From: Candidatus Moraniibacteriota bacterium
GTDB taxonomy: Bacteria; Patescibacteriota; Minisyncoccia; Moranbacterales; DUUL01
Direction: 5' to 3'
DNA length: 38,953 nucleotides
Assembly (NCBI GenBank): GCA_012841575.1
Contig: DUUL01000039.1
Coordinates: 1-38,953, forward strand
Part shown: piece after piece, positions 1 through 38,953 of the stretch
How the letters are laid out: the number at the start of each line of letters is the position of its first letter
Numbering within the stretch: the first letter of the stretch is position 1
Notes under the pieces: model-generated
What the model was told of the DNA's origin: nothing
Database searches by the model: none
The model's input: only the letters and a program-made list of their open reading frames with translations
Translations under genes and position numbers: made by a program

Positions 1-81
1 AAAAACAATATTTGAAAGTTCTGAAATACACGAAAAACGAGCATTATTGAATTATTTAATTCAGAACCCTACCTTAAACGG

Positions 82-107
82 AAAAAAGCTATATTTTTCA
101 ATAGCTT
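82..107 (-). terminator. Probable intrinsic terminator of tRNA-Asn
   Basis: Read on the minus strand, AAGCTAT and ATAGCTT form a perfect 7-bp stem around an 8-nt loop, followed by a run of T. It lies about 40 nt downstream of the tRNA 3' end. The outer CGGA/TCCG bases (79-82 and 109-112) can extend the pairing. The stem is AT-rich, so its strength is uncertain. I see no gene in 1-148. Confidence 0.5.
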
Positions 108-148
108 CTCCGTATAATTTGGTACTAGATTTAGCTAGTAAACCTACT

Positions 149-223
149 TGGCTCCCGGGGTCGGATTCGAACCGACGACCAATTGGTTAACAGCCAACTG
201 CGCTACCGCTGCGCCACCCGGGA
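149..223 (-). tRNA. tRNA-Asn (anticodon GTT), CCA encoded
   Basis: The minus strand folds into a complete cloverleaf. The acceptor stem is TCCCGGG/CCCGGGA, with U8, a GCGC/GCGC D stem, a GTTGG/CCAAT anticodon stem and a CTGTTAA loop carrying GTT. The variable loop has 5 nt, and the T arm is GTCGG TTCGAAT CCGAC. The discriminator is G at 152, and CCA follows directly at 151-149, so the 3' end is encoded. A frame shifted by one base also gives a 7-bp acceptor stem, but it loses U8 and the G discriminator expected of tRNA-Asn. The gene is transcribed away from polA from its own promoter (255-283). Confidence 0.97.
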
Positions 224-254
224 GTGTAACTGCTCAAAATTGAACACATAAAAC

Positions 255-283
255 AGTTTAAATGATTTTTTAGATTTTGACAA
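255..283 (-). promoter_or_regulatory. Promoter of tRNA-Asn
   Basis: On the minus strand TTGTCA (283-278) is followed by a 17-bp spacer and TAAACT (260-255). The predicted start is near 248, giving a leader of about 25 nt. The -35 shares bases with the TTGACA of the divergent polA promoter region. Confidence 0.65.
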
Positions 284-328
284 TAGTAAGCTAGCGGCTT
301 ATTAATTCATTTGCTATTGTGGTATACT
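277..328 (+). promoter_or_regulatory. Promoter region of polA
   Basis: TTGACA at 277-282 has a weak TATTAA 17 bp downstream. A better -10 is the extended element TGG-TATACT at 320-328. This would start transcription near 335 and leave a leader of about 20 nt with no Shine-Dalgarno sequence. Confidence 0.5.
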
Positions 329-355
329 CTAAGTTAGTTACTAAGTTTAATTAAA

Positions 356-3094
356 ATGATGTTATCTAAAAAACAAGAAAAAATAATTTTAATCGATTCC
401 AACGCGCTAATTCATCGAGCGTTTCATGCTTTGCCGCCTTTTACAACACGTGATGGTAGGCCAGCAGGGGCGGTTTATGGAGTGGCGTTAACACTTTTAT
501 CAGTAATTGATAAATTTCAGCCAGAGTATATGGCAGCAGCTTTTGACTTAAAAGGAAAAACTTTTCGGCACGAGAAATTTGAAGAATACAAGGCGACACG
601 AGTAAAGGCACCAGATGAGCTGTATGAACAAATTCCTTTAGTCAAGGAAATGTTCAAGGCGTGGGGAATCCCAGTTTTTGAAAAGGAGGGTTTTGAGGCA
701 GATGATATAATTGGGACTTTATGTCGAGAGAAGTCAGTAGAAGACATTCAATCAATTATTGTTACTGGCGATAAAGACACCCTGCAACTAGTGGATGACA
801 ACACCTCAGTTTTTGCTTTGCGTAAAGGAATAAAAGATACGGTGGTTTATCATGCGAAAGCCGTTGAAAAAAGTTTTGGCTATCGACCAGATCAGGTAGT
901 TGATTTTAAGGCATTGCGAGGAGATGTTTCAGACAATATTCCTGGAGTGAAGGGAGTTGGAGAAAAAACAGCACTTGATTTAATCAAGGAATTTGGAACT
1001 GTGAAAAATATTTATGCAAATTTAGATAAAATTAAACCAGCGGTAGTTAAAAAATTAGAAGCAGGAAAGGAGTTGGCAGAAATGAGCTATGAATTAGCAA
1101 CCATTTCTGTTGATGTTCCAATAAAATTTAACTTGGTGGAAAGCAAGTTTAACACAAAGGCGTCGAAAGAGTTACTGAATTTTTTTCAGGAAGTGGGCTT
1201 TCATTCTTTAATTAAGCGCTTAACTGGAGAAGTCAGTTCAGATAATGAAAGTTTTGGCAATAAGTCAAAGACAGAAGCAACTTTAGAAATTGAAGTTATT
1301 AAAAATGAAAAAAAACTAAAGGAGTTAATTCAGAATATTCAAGTAGCAAAAAAGTTTTCTTTTGAAGTTTTATGGGAAGGAGATGATTTTTTTTCTTCTC
1401 AACTTTTGGGCGTTGGAGTAGCAACTGCAAGTAATAAAGGCTACTTTATTCCACAGGAACTTGTCGGAGAACTAGAGTTTATTTTTCGAGATAATGAAAT
1501 TCAAAAAATTGGGTTTAATATCAAGGAGGGTTGGAAGATTTTAGCAAAATTTTTCTATACAAAAAACACTGAAACAGGATTAATGGAAAAGATTTATAGT
1601 GATTTTGATTTAGGTAATTTTTTTGACACCCAATTGGCTTTATATGCTTTAGAAGGCACGGCAGTTGATGATTTAGGGCGAGTAATATTACGCTATTTAG
1701 GAGATAACTTACAATGGACAGAACAGAAGGCAGGACAGGGGAATTTACTTTTTGCCACTGCTGAAAATCAGCAAAATTCGGTAGTGGAGAAGGCGACAAA
1801 ATTATTGATTTTAGCTGATAAATTATCAGTTGACTTGGAAAAAGAAGATGAGATTAAAAATTCAGTGTGGAAGAAGATGGAAGTGCCATTGGTGATGATT
1901 TTGGCAAAAATGGAAATTGCTGGAATAAAAACTGATGTGAAAAAATTAAATTCAATTGCACAGTTGGCACAGGAAGAATTGAAAGACTTAGAGCAACAAA
2001 TTTACAACTTAGCGGGAGAGAAATTTAATATTAATTCTCCTTCACAACTAGCACCAATCTTATTTGAAAAACTAAAAATTTCAGCTGTTGGAATTCGTCG
2101 TGGGAAAACTCATCTATCCACCAGTGCAGAGGAATTGCAAAAGATTCGAGATCTTCACCCAATTGTTTCTTTAATTGAGGAATATAGAGAATTAGCAAAA
2201 GTTAAAAATACCTATGTTGATGTTTTGCCAAATTTACTTCAGATGGATGGGCGGATTCATGCCAAATTTAATCAAGCTGTTACTTCAACAGGACGACTTT
2301 CTTCTTCAGAGCCCAATATGCAGAACATTCCCAAGCGAGGTCGTTTAGCAGGGGAAATTCGTAAGGCATTTATTGCAGAAAAAGGAAGGGTCCTTTTGAG
2401 TGCAGATTATTCTCAGATTGATCTACGAGTTGCCGCTCATCTGTCAAGCGATCCCAAAATGATTGTGGTTTTTCAGGAGAATAAAGACATTCATCGAGCA
2501 ACAGCTGCTTGGGTTAATAGTATTACCGAGAGTGCGGTAACAGAAAAAATGCGCAATGAGGCTAAAGCATTAAATTTTGGAATTTTATACGGAATGGGGA
2601 TTTATGGATTTATGCGGGACAGTGGTGTTTCGATGGAGCGAGCAAGATTTTTTATGGAACATTATAAAAAAACATATGGGAGGTTAATGGAATTTATTGA
2701 AGAAACTAAAAATTTTGCACGAAAGAATGGTTACGCCGAGACAGAGTTGGGTCGACGTCGTTATATTTCAGAGATCAATGTTACTAACTCCCAAATGCGT
2801 TTAGCTGCGGAGCGGATGGCGATTAATCTACCAGTACAGGGGCTTTCTGCTGATATTATGAAATTGGCGATGATTGCAGTGGAAAAAGAAATTTTGCAAA
2901 AATATAATAAATCAAATACTAAGCCAGTGGCATTTTTAACGGCTCAAATCCACGATGAAATAATTTTAGAGGTTCAAGAAGAATTGGCAGATAAGCTTAT
3001 GCAGGAATTAAAAGTTGTGATGGAGTCAGTTTATCAAATGAAGGTACCTTTAGCGGTGGATGTGAGTCGAGGTTCAAATTGGGATGAGCTATAA
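356..3094 (+). CDS. polA: DNA polymerase I
   Basis: Family A DNA polymerase of 912 aa, close to the usual length, for gap filling, Okazaki-fragment processing and repair. The N-terminal ~290 residues are a 5'-3' (FEN-like) nuclease with the acidic GFEADDIIGT and GDKDTLQLV segments and a GVKGVGEKTA helix-hairpin-helix. The polymerase domain has motif A (LSADYSQIDLR, D684), motif B (RNEAKALNFGILYG) and motif C (HDE, 866-868). The middle 3'-5' exonuclease-like domain looks catalytically dead. The usual D-x-E is FEVLW around residue 337, and the later FNIKEGWKIL segment lacks the expected Asp, so proofreading is probably absent. Two ATG codons lie in tandem at 356 and 359; the first is used here. 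Confidence 0.98.
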   Translation: MMLSKKQEKIILIDSNALIHRAFHALPPFTTRDGRPAGAVYGVALTLLSVIDKFQPEYMAAAFDLKGKTFRHEKFEEYKATRVKAPDELYEQIPLVKEMFKAWGIPVFEKEGFEADDIIGTLCREKSVEDIQSIIVTGDKDTLQLVDDNTSVFALRKGIKDTVVYHAKAVEKSFGYRPDQVVDFKALRGDVSDNIPGVKGVGEKTALDLIKEFGTVKNIYANLDKIKPAVVKKLEAGKELAEMSYELATISVDVPIKFNLVESKFNTKASKELLNFFQEVGFHSLIKRLTGEVSSDNESFGNKSKTEATLEIEVIKNEKKLKELIQNIQVAKKFSFEVLWEGDDFFSSQLLGVGVATASNKGYFIPQELVGELEFIFRDNEIQKIGFNIKEGWKILAKFFYTKNTETGLMEKIYSDFDLGNFFDTQLALYALEGTAVDDLGRVILRYLGDNLQWTEQKAGQGNLLFATAENQQNSVVEKATKLLILADKLSVDLEKEDEIKNSVWKKMEVPLVMILAKMEIAGIKTDVKKLNSIAQLAQEELKDLEQQIYNLAGEKFNINSPSQLAPILFEKLKISAVGIRRGKTHLSTSAEELQKIRDLHPIVSLIEEYRELAKVKNTYVDVLPNLLQMDGRIHAKFNQAVTSTGRLSSSEPNMQNIPKRGRLAGEIRKAFIAEKGRVLLSADYSQIDLRVAAHLSSDPKMIVVFQENKDIHRATAAWVNSITESAVTEKMRNEAKALNFGILYGMGIYGFMRDSGVSMERARFFMEHYKKTYGRLMEFIEETKNFARKNGYAETELGRRRYISEINVTNSQMRLAAERMAINLPVQGLSADIMKLAMIAVEKEILQKYNKSNTKPVAFLTAQIHDEIILEVQEELADKLMQELKVVMESVYQMKVPLAVDVSRGSNWDEL

Positions 3095-3120
3095 AAAGAA
3101 GTAACTTGTTTAACGTACCC

Positions 3121-3148
3121 TTTCCAAAATTTTAAATTAGTGTATAAT
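3121..3148 (+). promoter_or_regulatory. Promoter of the DUF3048 gene
   Basis: A consensus TATAAT at 3143-3148 is preceded by a weak -35 (TTTCCA, 3121-3126, 16-bp spacer). It lies 65 bp upstream of the ATG in the polA-DUF3048 gap. Confidence 0.5.
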
Positions 3149-3213
3149 TCACTTGTCAATTGAGGGTGTTTTTTTAATTTTTTAAGATAATTTAAAATTA
3201 ATTTAAAGAAAGT

Positions 3214-4419
3214 ATGTCAGAGGAAACAAAAAAACCAAAGGCTGAAAAAAGTCCTGAGGAAAAAGCTAAGCAGAAAAAGATTATTATTTCTGCTGTGATA
3301 GCTTTACTAGTCGTGCTACTTTTTGTCTGGTTTGTTGTTAAAGGCAAAAAAGATAAGCAAGGCTCTTTAATTGAAACCAATGAAGAGGCCGTTACAGAAA
3401 GCACAGAACTCTTAAATGAGGGTCCAGTTAGTCCGATTTCTGGTTTGCCTTGTGAAAATTGGAATCGTCGACCAATTGCAGTGATGCAGCCAGGTGATAT
3501 AGATGCTCGACCAGTAGCTGGATTTTCTGAGGCAGACATGGTAATTGAGATGCCAGTGATTACTGCTAGCATTACTCGTTTGATGGGTGTTTATCTGTGT
3601 AATACACCAAAAGAAGTTGGCTCAATGCGCAGTGCTAGGCATGACTTTATTCATCTTGCTAAAGGCTTAGATGCGATTTTTGTACCATGGGGAAGGTCTG
3701 AGTCTCACGGAGGTAATGATTCTGTTGGTTTAGCTCAGGGAATTCTAAATCGTAACGAGGTAGACAATATTAACTGCAATCAAGACGCAGGAAAATCATC
3801 GACTCTTTGTTCGGAAAATCCTTGTTTTCGAAAGCAGGCCAGTGGAACAATGAGGGGTGTTGACACTGGTTATGGCGATCCAGCTAAGTTTTATAATTGT
3901 GCTGAAGAATTAGGATATCGCACTGAAAATAAGTTTTCTGGTTATCCTCATAAGCAAGAAACTCCACTCAGTGAGCGACCAAATGGAGGTGTTTTGAAAG
4001 TAAAGTTTGCTGGAAAATATGAGGTGCAATATGACTATGATAAGGAAACTAATAGCTATCTGAGAACTTGGGGCGGAGTGGCTGACATCGATAGAAATAA
4101 CGGACAGCGCTTAGCACCAAAAAATGTAGTGGTAATGATTGCGCGCAGTGACCAGATTGAGGGGCAGTACAATAATGTTCAATTAGGAGATCCTTGGTAT
4201 GATGAGTCAGATGGAGGTGAGGCGCGTTATTACATGGACGGTAAAGAAATTATTGGAACCTGGAAAAAGAATAAGGCAGACATCGCTTCAAAGTTGACTT
4301 TTTACAATGACAAAAAAGAAGAGATTCAATTTGTACCAGGTCAAATTTGGGTGGAAATTTTAGAGCCAGGACAAGGGCTGCGTTGGGAGCCAGCTACCCA
4401 AGCAACTCAGGCACAATAG
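3214..4419 (+). CDS. DUF3048 (YerB-like) membrane-anchored protein
   Basis: 401 aa. A lysine-rich cytoplasmic tail (1-24) is followed by one membrane segment (about 25-43), so most of the protein should face outward. The body matches the DUF3048/YerB family: SPISGLPCENWNRRPIAVM near the start, then RLMGVY and GSMRSARHDF, and a C-terminal half ending in a W-x-E-I-L-type strand. The biochemical role of the family is unknown. The exported part holds several cysteines, including LPC, YLC and a cluster of three between about residues 186 and 205, which could form disulfides. It is monocistronic, between its own promoter and the hairpin at 4496-4525. Confidence 0.85.
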   Translation: MSEETKKPKAEKSPEEKAKQKKIIISAVIALLVVLLFVWFVVKGKKDKQGSLIETNEEAVTESTELLNEGPVSPISGLPCENWNRRPIAVMQPGDIDARPVAGFSEADMVIEMPVITASITRLMGVYLCNTPKEVGSMRSARHDFIHLAKGLDAIFVPWGRSESHGGNDSVGLAQGILNRNEVDNINCNQDAGKSSTLCSENPCFRKQASGTMRGVDTGYGDPAKFYNCAEELGYRTENKFSGYPHKQETPLSERPNGGVLKVKFAGKYEVQYDYDKETNSYLRTWGGVADIDRNNGQRLAPKNVVVMIARSDQIEGQYNNVQLGDPWYDESDGGEARYYMDGKEIIGTWKKNKADIASKLTFYNDKKEEIQFVPGQIWVEILEPGQGLRWEPATQATQAQ

Positions 4420-4425
4420 AAAAAA

Positions 4426-4458
4426 TCAATTAAATTTTTTTAAATAAGATTTAATTGA
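4426..4458. repeat. AT-rich inverted repeat after the DUF3048 gene
   Basis: TCAATTAAAT (4426-4435) and ATTTAATTGA (4449-4458) form a perfect 10-bp stem with a 13-nt T/A-rich loop, just after the stop codon. It may be an mRNA 3'-end structure. Confidence 0.4.
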
Positions 4459-4495
4459 CTTCTGGATAAGTTGTGGAAAAATAAATAGTCAGACG

Positions 4496-4525
4496 ATAAA
4501 AGTGGCTTAAGTAAGCCACTTTTAT
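4496..4525 (+). terminator. Terminator-like hairpin upstream of the dcw cluster
   Basis: ATAAAAGTGGCTTA and TAAGCCACTTTTAT form a perfect 14-bp inverted repeat with almost no loop. The A and T tracts at either end are part of the stem, as in bidirectional terminators. It separates the DUF3048 gene from the mraZ promoter. Confidence 0.6.
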
Positions 4526-4552
4526 GTTGTCTAAGAAAGTAGTAGTTTAATG

Positions 4553-4581
4553 TTGACAGGTAGGTTTAAGTGGTGTAGAAT
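4553..4581 (+). promoter_or_regulatory. Promoter of the mraZ (dcw) operon
   Basis: A perfect TTGACA (4553-4558), a 17-bp spacer and TAGAAT (4576-4581). The predicted start is near 4588, leaving a leader of about 94 nt that contains the repeat and hairpin described at 4570-4646. Confidence 0.75.
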
Positions 4582-4606
4582 GTAATCAAGGTGGTGAGAA
4601 GTGGGG
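4570..4606 (+). promoter_or_regulatory. Candidate MraZ operator (GTGG repeats)
   Basis: GTGGTG occurs at 4570 and 4591, and GTGGGG at 4601. The last two are exactly 10 bp apart and the first is 21 bp upstream, so all lie roughly on one helix face and overlap the -10 and start site. MraZ in other bacteria binds TGGG-type direct repeats with a 10-bp period at its own promoter, so autoregulation is the natural inference. Confidence 0.45.
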
Positions 4607-4618
4607 AATTAAATAAGG

Positions 4619-4646
4619 GGGAGCTCGGTTTTTGGTCCGAGCTCCC
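4619..4646 (+). promoter_or_regulatory. GC-rich hairpin in the mraZ leader
   Basis: GGGAGCTCGG (4619-4628) and CCGAGCTCCC (4637-4646) form a perfect 10-bp stem with loop TTTTTGGT. No T tract follows, so it is not a canonical terminator. It sits 36 nt before the TTG start and is far more GC-rich than its surroundings. Confidence 0.55.
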
Positions 4647-4681
4647 TTCAACAATTTAAAAATACTTATTAAGATAAAAAA

Positions 4682-5116
4682 TTGTTTATTGGAGAATACC
4701 AACACAACCTAGACCCGAAGAAGAGAGTGGCTTTACCAGTAAAGTTTCGTAGTGATTTTAAGGCAGGAGCGGTTATTACAAGAGGCTTAGACAGTTGTCT
4801 ATTTGTTTATCCAAAAGCAGAGTGGGATAAAATTGCTGATAAGCTTGGCTCAATGCCAGTGGGAGAAAAAGCAACCAGGAGTTTTGTGCGTTTAATGTTG
4901 GCTGGTGCAGTAGATGTTAAGTTAGATTCTCAAGGAAGAGTTTTGATTCCAGAGTATTTAAAGGAATATTCAAAAATTAAAAAAGAGGTAACTGTAGCTG
5001 GACTTTTTAATCGATTGGAGTTGTGGGATAGCAAATTGTGGGAGAAATATAAGAAAGCAGCTGAAAAAGATCAAGATAAAATTGCGGAAGAGTTGGGCAA
5101 ATTAGGTATGTATTAA
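4682..5116 (+). CDS. mraZ: Transcriptional regulator / division protein MraZ
   Basis: 144 aa, the usual length. MraZ is a ring-forming DNA-binding protein with two SpoVT/AbrB-like swapped-hairpin repeats that represses its own dcw operon. The start MFIGEYQHNLDPKKRVALP is the family signature (GEY-x-H-x-x-D-x-K-x-R-x-x-x-P), and repeat 2 has the matching VKLDSQGRVLIP. The start codon is TTG at 4682; no nearer ATG would keep the conserved first strand. There is no SD. It is first in the cluster with rsmH, an ftsL-like gene, ftsI and murF. Confidence 0.95.
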   Translation: MFIGEYQHNLDPKKRVALPVKFRSDFKAGAVITRGLDSCLFVYPKAEWDKIADKLGSMPVGEKATRSFVRLMLAGAVDVKLDSQGRVLIPEYLKEYSKIKKEVTVAGLFNRLELWDSKLWEKYKKAAEKDQDKIAEELGKLGMY

Positions 5117-5149
5117 TTAAAATAACGGAGGGGGCGTTCTTAGTGGAAA

Positions 5150-6088
5150 ATGCACAAAACAGTATTGTTGAAAGAGGGGGTTGAGTCTTTGTCAATTAAG
5201 CAGGGAGCAACTATTGTTGACGCTACCTTAGGTGCGGGAGGTCACACAATTGAACTAGCAAAGGCGGTTGGGGAGAATGGACGAATTATTGCTTTCGATT
5301 TAGATCAAGCAGCAATTGATGAGTTTAAAATAAAAATAAAAAAACAACCAGAGTTAGCAAAAAGAATATTTTTAAAGCGGGGGAACTTTAAAGACGTTTT
5401 AGTATTGCTTAAAAAGTTGAATGTTCAAAAGGTTGATGGAATTTTAGCTGATTTAGGTTGGCGAATAGAGCAGGTTCAAGATCCGCAGTATGGAATGAGT
5501 TTTTTTCAAGATGCAAGACTTAATATGAGATTGGATCAGTTTAGTGGAGAGAATGCTTTTGATGTGATTAATAATTTTTCCCAATCTGAGTTAACAAGCA
5601 TTTTTTGGAGATTTGGCGGGGAGAAAAAAGCTAGCGTGATTGCTAAAAAAATTGTGGAAAGAAGGAAAGTTAAGACAATAGAAACAACAACTGAGCTAGC
5701 AAGCTTGGTTGAAACAGTTTCTGGGAGATTTCCAAGAAGAAGAGCAAGAACCCATCCAGCAACGAAAGTTTTTCAGGCACTAAGAATTTTTGTTAATCAG
5801 GAATTAGAAAATTTAAAGATATTTCTGACAGATTCTTTAAAAATTTTAAATAAAAATGGCAGATTGGCGATAATTTCTTTTCATTCTTTAGAAGATCGAA
5901 TAGTAAAAGATTTTTTTCGGGAAAACGCTAGGGGATGTGTTTGTCCGAAAGAATTACCAATTTGCGTTTGTCAGCAAAAACAAAAACTAAAAATTATAAC
6001 TAAAAAACCGATTAAGCCAACCCAAGCAGAGCTAGATTCAAACCAAAGAGCGCGCAGTGCTCGCTTGAGAGTGGCAATGAAGGTTTAA
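5150..6088 (+). CDS. rsmH: 16S rRNA (cytosine1402-N4)-methyltransferase RsmH
   Basis: 312 aa, full length. RsmH uses S-adenosylmethionine to methylate C1402 in the decoding centre of 16S rRNA. The N-terminal HKTVLLKEGVESL, the SAM-binding VDATLGAGGHT and the RTHPATKVFQALRIFVNQEL region are diagnostic, and the C-terminal ISFHSLEDRIVKDFF is present. The usual LDMRMD reads LNMRLD and the usual DLG-x-S reads DLGWRI, which are modest deviations. A C-terminal CVCPKELPICVC segment carries the four cysteines seen in many homologues. It follows mraZ by 33 nt and precedes the ftsL-like gene by 8 nt. Confidence 0.96.
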   Translation: MHKTVLLKEGVESLSIKQGATIVDATLGAGGHTIELAKAVGENGRIIAFDLDQAAIDEFKIKIKKQPELAKRIFLKRGNFKDVLVLLKKLNVQKVDGILADLGWRIEQVQDPQYGMSFFQDARLNMRLDQFSGENAFDVINNFSQSELTSIFWRFGGEKKASVIAKKIVERRKVKTIETTTELASLVETVSGRFPRRRARTHPATKVFQALRIFVNQELENLKIFLTDSLKILNKNGRLAIISFHSLEDRIVKDFFRENARGCVCPKELPICVCQQKQKLKIITKKPIKPTQAELDSNQRARSARLRVAMKV

Positions 6089-6096
6089 CAAAAAAA

Positions 6097-6432
6097 ATGG
6101 TGAGGGTAAAAAATGTAACAGATCAAGGGGGAAAAAACAAAAATAGTAACAAAAAAAAGATCCCTGTGTTCTTTAAGGTAGCGGCAATTTCATTAATTAG
6201 TCTAGGAATTTTTTATATAACTCAGGTTAATCGACTTTCTACCATGGGTTATGAAATTCAGAAGAAAGAAAATGAAATTAAGAAACTGCAGAAAGAGAAT
6301 GAAACCTTGCAGGCAATGTCATCACACCTTAGATCAATGAATCGTCTAGAAATGGAGCAAGAAAAATTAGATATGGTTAAGCCGGTTCAGGTTAGTTATG
6401 TTGACATGGGAAGCACTATTGCGATGAAATAA
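6097..6432 (+). CDS. FtsL-like divisome protein (bitopic, coiled coil)
   Basis: 111 aa. A basic Asn/Lys-rich cytoplasmic tail (1-22) leads to one membrane segment (about 23-42) and then a heptad-like coiled coil with KKENEIKKLQKENETLQ. Size, topology and position between rsmH and ftsI are those of FtsL/DivIC-type proteins, which recruit and activate FtsW-FtsI at midcell. FtsL sequences diverge too fast for motif recognition, so the call rests on architecture and synteny. The start lies 8 nt after rsmH and has no SD. Confidence 0.75.
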   Translation: MVRVKNVTDQGGKNKNSNKKKIPVFFKVAAISLISLGIFYITQVNRLSTMGYEIQKKENEIKKLQKENETLQAMSSHLRSMNRLEMEQEKLDMVKPVQVSYVDMGSTIAMK

Positions 6433-6465
6433 TAATAAAAATAAGGGTGCAATTGAATAAGGTGG

Positions 6466-6507
6466 AAAGCGGGACTGCTGTATATGAGGGGAGGGGTTCC
6501 GCTTTTT
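6466..6507 (+). terminator. Terminator-like hairpin between ftsL-like and ftsI genes
   Basis: AAAGCGGGAC (6466-6475) pairs with GTTCCGCTTT (6496-6505), giving 10 bp with one G-U, around a 20-nt loop containing GAGGGGAGG. T5 overlaps the end of the stem. It sits inside an otherwise compact operon, so it may act as an internal attenuator setting the ratio of upstream to downstream genes. Confidence 0.5.
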
Positions 6508-6538
6508 ACTTAAACTAGAAAAGTAACAAAGTGATTAA

Positions 6539-8443
6539 ATGGCAATCTTTTCAAGATCAAAAAACAAAACAGAGAGCAGTAAAGACATTTTCTTTTCTTT
6601 ACGAGTTAACTTAGCTTTTTTATTCTTTTTAATTCTAGCTAGTTTTGTTTTTTATCGATTATACACCTTGCAGGTTATTAACTACGGTTATTATCGGAAT
6701 TTAGCAAATAAACAGCATCAGTACAAGAAAGAAATTTTTCCTCGTCGAGGTGATATTTTTTTACAAGAAAAAAATGGGGAACTTTTTACTGCTGCGACAG
6801 ATCGTGATTTAAAAACTGTTTTTGCGGTGCCACTAGAAATTGCAAGAGAAGAGGTTGATGAGTTAAGTGAAAAATTAGCAGAAATTTTAGCTTTAGATCG
6901 AGCTACGATTAAAAGTAAAATAGCCAAAGAGAATGATCCACATGAGATTTTAAAGAAAAGATTAAGCGATGAAGAGGTTGTTCGGATTAATGAATTAGGT
7001 GCCAAGGGGATTTACTTAGAGGATGAAAGTTGGCGGTTTTATCCAGGGGGAGATTTAGCGGCACATAGTCTTGGTTTTGTTAGTTATCCAAATGACTCTG
7101 CTATCGGGCAATATGGAATTGAAAGAGAGTTTAATTCTTCTTTAAGTGGGAAGTCTGGCTTGTTAGAAGAGGAAAAAGATACTTTTGGACGTTGGATTTC
7201 TTTGGGTAAAAAAAACTTAACCCCAGCGCAAGATGGATCGGACTTAGTTTTGACAATCGATCATTCTATTCAATTTAGAGCACAGCTAGCTCTAAAAAAT
7301 GCAGTGGAAAGACACGGCGCAGCTAGTGGAAAAATTGTTATTATTGAGCCGCATACGGGGAAGATTCTGGCTTTAGCGGCAGAGCCCACTTTTGATCCCA
7401 ATGAGTATTCAAAGGTCGAGGATATTAATATTTTTCTTGATCCAATTGTTTCCAAAGAATACGAGTGCGGTTCTGTTTTTAAGGCGGTAACAATGGCGGC
7501 TGGACTAGATAGTGCCAGAATTACTCCTGATACGGTCTATTATGACTCTGGAGCAGTAAGCGAGGCTGGTTATGAGATTAAAAATTCAGACAAGAAAGCT
7601 TACGGTCAACAGACAATGACAGAGGCATTAGAGAAGTCTTTAAACACGGGGATGATTTTTGCGGAAAAGCAAATGGGTCATGAAATTTTTTTACGTTACG
7701 TTAAAGATTTTGGTTTTGGTGCAAAAACTGGGGTAGCTCTTCCTGGAGAGATTAACGGCAATATTTCTAACTTAAGTAGTCGACGAGCAATTGAATTCTA
7801 CACAGCTTCTTTTGGACAAGGAATTACGGTGACGCCAATTCAGTTAGTTATGGCTTATGGAGCAATGGCAAATGGTGGAGAGCTACTTAAACCTCAAATA
7901 GTTGATTATAGTATTGATTATCTTGGGGGAAAAAGCTATTCTGAGAAGGAAGTCATTAGAAATGTTATTTCCAGTCAATCTGCTCAGCAGGTTACTAGAA
8001 TGCTTGAAAGTAATGTTGTTAATGGTCATGGTAAAAGAGCGGGTGTTCCTGGCTATCGCATTGCAGGTAAAACTGGAACCGCTCAAATGTCGGATAAAGT
8101 AAGGGGAGGGTATATTGATGGAGCAACTGTGGGTAGTTTTGCTGGTTATGGACCGGTGGACAACCCAGTTTTTGCGATGCTAGTGATTATTGATCGTCCA
8201 CAGGGAGTGAAGTGGGCAGAGTCGACGGCTGCACCAGTATTTGGAGAAATGGCAAAGTTTATTCTTGATTATAAAGGAGTGGAGCCAACAGAGACATATA
8301 CCGAGGAGGATCTAAAGAGGTTTACAGAAACACATAATTATATTTCTAGAGAAAAGGAGAATTTAACTGTCTCATCAGTAACTTACGAGGAGACTGCTGA
8401 AAAGAAGGACAAAAAAGATAATAAGAAAAAAAAGAAAGATTAA
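6539..8443 (+). CDS. ftsI: Peptidoglycan transpeptidase, FtsI/PBP2-type class B PBP
   Basis: 634 aa. An N-terminal membrane anchor (about 21-43) is followed by the PBP dimerisation region (65-205) with PRRGDIF and the GQYGIEREFNSSLSG segment. The transpeptidase domain carries the catalytic SVFK (S312-K315), SLN (367-369) and KTG (511-513). It crosslinks septal peptidoglycan outside the membrane. The motif before the active serine reads YECGS where YEPGS is usual. The C-terminus ends in a charged, lysine-rich tail (about 610-634) that no catalytic role explains. Position after the ftsL-like gene and before murF supports ftsI over an elongation PBP2. Confidence 0.93.
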   Translation: MAIFSRSKNKTESSKDIFFSLRVNLAFLFFLILASFVFYRLYTLQVINYGYYRNLANKQHQYKKEIFPRRGDIFLQEKNGELFTAATDRDLKTVFAVPLEIAREEVDELSEKLAEILALDRATIKSKIAKENDPHEILKKRLSDEEVVRINELGAKGIYLEDESWRFYPGGDLAAHSLGFVSYPNDSAIGQYGIEREFNSSLSGKSGLLEEEKDTFGRWISLGKKNLTPAQDGSDLVLTIDHSIQFRAQLALKNAVERHGAASGKIVIIEPHTGKILALAAEPTFDPNEYSKVEDINIFLDPIVSKEYECGSVFKAVTMAAGLDSARITPDTVYYDSGAVSEAGYEIKNSDKKAYGQQTMTEALEKSLNTGMIFAEKQMGHEIFLRYVKDFGFGAKTGVALPGEINGNISNLSSRRAIEFYTASFGQGITVTPIQLVMAYGAMANGGELLKPQIVDYSIDYLGGKSYSEKEVIRNVISSQSAQQVTRMLESNVVNGHGKRAGVPGYRIAGKTGTAQMSDKVRGGYIDGATVGSFAGYGPVDNPVFAMLVIIDRPQGVKWAESTAAPVFGEMAKFILDYKGVEPTETYTEEDLKRFTETHNYISREKENLTVSSVTYEETAEKKDKKDNKKKKKD

Positions 8444-8470
8444 ATATTTTACTATTCAAAGATAAAACAA

Positions 8471-9796
8471 ATGGAGAAGTCAAAAAAAATAATTTTTTTA
8501 GAAAAAATACTGAGCTTTATAGCAAAAAAGATTTTAAAGCGACATGTGCCACAAGTTATAGCTGTAACTGGTAGTGTTGGGAAAACTGGCACCAAGGAAA
8601 TGATTGCACATCTATTAAGTGATTATTATTTTGTTAGGCAAAATAATAAAAACTATAACAATGAAATTGGCTTGCCATTAACAATTATTGGTGCAGAGTC
8701 TGGTGGTCGTTCGATTTTACGTTGGGCATTAGTTTTTTTAAAGGGAGCGCAAGTTGCTTTTTTCTCCAAAGATTATCCCGAGGTTTTAGTTTTAGAAATG
8801 GGAGCTGATCGCAAGGGTGATTTACAATACCTATGCCAAATTACACCGCCAGATGTCGGGGTAATCACCAATATTGGCAACTCTCACTTAGAGTATTTTA
8901 AAACTAGAGCGTCTTTGGCTCGTGAGAAAAGTATTTTGCTAAAATCAATTAAGAGTGGCGGATTGGCAATTATTAATGAAGATGATACTGAAGTGGCTAA
9001 AATTGGTCAACAAATTGGTGAAAAAGTATTAACTGTTGGTATCAACTCTCCTGCACAGATGCGTGCAACGGATATTAAGTTTGCCAAGAGAACCTTAAGA
9101 CTAGGCAACGGGAAGTCTATGAGTGTTGTGAGTGGGTTAGTTTTTAAATTAAACTATCAAGGGAAAATTGTTCCAGTAAAACTCAAGTATTCTTTTGGAG
9201 CCCCAGCAGTTTATTCGGCTTTAATTGCTTTAGCAGCTACAGAATTTTTTCAAATTAACATTGTTGAGGCAGCTCAGAGTTTGGAAAATTTTCGTTTATC
9301 TAAGGGTCGTTTGAGCTTAGTTGAAGGAATTAAGCGTACTATTATTATTGATGACACTTACAATAGTGCGCCTAAAAGTTTGGAAGAAGCTTTAATGGTT
9401 TTGGGGGAATGTAAAGCTACCAAAAAAATTGCAGTTATTGGAGATATGCTTGAATTGGGAAGAGAGGAGAAGAAATCGCATCAAAAGGTTGGGCAAGATT
9501 TGAGTAAATTTGGCGTTGATGTTTTTATTGCAGTGGGAAAGAGGATGCGTTTGGCGTATGACGAATGTTTAAAGAAATCAAAAAAAATTAAGGTCTTGCA
9601 TTTTAATAACCCAATGGAAGCAGGACTAGCACTGCAAGAGATTTTAGAGGAGGGAGATATTGTTTTAGTCAAAGGATCACAAGGAATGAGAATGGAGAAG
9701 GTGGTAGAAGAGGTAATGGCTGAGCCGGGAGAAAAAGAGAAGCTATTAGTACGACAAGAATTAAATTGGCAGAAAAAACCATTTGTGCAGCCCTAG
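8471..9796 (+). CDS. murF: UDP-MurNAc-tripeptide--D-Ala-D-Ala ligase (MurF-like)
   Basis: 441 aa cytoplasmic Mur ligase adding D-Ala-D-Ala to the peptidoglycan precursor. The ATP-binding loop is VTGSVGKTGTKEM (about 33-45), followed by the MurF-type NYNNEIGLPLT. LEMGADRKGD, TNIGNSHLEYF and IDDTYNSAPKSLEEAL match the central and C-terminal domains. The first ~30 residues resemble the shortened N-terminus of MurF variants that lack the full UDP-binding domain, so substrate details could differ. It is last in the cluster, and its stop codon lies in a small CCCTAG/CTAGGG hairpin (9791-9806). Transcription probably ends at 9892-9932. Confidence 0.9.
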   Translation: MEKSKKIIFLEKILSFIAKKILKRHVPQVIAVTGSVGKTGTKEMIAHLLSDYYFVRQNNKNYNNEIGLPLTIIGAESGGRSILRWALVFLKGAQVAFFSKDYPEVLVLEMGADRKGDLQYLCQITPPDVGVITNIGNSHLEYFKTRASLAREKSILLKSIKSGGLAIINEDDTEVAKIGQQIGEKVLTVGINSPAQMRATDIKFAKRTLRLGNGKSMSVVSGLVFKLNYQGKIVPVKLKYSFGAPAVYSALIALAATEFFQINIVEAAQSLENFRLSKGRLSLVEGIKRTIIIDDTYNSAPKSLEEALMVLGECKATKKIAVIGDMLELGREEKKSHQKVGQDLSKFGVDVFIAVGKRMRLAYDECLKKSKKIKVLHFNNPMEAGLALQEILEEGDIVLVKGSQGMRMEKVVEEVMAEPGEKEKLLVRQELNWQKKPFVQP

Positions 9797-9891
9797 GTGA
9801 CTAGGGGTAGAAATTTAAAATCATATTATCATTGGGTAAAATATAAATTATTCCTAGAACAATTAAATAAACCAAAAATCAAAAAATAAAA

Positions 9892-9932
9892 AGCCATCAA
9901 CTTTCCTCCTATTGTTGATGGCTCTTTTTTTA
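9892..9932 (+). terminator. Intrinsic terminator of the dcw cluster (bidirectional)
   Basis: AGCCATCAAC (9892-9901) and GTTGATGGCT (9914-9923) form a perfect 10-bp stem with a 12-nt loop, followed by C and T8. On the other strand the stem is followed by TTTTTATTTTTT, so it should also terminate the convergent gene ending at 9930. Confidence 0.85.
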
Positions 9933-10664
9933 AATCAATTTGCCTTTTATATTCAGCGAAGCACAATGAAATTCATTTAACTCCGCTATTCCTCTGTTAA
10001 AATCTCCCCAGACAGTTGACTCATCTAGGAAGATTCCTTTTTTAAACTTAGCGGCACAACACAGGAAATTGTCAAAAATTTGACTTTTCCCCATTAAAAA
10101 TTTTCCAAAGAAATTAGATGTAGTACAAACAATCTTGCTACCACTAATGAGTCTTCCACATTGAAAATCTTTGTGGAAGCTTGCTTGTAAGTAGACTTCT
10201 TCTTTAATAAAAGCTGAACCAAAGAAGAAATTTTCCCAAAAATCAGTTGAGAGAAGAGAGAATTTACCTCTAATGATTGCCCAGTCTCCAAAAAAGGAAT
10301 TTATTGATGAGTTGTAGATGGCAAGTGATTTCAGCTGAACACTGCTGAGGTTAAATTTATTAACGATCATATGCTCACACTCAAAAGTGTGAACAGAGAT
10401 AAGACTTTCTCCGTCAAATATCCCCAGAGATGTATTTTTTATGAAAAAGCCATTCTGGAAAATACTTGTTCCACAGTTTAAAACTGCTGAATTAAGTCTT
10501 TCGCATTTGAAGATGCCTTGGAACTCTCCTTCTCCAAGGTAAATGTGGGGAAAGTTGCCGTTGATAGTAACAAGTTCATCAACGACGTATCTGCCAATTG
10601 GACGCATGTCGCCCTGATTTTTTTTCAAGACGACTAAAAACCCTTTGGCTGTTAATGTTTTCAC
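9930..10664 (-). CDS. Beta-helix-like repeat protein of unknown function
   Basis: 244 aa; I do not recognise a named family. From about residue 45 to the end it shows degenerate ~20-residue coils with a regularly spaced aromatic residue (for example SFFGDWAIIRGKF, NFFGKFLMGKSQIF, KFKKGIFLDESTVWGDF). This resembles pentapeptide-repeat or related right-handed beta-helix folds without the clean A-D/N-L-x-x pattern. It has no signal peptide or membrane segment and is rich in Phe and Cys. The start is GTG, preceded by AAGGAGGAGGA, the only strong SD in this window. It is monocistronic and flanked by cell-wall and tRNA-modification genes that suggest no role. The strong SD makes it a candidate for recent acquisition or special regulation. 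Confidence 0.75.
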   Translation of the reverse strand: MKTLTAKGFLVVLKKNQGDMRPIGRYVVDELVTINGNFPHIYLGEGEFQGIFKCERLNSAVLNCGTSIFQNGFFIKNTSLGIFDGESLISVHTFECEHMIVNKFNLSSVQLKSLAIYNSSINSFFGDWAIIRGKFSLLSTDFWENFFFGSAFIKEEVYLQASFHKDFQCGRLISGSKIVCTTSNFFGKFLMGKSQIFDNFLCCAAKFKKGIFLDESTVWGDFNRGIAELNEFHCASLNIKGKLI

Positions 10665-10675
10665 TCCTCCTCCTT
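10665..10675 (-). promoter_or_regulatory. Strong Shine-Dalgarno sequence of the beta-helix-like gene
   Basis: The minus strand reads AAGGAGGAGGA directly before GTG, placing AAGGAGG 4 nt from the start. It fixes the GTG start. A second AAGGAGG (10725-10719) lies about 55 nt upstream with no start codon at a usable distance. Confidence 0.8.
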
Positions 10676-10798
10676 TTTCTTAAGTTTAATAATCAAGATT
10701 TTCTTGTTTTTGAATTTTCCTCCTTATTTTTTTATTCAAGGACAATAGCTTTTATCTAAAATTAAATAAAAACCAAATTGTTTACTTATAGCTAAGTT

Positions 10799-12415
10799 TT
10801 ATGATTTAGTCAACTTCTTCACCATATATTCATCTTCCAGGTGATAGCCGAGCCTTCGATAATACTCTCGCACGCCAACACCGGAAATCACTGCAATTTT
10901 ATTTAATCCAAATTCTTTTTGGACAATCCTTTCAGCTTCTTTTACTAATTTTTTACCTAAACCAATATGTTGAGGGGAGTTTGTTTTTTTACTTTTTAAC
11001 TCAACCAAATGACCGTAGGTGTGGACTTCGCGAATGATAGCGGAGCCTTTAAGGGCAGAAATAAAGTGATTTTTATTATTTTCAGAGGGAATCCTCAAGC
11101 GCAAAAGAGCAAATAGTCTTTTTTTGTCGGGAGAAGAAAATTCTAAAAATATTTCTTTTCCATCCGAGGCTGGATAGTCAAGACGATGCAATGCGATTTT
11201 TTCTTTTTCAGAGAAAGAGCTTTTAACCTCTCGGCAGCGAATACAGGAGCATTTAGTTTCTTTTTCTTGTAGTTTTTGGCGAAGATTAGTAATATTTGGA
11301 CCGGCGACTATAGAGTCTCCTGGAATATCACGGATTAAGCGACTAATACGGACGTATGGCGGAATTGAGGTCTTAATTTTTCTCATTAAGCTAGTGTTTT
11401 GTTGGTTGTCTAATGGAAGGTATTTTCTTTTTTTCCAAAGTTGATAAAGTTTAGTGTTTTTAGTAACAGTGCAGGGGTAAATCTTTAGTTGATCAGGACG
11501 AAAGTCAGGATTGTTAAAAATAGTTTGAAAAAGTTGCAAATCTCTTTTAACGCTACTTCCTAATAATCCTGGCATTAAGTGATAACTGATTTTAAAACCA
11601 GAATCTTTAAGCAGTTTAGTGGCAATGATGGAATCATTAACGGAATGATCTCGTTGATTTATTTTTAAGACATCGTTGAATATTGTTTGCACACCCAGTT
11701 CAACACGAGTAAATCCTAGTTTTCTTAGACGAATAATTTCTTTTTTACTAACAAAGTCTGGTCGAGTTTCTAAGGTTAGACCAATAATTCTTTGGGGAGC
11801 TTTTTCATTGCGTCGCTTTTCTTTTTCTAAAGTGCTTGGTGAATATTTTTTTTGACGCGGGAAGTCGTTGACGGCGCGAAAACATTCTTTAACAAACCAG
11901 ATTTGGTAGTGCTTATTTAAATAAGAAAAAGTTCCACCTAAAATTATTAATTCAATTTTATCAATTGGATGTCCATTTAGAGCTAGAACTTTTAGGCGAG
12001 ATTGCATTTGGTTGTAGGGATTGAACTTAAGCATTTTAGCGCGAGCTGCCGCTGGTTCGTTGGAAAGATAGCTCTTGGGCATCTTCTCTTCTGTTGGGCA
12101 AAAAATACAATTACCCGGACAAGGATAGGGCTTTGTTAGAACTGTGACCACAACTACTCCAGAAGCACTACGAATTTTACGTGAAAAAAGCAGTTTTTCT
12201 AACTGGCTATTGGGTAAAACCTCACCCTTTTTTATGAGTTGGTTGTAGGACTTGCGGATGTCTGCGTTTTTCGGAACATGTGCTTGACCGCCAAAAAATA
12301 TTTTTTTCCTTCTTTCAAACTCTTTCTGGCTAATTGGTTGATCAAATGACAAATTATTGATAAATTGTTTTATGGAATCGGGTGATACTTTAACTTGATG
12401 AAATTTAAGTTTCAT
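10799..12415 (-). CDS. elp3: tRNA uridine(34) acetyltransferase/radical SAM protein Elp3
   Basis: 538 aa, full-length Elp3. It uses acetyl-CoA and S-adenosylmethionine radical chemistry to put a carboxymethyl group on C5 of wobble uridine 34. The radical SAM cluster motif CPGNCIFC has C99, C103 and C106. ILGGTFSYL and LTLETRPD belong to the radical SAM barrel. A CSCIRCRE motif (389-396) matches the zinc-binding cysteines of Elp3. Residues ~425-538 are the GNAT/KAT domain with the acetyl-CoA loop QHIGLGKKL (482-490) and the terminal YYRRLGYHLED. Stand-alone Elp3 occurs in archaea and some bacteria. Its start codon is 5 bp from that of a divergent Trm9-like methyltransferase. Confidence 0.95.
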   Translation of the reverse strand: MKLKFHQVKVSPDSIKQFINNLSFDQPISQKEFERRKKIFFGGQAHVPKNADIRKSYNQLIKKGEVLPNSQLEKLLFSRKIRSASGVVVVTVLTKPYPCPGNCIFCPTEEKMPKSYLSNEPAAARAKMLKFNPYNQMQSRLKVLALNGHPIDKIELIILGGTFSYLNKHYQIWFVKECFRAVNDFPRQKKYSPSTLEKEKRRNEKAPQRIIGLTLETRPDFVSKKEIIRLRKLGFTRVELGVQTIFNDVLKINQRDHSVNDSIIATKLLKDSGFKISYHLMPGLLGSSVKRDLQLFQTIFNNPDFRPDQLKIYPCTVTKNTKLYQLWKKRKYLPLDNQQNTSLMRKIKTSIPPYVRISRLIRDIPGDSIVAGPNITNLRQKLQEKETKCSCIRCREVKSSFSEKEKIALHRLDYPASDGKEIFLEFSSPDKKRLFALLRLRIPSENNKNHFISALKGSAIIREVHTYGHLVELKSKKTNSPQHIGLGKKLVKEAERIVQKEFGLNKIAVISGVGVREYYRRLGYHLEDEYMVKKLTKS

Positions 12416-12420
12416 AAAAT

Positions 12421-13119
12421 ATGGAGGATAAAAAAATAAGAGATTCAGTCAAAAAATTCTACAATGAAAATGCGAGTTATTGGTCGACGACGAGGCAGAG
12501 TTGGTGGAATGACTTAGCCTTTATTAAAGACTATTTAAAGGAAGGTGGCAAGCTTTTAGACTTTGGTTGCGGAAATGGACGTTTGTTGGAGTTGATTAAT
12601 AGTTTAGATGAGAAAGTCAGGCAAAAAATTGACTACCAAGGTGTTGATATTTCCAGTCGGTTGTTAAATTATGCACAAGAGAAATACCCTAAAAATAAAT
12701 TTAAATTGATTGAGAGGGAAGGGGAATTGCCCTTCCCTGATGATTCTTTTGACTTAGTATTTTCAATTGCAGTTTTTCATCACTTTAGTCCCAAAATGGC
12801 AGAGAGTGCTTTAATTGAACTTAAAAGAGTATTAAAGCAAGGAGGGTTAATATTCCTTTCTGGTTGGTGTCTAGGAAAAGGAAAGCATTTAAGGGAGTAT
12901 CAAAAACAGCAAATAAAATTAAAAGAAAAAGGCGCGGCATTTTTATCTTTTCACGAAAAAAAGGCTGACAGTGAAGAAGGGCGCTATTATTATCGTTGGG
13001 AATTAGAGGAGATTGTTGGTTTAGCAAAGAAGATTGGCCTTGATGTTTTTGGTCAAGGCAATACCTATAGTTACCAAGGAGAAGAAAGAAATTATTACAT
13101 TGCAATTAAAAAAGTTTAG
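12421..13119 (+). CDS. Trm9/ALKBH8-like SAM methyltransferase (putative tRNA cm5U)
   Basis: 232 aa class I methyltransferase. The SAM motif is LLDFGCGNGRLL (G49, G51, G53), with motif IV-like SIAVFHHFS (115-123). Several features go beyond a generic methyltransferase and match yeast Trm9 and the human ALKBH8 methyltransferase domain from memory: an N-terminal FYNENASYWSTTRQSWW (cf. VYNEIAPHFSQTR), SIAVFHHFS (cf. SIAVVHHWS), and a late RYYYRW (188-193, cf. RYYHLY) before the C-terminal strand. Those enzymes methylate cm5U34 in tRNA, the Elp3 product, and elp3 is the divergent neighbour. It lacks the loop insertions of eukaryotic Trm9, and no Trm112 partner lies in the window. The alternative is an ordinary SAM methyltransferase. 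Confidence 0.8.
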   Translation: MEDKKIRDSVKKFYNENASYWSTTRQSWWNDLAFIKDYLKEGGKLLDFGCGNGRLLELINSLDEKVRQKIDYQGVDISSRLLNYAQEKYPKNKFKLIEREGELPFPDDSFDLVFSIAVFHHFSPKMAESALIELKRVLKQGGLIFLSGWCLGKGKHLREYQKQQIKLKEKGAAFLSFHEKKADSEEGRYYYRWELEEIVGLAKKIGLDVFGQGNTYSYQGEERNYYIAIKKV

Positions 13120-13126
13120 CCTGAGT

Positions 13127-13996
13127 TTATCTTGGAGGCTCTGGATTGTCAGATTCTTCTTCAAAAAGAGTCTTTTTTAAAGTTTCATAATCATCAGCGC
13201 AATTATAAACACTTAGGACGCCCATATCGAATAGTTTTGATGCAGCACGAAAGCTTCTCAACGGATCTTCATCATAAAGCATAATTCTTCCTGCCGGTAA
13301 ATTGTTTTTTTCCTGTTCAATTTTCTCTAGAGGAATATTAACTGAACCGGCAATATTGTCTCTTTTGAAATTAATCGGTGATCGCGTATCCACAAAAGCA
13401 AATAGAGCGCCATTTAAAAGGTTGTCCTTTACTTCTTGTGCAGTAATTGATTTCACTTTCAGCAAATCTTCTGTTTGAGTTGGATTGCCGTAGCTAACCA
13501 GAGGGTAATTTTCTTTAATATAATTGATTAATCCGCCGCGTAAATATTTAACTCTCAAGCCTTGATTTTTTAAATGATCAGCTAAAATCTTTCCTTCAGT
13601 TTGTTCTTGACTGTCAATGACTATAATTAACTTGTCTTTTTTAAATAAATCAATTTTCTCTTTAATTTCACTAAGGGGTAGGTTCTCAGATGCTTCAATG
13701 TGCTTCAGTTCAAATTCTTGGCTTTCGCGAATATCAACTAATTGAGTTTTTTCATTTCGGATGGATTTAAAGACTTCTTCTGGCGAGGCATAGTCAACGG
13801 ATACTTCTTTGTCACTCCTTAATTCTTCTTGAATTTTCTCTTTCAGGTCAATGTTTTTTCTTTGTTTCCAGTAAGCTTTGCCTCCAAAAAAAAGTAAGAT
13901 TAAGACAATTGAGACTAACACAAAGATAAGAACCTTAGTCTCCTCTTTTGTTTGTGATTTTTTAACTTTTTTTTCGTTTTGATTGAAGTGATACAT
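13127..13996 (-). CDS. Membrane-anchored tandem rhodanese-like protein, catalytic Cys lost
   Basis: 289 aa. A basic N-tail and one membrane segment (about 21-39) precede two rhodanese folds. Repeat 1 (about 68-150) has VDIRESQEFELKHIEASENLPLSEI; repeat 2 (about 180-275) has FAFVDTRSPINFKRDNIAGSVNIPLEKI. Both lack the catalytic cysteine. In repeat 1 the loop after the central strand reads IDSQEQTEG, and in repeat 2 it reads YDEDPLRSFRAA, with Asp where Cys should precede RSxxAA. It therefore probably acts as a binding or regulatory scaffold rather than a sulfurtransferase. It directly abuts fmt upstream and is convergent with the methyltransferase gene 7 bp away. Confidence 0.85.
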   Translation of the reverse strand: MYHFNQNEKKVKKSQTKEETKVLIFVLVSIVLILLFFGGKAYWKQRKNIDLKEKIQEELRSDKEVSVDYASPEEVFKSIRNEKTQLVDIRESQEFELKHIEASENLPLSEIKEKIDLFKKDKLIIVIDSQEQTEGKILADHLKNQGLRVKYLRGGLINYIKENYPLVSYGNPTQTEDLLKVKSITAQEVKDNLLNGALFAFVDTRSPINFKRDNIAGSVNIPLEKIEQEKNNLPAGRIMLYDEDPLRSFRAASKLFDMGVLSVYNCADDYETLKKTLFEEESDNPEPPR

Positions 13997-14941
13997 TTAT
14001 TTGTTTTTAAGAAAACTGTCAATGAAATTATTTGCACCTCGAGTAAAGTCTTGAATGGGCATTGTTTTCTTGCCTTCAGGGCGAATTTTGACTAGCTGAA
14101 TTGAATTGGTTAGGGTGCCGACAAAAATTTTTCCATTCTCTTGTTCAATTTTCCCTGGAGGATAAACGGGGTTTTTGTCAGAAAGAGCAATTTCTTCCAG
14201 AATAATTCTTTTGTTTTGCCAAAAAGAGAAAATTTGAGGCCATTGATAGTAAGCACGATATTGATTGAAAATAATTTCAGCAGGTTGGTGCCAATCAATT
14301 AGACCATCATTTTTTTTGATTAATTTTGTATAAGTTGCTTGAGCGTGTTTTTGCTTTTGAGGTTTTATTTTTCCCTGAACCCAATTGTTTAGGGTTGGTA
14401 AAATAATTTGATTGGTGGCGGAAATTAGCTTGTCTTGCAAGGTTAGGAAGTTATCTAAGGGGTTAATGGGAATTTTTGCTTGGTTTAGAATATCTCCTGT
14501 GTCCATTGTTTCATCCATTAGCATAATAGTGGTCCCGGTTTCATTATCTCCTTTGAGTAGTGTAGTTTGAATGGGAGTGGCTCCTCGATGTCTAGGAAGA
14601 ATAGAGGGGTGAACATTAATACAGCCAAAGCGGGGGATAGTCAACAGTTTTACTGGCAAAATTAGTCCATAGGAAGCAACAATAATAAGATCAGGTTTTT
14701 CCTTTTGAAAGAAGGACAGCGTTGATTGATCAATTTTAGGAAATTGTTTAATTGGTAAGTTGTTTTTTAAAGCCCACTTTTTAATTGACGGAGCAGTTAT
14801 GATTTTTTTCCTGCCAACTGGCTTGTCTGGCATAGTAACTAATAGTTCAATTTGTAGTTGACTAGTTAGGTGAGCTAGTATCTTCTCAGAAAAAAAAGAG
14901 GTGCCAAAAAAGAATATTTTACAATTAGCGAGTTCTTTCAT
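13997..14941 (-). CDS. fmt: Methionyl-tRNA formyltransferase
   Basis: 314 aa, full length. It transfers the formyl group of 10-formyl-THF to initiator Met-tRNA. The N-terminal Rossmann-like domain has FFGTSFFSEKIL and VASYGLILP. Catalytic N109, H111 and D147 are visible in INVHPSILPRHRGATPIQ and MDETMDTGDIL. The C-terminal OB-like domain begins near 205. It lies 13 nt downstream of def, its functional partner, and abuts the rhodanese-like gene. Retention of the pair indicates formylated initiation. Confidence 0.97.
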   Translation of the reverse strand: MKELANCKIFFFGTSFFSEKILAHLTSQLQIELLVTMPDKPVGRKKIITAPSIKKWALKNNLPIKQFPKIDQSTLSFFQKEKPDLIIVASYGLILPVKLLTIPRFGCINVHPSILPRHRGATPIQTTLLKGDNETGTTIMLMDETMDTGDILNQAKIPINPLDNFLTLQDKLISATNQIILPTLNNWVQGKIKPQKQKHAQATYTKLIKKNDGLIDWHQPAEIIFNQYRAYYQWPQIFSFWQNKRIILEEIALSDKNPVYPPGKIEQENGKIFVGTLTNSIQLVKIRPEGKKTMPIQDFTRGANNFIDSFLKNK

Positions 14942-14954
14942 TTTATTTAAAAAA

Positions 14955-15413
14955 TTACTCAGTTGGCAGAGCTTTTTTGCCTACACGATCAACTAGTAAA
15001 ATTCCGTCTAAATGGTCTATTTCATGCTGAATGGCTCTTGCCAAAATACCCTTAGCGTGCATGGTATATTTACGACCAGCCTCATCAACAGCAGTTAGTT
15101 TAATATTTCGTGGCCGCACCACTGGTAAGAATTTTCCAGGAAATGAAAAACAGCCCTCCTCCATTGTTACAGAGTCGCCGTAAAGCTTTTTTATTTCTGG
15201 ATTGATCAAAACAAAAACCTCATTGTCAACTTCCACAATGCACAAGCGTAAATTTTCTCCAACTTGAGGAGCCGCTAAACCTAAACCGTCCTGTGAGCGC
15301 AAAGTCTCCAGCATATTAGAAATCAGCTGTTTAATTTCTGGACTGGTTGGGTCAGCGACTAATTTATTTTTTTTCCTAAGAATAGGATTTGGATAAGTAA
15401 TAATATCAAGCAT
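14955..15413 (-). CDS. def: Peptide deformylase
   Basis: 152 aa metalloprotease-like enzyme that removes the N-formyl group from nascent proteins. All three signature motifs are present: GLGLAAPQVG (43-52), EGCFSFP (86-92, where EGCLS is usual) and QHEIDHLDG (129-137) with the metal-ligating HExxH. The length is slightly short of the usual ~165, with a reduced C-terminal helix. It lies upstream of fmt in a PriA-GNAT-Def-Fmt run. Confidence 0.97.
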   Translation of the reverse strand: MLDIITYPNPILRKKNKLVADPTSPEIKQLISNMLETLRSQDGLGLAAPQVGENLRLCIVEVDNEVFVLINPEIKKLYGDSVTMEEGCFSFPGKFLPVVRPRNIKLTAVDEAGRKYTMHAKGILARAIQHEIDHLDGILLVDRVGKKALPTE

Positions 15414-15469
15414 ATTTTTCTAAAATTTCAAAGCTTACTTCTATCGATTTTTAGTAGAACTTCAAGTGA

Positions 15470-15904
15470 TTAAAAAAGTTTACGAAAAACATTAGTGTCT
15501 CTTTTTTCAAAGCCAATTTTTTTATAAAGATTTTGTGCCGCAACTCTTTTATCTTGACTAGTTAAGTCAAGATATTCCATTTTTAATTCCTGTGCTTTAT
15601 TAAGCAAGTTTTCCATTAAATGTTGCCCAATTTTTTTGCCGCGATAATTTTCATCAACTATTACATCTTCAACTGTACCTGAAAAACTAGTTATTTTTTC
15701 TAATTTAGTTAATAGGGCAAATCCAATCAACAATTTTTCTTCGCGAGCAGTAAAAATAATTCCTTTTTCCATACAGCGCCTTAATTTTTCAAAATTTACT
15801 GCCTTAGCTTTGCTGGACAATTGAAGTAGAAGAAAATTAACTCTTTCTATGTCTGAGGAAGTCAGGTCATTTTCTGAAAATATAATATTTCCTTGCTTAT
15901 TCAT
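15470..15904 (-). CDS. GNAT family N-acetyltransferase
   Basis: 144 aa single-domain acetyltransferase. Motif A VEDVIVDENYRGKKIGQHLM carries the acetyl-CoA pyrophosphate loop (Y-R-G-K-K-I-G), followed by EYLDLTSQDKRVAAQNLYKKIGFEKRD, the usual GNAT C-terminal half. The substrate cannot be told. A RimI-like protein acetylase is possible given the neighbouring translation genes, but no RimI-specific feature is visible. It sits 23 nt after priA and 56 nt before def. Confidence 0.88.
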   Translation of the reverse strand: MNKQGNIIFSENDLTSSDIERVNFLLLQLSSKAKAVNFEKLRRCMEKGIIFTAREEKLLIGFALLTKLEKITSFSGTVEDVIVDENYRGKKIGQHLMENLLNKAQELKMEYLDLTSQDKRVAAQNLYKKIGFEKRDTNVFRKLF

Positions 15905-15927
15905 GTGAATTTAATTAAGCATCCAGT

Positions 15928-17904
15928 TTAGACATCTAATGGATCGACGTTAATTTGCCAATTTGCTCCCAACTTAAGTAAAAAATCGTTAACTTTGTTG
16001 GGGATTTTTTGTCCAGAAATTTTAATTAAAATTGACTGTTGAAAAAGAGTCCTCCTTTTTTGAGGTTTTTCTGTTGGAATAGAAACAGTCAATTCTTTCT
16101 TAAACTCTGAACTTAGCTTATTATACACTCTTTTTACTTCTTTTTCAAGAGGAGAGAGCTTTGATGACTTGTATGTTATTTTAAGTATTTTTCCAAAGGG
16201 AGGCAAAAATAAGGCTTGACGATTTTCAAGTTCTTGCTTCAGGAATTTTTCCCAATTCCATTTTGTTAAAAATTGAAAAAGAAGATTGTTGGAATTTTTA
16301 GTGTAGATTAAACAGCGACCAGTTTGTTTTGAGCCTGGTCGATTCACTCTTCCAGCTAGTTGAAAAAGATTAGCAAGATACTGCTCATCAAAGAAATAAT
16401 TACTTTTACCGTAAAAGCTTTCTGCATCAGGAACGACAGCTAGACTTAGTTTTGGAAAGTCAAATCCTTTAGCAATAGCATAGGTTCCTATTAAGATGTC
16501 AACTGTGCCTGATTGAATGTCGCTTAGTATTTTTTGTCGACTTTTAGAGTGATTTAAATTCTCTTGATCAACAAGGGCAATTTTAGCTTGAGGAAGAGCA
16601 GTGTTAATTTCATCAGCAATTGATTGAGTGCCAAAGCCGAAATCAATCAATCGAAAGCTGCCACATTTACTACATTTAGCACTCAGAGAAGATATTTTAA
16701 AAGAACAGTGAAAGCATTTAAAATTATTTTTGATATGATTGAGGGGCATTTTGCAATTTGGACAGAGTAGTTTCGTGCGGCAATCTTGACAGATAACTGA
16801 GCGACTTTCTCCTCTTTGTGCTACAAGAAAAGCGGTTAGTTCTCTTTGTTCAATAAGATTTGTTATTTCTTTTTGCAATTCACGGTCGAGGGAAAAATGA
16901 AAATTATCCTTTAGCCACAATCGAGACGGCAGAACTTCAATGACTGGAGGTTTGACCTTCAATTTATCAATTTTGAGTGCGGGAAGTTTAATTAGGAAAA
17001 TTTTCTTTTGTGTTGCTTGATAATATTTATCCACAGAGGGAGTAGCTGAAATAAAGAATAGCTTGGCTGAGAAAAGTTGGCTTAAAAATGTTGCCACTTT
17101 TCCTGCATGGTAAAAAGGTGAGGAGTCCCATTCTTTATAAGAAGTTGCTTGTTCTTCATCAATTGCAATAAGTCCTAGTTTTTGGAAGGGCAGAAAAACG
17201 CCACCTCGAGTTGCAATAATTAATTTTATCTTACCAGATTTGATTTTCTCCTGAATGTAAGTTGCCTCTGAATTTTTTAGATTTGAATGATAGAAGGCAA
17301 TTTCTTGACTAGATAGCTTTAATTTACTTTGGTCGATGAATCTTTCTTGGTATCTTTTGATTTCATGATGACCAAGGAAAATTTCAGGCACTAAGATTAG
17401 CACTTGTTTTCCTGATAAGATTATTTCTTCTGCTAAGCGCATAATAATTTCTGTTTTTCCTGAAGAAGCAGGGCCAAATAGTAGAAATTCATTTTTCTTT
17501 GTTTTCTTGATGGTAGCAAGAGCTTTTTTCTGAGCTACACTTAAGGTTATTTTCTTAAAAACACTTCTTTCTTTTATTTTAGGGGGCGGAGTTTGCTTTT
17601 TTGTTTTTTTCAGAACAAACAATTTTAAAACAGATCCCAGTGGGCAATAATAGTATTCTGCAACTAGTCTAGCTAAGGCAATTTGATTTTTAGTTAACAG
17701 CCCTTCTTCAATTAGGCTAATATTTTTGGTTGGGTAGGGAGGACGTTTGGTTTTTTCAAAAATAATGCCTGTTATTTTTTTAAAGCCAAAAGAAATGCTG
17801 ACGTGAGAGCCAACAGTTAACTCTTGTTCAGAAGAATAAGTAAAGAGGTGACTTTTTGCTAGAGGAAGCTTTATTGAGGGGGCGACTAAGTAAAATTTTT
17901 TCAT
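15928..17904 (-). CDS. priA: Primosomal replication-restart helicase PriA
   Basis: 658 aa superfamily 2 helicase that reloads the replicative helicase at stalled forks. The N-terminal 3'-DNA-end binding domain (1-110) is followed by Walker A GPASSGKT (144-151), Walker B DEEQ (249-252) and ISATPS. Eight zinc-binding cysteines form four C-x-x-C pairs (CQDC, CPNC, CFHC, CSKC). GTYAIAKGFDFP and QLAGRVNRPG are the C-terminal helicase motifs. Deviations: the family's DEEH is DEEQ, and the Walker A GVTGSGKT reads GPASSGKT. It is about 70 residues shorter than typical E. coli-like PriA. Its ATG overlaps the ROK gene's stop (TGATG). Confidence 0.95.
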   Translation of the reverse strand: MKKFYLVAPSIKLPLAKSHLFTYSSEQELTVGSHVSISFGFKKITGIIFEKTKRPPYPTKNISLIEEGLLTKNQIALARLVAEYYYCPLGSVLKLFVLKKTKKQTPPPKIKERSVFKKITLSVAQKKALATIKKTKKNEFLLFGPASSGKTEIIMRLAEEIILSGKQVLILVPEIFLGHHEIKRYQERFIDQSKLKLSSQEIAFYHSNLKNSEATYIQEKIKSGKIKLIIATRGGVFLPFQKLGLIAIDEEQATSYKEWDSSPFYHAGKVATFLSQLFSAKLFFISATPSVDKYYQATQKKIFLIKLPALKIDKLKVKPPVIEVLPSRLWLKDNFHFSLDRELQKEITNLIEQRELTAFLVAQRGESRSVICQDCRTKLLCPNCKMPLNHIKNNFKCFHCSFKISSLSAKCSKCGSFRLIDFGFGTQSIADEINTALPQAKIALVDQENLNHSKSRQKILSDIQSGTVDILIGTYAIAKGFDFPKLSLAVVPDAESFYGKSNYFFDEQYLANLFQLAGRVNRPGSKQTGRCLIYTKNSNNLLFQFLTKWNWEKFLKQELENRQALFLPPFGKILKITYKSSKLSPLEKEVKRVYNKLSSEFKKELTVSIPTEKPQKRRTLFQQSILIKISGQKIPNKVNDFLLKLGANWQINVDPLDV

Positions 17905-18740
17905 CAGTGGTTGTTGAGATTTTTCAGATAGTGAAGAGCACCATATAGTCCTGATAATTCTCCCAAGGTTGCTTTTTTAATAAGGGGCTTTTGGGGGAAG
18001 TCGGCAAGTAACTCATTGAATTGATTAGCTATTTCTTCCAAGGATAGATAGTTAACAATTGAGCCGCCTAGAACTATTTTTTCTGGTGACCAAAAAAGAG
18101 CGGTGTTGTGTAGGCCGAGGGCCAAATAATACTCTATTTCTTTCCAAAAAGTAGATTCTTTAATTTCACTTGGAGTGGTATGAGTTTTTTCTTCAATAAA
18201 TCGACCGCCAATTAATCTCTCCAAGCTAACACTTTGATGGTCATTGACTTTTAAGAGCTGTTTTCCTGGTTCAAAGCCAAAGTGATTTTTAGCAATCATC
18301 CCATTTTCAATTTTCACGCCACCAACACCAGTTCCAATGGTGAGATAAGCAATTAGGGAATTGTTCTTTCCAGCGCCAAAAACTGCTTCACCTAATCCGC
18401 CTAAAGCAGCGTCATTTTCTAGGTGAATAGTGCAATCTAGTGCCTGTTCTAATTTTGTTACAAGAGGCTTTCCTTCCCAATCAGCTAAAGTGGGTTTTTT
18501 TGCGTAATTAATAATGCCTGTTTTTGACTCATTTAGTAATGCGCCAATTCCTCCTCCGCCAATTTGGAACTTATTTCCATTTGCTAAGTAGAGAGCAACT
18601 TGAGCAATTTGCTCAACTCCATCAGAAAAAAGATTGGAGGTCGGAAAAATTTTTACCTTATTAGAGTCAATTTTTGTTTCTGCTGAAGAGGTAACCGCCA
18701 CTCTAGTTTTAGTTCCTCCGATATCAAAAAGTAGAAGCAT
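17904..18740 (-). CDS. ROK family sugar kinase-like protein
   Basis: 278 aa ASKHA-fold protein. Phosphate 1 motif LFDIGGTKTRVAV is at the N-terminus, LENDAALGGLGEAVFG carries the catalytic Asp, and TIGTGVGGV is phosphate 2. These identify a ROK (glucokinase/NAGK-like) kinase. The zinc-binding CGCGxxGC insert and the preceding E-x-G-H are missing; the region reads FGFEPGKQLLK. It therefore resembles zinc-less ROK proteins and its sugar is unknown. No transporter or sugar pathway gene is adjacent. It overlaps priA by one nucleotide and lies 36 nt downstream of the VanW gene, so it is probably part of the same transcript. Confidence 0.88.
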   Translation of the reverse strand: MLLLFDIGGTKTRVAVTSSAETKIDSNKVKIFPTSNLFSDGVEQIAQVALYLANGNKFQIGGGGIGALLNESKTGIINYAKKPTLADWEGKPLVTKLEQALDCTIHLENDAALGGLGEAVFGAGKNNSLIAYLTIGTGVGGVKIENGMIAKNHFGFEPGKQLLKVNDHQSVSLERLIGGRFIEEKTHTTPSEIKESTFWKEIEYYLALGLHNTALFWSPEKIVLGGSIVNYLSLEEIANQFNELLADFPQKPLIKKATLGELSGLYGALHYLKNLNNH

Positions 18741-18776
18741 TTTTATTTATTTTAAAAATTAGTACAAAAGTATTAG

Positions 18777-20090
18777 TTATAAACTGTTTTCTTTTTTGTA
18801 TTTCTCCCATTCTCTTTTAGACCAGTCACTTGGTTTTTCACGTAAAGGCTCTTCTTTTTTGTATTTTTCTGGATTATCGTAAAAGCTACGAAAGGTTTGA
18901 TTGATAATTACTTCACCAGAGCTATTAGTAACAGTTTGAGTTAGAGATGTACGCATGGTTTTGGCTTCAGTTTTTCTTTCGGTGACAATTGGTCCGTCAA
19001 TCTTTATTTGTCTTCCATCATTAGTTCCATAAATATCAAAAATTAACAAACTGCCTTCGATTTTAGGTTGGAGTAATATGTGGTGAGAGGTGTTATTGAT
19101 AAATCTTAAATCAGGGTGGGGAATGTAGATTGTGGCATCAGTTCCTTGCGGAGCGTAGTACTGAACTGGATAAGCGTGATTTTTTCTTTCAGTTATCTTA
19201 AAGCCAGCATTGAGGATTGAGCGAAAGAGAGTGGTCGAAGTTTGACAAACACCGCCACCAAATTCGGGAATCGTTTCATTGTTTTTAATTACTAACTCTT
19301 CTTTGTAACCAGATTTTTCGTCTACCGATCCTAAAATTTCGACAAAGGAAAACTCCGATCCGGGAGGAACAATTGTGCCATTAAACCTCTCAGTTGAAAT
19401 TTTAATATTGTGAATTCTGTTTTGAGTGGAACCAGCGAAATTAGATTGTCCAGTTGCAATTTTTTCTTTAATTCCCAGACTGTCTAAATTTTTCACGGAG
19501 GTTTTTGGGTTAATAACTGTAGTAGCTAAAGTTATATTTGACTGACCGAGGTTAGATTTTAGTGATGAAAAAATCCGTTCCAATGACTTCTCTTTGTCTA
19601 AATAAAAACCATCCCCTCCAGACTTTTTAATGTTTAGCTTAGAACTAGTTTCATCAAAATTAAAAGTCGGCTCAACCGCTTTTTTTTCAAAATCAGGAGC
19701 AATTTTTTCTAGAAAAAGATTAGCTTTCTCTTTATTGATTGTCAGCTTAGTCTTTTTCTTAACATTAATTTTTTCTGGTAAGGTTTTTAATAATTGGCAA
19801 GAGTTTAGGGCCAATGAGCTCTCAGGACAAAATTCAATATTCTCAATTTCGGCTGATAATGTTGGAGGATAATTTAGAAAAAATAGGGTTGTTTCCATAT
19901 CCACTAATTCTTTAAGAGGAAAAGGTATCTTTTTTTCATTGACACTGACTGATCTTTCCAGATATAAAATCTCTTGCAATTTTTTTTCGCCAAATTGGCC
20001 CAAATATTCATGAGCTTGAGTTATTTCAATCGGGAGTAGGCAAAACAAAAAAAGTCCGCTTAAAGATGTTTGAGTAATAATATTTCGCAT
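18777..20090 (-). CDS. VanW-like exported protein
   Basis: 437 aa. A signal peptide (1-26, hydrophobic core SGLFLFCLLPIEI, likely cut after TQA) precedes a region resembling the peptidoglycan-binding-4 (PG_binding_4) domains that often accompany VanW. The VanW domain (about 210-350) has the diagnostic PPGSEFSFVEILG and GGGVCQTSTTLFR (278-290), then HAYPVQYYAPQGTDATIY. A C-terminal G5-like or linker region ends in a charged tail. VanW domains are linked to the cell wall, but no reaction is established. The promoter TTGATA-17-TATAAT (20097-20125) ends 6 bp before the ATG, which predicts a leaderless mRNA. Confidence 0.9.
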   Translation of the reverse strand: MRNIITQTSLSGLFLFCLLPIEITQAHEYLGQFGEKKLQEILYLERSVSVNEKKIPFPLKELVDMETTLFFLNYPPTLSAEIENIEFCPESSLALNSCQLLKTLPEKINVKKKTKLTINKEKANLFLEKIAPDFEKKAVEPTFNFDETSSKLNIKKSGGDGFYLDKEKSLERIFSSLKSNLGQSNITLATTVINPKTSVKNLDSLGIKEKIATGQSNFAGSTQNRIHNIKISTERFNGTIVPPGSEFSFVEILGSVDEKSGYKEELVIKNNETIPEFGGGVCQTSTTLFRSILNAGFKITERKNHAYPVQYYAPQGTDATIYIPHPDLRFINNTSHHILLQPKIEGSLLIFDIYGTNDGRQIKIDGPIVTERKTEAKTMRTSLTQTVTNSSGEVIINQTFRSFYDNPEKYKKEEPLREKPSDWSKREWEKYKKENSL

Positions 20091-20096
20091 AAGCTA

Positions 20097-20125
20097 ATTA
20101 TAGACAAAAAGAAGATAAATATCAA
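20097..20125 (-). promoter_or_regulatory. Promoter of the VanW gene (predicted leaderless)
   Basis: On the minus strand TTGATA (20125-20120), a 17-bp spacer and consensus TATAAT (20102-20097). Only 6 nt separate the -10 from the ATG at 20090, so the start site should fall on or next to the start codon. Confidence 0.75.
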
Positions 20126-20164
20126 TAATTAAGGGCAATTAAATGAGTATAGCTGATAATTTTA

Positions 20165-20196
20165 CTAAAAAGAAAACCATCAGTTAGACGGTTTTC
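20165..20196 (-). terminator. Intrinsic terminator of hsp20
   Basis: On the minus strand GAAAACC and GGTTTTC form a 7-bp stem, extendable past one A-C mismatch to 10 positions, followed by T5. It lies about 30 nt after the Hsp20 stop and upstream of the VanW promoter. Confidence 0.65.
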
Positions 20197-20227
20197 ATTG
20201 AGTTTAATTTGAAACTTTATTGTTGTT

Positions 20228-20884
20228 CTAGAAGCCTCGCACCTGAATTTTTCTTGTTCGAGTTGTGTCAGCTTTCGGCATACGTAAGGTTAGAATTCCG
20301 TTTTTCATACTAGCTTCTGTCTTCTCTGCAACAATTTCAATCGGTAAGATCACACTTCTGGAAAATGGACCCCAGTAGCATTCTTGGTAATAATAATTTT
20401 CTGGATCAATTTCTTCATCTTGCTTGCGTTCTCCGCGGATGGTAATCATGTCATTGTTAATATTGACATCTAGGTCTTCTGGCTTAACTCCAGCAATGGT
20501 AGACTTAATGACAATGTCATCATCGGTTTGGTAGACGTCAATAGTTAGTTGACCCTCAGCCTCCATTTGTTGATGAGAAGTAGGAGATGGCTCACTGGTA
20601 ACACTTGAAATTGAGTTAACCTCTTGAGAGACTTGTTGTTGATAGTATTGAGGCTGTGGTTCTAGCGGAGGCATCTCATCCATAGCATCTTCTTGATGCT
20701 CTTGATGAGGAATTTCTTGTTCGCGGTATTGTTGTGGTTGCTGTCCAGTTTGACCGAAAAAATCATTTTCATTAGAAACTTGAGGTGTGGAGTCATCTCT
20801 GAAGCTAATCATTTCTTCTTCGTCGGTAGAAACTTTTTTAATACCAGTGATTTTTTCAAAAAAAGATCTTTTTTGTCGTGCCAT
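20228..20884 (-). CDS. Small heat shock protein, Hsp20 family, long N-terminal arm
   Basis: 218 aa ATP-independent holdase chaperone. The alpha-crystallin domain spans about 113-213: DDDIVIKSTIAGVKPEDLDV, DMITIRGERKQDEE, the loop with GPFSRSVILP and the KNGILTLRMPK strand. The first ~110 residues are low-complexity, rich in Gln, Glu and Pro, and probably disordered. This arm is about twice the length seen in ordinary Hsp20 proteins of 140-150 aa. The C-terminal tail lacks a clear I-x-I oligomerisation motif (KIQVRGF). It has its own promoter and terminator. Confidence 0.93.
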   Translation of the reverse strand: MARQKRSFFEKITGIKKVSTDEEEMISFRDDSTPQVSNENDFFGQTGQQPQQYREQEIPHQEHQEDAMDEMPPLEPQPQYYQQQVSQEVNSISSVTSEPSPTSHQQMEAEGQLTIDVYQTDDDIVIKSTIAGVKPEDLDVNINNDMITIRGERKQDEEIDPENYYYQECYWGPFSRSVILPIEIVAEKTEASMKNGILTLRMPKADTTRTRKIQVRGF

Positions 20885-20923
20885 GGTTTTGATTGATTAT
20901 TTATTTTATTTAGTGTTTATTTT

Positions 20924-20952
20924 ATTCTAACGTAAATTTAATAAATTGGCAA
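20924..20952 (-). promoter_or_regulatory. Promoter of hsp20
   Basis: Minus strand TTGCCA (20952-20947), a 17-bp spacer and TAGAAT (20929-20924), 39 bp before the ATG. I see no CIRCE-type inverted repeat around it. Confidence 0.6.
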
Positions 20953-21219
20953 AATTTAGTCTTTTAGGAATTTTTTTATTCTTTAAGCTGAGCAGTTAAG
21001 AGTATTTAAAAAATAATCTGTGCTGAATTTGAACTTTCAATAAGGAAATTATAGCAGAAAAAAAAATTGACACAAGAGGGAATGTGATTTTAAAAATTAA
21101 TCAACATAGATTTAGGCTTTTGTTAAAATGATGTTGAGCGTATATTTATTAAATTAGGAGCACTATTAACCTGAGAGAGACGGTGAGGCTTGCTGAGGAG
21201 TAGAAAGAGAGTGGGAGGG
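20953..21219. other. Gene-free region upstream of the ncRNA
   Basis: I find no credible protein gene here. It holds an extended -10 element TG-T-TAAAAT at 21121-21129 with no good -35, then a strikingly purine-rich plus-strand stretch (about 21155-21219) rich in GAG, GGAG and GGGAGG. The GGGAGG could pair with the C-rich loop of the RNA immediately downstream. Confidence 0.4.
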
Positions 21220-21247
21220 TTGACAATTTAAATTAATTTGCTACAAT
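21220..21247 (+). promoter_or_regulatory. Strong promoter of the candidate ncRNA
   Basis: A perfect TTGACA (21220-21225), a 16-bp spacer and an extended -10 TGC-TACAAT (21239-21247). No protein gene follows on this strand, so it should drive a non-coding transcript starting near 21254. Confidence 0.7.
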
Positions 21248-21253
21248 CACGTT

Positions 21254-21407
21254 GTTTTAAAATCAGTAAATTGAAAGCTTAATAGTCGACGCAGATTTTT
21301 TGTTAAAAAGAAAGTGCTGTGCTGTTCTTGGGTATTTGGCAAGGCAACCTCCCTCCTACGCTTTGCTAACGATTCCATGAGCAGCACAGCGCTTTTTTGT
21401 TTTTTTA
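21254..21407 (+). ncRNA. Candidate structured small RNA with CCUCC-rich apical loop
   Basis: About 150 nt between a strong promoter and an intrinsic terminator. The 3' half folds into a long hairpin. The lower stem 21312-21327 with 21379-21394 is 16 bp with two G-U pairs. Above an internal loop, an upper stem 21336-21345 with 21360-21369 is 10 bp with two G-U pairs. The 14-nt apical loop AACCTCCCTCCTAC contains CCTCC twice. T6-G-T7 follows. It lacks the SRP RNA tetraloop and internal-loop consensus, and is not tmRNA- or RNase P-like. Alternatively the hairpin is a bidirectional terminator for pth, but a 50-nt structured loop and a dedicated promoter argue against that as its only role. The plus strand is preferred because of the promoter and T tract. 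Confidence 0.6.
21379..21407 (+). terminator. Intrinsic terminator ending the ncRNA
   Basis: The 3' arm of the 16-bp lower stem is followed by TTTTTTGTTTTTTT. In the opposite direction the 5' arm is followed by TTTCTTTTT, so the same structure can terminate pth transcription from the other side. Confidence 0.7.
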
Positions 21408-21429
21408 AGTTCGAGTTTTGTTAAAACTA

Positions 21430-22035
21430 TTAGCTTTTTTCAGATTTATTATAAAGATTACAACTAGTTGAAAATCCTTTTTCTACAAAGCAATCAATTG
21501 ATTTTGTAGCGACTGAAATGGCTTTTTCAAGAATTACTTGATCAGCCTTGGTGATTCTCTTAAGGACTATTTCACCCGCACTTAAAGTGAAATTTGAGTG
21601 GTTTATTGGAGAACGAATGCCAATTTTTAGGCGAGCAAAATCTTTAGTCCCTATGGACTGAATGATGGAACTTATTCCATTGTGTCCTCCAGCACCAGAA
21701 TTCTTAACAAAACGAATTTTGCCCAAAATAAGATCGCTGTCATCTTGAACAATCAAAACATTTTCCAAGGAAACTTTAAAGTAATTAATACAGGCATGTG
21801 TCGCTTGGCCAGAGAGATTCATAAATGTTTGTGGCTTTACTAAGATGATTTGTTTATTATGAGTGGTGATTTCAGCAATTTCGCTATTGAGTTTTTTTGC
21901 AAAAGAAAAGTTAATGTTGGTTGTGCTTTCTCTTAAAAAATCATCTAGCACTAAAAAGCCAAGATTGTGATAGGTCTTTATATATTTTTCTCCGGGATTT
22001 CCCAGTCCGACAATTAGATATTTTTCTTTTTTCAT
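21430..22035 (-). CDS. pth: Peptidyl-tRNA hydrolase
   Basis: 201 aa. It releases tRNA from prematurely dropped peptidyl-tRNA. It has YLIVGLGNPGEKY with the conserved Asn, YHNLGF with the catalytic His, KPQTFMNLSG, and GAGGHNGISSIIQ. The catalytic-Asp motif usually reading HDDLDL is QDDSDL; the Asp is kept but its flanking His is Gln. It starts 7 nt after the LCP gene on the same strand, an unusual partner, and is probably co-transcribed with it. Confidence 0.96.
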   Translation of the reverse strand: MKKEKYLIVGLGNPGEKYIKTYHNLGFLVLDDFLRESTTNINFSFAKKLNSEIAEITTHNKQIILVKPQTFMNLSGQATHACINYFKVSLENVLIVQDDSDLILGKIRFVKNSGAGGHNGISSIIQSIGTKDFARLKIGIRSPINHSNFTLSAGEIVLKRITKADQVILEKAISVATKSIDCFVEKGFSTSCNLYNKSEKS

Positions 22036-22042
22036 GACTTAA

Positions 22043-23578
22043 TTATTCTCCAGTTAAAATTTTTCCCTCCTGGCTAACAATTTGTTGATCCTTAAATCTT
22101 TCTTCATCTTTGGTTTGGTTTTGTTTTTCAAAATAGCTGGCAGTTTGGTCAGAGATGCAAATTAAAATATCTCCCGATTCGTCTTCTGATTTAGTTTGGT
22201 AGGAAACAGGTATATTTAGTTTAGCTGTTAAATCATCCAAGGTAAAGATTTTGGGATTCTCTGATAAGCTAATTATCTTATCTTCCCCCATACAATCACT
22301 TTCACCGCTGTCTCTTGGTGCAAAAGCTATTTCATAACCTAAATGTTTAAAAGAATTTTTAATTTTCAGAGGAGATTGATTCGATTTTTCCAGAACTTTA
22401 ATTTTTGCATTTTCGGTTTTTATCTTCTCTTTTTTCATTTCAATCTTTTGTAAGTCAAAAATATTTTCAGCTAAATCATGAATTTGGGAGTAGTTTTTAG
22501 CGCGTGGAGTTAGCACATAAGCATTGACTCCTCCCAGGGAAACATGTGAGGAGGCTAGCAGTGAGTCAGTCTCCCAAGCGTCTAGAACTTTATTAGTCGT
22601 TTCATAAACATTAATTTTCTCCGCCAATTTAATGAAGGCAGAAATTTCTTCTAGGCGAATATTTGTTTTTAGATGTTCTCCCAAAATATCAATCAAAGAA
22701 CCGATCTTCCAAGGGTTGGCTATTGTACCCAGGGAGAGTGCCTTTTTTTTGGCGGCGGCAATAACTTGTTGTTGACGAGCAGAACGGCCAAAATCTCCAC
22801 TGGGAGTGTGACGCACTCGAGCATATTTAAGAGCAGTTTCAGCATCTAAATGTTGAAATCCCTTTTGAATAGCAAATGTTTGATAGGAGTAGTTTGGCCC
22901 GGGATAGCGTGGATCATAAATATCTTCTGTAACTTCAAGGTCAATTCCACCTAACTCATCAATAATTTTCTTAAATCCATCAAAATCCAAGGCAATTGAA
23001 TAATCAATTTCTTGATTAGTCACCTCTTCAACGGTAGCTGCAATAGCATTAAGCGACTCTAATTGAGAGTTGTTTTTGTTCGTTAGATGATAGGCATAAA
23101 CAGCGTTAATTTTAGTTTTGAGTTTAGTCTCAGGGATTTGTACATAAAGATCACGAGGGATAGACAATAAAGCTGCACGATAGGTTGTTGGGTCAATAGA
23201 AATTAGCATGATAGTATCTGTCAGGTATTCTCCCTGATGTCCTTCTCCACCCATTCCCAAGAGCAAAATGTTAATGCGATTTCTTTCAGTGCCTGCTAAT
23301 TTTTCCGTGTTAGGTTGAATGAGCTCCTTAGTTGCCTCTAGAAAAGTTTTGCGCTTAGCTGGTTCTTCGGTTTCAGTAGCTGTTGTGGGAGTTTCTAAAA
23401 GAGCATTTTTTTTGAAGTGATAAATTTTGTAACTAAAATATCCTAGCAAGAAAAGTAAGGTCAATATGAAAAGAATAAATAGGCGCAATAAAAAACCACG
23501 CCAAATGATTTTTGTTTTTGGCTTGCCTTTCTGATTTAAGTTAATTTTTCTTGAATATTGATTATTGTAGTGATTCAT
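22043..23578 (-). CDS. LytR-CpsA-Psr (LCP) family protein
   Basis: 511 aa from the ATG at 23578. A basic cytoplasmic tail and one membrane segment (about 28-50) lead to the extracellular LCP domain: NILLLGMGGEGHQGEYLTDTIML, LSIPRDLYV, INAVYAY, ELGGIDLEV, and ALKYARVRHTPSGDFGRSARQQQVI with the conserved Arg residues that bind the lipid pyrophosphate. A C-terminal LytR_C-like domain follows (about 420-490). LCP enzymes attach polymers from lipid carriers to peptidoglycan. The open frame extends to a TTG at 23629 (528 aa). I prefer 23578 because a TATAAT -10 (23588-23593) lies inside the extra 17 codons. Confidence 0.93.
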   Translation of the reverse strand: MNHYNNQYSRKINLNQKGKPKTKIIWRGFLLRLFILFILTLLFLLGYFSYKIYHFKKNALLETPTTATETEEPAKRKTFLEATKELIQPNTEKLAGTERNRINILLLGMGGEGHQGEYLTDTIMLISIDPTTYRAALLSIPRDLYVQIPETKLKTKINAVYAYHLTNKNNSQLESLNAIAATVEEVTNQEIDYSIALDFDGFKKIIDELGGIDLEVTEDIYDPRYPGPNYSYQTFAIQKGFQHLDAETALKYARVRHTPSGDFGRSARQQQVIAAAKKKALSLGTIANPWKIGSLIDILGEHLKTNIRLEEISAFIKLAEKINVYETTNKVLDAWETDSLLASSHVSLGGVNAYVLTPRAKNYSQIHDLAENIFDLQKIEMKKEKIKTENAKIKVLEKSNQSPLKIKNSFKHLGYEIAFAPRDSGESDCMGEDKIISLSENPKIFTLDDLTAKLNIPVSYQTKSEDESGDILICISDQTASYFEKQNQTKDEERFKDQQIVSQEGKILTGE

Positions 23579-23587
23579 TTCATCTTC

Positions 23588-23616
23588 ATTATAATACAAA
23601 ATATCGTTATCAGGAA
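23588..23616 (-). promoter_or_regulatory. Promoter of the LCP gene (near-leaderless)
   Basis: Minus strand TTCCTG (23616-23611), a 17-bp spacer and consensus TATAAT (23593-23588). Nine nucleotides separate it from the ATG at 23578, predicting a leader of about 2-3 nt. It supports the shorter start. Confidence 0.5.
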
Positions 23617-23641
23617 GTAGCTTAATCAATGATTAAATTAC

Positions 23642-23670
23642 TTGAAAATAATGTTTAAGTAAGATAAGAT
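23642..23670 (+). promoter_or_regulatory. Promoter of leuS
   Basis: TTGAAA (23642-23647), a 17-bp spacer and TAAGAT (23665-23670), 41 bp before the ATG. A TAAGATA/TATCTTA inverted repeat overlaps the -10 and start site. Confidence 0.55.
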
Positions 23671-23711
23671 TAAAAGGAGCGTTTATCTTAAATTATAGAA
23701 TTATTAATCAT

Positions 23712-26700
23712 ATGAAAAGAAAAAAAACTATTCCTAAGTACAATTTCAAGAAAATTGAAAAAAAGTGGCAACAAAAGTGGGAAAAAGAATTGATTTTTTC
23801 TCCCAATATAAAAAAAGCCAAAAAACCTTTTTACAACTTAATGATGTTTCCTTATCCCAGTGCCGAGGGTTTGCATATTGGAGGCTATTTTACTTTCACT
23901 GGAGTGGATACGCTTGGTCGTTATAAGAAAATGCAAGGCTATGACGTGTTTGAGCCGATTGGTTTGGACGGGTTTGGGATTCACAGTGAAAACTATGCAA
24001 TGAAAATTGGGGAGCATATTAAAGATGTTTCTAGGCGTACTGAGAAAAATTTTTATCGACAACTTCGCTTGACGGGGAATATGTTTGATTGGACACGGAC
24101 GGTAGAAACTTATAAGCCAGAATACTATCAATGGACGCAGTGGCTTTTTTTACAAATGTTTAAAAATGGCTTGGCATATCAAAAGAAAGCAAAAGTTAAT
24201 TGGTGCCCAGCTTGCAAAACAGTGCTTTCTGACGAGCAAGTGATTGGCACGCAATGCGAGCGTTGTGAAGCAGTGGTTGAGAAAAAATCACTAAAACAAT
24301 GGTTCTTTAAAATTACTGATTACGCAGAAAGATTAAATAAGAATTTGGACTGGATTGACTGGCCAGAGGACGTGAAGTTAAGCCAACGCAATTGGATTGG
24401 AAGGAGTGAGGGAGCGGAGATTAAATTTAAAGTGCAAATTGAAAAACTAGCCAACCAGCCAACTGGTAAATCAATAAATGAGTTGATTGTTTTCACCACT
24501 CGACCCGATACGCTTTTTGGAGCAACTTATATGGTGATTGCACCAGAACATGAATTGATTAAAAACTTAAAATCCGAAATTAAAAATTATTCTGAAGTGG
24601 AAAAATATGTCAAGAAAGCCCTAAAAAAATCTGAAGAGGAACGTTTGAATGAAAAAAAGGCAAAAACAGGAGTGGAGCTTAAGGGCATTAAAGCAATTAA
24701 CCCAGCAACTAATAAAAAGATTCCGATTTTTGTGGCTGATTATGTTTTAAGTGGTTATGGCACGGGAGCGATTATGGCAGTGCCAGCACACGATGAGCGG
24801 GATTTTGAATTTGCCAAGAAGTATAATTTACCGATTAGAGAAGTAGTTAAGGAAGAGGCTAGTGAAACTAATGACAAGCAAGGACAAGAAGAGAGTTGTT
24901 TTTCTGGAGAAGGAATTGCGATTAATTCTGATTTTATTAATGGCTTGAAAGCTGTTGAAGCAAAAAAAGAAATTATCAAGTGGTTGAGAAAAAATAAAAT
25001 TGGACAAAAGAAAATTACTTATAAACTTCGTGATTGGTGCATTTCTCGTCAGCGCTATTGGGGTCCGCCAATCCCGATTGTTTGGTGTAAGCACTGTGCA
25101 TTAAAACAATTGAAAGAGAGCAAAAAGCCAGTTAAAGTTTTAATTATTCACGGTTTTGAAGCAGATGGAAATAGTAACTGGTTTGGTTGGTTGAAAAAAG
25201 AATTAGAGAAAATTGGTTGTGAGGTTTACAATCCTAGTTTGCCAAATACTTTGCATCCTAAGTCAGAAGAATGGAGGAAGGCACTGCAACCATATTTAAA
25301 GAAGTTAGATGAAAATAGTGTGATCATTGGGCACAGTTTGGGTTCAAAAGCAACGGTAGATTTGCTAAGTGCAGCTGATAAGAAAATCAAACAAGTTTTT
25401 CTAGTGGCGTCAGCTCTAGGCAATCCTAGGCGAGATTGGGCGAAGATGAAAGCTGAGTGGATTGGGTCTGACGTTGATGCATTGAAAAAGTTTTGGGAAA
25501 AGAAAGTTGATTGGAAAAGGGTTAATGAGAACATTGTTGGCAAAACGCATATCATTTTTTCTGAAGATGATCCGCACATTGATCCAGAACATTACAAGAT
25601 AGTTAAATTGGAAGATTTGGAGATTCAAAGATGGAGTGGACATCAGCATTTTGTTCAATTTCAAAATGAGAAATTAAGAGACTATGTTATTGCTAGAATT
25701 TTGGAAGAAGTTAGGCCGCTTTCAGTGGCAGTGCCAGAAAAGGAGTTGCCAGTGAAATTGCCACCAATGGAAGATTTTTTGCCGGAAGGAACAGGGAAGG
25801 GGCCACTAGCAAAGAATGAAAAATTTGTGCGAACTAAATGTCCAGCTTGTGGAGCAGAAGCGGAGCGAGAAACTGATGTGTCAGATGCCTTTTTAGACAG
25901 TGCTTGGTATTTCTTGCGTTATCCTTGTACAGATTTAAAATCCAAACCTTTCGATAAAACACGATTGAAAAACTGGTTGCCAGTAACTAGTTATATTGGT
26001 GGCAAGGAACACGTAGTTTTACATTTACTTTATTCACGGTTTGTTAATATGGCACTCAAGGATTGGAATTTTTTGGATAATGAAGAGCCTTATCAAAAAT
26101 TTGTCGGTCATGGATTGATCACTAAAGACGGGGCAAAAATGAGCAAATCAAAAGGCAATGTGATTAATCCAGATGAAATGGTTGAAAAGTATGGCACGGA
26201 TACAGTGCGACTTTATTTGCGTTTTATGGGGGATTTTACTCAAGGAGGAGATTGGAGTGATAGCGGAGCAGAAGGAATGAAGCGTTTTGTGGAGAGATTG
26301 TGGCGGACTTTTTTCTTGCTCGATTCAGTTAGTGGAGTTGGGGTGAAAAATCTTTCAATGCTAGATAAGACTATCAAGTCTGTAGGGGAAGATATTGAGA
26401 AGCTTTCTTTTAATACAGCGGTGGCGCGATTGATGGAATTGATCAATTGGATTAGTGATAATTTAGAGAATTTTAATCAAAAAGAAGCGGAGAAAATTCA
26501 AAAAACAGTTGCTCTAGTTGTTGCTCCATTGGCACCGCATATAGCCGAGGAATTTTGGTTGAGTTTAGGTAATAAAAAATCAATTTTTGGTCAGGCTTGG
26601 CCAAAGTATGATCCAAGGAAAATTGTAGATGAGAGTTTTGAATTAGTGATTCAAGTCAATGGCAAAGTGAGAGATAGGTTTGTGGTGAATAAAAATATTT

Positions 26701-26819
26701 CTGAAAGTGAAGCGACGGCATTGGCATTGGAAAGTGAAAAAGTTCAGAATCATCTTGCTGGCAAAACGCCCAAGAAAGTGATTTATATCAAGGGGCGGTT
26801 GGTTAGTGTGGTAATTTAG
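23712..26819 (+). CDS. leuS: Leucyl-tRNA synthetase with inserted serine-hydrolase domain
   Basis: 1035 aa class I synthetase charging tRNA-Leu; about 190 residues longer than usual. The catalytic core has HIGG (55-58, in place of HIGH) and KMSKS (809-813). Zn ribbon 1 is CPAC...CERC (~171-190). The CP1 editing domain keeps TTRPDTLFG and MAVPAHDERD. After YWGPPIPIVWCKHC the second zinc ribbon is interrupted by residues ~470-666: VKVLIIHGFEADG, GHSLGS (S542), SEDDP (D619/D620) and SGHQHF (H644/H646). This is an RBBP9/YdeN-type alpha/beta hydrolase with an apparently complete triad. The synthetase resumes at RPLSVAVPEKELPVKLP, then CPAC, RETD and the anticodon and C-terminal domains. The frame is open throughout and the insert is separately annotated. 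Confidence 0.95.
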   Translation: MKRKKTIPKYNFKKIEKKWQQKWEKELIFSPNIKKAKKPFYNLMMFPYPSAEGLHIGGYFTFTGVDTLGRYKKMQGYDVFEPIGLDGFGIHSENYAMKIGEHIKDVSRRTEKNFYRQLRLTGNMFDWTRTVETYKPEYYQWTQWLFLQMFKNGLAYQKKAKVNWCPACKTVLSDEQVIGTQCERCEAVVEKKSLKQWFFKITDYAERLNKNLDWIDWPEDVKLSQRNWIGRSEGAEIKFKVQIEKLANQPTGKSINELIVFTTRPDTLFGATYMVIAPEHELIKNLKSEIKNYSEVEKYVKKALKKSEEERLNEKKAKTGVELKGIKAINPATNKKIPIFVADYVLSGYGTGAIMAVPAHDERDFEFAKKYNLPIREVVKEEASETNDKQGQEESCFSGEGIAINSDFINGLKAVEAKKEIIKWLRKNKIGQKKITYKLRDWCISRQRYWGPPIPIVWCKHCALKQLKESKKPVKVLIIHGFEADGNSNWFGWLKKELEKIGCEVYNPSLPNTLHPKSEEWRKALQPYLKKLDENSVIIGHSLGSKATVDLLSAADKKIKQVFLVASALGNPRRDWAKMKAEWIGSDVDALKKFWEKKVDWKRVNENIVGKTHIIFSEDDPHIDPEHYKIVKLEDLEIQRWSGHQHFVQFQNEKLRDYVIARILEEVRPLSVAVPEKELPVKLPPMEDFLPEGTGKGPLAKNEKFVRTKCPACGAEAERETDVSDAFLDSAWYFLRYPCTDLKSKPFDKTRLKNWLPVTSYIGGKEHVVLHLLYSRFVNMALKDWNFLDNEEPYQKFVGHGLITKDGAKMSKSKGNVINPDEMVEKYGTDTVRLYLRFMGDFTQGGDWSDSGAEGMKRFVERLWRTFFLLDSVSGVGVKNLSMLDKTIKSVGEDIEKLSFNTAVARLMELINWISDNLENFNQKEAEKIQKTVALVVAPLAPHIAEEFWLSLGNKKSIFGQAWPKYDPRKIVDESFELVIQVNGKVRDRFVVNKNISESEATALALESEKVQNHLAGKTPKKVIYIKGRLVSVVI
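25119..25709 (+). other. RBBP9/YdeN-like alpha/beta hydrolase domain inside LeuRS
   Basis: This sub-region of leuS encodes residues ~470-666. It starts with a beta strand and HGF oxyanion-type motif (480-482). It then has WFGWLKKELEKIGCEVYNPSLPNT (W residues and PSLPN typical of RBBP9/YdeN proteins), a nucleophile elbow G-H-S-L-G (S542), an acid candidate in SEDDP and His in GHQHF. The whole small-hydrolase fold is present, not a fragment. It lies between the two CxxC halves of the second zinc ribbon, where related LeuRS have only a short loop. Confidence 0.88.
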
Positions 26820-26943
26820 GAAAGTTAAAAAATAAGAGGTAAAATTCACTGAAGGATTAACTTGTTTGTCGGATATACAGATGATTAGGCTTATGAGTTA
26901 AAAAGATAAAGACAGATAGAATGGATTAGTTTATAAAAACGCT

Positions 26944-26997
26944 CTAGTCTATCTAAAAAGCAGTAGAGAAATAGGAGTTAAGCAAAAATAGGACTAG
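26944..26997. repeat. Interrupted inverted repeat in the leuS-DUF4153 gap
   Basis: CTAGTCTAT (26944-26952) pairs with ATAGGACTAG (26988-26997) with one bulged base, spanning about 35 nt. No T tract follows. The 207-bp gap (26820-27026) shows no convincing promoter or gene otherwise. Confidence 0.3.
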
Positions 26998-27026
26998 TCA
27001 ACTTTAATAAAAATTAAATTAAAATC

Positions 27027-28865
27027 ATGAAAATAGTCGCTAAATTGAAAAAAATATTTTCCTGGAATTTTCTTTTTGAAAAATTAATGATTGTACTGAA
27101 AAGATTTCCCTTAAGTATTGCAAGTTGCTTGACGGTTGCCGTGGTAGGAATTATTTTGGTCGAAAATGAAGATAATGAATTGCTGAGAAGAATACTTTTG
27201 ATTGGTATTTTAGCTGCTTTTTCTTTAACGGCACTTAAGATTTGGTTGGAAAATACAAAATATTCAACTGTAGTTAAATACTCTCTCTTTTTCCTAGCTG
27301 GAATTCTCCTTTTGGTTTACTATCTAACTTTTCCAGAAAAGATCAATCAATGGCAAGAGATTCATTGGTGGCGCTATGTAGCACTTAATTTTACTGCGAT
27401 TGTTGCAATTTTCCTCGCACCATTCTTTAGTCAAAATAAATCTTGGCTCTGGCACTATAATTTCACTATTGTTGAAAAATTTGCATTTGCTTTTACTTCA
27501 GGGGCAACTCTTTTCATTGGTCTTTCCTTGTCTCTTCTAAGTGTTGATTTTCTTTTCGGAATTAAAGTGGAATATAATCTATATTTTAAGCTTTGGATTT
27601 TCTTAGCAGCCTTTGTGTCGCCATTAATTTTTTTGGCAGCAATCCCACAGGATTGGAAGGTTTTTGAGAATAAAACTAAAAAACCAAAATGGATAATGAT
27701 TTTTAGTTTTGCAATCCTTCTGCCTTTGTTAGCCTTTTATTTGCTAATTCTCTATATTTACGGAATAAAAATTATTGCAACTCAAACCTGGCCAAAAGGC
27801 ACGGTCGCCCAAATGATCTTGGGCTATGCCACGATTGGCACAATAGCTATGTTGATAATTGATGTCTTTCGAAAGGAGATTGCTAAGACAAGATTAATTA
27901 GTCGTGTTTTTTATGGCTCACTTGTTCCATTGGTTATTCTTTTATTTGCTGGTCTTTATCAAAGAGTAAATCCGTATGGTTGGACTTTCCCACGAGCACT
28001 AATCGTTGTTCTGGGCGTGTGGTTTTTGGTGCTAGCTTTTTATTTTCTTTTTTCTCGCAAACAAAACTTAAAATTTATCCACGCCTCCTTAATTGTCTTT
28101 GTTTTGTTTAGTTTTTTTGCTCCTTGTAATATTTTTAATTTTTCTGCTAAAGATCAATTTAATCGACTGAAGGTTCTTTTGGAGAGTAAAAATGTTCTAG
28201 TTGGGAATAAGATAAATAATAAAAAAGATGAATTTAGGTCTATTTCAGAAGGAGAGTATCGAACAATTCGCACTCAGTTGGAAGTTCTAAATAAAGCAGG
28301 TCAAATTTCCCTAGTTCATCCTTGGCTTGAAGTTGTTCCTACTGTTGAGAATAATTCTCGCTACAATCGAAATCAAGTACTTTCAATTTTTGAGGCATTT
28401 GGTTTTAATGAGGATGATTTTATTTCTTACTACAATCCTCAGCGGCAAGAGGAGTATTCTAATATAAATTTTTACTTCAAGGATTCACTTGGCTATCCTT
28501 TACCAAAAATTAATGATGCCATTTTATTAACTGATTTATATTCTAATAAATTAGACAGTGAAGGTGTTGTTGAAAATAATATGAACCCCTATGTGCTTTT
28601 TCATGATAAAAATAAGCTTTATTTGAAAAAGAGAAATGAAGGAAAGCTTGAATTAATTGCTCAGGTTGACCTGAATGATCTAATAAATAGTCTTTGGGGA
28701 AGTGGCACAAGAGATATTACGCCAGAAGATGCAGTCTTGGAAATGAAGAGCGAGGGGCATAAGACTTTTTGTTTGATTAAAAGCATAGAGATAGAAGAAA
28801 GTAGAGAAGAAAAAGAAAAATCAATCGTCTTTATTGACGCATTAATTGTGTTGGGGGAGATGTAG
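27027..28865 (+). CDS. DUF4153 multi-pass membrane protein
   Basis: 612 aa. The first ~375 residues contain about ten to twelve hydrophobic membrane segments. The loop QRVNPYGWTFPRALIVVLGVW resembles the conserved YGWT-x-x-R segment of DUF4153 (some relatives DUF4173). After the last membrane segment a soluble domain of about 230 residues follows (from about 380, KDQFNRLKVLLESK), possibly outside the cell. Function is unknown for the family. No SD. The next gene also encodes an exported protein of unknown function. Confidence 0.8.
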   Translation: MKIVAKLKKIFSWNFLFEKLMIVLKRFPLSIASCLTVAVVGIILVENEDNELLRRILLIGILAAFSLTALKIWLENTKYSTVVKYSLFFLAGILLLVYYLTFPEKINQWQEIHWWRYVALNFTAIVAIFLAPFFSQNKSWLWHYNFTIVEKFAFAFTSGATLFIGLSLSLLSVDFLFGIKVEYNLYFKLWIFLAAFVSPLIFLAAIPQDWKVFENKTKKPKWIMIFSFAILLPLLAFYLLILYIYGIKIIATQTWPKGTVAQMILGYATIGTIAMLIIDVFRKEIAKTRLISRVFYGSLVPLVILLFAGLYQRVNPYGWTFPRALIVVLGVWFLVLAFYFLFSRKQNLKFIHASLIVFVLFSFFAPCNIFNFSAKDQFNRLKVLLESKNVLVGNKINNKKDEFRSISEGEYRTIRTQLEVLNKAGQISLVHPWLEVVPTVENNSRYNRNQVLSIFEAFGFNEDDFISYYNPQRQEEYSNINFYFKDSLGYPLPKINDAILLTDLYSNKLDSEGVVENNMNPYVLFHDKNKLYLKKRNEGKLELIAQVDLNDLINSLWGSGTRDITPEDAVLEMKSEGHKTFCLIKSIEIEESREEKEKSIVFIDALIVLGEM

Positions 28866-29166
28866 AGTGCTTTCTTTTGGTGTAGGTTTGACTTACACTG
28901 GATTAACTGGATTATTTAACGAAATCGATCTGCAAAATTGATCTGATAAAATAAAAAAGAACTATAATATTTTAAGAAAGAATACTTAAGTCAGTGGAGT
29001 GGATAATTATTGAACTAACGAACTAAATTTTCCCATTACCAAGAGTAGTTAGGGTGGGAGCGCTTGACTGATATTGTTGGATCGGGTATGTCAAAGAAAA
29101 ATAAATAGGGCGACAAAATTAATTTATATGATTTATTAAATTAAATAATAAAAATAAAAATAAAAA
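28866..29166. other. 301-bp intergenic region with promoter elements
   Basis: No gene is visible. It holds a GTGTA/TACAC hairpin (28880-28898), a perfect 9-bp tandem ACTGGATTA (28897-28914), a TATAAT (28963-28968) with TTGATC 19 bp upstream, and a second weaker pair TTGACT (29064-29069) and TATGTC (29087-29092). The last 60 bases before the next ATG are almost entirely A and T. Confidence 0.45.
28938..28968 (+). promoter_or_regulatory. Possible promoter of the PETP-repeat protein gene
   Basis: Consensus TATAAT at 28963-28968 with TTGATC at 28938-28943. The 19-bp spacer is longer than normal. The leader would be about 190 nt. Confidence 0.35.
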
Positions 29167-30594
29167 ATGACGGATACTACCTCCCAAGCGCCCCCTGTTC
29201 CTGAAACACCCTCTGCACCTGAGACCCCTATTACACCTGAAACATCTACTGCGCCTCAAATGCCTTCTATTCCCGAAGCATCTACTGTACCTGAAGTACC
29301 TCCTGCTATCGAACAGAATGAACAACCTACTCTGGGAGATGGCGATGCTAGTCAAGATAAAACCTTAATTAAAAATAAGAAAAAAATACCAACCAACGTA
29401 ACAATTGTTTTGGTGGGCTCGTTAGCCCTCTTTGTTGCGCTATTACTTGTTGGTTTATATGCTTTTAAAAATAAAAATCTAAGTCAAGATTCCATTGCTA
29501 ATGAAGAATCAAATCAAGGTGATTTTGATTCTAGTGAAATGACGGATTCTGGAGCGAAATCCAAGGATGAGGCTATAGGGTTTGAATCAAAAGCTAGAGA
29601 CAATGTTGACGCAATTAATAGACTTGATCAGAAAAAACCAATCAGTTTTCATAACAGGCAGTATGTTTTTAATCCGGAGGCGACAAAAATTGATTCCTCT
29701 GTTGCTGGATCTAGTTTGCGCAGCGAAAAATATGAGTATGTATGGAGAGATCGAACTGGACGTGGTGATGATATGACTTTTGAAATCTCTCTTAGCAATT
29801 ATTCAAGTTATGACTCTGAGGGAATGAGAGACTTTTTTAAAGGATATGTATTGACAGAGGATAGAAATAATGAAGTTGTCGTAAGGGATTGGCAAGATGA
29901 ATTAAATGACGAATATATTTTATACACCTCCTTTTCATTAGAAGACCATTTTATGCATTCTTTTTCATATATTTCTAATGATGGAAGATTCATTGCTCAT
30001 GCTGACATTTCTTCCGAAGATGAATATACCGAGGAATATATTGATTTTATGATTAGGGAATTTAGGAGGGCGGCTTCTATAGCGAAAGGAGATTATCCGG
30101 ACACTTTAGCCGAAGATAGCGAGATTAGAACTATGTTTGAACTCGAAGATTCAAAGATTAAGTTTCGTTTTGATCGGGAGGATTTTGTTTATGACACACA
30201 GAGTGTGTTGTATGAAGGGAATGCAGTGGCAATGTACTCTCCAAAAGAAGAGAGCAGGAAGAGTTTCAAAAATAAGATAATGATGATTATAGATACCTCG
30301 AAGGAACCCAGTGAAGAGATTTGTGATAAGCAATTAAAGGATTTTTCACTAAATGAGGAAATTTCCGGGGTTAATTTTCGTGGGCCGGGAGAATGTGATT
30401 TTTTGTCTAGGAAAAATTTTGATTACGACAATGAGAGTTACATAAGATATTCATGGATGAAGATTATTGATGGGGGCGAATATTTATATCTCTATACGAT
30501 AAACAAGAAAAGTTCGGATGAGTTACCGTTTTACGTAATAGACAAAATAACAGATGAATTTAAACAGTTTGAGTATAAAGAAAGATTCCAATAA
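29167..30594 (+). CDS. Membrane-anchored protein with Pro/Thr/Glu repeats, function unknown
   Basis: 475 aa, no recognised family. Residues 1-50 are low-complexity with repeated P-E-T/P-x-x-P-E units (VPETPSAPETPITPETSTAP). A basic KNKKK stretch follows and then one membrane segment (about 77-100), giving a cytoplasmic Pro-rich tail and an outward body. The exported part has an acidic linker (105-150) and two apparent alpha/beta segments, each with a long FxxREF/Fxx-type helix end (about 185-300 and 315-475), perhaps related to one another. Similar layouts occur in hypothetical envelope proteins of CPR bacteria. It follows a DUF4153 membrane protein but has a long separate leader. Confidence 0.75.
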   Translation: MTDTTSQAPPVPETPSAPETPITPETSTAPQMPSIPEASTVPEVPPAIEQNEQPTLGDGDASQDKTLIKNKKKIPTNVTIVLVGSLALFVALLLVGLYAFKNKNLSQDSIANEESNQGDFDSSEMTDSGAKSKDEAIGFESKARDNVDAINRLDQKKPISFHNRQYVFNPEATKIDSSVAGSSLRSEKYEYVWRDRTGRGDDMTFEISLSNYSSYDSEGMRDFFKGYVLTEDRNNEVVVRDWQDELNDEYILYTSFSLEDHFMHSFSYISNDGRFIAHADISSEDEYTEEYIDFMIREFRRAASIAKGDYPDTLAEDSEIRTMFELEDSKIKFRFDREDFVYDTQSVLYEGNAVAMYSPKEESRKSFKNKIMMIIDTSKEPSEEICDKQLKDFSLNEEISGVNFRGPGECDFLSRKNFDYDNESYIRYSWMKIIDGGEYLYLYTINKKSSDELPFYVIDKITDEFKQFEYKERFQ

Positions 30595-30617
30595 GTCATC
30601 CATTGACTTTAGTGCTG

Positions 30618-30639
30618 GTTTGTAAATCTGGATACAAAC
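30618..30639. repeat. Small hairpin after the PETP-repeat protein gene
   Basis: GTTTGTA (30618-30624) and TACAAAC (30633-30639) form a perfect 7-bp stem with an 8-nt loop about 25 nt after the stop codon. No T tract follows, so terminator status is doubtful. Confidence 0.4.
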
Positions 30640-30685
30640 TAAATAGTTCTGGTTTTATTGAGGAAGTGTTTGGAAAGGTGAGTCT

Positions 30686-30715
30686 AAAAACCAGACTATT
30701 AAAAACCAGACTATT
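30686..30715. repeat. 15-bp perfect tandem repeat upstream of rplU
   Basis: AAAAACCAGACTATT occurs twice head to tail (30686-30700 and 30701-30715), and the second copy runs into the TTGACT -35 box. An imperfect inverted copy (AATAGTTCTGGTTTT, from 30642) lies 40 bp upstream and can pair with either unit. Confidence 0.8.
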
Positions 30716-30742
30716 GACTTTTAATTCTCTCTATGCTAACCT
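30714..30742 (+). promoter_or_regulatory. Promoter of rplU
   Basis: TTGACT (30714-30719), a 17-bp spacer and TAACCT (30737-30742) with an extended TGC. The leader is about 55 nt. Confidence 0.6.
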
Positions 30743-30803
30743 TAACTAAGTAGCTGGTAAGGACTATTGGAAAGTCTGCTTGTTTAATTTTTTGTTAGAG
30801 AAA

Positions 30804-31112
30804 ATGATTGCAATAATTAAAACTGGTGGTAAACAATATAGAGTGGAAGAAGGTGGCATTATTTCAGTTGAAAAGCTGGAAGGGGAAATTGGCGCCAAAG
30901 TTTCCTTTGAGGAAGTTTTGATGAAAGGTGACGAGAAAGATTTGAAAGTTGGCAATCCTTTCATTAAAGACAGTAAGGTTGAAGCAGAAATTGTTGGACA
31001 TGATCATGCGGACAAAGTTTTTGGAATAAAGCACAAAGCGAAGAAGAGACAGCTGAAGAAGTTTGGGCATAAGCAACCAATGACTCAGTTGAAAATTTTA
31101 AAAATAAGTTAA
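30804..31112 (+). CDS. rplU: 50S ribosomal protein L21
   Basis: 102 aa, exactly the usual length, starting MIAIIKTGGKQYRVEEGG. The frame is open 8 codons further upstream, but the family always begins at this methionine. The C-terminal VFGIKHKAKKRQLKKFGHKQPMT is the conserved rRNA-binding part. L21 is normally followed by L27 (rpmA); here it stands directly before the S10 cluster, with its own promoter and another for rpsJ. Confidence 0.97.
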   Translation: MIAIIKTGGKQYRVEEGGIISVEKLEGEIGAKVSFEEVLMKGDEKDLKVGNPFIKDSKVEAEIVGHDHADKVFGIKHKAKKRQLKKFGHKQPMTQLKILKIS

Positions 31113-31126
31113 CTTAAAGCGGAAAT

Positions 31127-31155
31127 TTGACAACCATTTTTTTCTAGTGTAAACT
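31127..31155 (+). promoter_or_regulatory. Promoter of the S10 ribosomal protein operon
   Basis: A perfect TTGACA (31127-31132), a 17-bp spacer and TAAACT (31150-31155). The predicted start is near 31162, with a leader of about 48 nt. Confidence 0.75.
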
Positions 31156-31209
31156 CTTTTGAGTTTGAGATAAGATATTTTAATAACAAGTTCATTTCTA
31201 ACGAAATCT

Positions 31210-31560
31210 ATGGCAGAGCAAAAGAAAAAATCTTCCCGTGATGAGGGAGTAGATATCAAGTCAAGGATTAGAATTAAGATTAAAGCCTACGATCATAAGG
31301 TAATTGATCAGTCAGCACGACAGATTGTGGAAACGGCTAGTCGAACTGGAGCGAAAGTGATTGGTCCGGTGCCACTTCCAACTCACATTAACAAGTTAAC
31401 TGTCAATAAGTCAACTTTTGTTCATAAATCTAGTCGTGATCAGTATGAAGTGAGAACGCACAAGCGCTTGATTGACATTCTTGAGCCGTCACCAGAAACA
31501 ATTGAGAGTTTGACTAATATGGATTTGCCAGCAGGCGTTGGAATTGAGATAAAGATGTAG
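31210..31560 (+). CDS. rpsJ: 30S ribosomal protein S10
   Basis: 116 aa: a charged N-terminal extension of about 14 residues, then the S10 core [64 protein letters not shown]10 also joins the NusB antitermination complex. It heads the S10-spc cluster, but a 222-bp gap separates it from rplC where the usual spacing is short. Confidence 0.97.
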
Positions 31561-31782
31561 TTTTGAGATAAAATTTAGTTAGTGTTTGTTTAGTAGATTT
31601 TAAAATAAGTTAGTTTGTATAAGTATAACCGGTTTAAGTTCCAATTACTGGAAAACTAAATTGGCTCAAAGTCGAATTGTTTCGTCTCGACAGGAGCTTT
31701 TTGGTGAGACCGAACAAGGCGGCTTTTTATTTTTTAAAAATTAATTAATTTAGCTGCAAGAGACAACTGATAATTAACCAAG
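31561..31782 (+). promoter_or_regulatory. Structured rpsJ-rplC intergenic leader
   Basis: 222 bp without a gene, holding alternative hairpins. CCAATT/AATTGG (31641-31664) competes with TTCCA/TGGAA (31639-31653). A terminator-like stem (31664-31697) is followed by T5. GTCTC/GAGAC (31684-31710) overlaps and would break that stem. A second T tract (31723-31735) follows GGCGGC. TATAAG and TATAAC (about 31618-31629) could be -10 boxes of an internal promoter. The layout suggests attenuation control of the downstream ribosomal protein genes. Confidence 0.45.
31664..31702 (+). terminator. Terminator-like hairpin before rplC
   Basis: GCTC and GTCGA (31664-31675) pair with TCGAC and GAGC (31687-31697), across an AAA/AG internal loop, followed by T5 (31698-31702). 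It is moderately stable and would act as an attenuator if used conditionally. Confidence 0.45.
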
Positions 31783-32403
31783 ATGAAAGCTTTATTGACC
31801 AAAAAATTAGGCATGACCACCATTTATGAGGAAGGAAAGGCGCAAAACGTTACTCTGTTAGAGGTTGGTCAAAATGTGGTAACTGGTTTGAGAAATACAG
31901 AAAGAGATGGATATTCAGCAGTGCAAATTGGCTTAAAGAAAAGTTCATTAACAGGAAGTACAGATGAGAATAACAAGGTAGCCACTAACAAAAAAAGTCA
32001 AAAAGGTGAGAAGTTTGTTTGTCGCAAGGAGTTTCGTCTAAAAGAAGGAGATAAGTTCGAAGAAGGGCAGTTGCTTGGAGTTGATCAGTTTTCAAAAGAT
32101 GAAAAGGTAATGGTGCGCTCAGTTTCAAAAGGGAAGGGCTATCAGGGTGTTGTGAAGCGGCATGGTTTTGGCGGATCACCAACTTCTCATGGTCATCGTC
32201 ATGACCATCGAGCTCCTGGTTCAATTGGCTCAGCTTTTCCTGAAAAGGTTTTTAAAGGAAAGAAGATGGCGGGCAGAATGGGTTCTGAAAGCGTTAAGAA
32301 GATTACTAAAATTGTTTTGATTGACGAAAAGGAAGGACTAATTGCTCTTAAGGGTGGAGTTGCTGGTAACAATGGGGCAATTGTTGAAATTTGTTCTCTC
32401 TAA
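31783..32403 (+). CDS. rplC: 50S ribosomal protein L3
   Basis: 206 aa, usual length. It starts MKALLTKKLGMTTIYEEG. The central loop RHGFGGSPTSHGHRHDHRAPGSIG reaches the peptidyl transferase centre, and the GKKMAGRMGSE segment is present. The loop contains the glutamine-methylation region of other bacteria, but no PrmB gene lies nearby. It is first of an uninterrupted run with 20-40 nt spacers. Confidence 0.98.
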   Translation: MKALLTKKLGMTTIYEEGKAQNVTLLEVGQNVVTGLRNTERDGYSAVQIGLKKSSLTGSTDENNKVATNKKSQKGEKFVCRKEFRLKEGDKFEEGQLLGVDQFSKDEKVMVRSVSKGKGYQGVVKRHGFGGSPTSHGHRHDHRAPGSIGSAFPEKVFKGKKMAGRMGSESVKKITKIVLIDEKEGLIALKGGVAGNNGAIVEICSL

Positions 32404-32425
32404 TAAATATTGATGAATCATTGTG

Positions 32426-33061
32426 ATGATTAAAGTTCAGGTTAAAAATTTACTCGGAGAAAAAGTGGGAGAAGTGGAGTTGAGCCGGGAAGTTTTTGGT
32501 GTTGAGAAAAATGAAGAATTATTGCACCAAGTAATGGTTGCAAGATATGCAAATCAACGATTACCAATTGCTCATACGAAAATTCGATCAGAAAGACGAG
32601 GTGCAAATAGCAAGCCTTGGAAGCAAAAAGGAACTGGTCGTGCTAGAACTGGTTCAGTAAGAAATCCAATTTGGCGAAAAGGAGGAATTGTTTTCGGACC
32701 AAGGAATGAAAGAAATTTTAAGCAGAAAGTTAATAAGAAAGTAAATTGTTTAGCGATTAAGATGGTTCTTTCTGAAAAGGTAAAAAATGAACAGTTGGTA
32801 GTGGTTGATGAATTTAAGCTTTCTGAGAATAAAACCAAGGCGATGGCTGAGTCACTGAAAAAACTAGGAATTGATAAGCGTAGTTTGTTGGTTCTGACTG
32901 AAGAGTCAAAGGAATTAGGGCAATTTTCTTGTAATATTAATTTCATAGAGAATACTCTTGTTGATCAAATAAACATGCTTAGTTTATTGAATAATAAGTA
33001 TGTTTTGATTAGCAAAGCGGGAATAGATTTTTTGGAGGAAAAGTATGGTAAGCGAAAATAA
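32426..33061 (+). CDS. rplD: 50S ribosomal protein L4
   Basis: 211 aa from ATG 32426; a GTG one codon upstream (32423) is equally in frame. The extended loop RSERRGANSKPWKQKGTGRARTGSVRNPIWRKGGIVFGP, which lines the exit tunnel, is intact, as is the C-terminal ALL-type strand region. In some bacteria L4 represses its own operon by binding the S10 leader, which matters for the 31561-31782 structure. Confidence 0.97.
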   Translation: MIKVQVKNLLGEKVGEVELSREVFGVEKNEELLHQVMVARYANQRLPIAHTKIRSERRGANSKPWKQKGTGRARTGSVRNPIWRKGGIVFGPRNERNFKQKVNKKVNCLAIKMVLSEKVKNEQLVVVDEFKLSENKTKAMAESLKKLGIDKRSLLVLTEESKELGQFSCNINFIENTLVDQINMLSLLNNKYVLISKAGIDFLEEKYGKRK

Positions 33062-33086
33062 TAAGTTTTTAAATGAGTTTAAATAA

Positions 33087-33518
33087 ATGAGTGCGTTTTG
33101 GAATAAAAATGATCAAGAGAAAGGAAAAGACACTTCTAAGAAGGCAGTCCAAGGAAAAGCCGTAAAGGATGAGAAGAAGGTGCCAAAAAAGAAGAAGGAG
33201 AAAAAACGAGTTATTCCTCAAGAAAAGGCTGATTTAATTAATAGAACCCTTGTTCAGCCTAAAATTTCAGAAGCGGCTCTTCGTGAACAGGAAATTGGTA
33301 AATATGTATTTATAGTGGCAAAAAGTGCTAACAAAACGCAGGTTAGAGAAGCGGTTGAAGCAATGTACGGAGTGAGTGTGAAAAAGATTAATTTAATTAA
33401 GTATAACGCAAAGAAGAGAAGTTTTCGTGGATTGCAAGGGAAAAATGCAGGATTCAAAAAAGCGATTGTTACTCTCATCAAAGGAGAATCGATTGACTTT
33501 TTTTCCGCTAAAAAATAA
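33087..33518 (+). CDS. rplW: 50S ribosomal protein L23 with Lys-rich N-terminal extension
   Basis: 143 aa, about 45 longer than usual. Residues ~53-143 are the L23 domain (LVQPKISEAALREQEIGKYVFIV, NKTQVREAVEAMYGVSVKKINLI), which sits at the tunnel exit and docks SRP and trigger factor. Residues 1-50 are an extremely charged tail rich in Lys, Asp and Glu, probably disordered and rRNA-binding. No SD; 25 nt after rplD. Confidence 0.96.
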   Translation: MSAFWNKNDQEKGKDTSKKAVQGKAVKDEKKVPKKKKEKKRVIPQEKADLINRTLVQPKISEAALREQEIGKYVFIVAKSANKTQVREAVEAMYGVSVKKINLIKYNAKKRSFRGLQGKNAGFKKAIVTLIKGESIDFFSAKK

Positions 33519-33547
33519 TTAACCCCAGAGAATTAAGCAATAAGTAA

Positions 33548-34381
33548 ATGGCAGTAAAAATTTACAAAAAAAATAGTGCAGGCAGAAGGAAGATGAGTAT
33601 CATCAAGCCGGCTTTTTTGACTGATCAGGCTCCAGAGCGGACATTATTGGTAAGTTTAAGTAAAAAAGCGGGGCGTTCAAAAGGGAAGATTTCAGTTAGA
33701 AATCGAGGTGGCGGAGCAAAAAGAAACTATCGTTTAATTGACTTTAAGTTTAATAAGAAAGATGTCCCAGGCAAAGTTGTTTCAATTGAGAAAGATCCGA
33801 ATAGAAGTGCTTTAATTGCATTGATCCATTATCCTGATGGGGAGAAGCGATACATTCTAGCTACTGAGAATATGAAAAGAGGCGAGGAAGTTTTGGTTTC
33901 AGAAAAAGCTCCAATTAAAGAAGGTAATCGCTTGGCTCTTAAAAATATTCCAATTGGAACAATGGTATGTGCAGTGGAAATGATTCCAGGTAAGGGAGTG
34001 CAAATGGCAAGAAGTGCAGGAGCGGGAGTAGTATTACAAGCCCTAGATGCTAAAATGGCGACTCTAAAGATGCCTTCCGGAGAGATTAGAATGGTTAGCG
34101 AGAAATGTTATGCTACAATTGGACAAATTAGTAATTTTGAACATAGTACCTATCGAATTGGAAAAGCAGGAAGAAGTCGTCATTTAGGAAGACGACCACA
34201 TGTCCGAGGATCTGCAATGAATCCCGTTGATCATCCTCATGGTGGTGGAGAAGGTCGACAACCAATTGGCTTGAAATATCCGAAAACTCCTTGGGGAAAA
34301 CCAGCATTAGGAGTTAAGACCCGCAAGAAAAAAAGACATTCTAGTCGATTGATTGTTAAAAGGAGAGCGAAAAAGAGATAG
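33548..34381 (+). CDS. rplB: 50S ribosomal protein L2
   Basis: 277 aa, full length. It contains SVRNRGGGAKRNYRLIDFK, the SH3-like and OB-like domains and the signature NPVDHPHGGGEGR near the peptidyl transferase centre. The ending KKKRHSSRLIVKRRAKKR is typical. Confidence 0.98.
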   Translation: MAVKIYKKNSAGRRKMSIIKPAFLTDQAPERTLLVSLSKKAGRSKGKISVRNRGGGAKRNYRLIDFKFNKKDVPGKVVSIEKDPNRSALIALIHYPDGEKRYILATENMKRGEEVLVSEKAPIKEGNRLALKNIPIGTMVCAVEMIPGKGVQMARSAGAGVVLQALDAKMATLKMPSGEIRMVSEKCYATIGQISNFEHSTYRIGKAGRSRHLGRRPHVRGSAMNPVDHPHGGGEGRQPIGLKYPKTPWGKPALGVKTRKKKRHSSRLIVKRRAKKR

Positions 34382-34420
34382 TTTTTAAAAGATAATTTAG
34401 TAAGCGTTAATTAAATTATA

Positions 34421-34756
34421 ATGGCAAGAAGTCTTAAAAAAGGTCCATATGTTGATCCTAGAGTTTTGAAGAAAATTAAGGATAAAACTCCAGGAGGAAA
34501 AGAAGTGATTAAAACCTGGTCACGAGCTTGTACAATAGTGCCGGAGATGGTGGGGTTTCTATTCGGGGTGCATAATGGAAAAGATTTTATTGAAGTTAGA
34601 GTTTCGGAAGATATGGTAGGGCATAAGCTAGGCGAGTTCTCACCAACTAAAAAGTTTTCACGCCATGGTGGAAAGATTCAAAAGGAATTAGATATCGCAC
34701 AAAAGCAACGTGAAGTTGATGCCGCTAAAGCAGCAAAAGCTGGAGCGGAGGGCTAG
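34421..34756 (+). CDS. rpsS: 30S ribosomal protein S19
   Basis: 111 aa. It starts [19 protein letters not shown] and contains [27 protein letters not shown]. The usual protein ends near residue 90; here an Ala/Lys-rich tail of about 20 residues continues ([11 protein letters not shown]). Confidence 0.98.
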
Positions 34757-34808
34757 AGGAAAATAGAATAAGATTCAGAGCTATTAATTAATCAAGAATT
34801 TAAGACAG

Positions 34809-35294
34809 ATGAAAATTAGGGCCAGTTTAAATAATTATAGACGTTCGGGAGGCAAGGTTCGCCTCATCACACCGCTTATTGTTGGCTTGGAGGTTGATCA
34901 GGCAAGGTTGCAGTTGCAAAATTTAAGCAAGGGCGCAGCAGATGATCTAATTAAACTTCTAGACAGTGCTGTTGCGAACGCTAAGAACAATTTTAATCTA
35001 AGTGAAGATAGTTTAGTGGTGAATAATTTAGTGGTGAATAAAGGGAGGGTGATGAAGCGTTGGCGTCCAAGAGCTCATGGTAGAGCAATGAGAATTTTAA
35101 AAAGAAGTTGTCACATTGATTTAATTTTGGAAACAGTTGAGACAAAAGATCTTAAGAGTAAGCAGAATAAGCAGGATAAGCAAGAGAAGACTGAATCTGA
35201 TCAAGAAAAAGAAGTGGTGACTGATAAGCAAGAGGAACCTAAATCTAAGGAGGTTAATGAAGAGAAGGTTAAAAAAGAAGAATCTAAGAAATAA
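34809..35294 (+). CDS. rplV: 50S ribosomal protein L22 with charged C-terminal tail
   Basis: 161 aa, about 50 longer than typical. The core (1-112) has YRRSGGKVRLITPLIVG and the tunnel-lining hairpin NKGRVMKRWRPRAHGRAMRILKR. Residues ~115-161 are a repetitive Lys/Glu/Gln/Asp tail (KQNKQDKQEKTESDQEKE) that is probably disordered. Confidence 0.97.
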   Translation: MKIRASLNNYRRSGGKVRLITPLIVGLEVDQARLQLQNLSKGAADDLIKLLDSAVANAKNNFNLSEDSLVVNNLVVNKGRVMKRWRPRAHGRAMRILKRSCHIDLILETVETKDLKSKQNKQDKQEKTESDQEKEVVTDKQEEPKSKEVNEEKVKKEESKK

Positions 35295-35329
35295 TTACTA
35301 TATTTTAATTACCTAGCAAATTTATCAAT

Positions 35330-36007
35330 ATGGGACAGAAAGTTGATCCGAGAAATTTAAGAACTGGTGTTAATCGAACTTGGAGTTCTCGTTGGTACAA
35401 CAAAAAAGACTACGTTAAAACATTAAAGCAAGATGTTTTAATGTCGCAGTATATCAAAGACACCTATAAGAAAGCAGGGATAGCTAAGGTGGAAATTGAA
35501 CGAAGCGTAGCCAAGATTAGATTGATAATTTTTACTGATAAGCCGGGAATTCTCATTGGACGTGGTGGACAAGGAATGGAGGAAATGAAGAGAAATATTG
35601 AGAGAAAGTTTCTTTTTAATGAGAAGCAGCAAATTCAAATTGACGTGATTGAGGTGAAATCAATGGAGGAAAATGCTCAATTAATTGCCGATGAGTGCGC
35701 TTTCCAAATTGAAAAAAGAGTTTCCTTTCGTCGTATAATGAAAACGATGTTGGATAAAGTGATGCAAAATAGAAATGTTCAAGGGATTAAGATTCAAATG
35801 TCTGGTCGACTAGGTGGAGCAGAAATGTCTAGAGTTGAGTGGTTGTCAAAGGGAAATATTCCTCTACATACAATCAGAAAGAAGATTGATTTTGCTAAAT
35901 CGACTGCCTATACTACTTATGGAACAATTGGAATAAAAGTTTGGTTGAATCTCAAAGAGGATGATGCAAGTGGAGAGAATAAAGAAGATCAGCGTTTGCG
36001 TCGATAG
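35330..36007 (+). CDS. rpsC: 30S ribosomal protein S3
   Basis: 225 aa. It starts MGQKVDPRNLRTGVNRTWSSRWY. The KH domain shows GILIGRGGQGMEEMKRNIE, and the C-terminal domain has NVQGIKIQMSGRLGGAEMSR and IRKKIDFAKSTAYTTYGTIGIKVWL. It forms part of the mRNA entry helicase site. Confidence 0.98.
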   Translation: MGQKVDPRNLRTGVNRTWSSRWYNKKDYVKTLKQDVLMSQYIKDTYKKAGIAKVEIERSVAKIRLIIFTDKPGILIGRGGQGMEEMKRNIERKFLFNEKQQIQIDVIEVKSMEENAQLIADECAFQIEKRVSFRRIMKTMLDKVMQNRNVQGIKIQMSGRLGGAEMSRVEWLSKGNIPLHTIRKKIDFAKSTAYTTYGTIGIKVWLNLKEDDASGENKEDQRLRR

Positions 36008-36055
36008 CATGCTGATTAGTGACTAATTAGATAAATCAAGTAAAAGAACAAACTG

Positions 36056-36463
36056 ATGTTAATGCCTAAGAAAGTAAAACATAGAAAGTTGCAGCGGGGT
36101 GGCCGAATTAAGGGGGTTGCACAAAGAGGTTCCACGGTTGCCTTTGGTTCTTTTGGAATTAAGACTATGCAAGTTGGAATGATTAATTCAAGAGAAATTG
36201 AGGCGGCAAGACGAGCAATGACTAGATATGTGCAACGAGGAGGTAAGATTTGGATTAGAATCTTTCCCGATCATTCTATGACTCAAAAGGGAGCTGAAAC
36301 ACCGATGGGAAAAGGAAAGGGAACTCCAGAGTACTTTGTGGCAAAAGTGAAACCAGGAAGAATTTTATTTGAAATTGATGGAATTGATGAGTCTACTGCT
36401 AAAAAAGCTTTAAAGCTTGGCTCAGACAAATTAAGTGTCAAAACTAAGATTGTTAGTGCTTAA
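36056..36463 (+). CDS. rplP: 50S ribosomal protein L16
   Basis: 135 aa. It begins [16 protein letters not shown]; the family start MLMPK supports this ATG over the one at 36062. [34 protein letters not shown] and [24 protein letters not shown] are conserved. Confidence 0.98.
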
Positions 36464-36486
36464 ATTATAAAGAATATAATAATAAG

Positions 36487-36681
36487 ATGAAAGCAAAGGA
36501 ATTAAGAGATAAAAGCAAAGAAGAATTAACAACTCTGTTGGCAGAGAAAAGGTCAAGCTTAATTGCTTTGCGTTTTGATGTGAGTGCACGGCAACATAAA
36601 AGCTATTCTGATCTAAAAAAGACGCGCAAAGAGATAGCTAGAATCCTAACTATTTTAGCCGAGGAGAAGAGTAAGAAATAA
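36487..36681 (+). CDS. rpmC: 50S ribosomal protein L29
   Basis: 64 aa two-helix protein near the tunnel exit, with MKAKELRDKSKEELTTLLAEKRSSLIALRFDVSARQ and the KTRKEIARILTIL second helix. Normal position after L16. Confidence 0.97.
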   Translation: MKAKELRDKSKEELTTLLAEKRSSLIALRFDVSARQHKSYSDLKKTRKEIARILTILAEEKSKK

Positions 36682-36708
36682 TAATTTTCAGGTAATTTTT
36701 TTAAAATC

Positions 36709-36990
36709 ATGAATTCTATTCAGCAAGAAAAACAACCGACTACTGCAACCAAGAAGAAAGTTATTCGCCAAATTAAAGGTGTTGTAGTTTCAGATAAAGT
36801 AGATAAGACTATTGTGGTTGAGGTTGCTACCTATAAGACACATAAGAAATATTTGAAAAAATATCGAGATAGCAAGAAGTATAAAGTGCACGATCCAGAA
36901 AATAAGTTTAAGGTTGGAGAGAGAGTTTCTTTTACTGAATGTCGCCCGATTAGTAAAGATAAGCGCTGGATTGTAATTGATAAAAAATAA
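36709..36990 (+). CDS. rpsQ: 30S ribosomal protein S17
   Basis: 93 aa OB-fold protein with a short polar N-terminal extension (1-20). The core is KGVVVSDKVDKTIVVEVATYKTHKKY, then HDPENKFKVGERVSFTECRPISKDKRWIV. Confidence 0.97.
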   Translation: MNSIQQEKQPTTATKKKVIRQIKGVVVSDKVDKTIVVEVATYKTHKKYLKKYRDSKKYKVHDPENKFKVGERVSFTECRPISKDKRWIVIDKK

Positions 36991-37008
36991 TAAATTTAGT
37001 CAACGGAG

Positions 37009-37374
37009 ATGATACAAGCAGAGACACAATTAAAAGTAGCGGATAATTCTGGAGCAAAAATAATTGAGTGCTTTAAGGTGCCTGGTGGTTCTGGACGACG
37101 TTATGCTGAAGTTGGTGATATTATCATTGCTTCTGTGAAAACGGCTGAACCAAGGGGAACAGTCAAGCGCAAAGAGATTGTAAAAGCAGTTGTTGTGAGA
37201 CAAAAAAGCACTATTCACCGTAAAGATGGAACTCACATTCGCTTTGATGAAAATGCTGCAGTAATTTTAGATGGCAAGGAGCCAAAGGGAACTCGTATTT
37301 TTGGACCAATTGCACGAGAGGTGAGAGAGGCTGGTTTTTCTAAGATTGTTTCTTTGGCAAAAGAAGTTTTTTAA
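37009..37374 (+). CDS. rplN: 50S ribosomal protein L14
   Basis: 121 aa, usual length. [33 protein letters not shown] and [35 protein letters not shown] are diagnostic. GGAG lies immediately against the ATG, too close to act as a normal SD. Confidence 0.98.
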
Positions 37375-37402
37375 GAATCAATTATTGAATTATAAGAAAG
37401 TC

Positions 37403-37708
37403 ATGAGAATTAAAAAAGGAGATCAAGTCAAAATTTTAACTGGAAAAGATAGAGGCCGAGTTGGACGTGTATTGAAAGTTTTACGTTCAGAGGAAAGAGT
37501 GACAGTTGAGAAGGTTAATATGGTAAAAAAACATCGTAAGGCGCGTACTCAACAAGAGAAAAGTGAAAGAGTTATGATTCCAGCTCCGATTAATGTTTCT
37601 AATGTTCAGTTGGTTTGTCCAAAATGTGACAAGATAACTCGCATTGGCATAAAAAGGGTGCAAGATAAGAATGTTCGAGTGTGTAAAAAGTGTGCCGCTG
37701 AAGTTTAG
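37403..37708 (+). CDS. rplX: 50S ribosomal protein L24
   Basis: 101 aa from the ATG at 37403. The frame is open 19 codons further into rplN, but family members start MRIKKGDQVKILTGKDRGRVGRV (KOW motif). The C-terminal part has CPKC and CKKC, a zinc-ribbon-like pair found in many L24. Confidence 0.97.
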   Translation: MRIKKGDQVKILTGKDRGRVGRVLKVLRSEERVTVEKVNMVKKHRKARTQQEKSERVMIPAPINVSNVQLVCPKCDKITRIGIKRVQDKNVRVCKKCAAEV

Positions 37709-37731
37709 TAATAACCGCATAAATTTTCAAC

Positions 37732-38271
37732 ATGAATTCATTTCAGAAAAAATATCAAGAAGAGGTGGTCGCCAAGATGATGGAAGAGCTAAAGATTGAT
37801 AATCAAATGGCTGTGCCGCGTTTTGAAAAGGTGGCGCTTAACATTGGTCTTTCTAGAGCAGAAAAGGACCAGAATTTTATTGAAAATGTTACCAAGGATA
37901 TCCGCTCTATTACCGGTCAAGCACCAACAATTACTAAAGCTAAAAAAGCAATCTCTGGTTTTAAAATTCGTCAAGGACAAAAAGTTGGTATGCGGGTGAC
38001 TTTACGAGGAAAGAAGATGTGGGACTTTTTGGATCGATTTGTAGGAGTGGCTTTACCGCGAACAAAGGACTTTCAGGGGATTAGTTTGAGTAATTTAGAT
38101 GAGCGAGGAAATTTAAATTTAGGTATTAAAGAGCAATTAATCTTTCCAGAAATTAGGTCAGACGAAACAGATACAATTTTTGGTTTACAGGTTAACATTA
38201 AAACAACCGCTGAAAGTAAAGAAGAGGGATTAAAATTATTTAAATTAATGGGCTTTCCCATTAAAGAATAG
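37732..38271 (+). CDS. rplE: 50S ribosomal protein L5
   Basis: 179 aa, usual length. It has KVALNIGLSRAEKDQNFIE, ITGQAPTITKAKKAISGFKIRQGQKVGMRVTLRGKKMWDFLDRF and a terminal region with IFPEIRSDETDTIFGLQVNIKTTA. It binds 5S rRNA. Confidence 0.98.
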   Translation: MNSFQKKYQEEVVAKMMEELKIDNQMAVPRFEKVALNIGLSRAEKDQNFIENVTKDIRSITGQAPTITKAKKAISGFKIRQGQKVGMRVTLRGKKMWDFLDRFVGVALPRTKDFQGISLSNLDERGNLNLGIKEQLIFPEIRSDETDTIFGLQVNIKTTAESKEEGLKLFKLMGFPIKE

Positions 38272-38306
38272 TTTAATAAAACAAGTGTAATTAACTATAA
38301 AATAAC

Positions 38307-38693
38307 ATGGATCAAATTGCAGACATGCTAACCAGAATCAGGAACGCACAACGGGCGAAAAAGGCTGATCTAGAGATGCCTTGTTCCAATTTTAAAATAG
38401 CACTGGCACGCTTACTTGAGAAGAAGGGCTACTTGAATAAAGTAGAGATAGTCAGTGAAGGCAAGAAAACCTCTTTAAAGTTAGGCTTGAAATATCTTGA
38501 TAATGAGCCTGCTATTAAAAATATCAAGCAAATTAGCAAGCAAGGACAAAGAATATATGTTGGCAAGGGAGAGATTCCATATGTTAAAAATGGTTATGGG
38601 ATGGCAATTATCTCTACTCCCAAGGGAGTTTTAGCTGATAAAGAAGCTAGAGAGCAGAAATTGGGCGGAGAGGTAATTTGTGAAGTTTGGTAA
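38307..38693 (+). CDS. rpsH: 30S ribosomal protein S8
   Basis: 128 aa. It has MDQIADMLTRIRNAQRAKK, then QRIYVGKGEIPYVKNGYGMAIISTPKGVLADKEAREQKLGGEVICEVW. In other bacteria S8 represses the spc operon. Here it directly follows L5 and precedes S14, the reverse of the common L5-S14-S8 order. Confidence 0.98.
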   Translation: MDQIADMLTRIRNAQRAKKADLEMPCSNFKIALARLLEKKGYLNKVEIVSEGKKTSLKLGLKYLDNEPAIKNIKQISKQGQRIYVGKGEIPYVKNGYGMAIISTPKGVLADKEAREQKLGGEVICEVW

Positions 38694-38722
38694 TAAATTG
38701 TAGTAAGTAATAAATAATCAAA

Positions 38723-38908
38723 ATGGCACGAAAGGCGTTAATTGTAAAGGCAAGTAAGAAACCTAAATTTTCCACCAGAAAGATTAATCGATGCTGGAAA
38801 TGTGGTCGTAAAAATGGCTACATGAGAGATTTTGGTCTATGTCGTATTTGTTTTAGAGAATTAGCTAGCAGAGGTGATATTCCAGGGGTTAGAAGATCTA
38901 GCTGGTAA
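38723..38908 (+). CDS. rpsN: 30S ribosomal protein S14, zinc-binding type
   Basis: 61 aa, the short C+ form (rpsZ type). Zinc ligands are in CWKC and [28 protein letters not shown] is the conserved end. It is the last complete gene; the final 45 bases hold only the start of the next spacer. Confidence 0.98.
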
Positions 38909-38953
38909 TTTTTCTTGATTTAACATAAACTTAAAGAATAATCTATAAATAAG

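Follow-up and report, generated by a model that had tools for sequence, protein, structure and literature searches.

What does a near-consensus promoter serve when it leads to no protein-coding gene? The question is raised by a site in the window, the 38,953-nucleotide stretch of DNA from a Candidatus Moraniibacteriota bacterium that was analysed here as a whole. The original prediction held that the site drives a new, independent small RNA ending in a hairpin, and that the C-rich loop of this hairpin is displayed like the seed of regulatory RNAs that bind Shine-Dalgarno (SD) sequences. We find that the locus is almost certainly a genuine conserved RNA gene, and that it belongs to a new RNA family, without a known relative, that is widespread in Patescibacteria (the Candidate Phyla Radiation, CPR), a very large branch of tiny, mostly uncultured bacteria. 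Our best explanation, to which we assign a probability of roughly one half, is an independently transcribed structured RNA whose CCUCCU loop would pair with GGAGG-containing RNA.

The features of the locus are collected in Table 1. The promoter had been described as near-ideal, and the scan agrees: with a 16-bp spacer and 11 of 12 consensus matches it is the top site of the region. As also stated earlier, it leads to no protein gene, there being no ORF of at least 60 amino acids between 20897 and 21429, and from the promoter geometry the RNA is predicted to begin near 21254. Folding of 21250-21410 gave -53 kcal/mol (z = -4.9), a value that no shuffled sequence equalled. The proposed stems of 16 and 10 bp, with four G-U pairs, proved essentially right, the outer one growing to 20 contiguous pairs when its A-U pairs with the U tract are included. 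Because the loop and the architecture recur in relatives, as described below, we regard the hairpin as no chance product.

Table 1. Features of the RNA locus and its convergent neighbour (positions in the window).
Feature	Position	Strand	Basis
-35 box TTGACA	21220..21225	+	promoter scan of window
-10 box TACAAT, with TGC just upstream as extension	21242..21247	+	promoter scan
5' leader, predicted start to hairpin	21254..21307	+	sequence
Outer stem, 5' arm (P1 equivalent)	21308..21327	+	fold; covariation in family alignment A4
Short 4-bp stem, 5' arm with 3' arm	21329..21332 with 21374..21377	+	fold
Inner stem, 5' arm (P2 equivalent)	21336..21345	+	fold; 10 bp
Apical loop AACCUCCCUCCUAC	21346..21359	+	fold; unpaired
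Loop core UCCCUCCUA	21350..21358	+	invariant in 8/8 same-family members
Inner stem, 3' arm	21360..21369	+	fold
Outer stem, 3' arm, reaching into U tract	21379..21398	+	fold
U tract	21393..21406	+	sequence; hairpin and U tract form the intrinsic terminator of the RNA
pth (peptidyl-tRNA hydrolase), convergent neighbour, outside the RNA	21430..22035	-	PF01195, E 2.6e-53; conserved synteny

A separate observation concerns another gene of the window. The leucyl-tRNA synthetase at 23712-26819 (plus strand, 1035 aa) is an unusual fusion with an RBBP9-like serine hydrolase domain (PF06821, residues 476-627, E 6.8e-14), which is inserted between the editing domain and the remaining catalytic part.

Relatives in the family and across Patescibacteria

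BLASTN with the window RNA found one relative, in another genus; read on the correct strand, it has a promoter of its own and shares the UCCCUCCUA loop, with stems that covary. A first covariance model built from these two sequences picked up the element in one genome of another family (G062) and, within the window's own family, in 8 of 10 genomes; the two same-family genomes without it are 74-76% complete and gave no pth match either. Matches of model R1 in G021, G097, G070, G067 and G068 were weak and were set aside. All eight family carriers have a promoter of their own, with TTGACA or TTGACT at the matching -35 place and the modelled hairpin about 20-60 nt downstream of the -10 box, and in all eight pth lies convergent at the 3' side of the element, the gene on the other side being variable.

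The outer-stem sequences diverge strongly among these genera. In alignment A4, 17 of 22 outer pairs have changed on both sides with pairing kept in 93.8% of cells, and the covariation observed over the whole structure was reached by 0 of 500 shuffles, slid structures scoring far lower. While the stems have been rewritten in this way, the 9-nt loop core stays unchanged in every member. The compensatory changes that the original prediction had proposed to seek by covariation analysis are abundant.

Using pth as an anchor, we read about 1 kb downstream of this gene in 87 genomes of the order and class, and found hairpins with a (U/C)CCUCCU loop in convergent orientation at 34 loci versus 2 in codirectional orientation. 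Another 40 genomes of the phylum from outside the class, together with 20 further genomes of the class, yielded 14 convergent hairpins with a strong outer stem and no codirectional one; the RNA is also present in a Kerfeldbacteria genome (L216). The control pth loci from other phyla came from an alignment-based scan of contigs, a scan with a single pth sequence having given no matches, and they contained only two convergent chance motifs and one codirectional one; a third convergent entry among these non-CPR controls (L195) is a record of G125 and was not counted as a chance motif.

Folding of the relatives revealed a common architecture: a long outer stem P1, mostly of 22-35 bp, encloses a hairpin P2 capped by (A/C)(U/C)CCUCCU(A/U), and a third hairpin P3 usually follows P2. 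P2 is split by an internal loop with the consensus strands GAA (30 of 46) and AGUA (25 of 46; both in 19 of 46), a loop-E-like arrangement. P3 is absent from the hairpin-only forms of the window's family, G018/G040, G497, G516 and G490. At two loci, L252 (G525) and L274 (G508), an extra hairpin lies 5' of the CCUCCU hairpin rather than 3' of it.

In a sequence-only alignment of 12 diverse members, 20 of 22 pairs show double changes, a result matched by 0 of 500 shuffles. Model R3, which describes the three-way-junction core with P2a, the loop-E-like internal loop and the third hairpin, matched 38 of 380 Patescibacteria genomes, once each and in many families, with E-values down to 3.5e-17, a lower bound given the strict filters and the inability of R3 to see hairpin-only forms, the window's included. 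The 46 members aligned to R3 hold 221 double-change cells, with double changes at 21 of 22 pairs and 95.4% of cells paired versus 31-45% with partners slid; because this alignment was fitted to the model, alignments A8 and A4 test the pairing with less bias. The CCUCCU loop is present in 46 of 46 phylum-wide relatives, and its core is invariant in all 54 aligned copies (these 46 and the 8 of the window's family), the loop flanks varying by lineage. An R3 match in G161 (E 0.0035), on a different contig from pth, was judged a false positive. We also suspected a protein-coding origin for the relatives in G017, G021, G025 and G019, whose reverse strand translates in places, and dropped this idea as the stems covary and R3 matches G017, G021 and G025.

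The window RNA, which has neither a third hairpin nor the loop-E-like motif, gives no match to R3. We place it in the wider family as a hairpin-only form of about 150 nt on the basis of synteny, promoter, loop and the intermediate hairpin-only forms; it lies convergent downstream of pth and carries both a sigma-70-like promoter and a CCUCCU loop on a covarying stem. Family f5 and others include three-hairpin and single-hairpin forms at the same pth-side place. Loss of P3 is the simpler account of the window form; in principle, one RNA could instead have been replaced by another with the same loop.

Transcription and the position beside pth

In the 110 nt upstream, 44 of 54 RNAs have a sigma-70-like site that matches the consensus at 10 or more of 12 positions, versus 4.6% of shuffles, and TTGACA is exact in most of these promoters; on the far side, a site of this strength occurs in 2 of 54. 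Within 90 nt downstream, a terminator-like hairpin is found in 22 of 46 cases, versus 3.9% in shuffles. Because promoters upstream and terminators downstream both exceed shuffles, the RNAs read as discrete transcription units, which are probably strongly expressed; promoters of this strength suggest an abundant, housekeeping-like RNA.

The constancy of the neighbour invites the view that the hairpin is a cis element of pth, either a bidirectional terminator or an antisense 3' regulator of its mRNA. The RNA is always convergent to pth, which was recognisable within 1.5 kb at 23 of 30 R3 loci, in convergent orientation in 23 of 23 and 45-1109 nt away, and the window's hairpin, read on the minus strand, likewise ends in T-rich sequence. 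A shared terminator, however, requires neither a promoter nor an invariant loop, and the promoter is found on one strand only. The distances to pth, moreover, range overall from overlap to more than 1 kb, and many copies have a separate terminator. We therefore consider a cis element of pth unlikely. The original prediction had named a mere terminator of pth as the outcome that would undo it; the hairpin is more than that: each of the 8 family members and most relatives have a promoter for it, its loop is conserved, and in many relatives it lies hundreds of bases from pth with a downstream terminator of its own.

Regulation of pth through an SD sequence was likewise rejected, GGAGG lying upstream of pth in only 1 of 46 genomes; in the window, AGGAGGGA about 36 nt upstream of pth is not conserved. 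As a side observation, a TATAAT-like box stands a few nt before the pth ATG at L311, L318, L321, L327, L330, L334 and other loci, and because of this spacing we suggest that pth mRNAs may be leaderless in many Patescibacteria.

The same promoter data bear on which strand is read. The reverse complement of the RNA also folds as a hairpin, which would show UAGGAGGGA in its loop, and models R1 and R2 weakly score the antisense strand too, so one might imagine a GGAGG-loop hairpin that sequesters CsrA-like proteins or 30S subunits. Promoters and terminators, however, lie consistently on the CCUCCU strand, and the loop-E-like motif reads correctly on that strand only, leaving a functional opposite strand highly improbable.

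Comparison with known RNA families

At the gathering score, no family of Rfam 15 overlaps the RNA in the window or in the relatives tested; the Rfam search suggested with the original prediction returned, at that threshold, only a distant tRNA in the window. At a permissive threshold mir-3660 appeared, with 28 bits against a cut-off of 70; this match, isrK and other Rfam matches were rejected as far below cut-off or not overlapping.

Could the RNA nevertheless be a familiar housekeeping RNA, 6S (RF00013) or the bacterial small SRP RNA (RF00169), that has diverged beyond the reach of Rfam? Like these, it is a single-copy, widely conserved bacterial RNA gene with a strong promoter, and in six genomes of the same family the 6S and SRP models gave no match, whereas control genomes did. 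The consensus features differ, however: alignment A10 has no 6S central bubble in its consensus, the aligned family lacks the GNRA-capped tetraloop domain of SRP helix 8, and neither RNA has a three-way junction with a C-rich loop. Even at a permissive E-value no overlapping Rfam match to either appeared, and we think a diverged 6S or SRP RNA very unlikely. As an observation apart, the SRP RNA of the window's lineage may itself have diverged or been lost.

The closest functional analogy is with the RsaE/RoxS family of Firmicutes, whose hairpins expose C-rich stretches able to pair with G-rich ribosome binding sites, as reported for RsaE (PMC4409812). These RNAs have their own promoter and a length of about 100-200 nt, and IsrR and LhrC are others of the same style. 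The family described here likewise exposes a C-rich loop complementary to the SD sequence, the CCUCCU being unpaired in the fold and conserved. The species that carry the RsaE-style RNAs, though, use SD sequences widely whereas the genomes studied here hold few, and in the present family one invariant CCUCCU loop caps a long covarying stem, a design kept across much of a phylum; no Rfam match points to homology between the two. The loop also shares its CCUCCU letters, and often a UA or A after them, with the anti-SD (CCUCC) 3' tail of 16S rRNA; it sits, however, in a closed hairpin of a small RNA distinct from the rRNA, and neither h45 nor the GAUCA element accompanies it. Finally, the opposed 5'-AGUA-3' and 5'-GAA-3' internal-loop strands of the wider family resemble those of loop E (bulged-G) RNAs such as T-box Stem II, the module sequence being defined in PMC4695836; this module alone is shared, and it is absent from the window's hairpin-only version. 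The mode of action may be of a known kind. In the open-access literature we found no description of the RNA, and an earlier one in subscription papers or preprints is possible.

The CCUCCU loop in genomes with few Shine-Dalgarno motifs

How common are the sequences with which such a loop could pair? In the window's own genome (the window and L340-L359, 228 kb), 10 of 179 ORFs are preceded by an SD motif of at least 4 nt (3 strong, 7 of 4 nt), versus about 14% of random positions, figures that are approximate because ORF starts were set by a simple rule. ORFs with some SD thus amount to 5-6% here, compared with 64% in a Bacilli control, and the SD content of related loci is similar or only slightly higher. 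SD motifs are apparently avoided in this genome, and their being rarer upstream of ORFs than at random positions suggests SD-independent initiation in the window's lineage. The strong SDs precede unrelated ORFs. One ORF with a signal-peptide-like start and a strong SD (AAAAGGAGGAATT), at L346 (G000 contig C3), lies on a small contig that differs from the rest of the genome and may be a contaminant of the assembly.

This scarcity divides the earlier suggestion that the loop acts like those of SD-binding RNAs. By shape and sequence the comparison is reasonable, but general SD blocking is unlikely, because in SD-poor genomes such an RNA would have few targets; an action on selected targets, or a mimicry of the 16S tail, is more probable. 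In the mechanism that we favour, the stems would serve as a scaffold presenting CCUCCU as a pre-ordered loop, and these letters, which are those of the 16S anti-SD core, would base-pair with single-stranded GGAGG-containing RNA. Because these genomes hold so few SD motifs, the RNA would most likely mask the start regions of a few mRNAs, either SD-bearing or G-rich, rather than act on translation overall. We put pairing as the mechanism at about even odds.

A second possibility, which we hold only tentatively, is that the loop mimics the 3' tail of 16S rRNA for a protein or assembly factor, the RNA titrating, storing or helping to recycle a 30S binder of the anti-SD region. A core that is invariant between lineage-specific flanks would suit such a role, as would genomes that leave few mRNA partners, and internal loops of the loop-E-like type often serve for protein or tertiary contacts. 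Most CPR lack Era (PMC10582724), which binds GAUCACCUCC; its absence implies unusual handling of the 16S tail in these bacteria and makes the mimicry worth testing. The flanks of the loop, however, hold no copy of the GAUCA part of the 16S tail. Selective pairing with a few SD-bearing or G-rich mRNAs remains our first choice, ahead of a 16S-tail mimic aimed at a protein.

A structured RNA that is found across many families of Patescibacteria, with near-consensus promoters and fixed synteny, likely does something basic. It is conceivable, though we would not count on it, that this is an abundant housekeeping-type RNA that imitates the 16S 3' tail and influences how ribosomes assemble or choose start sites; if so, it would be a trans-acting counterpart of the anti-SD in cells that have largely given up SD sequences and, by the literature, mostly do without Era. 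The models and alignments ease both annotation of the RNA and the search for it in existing metatranscriptomes. A copy of the anti-SD in SD-scarce genomes makes testable how these bacteria start translation and how they handle the 16S tail.
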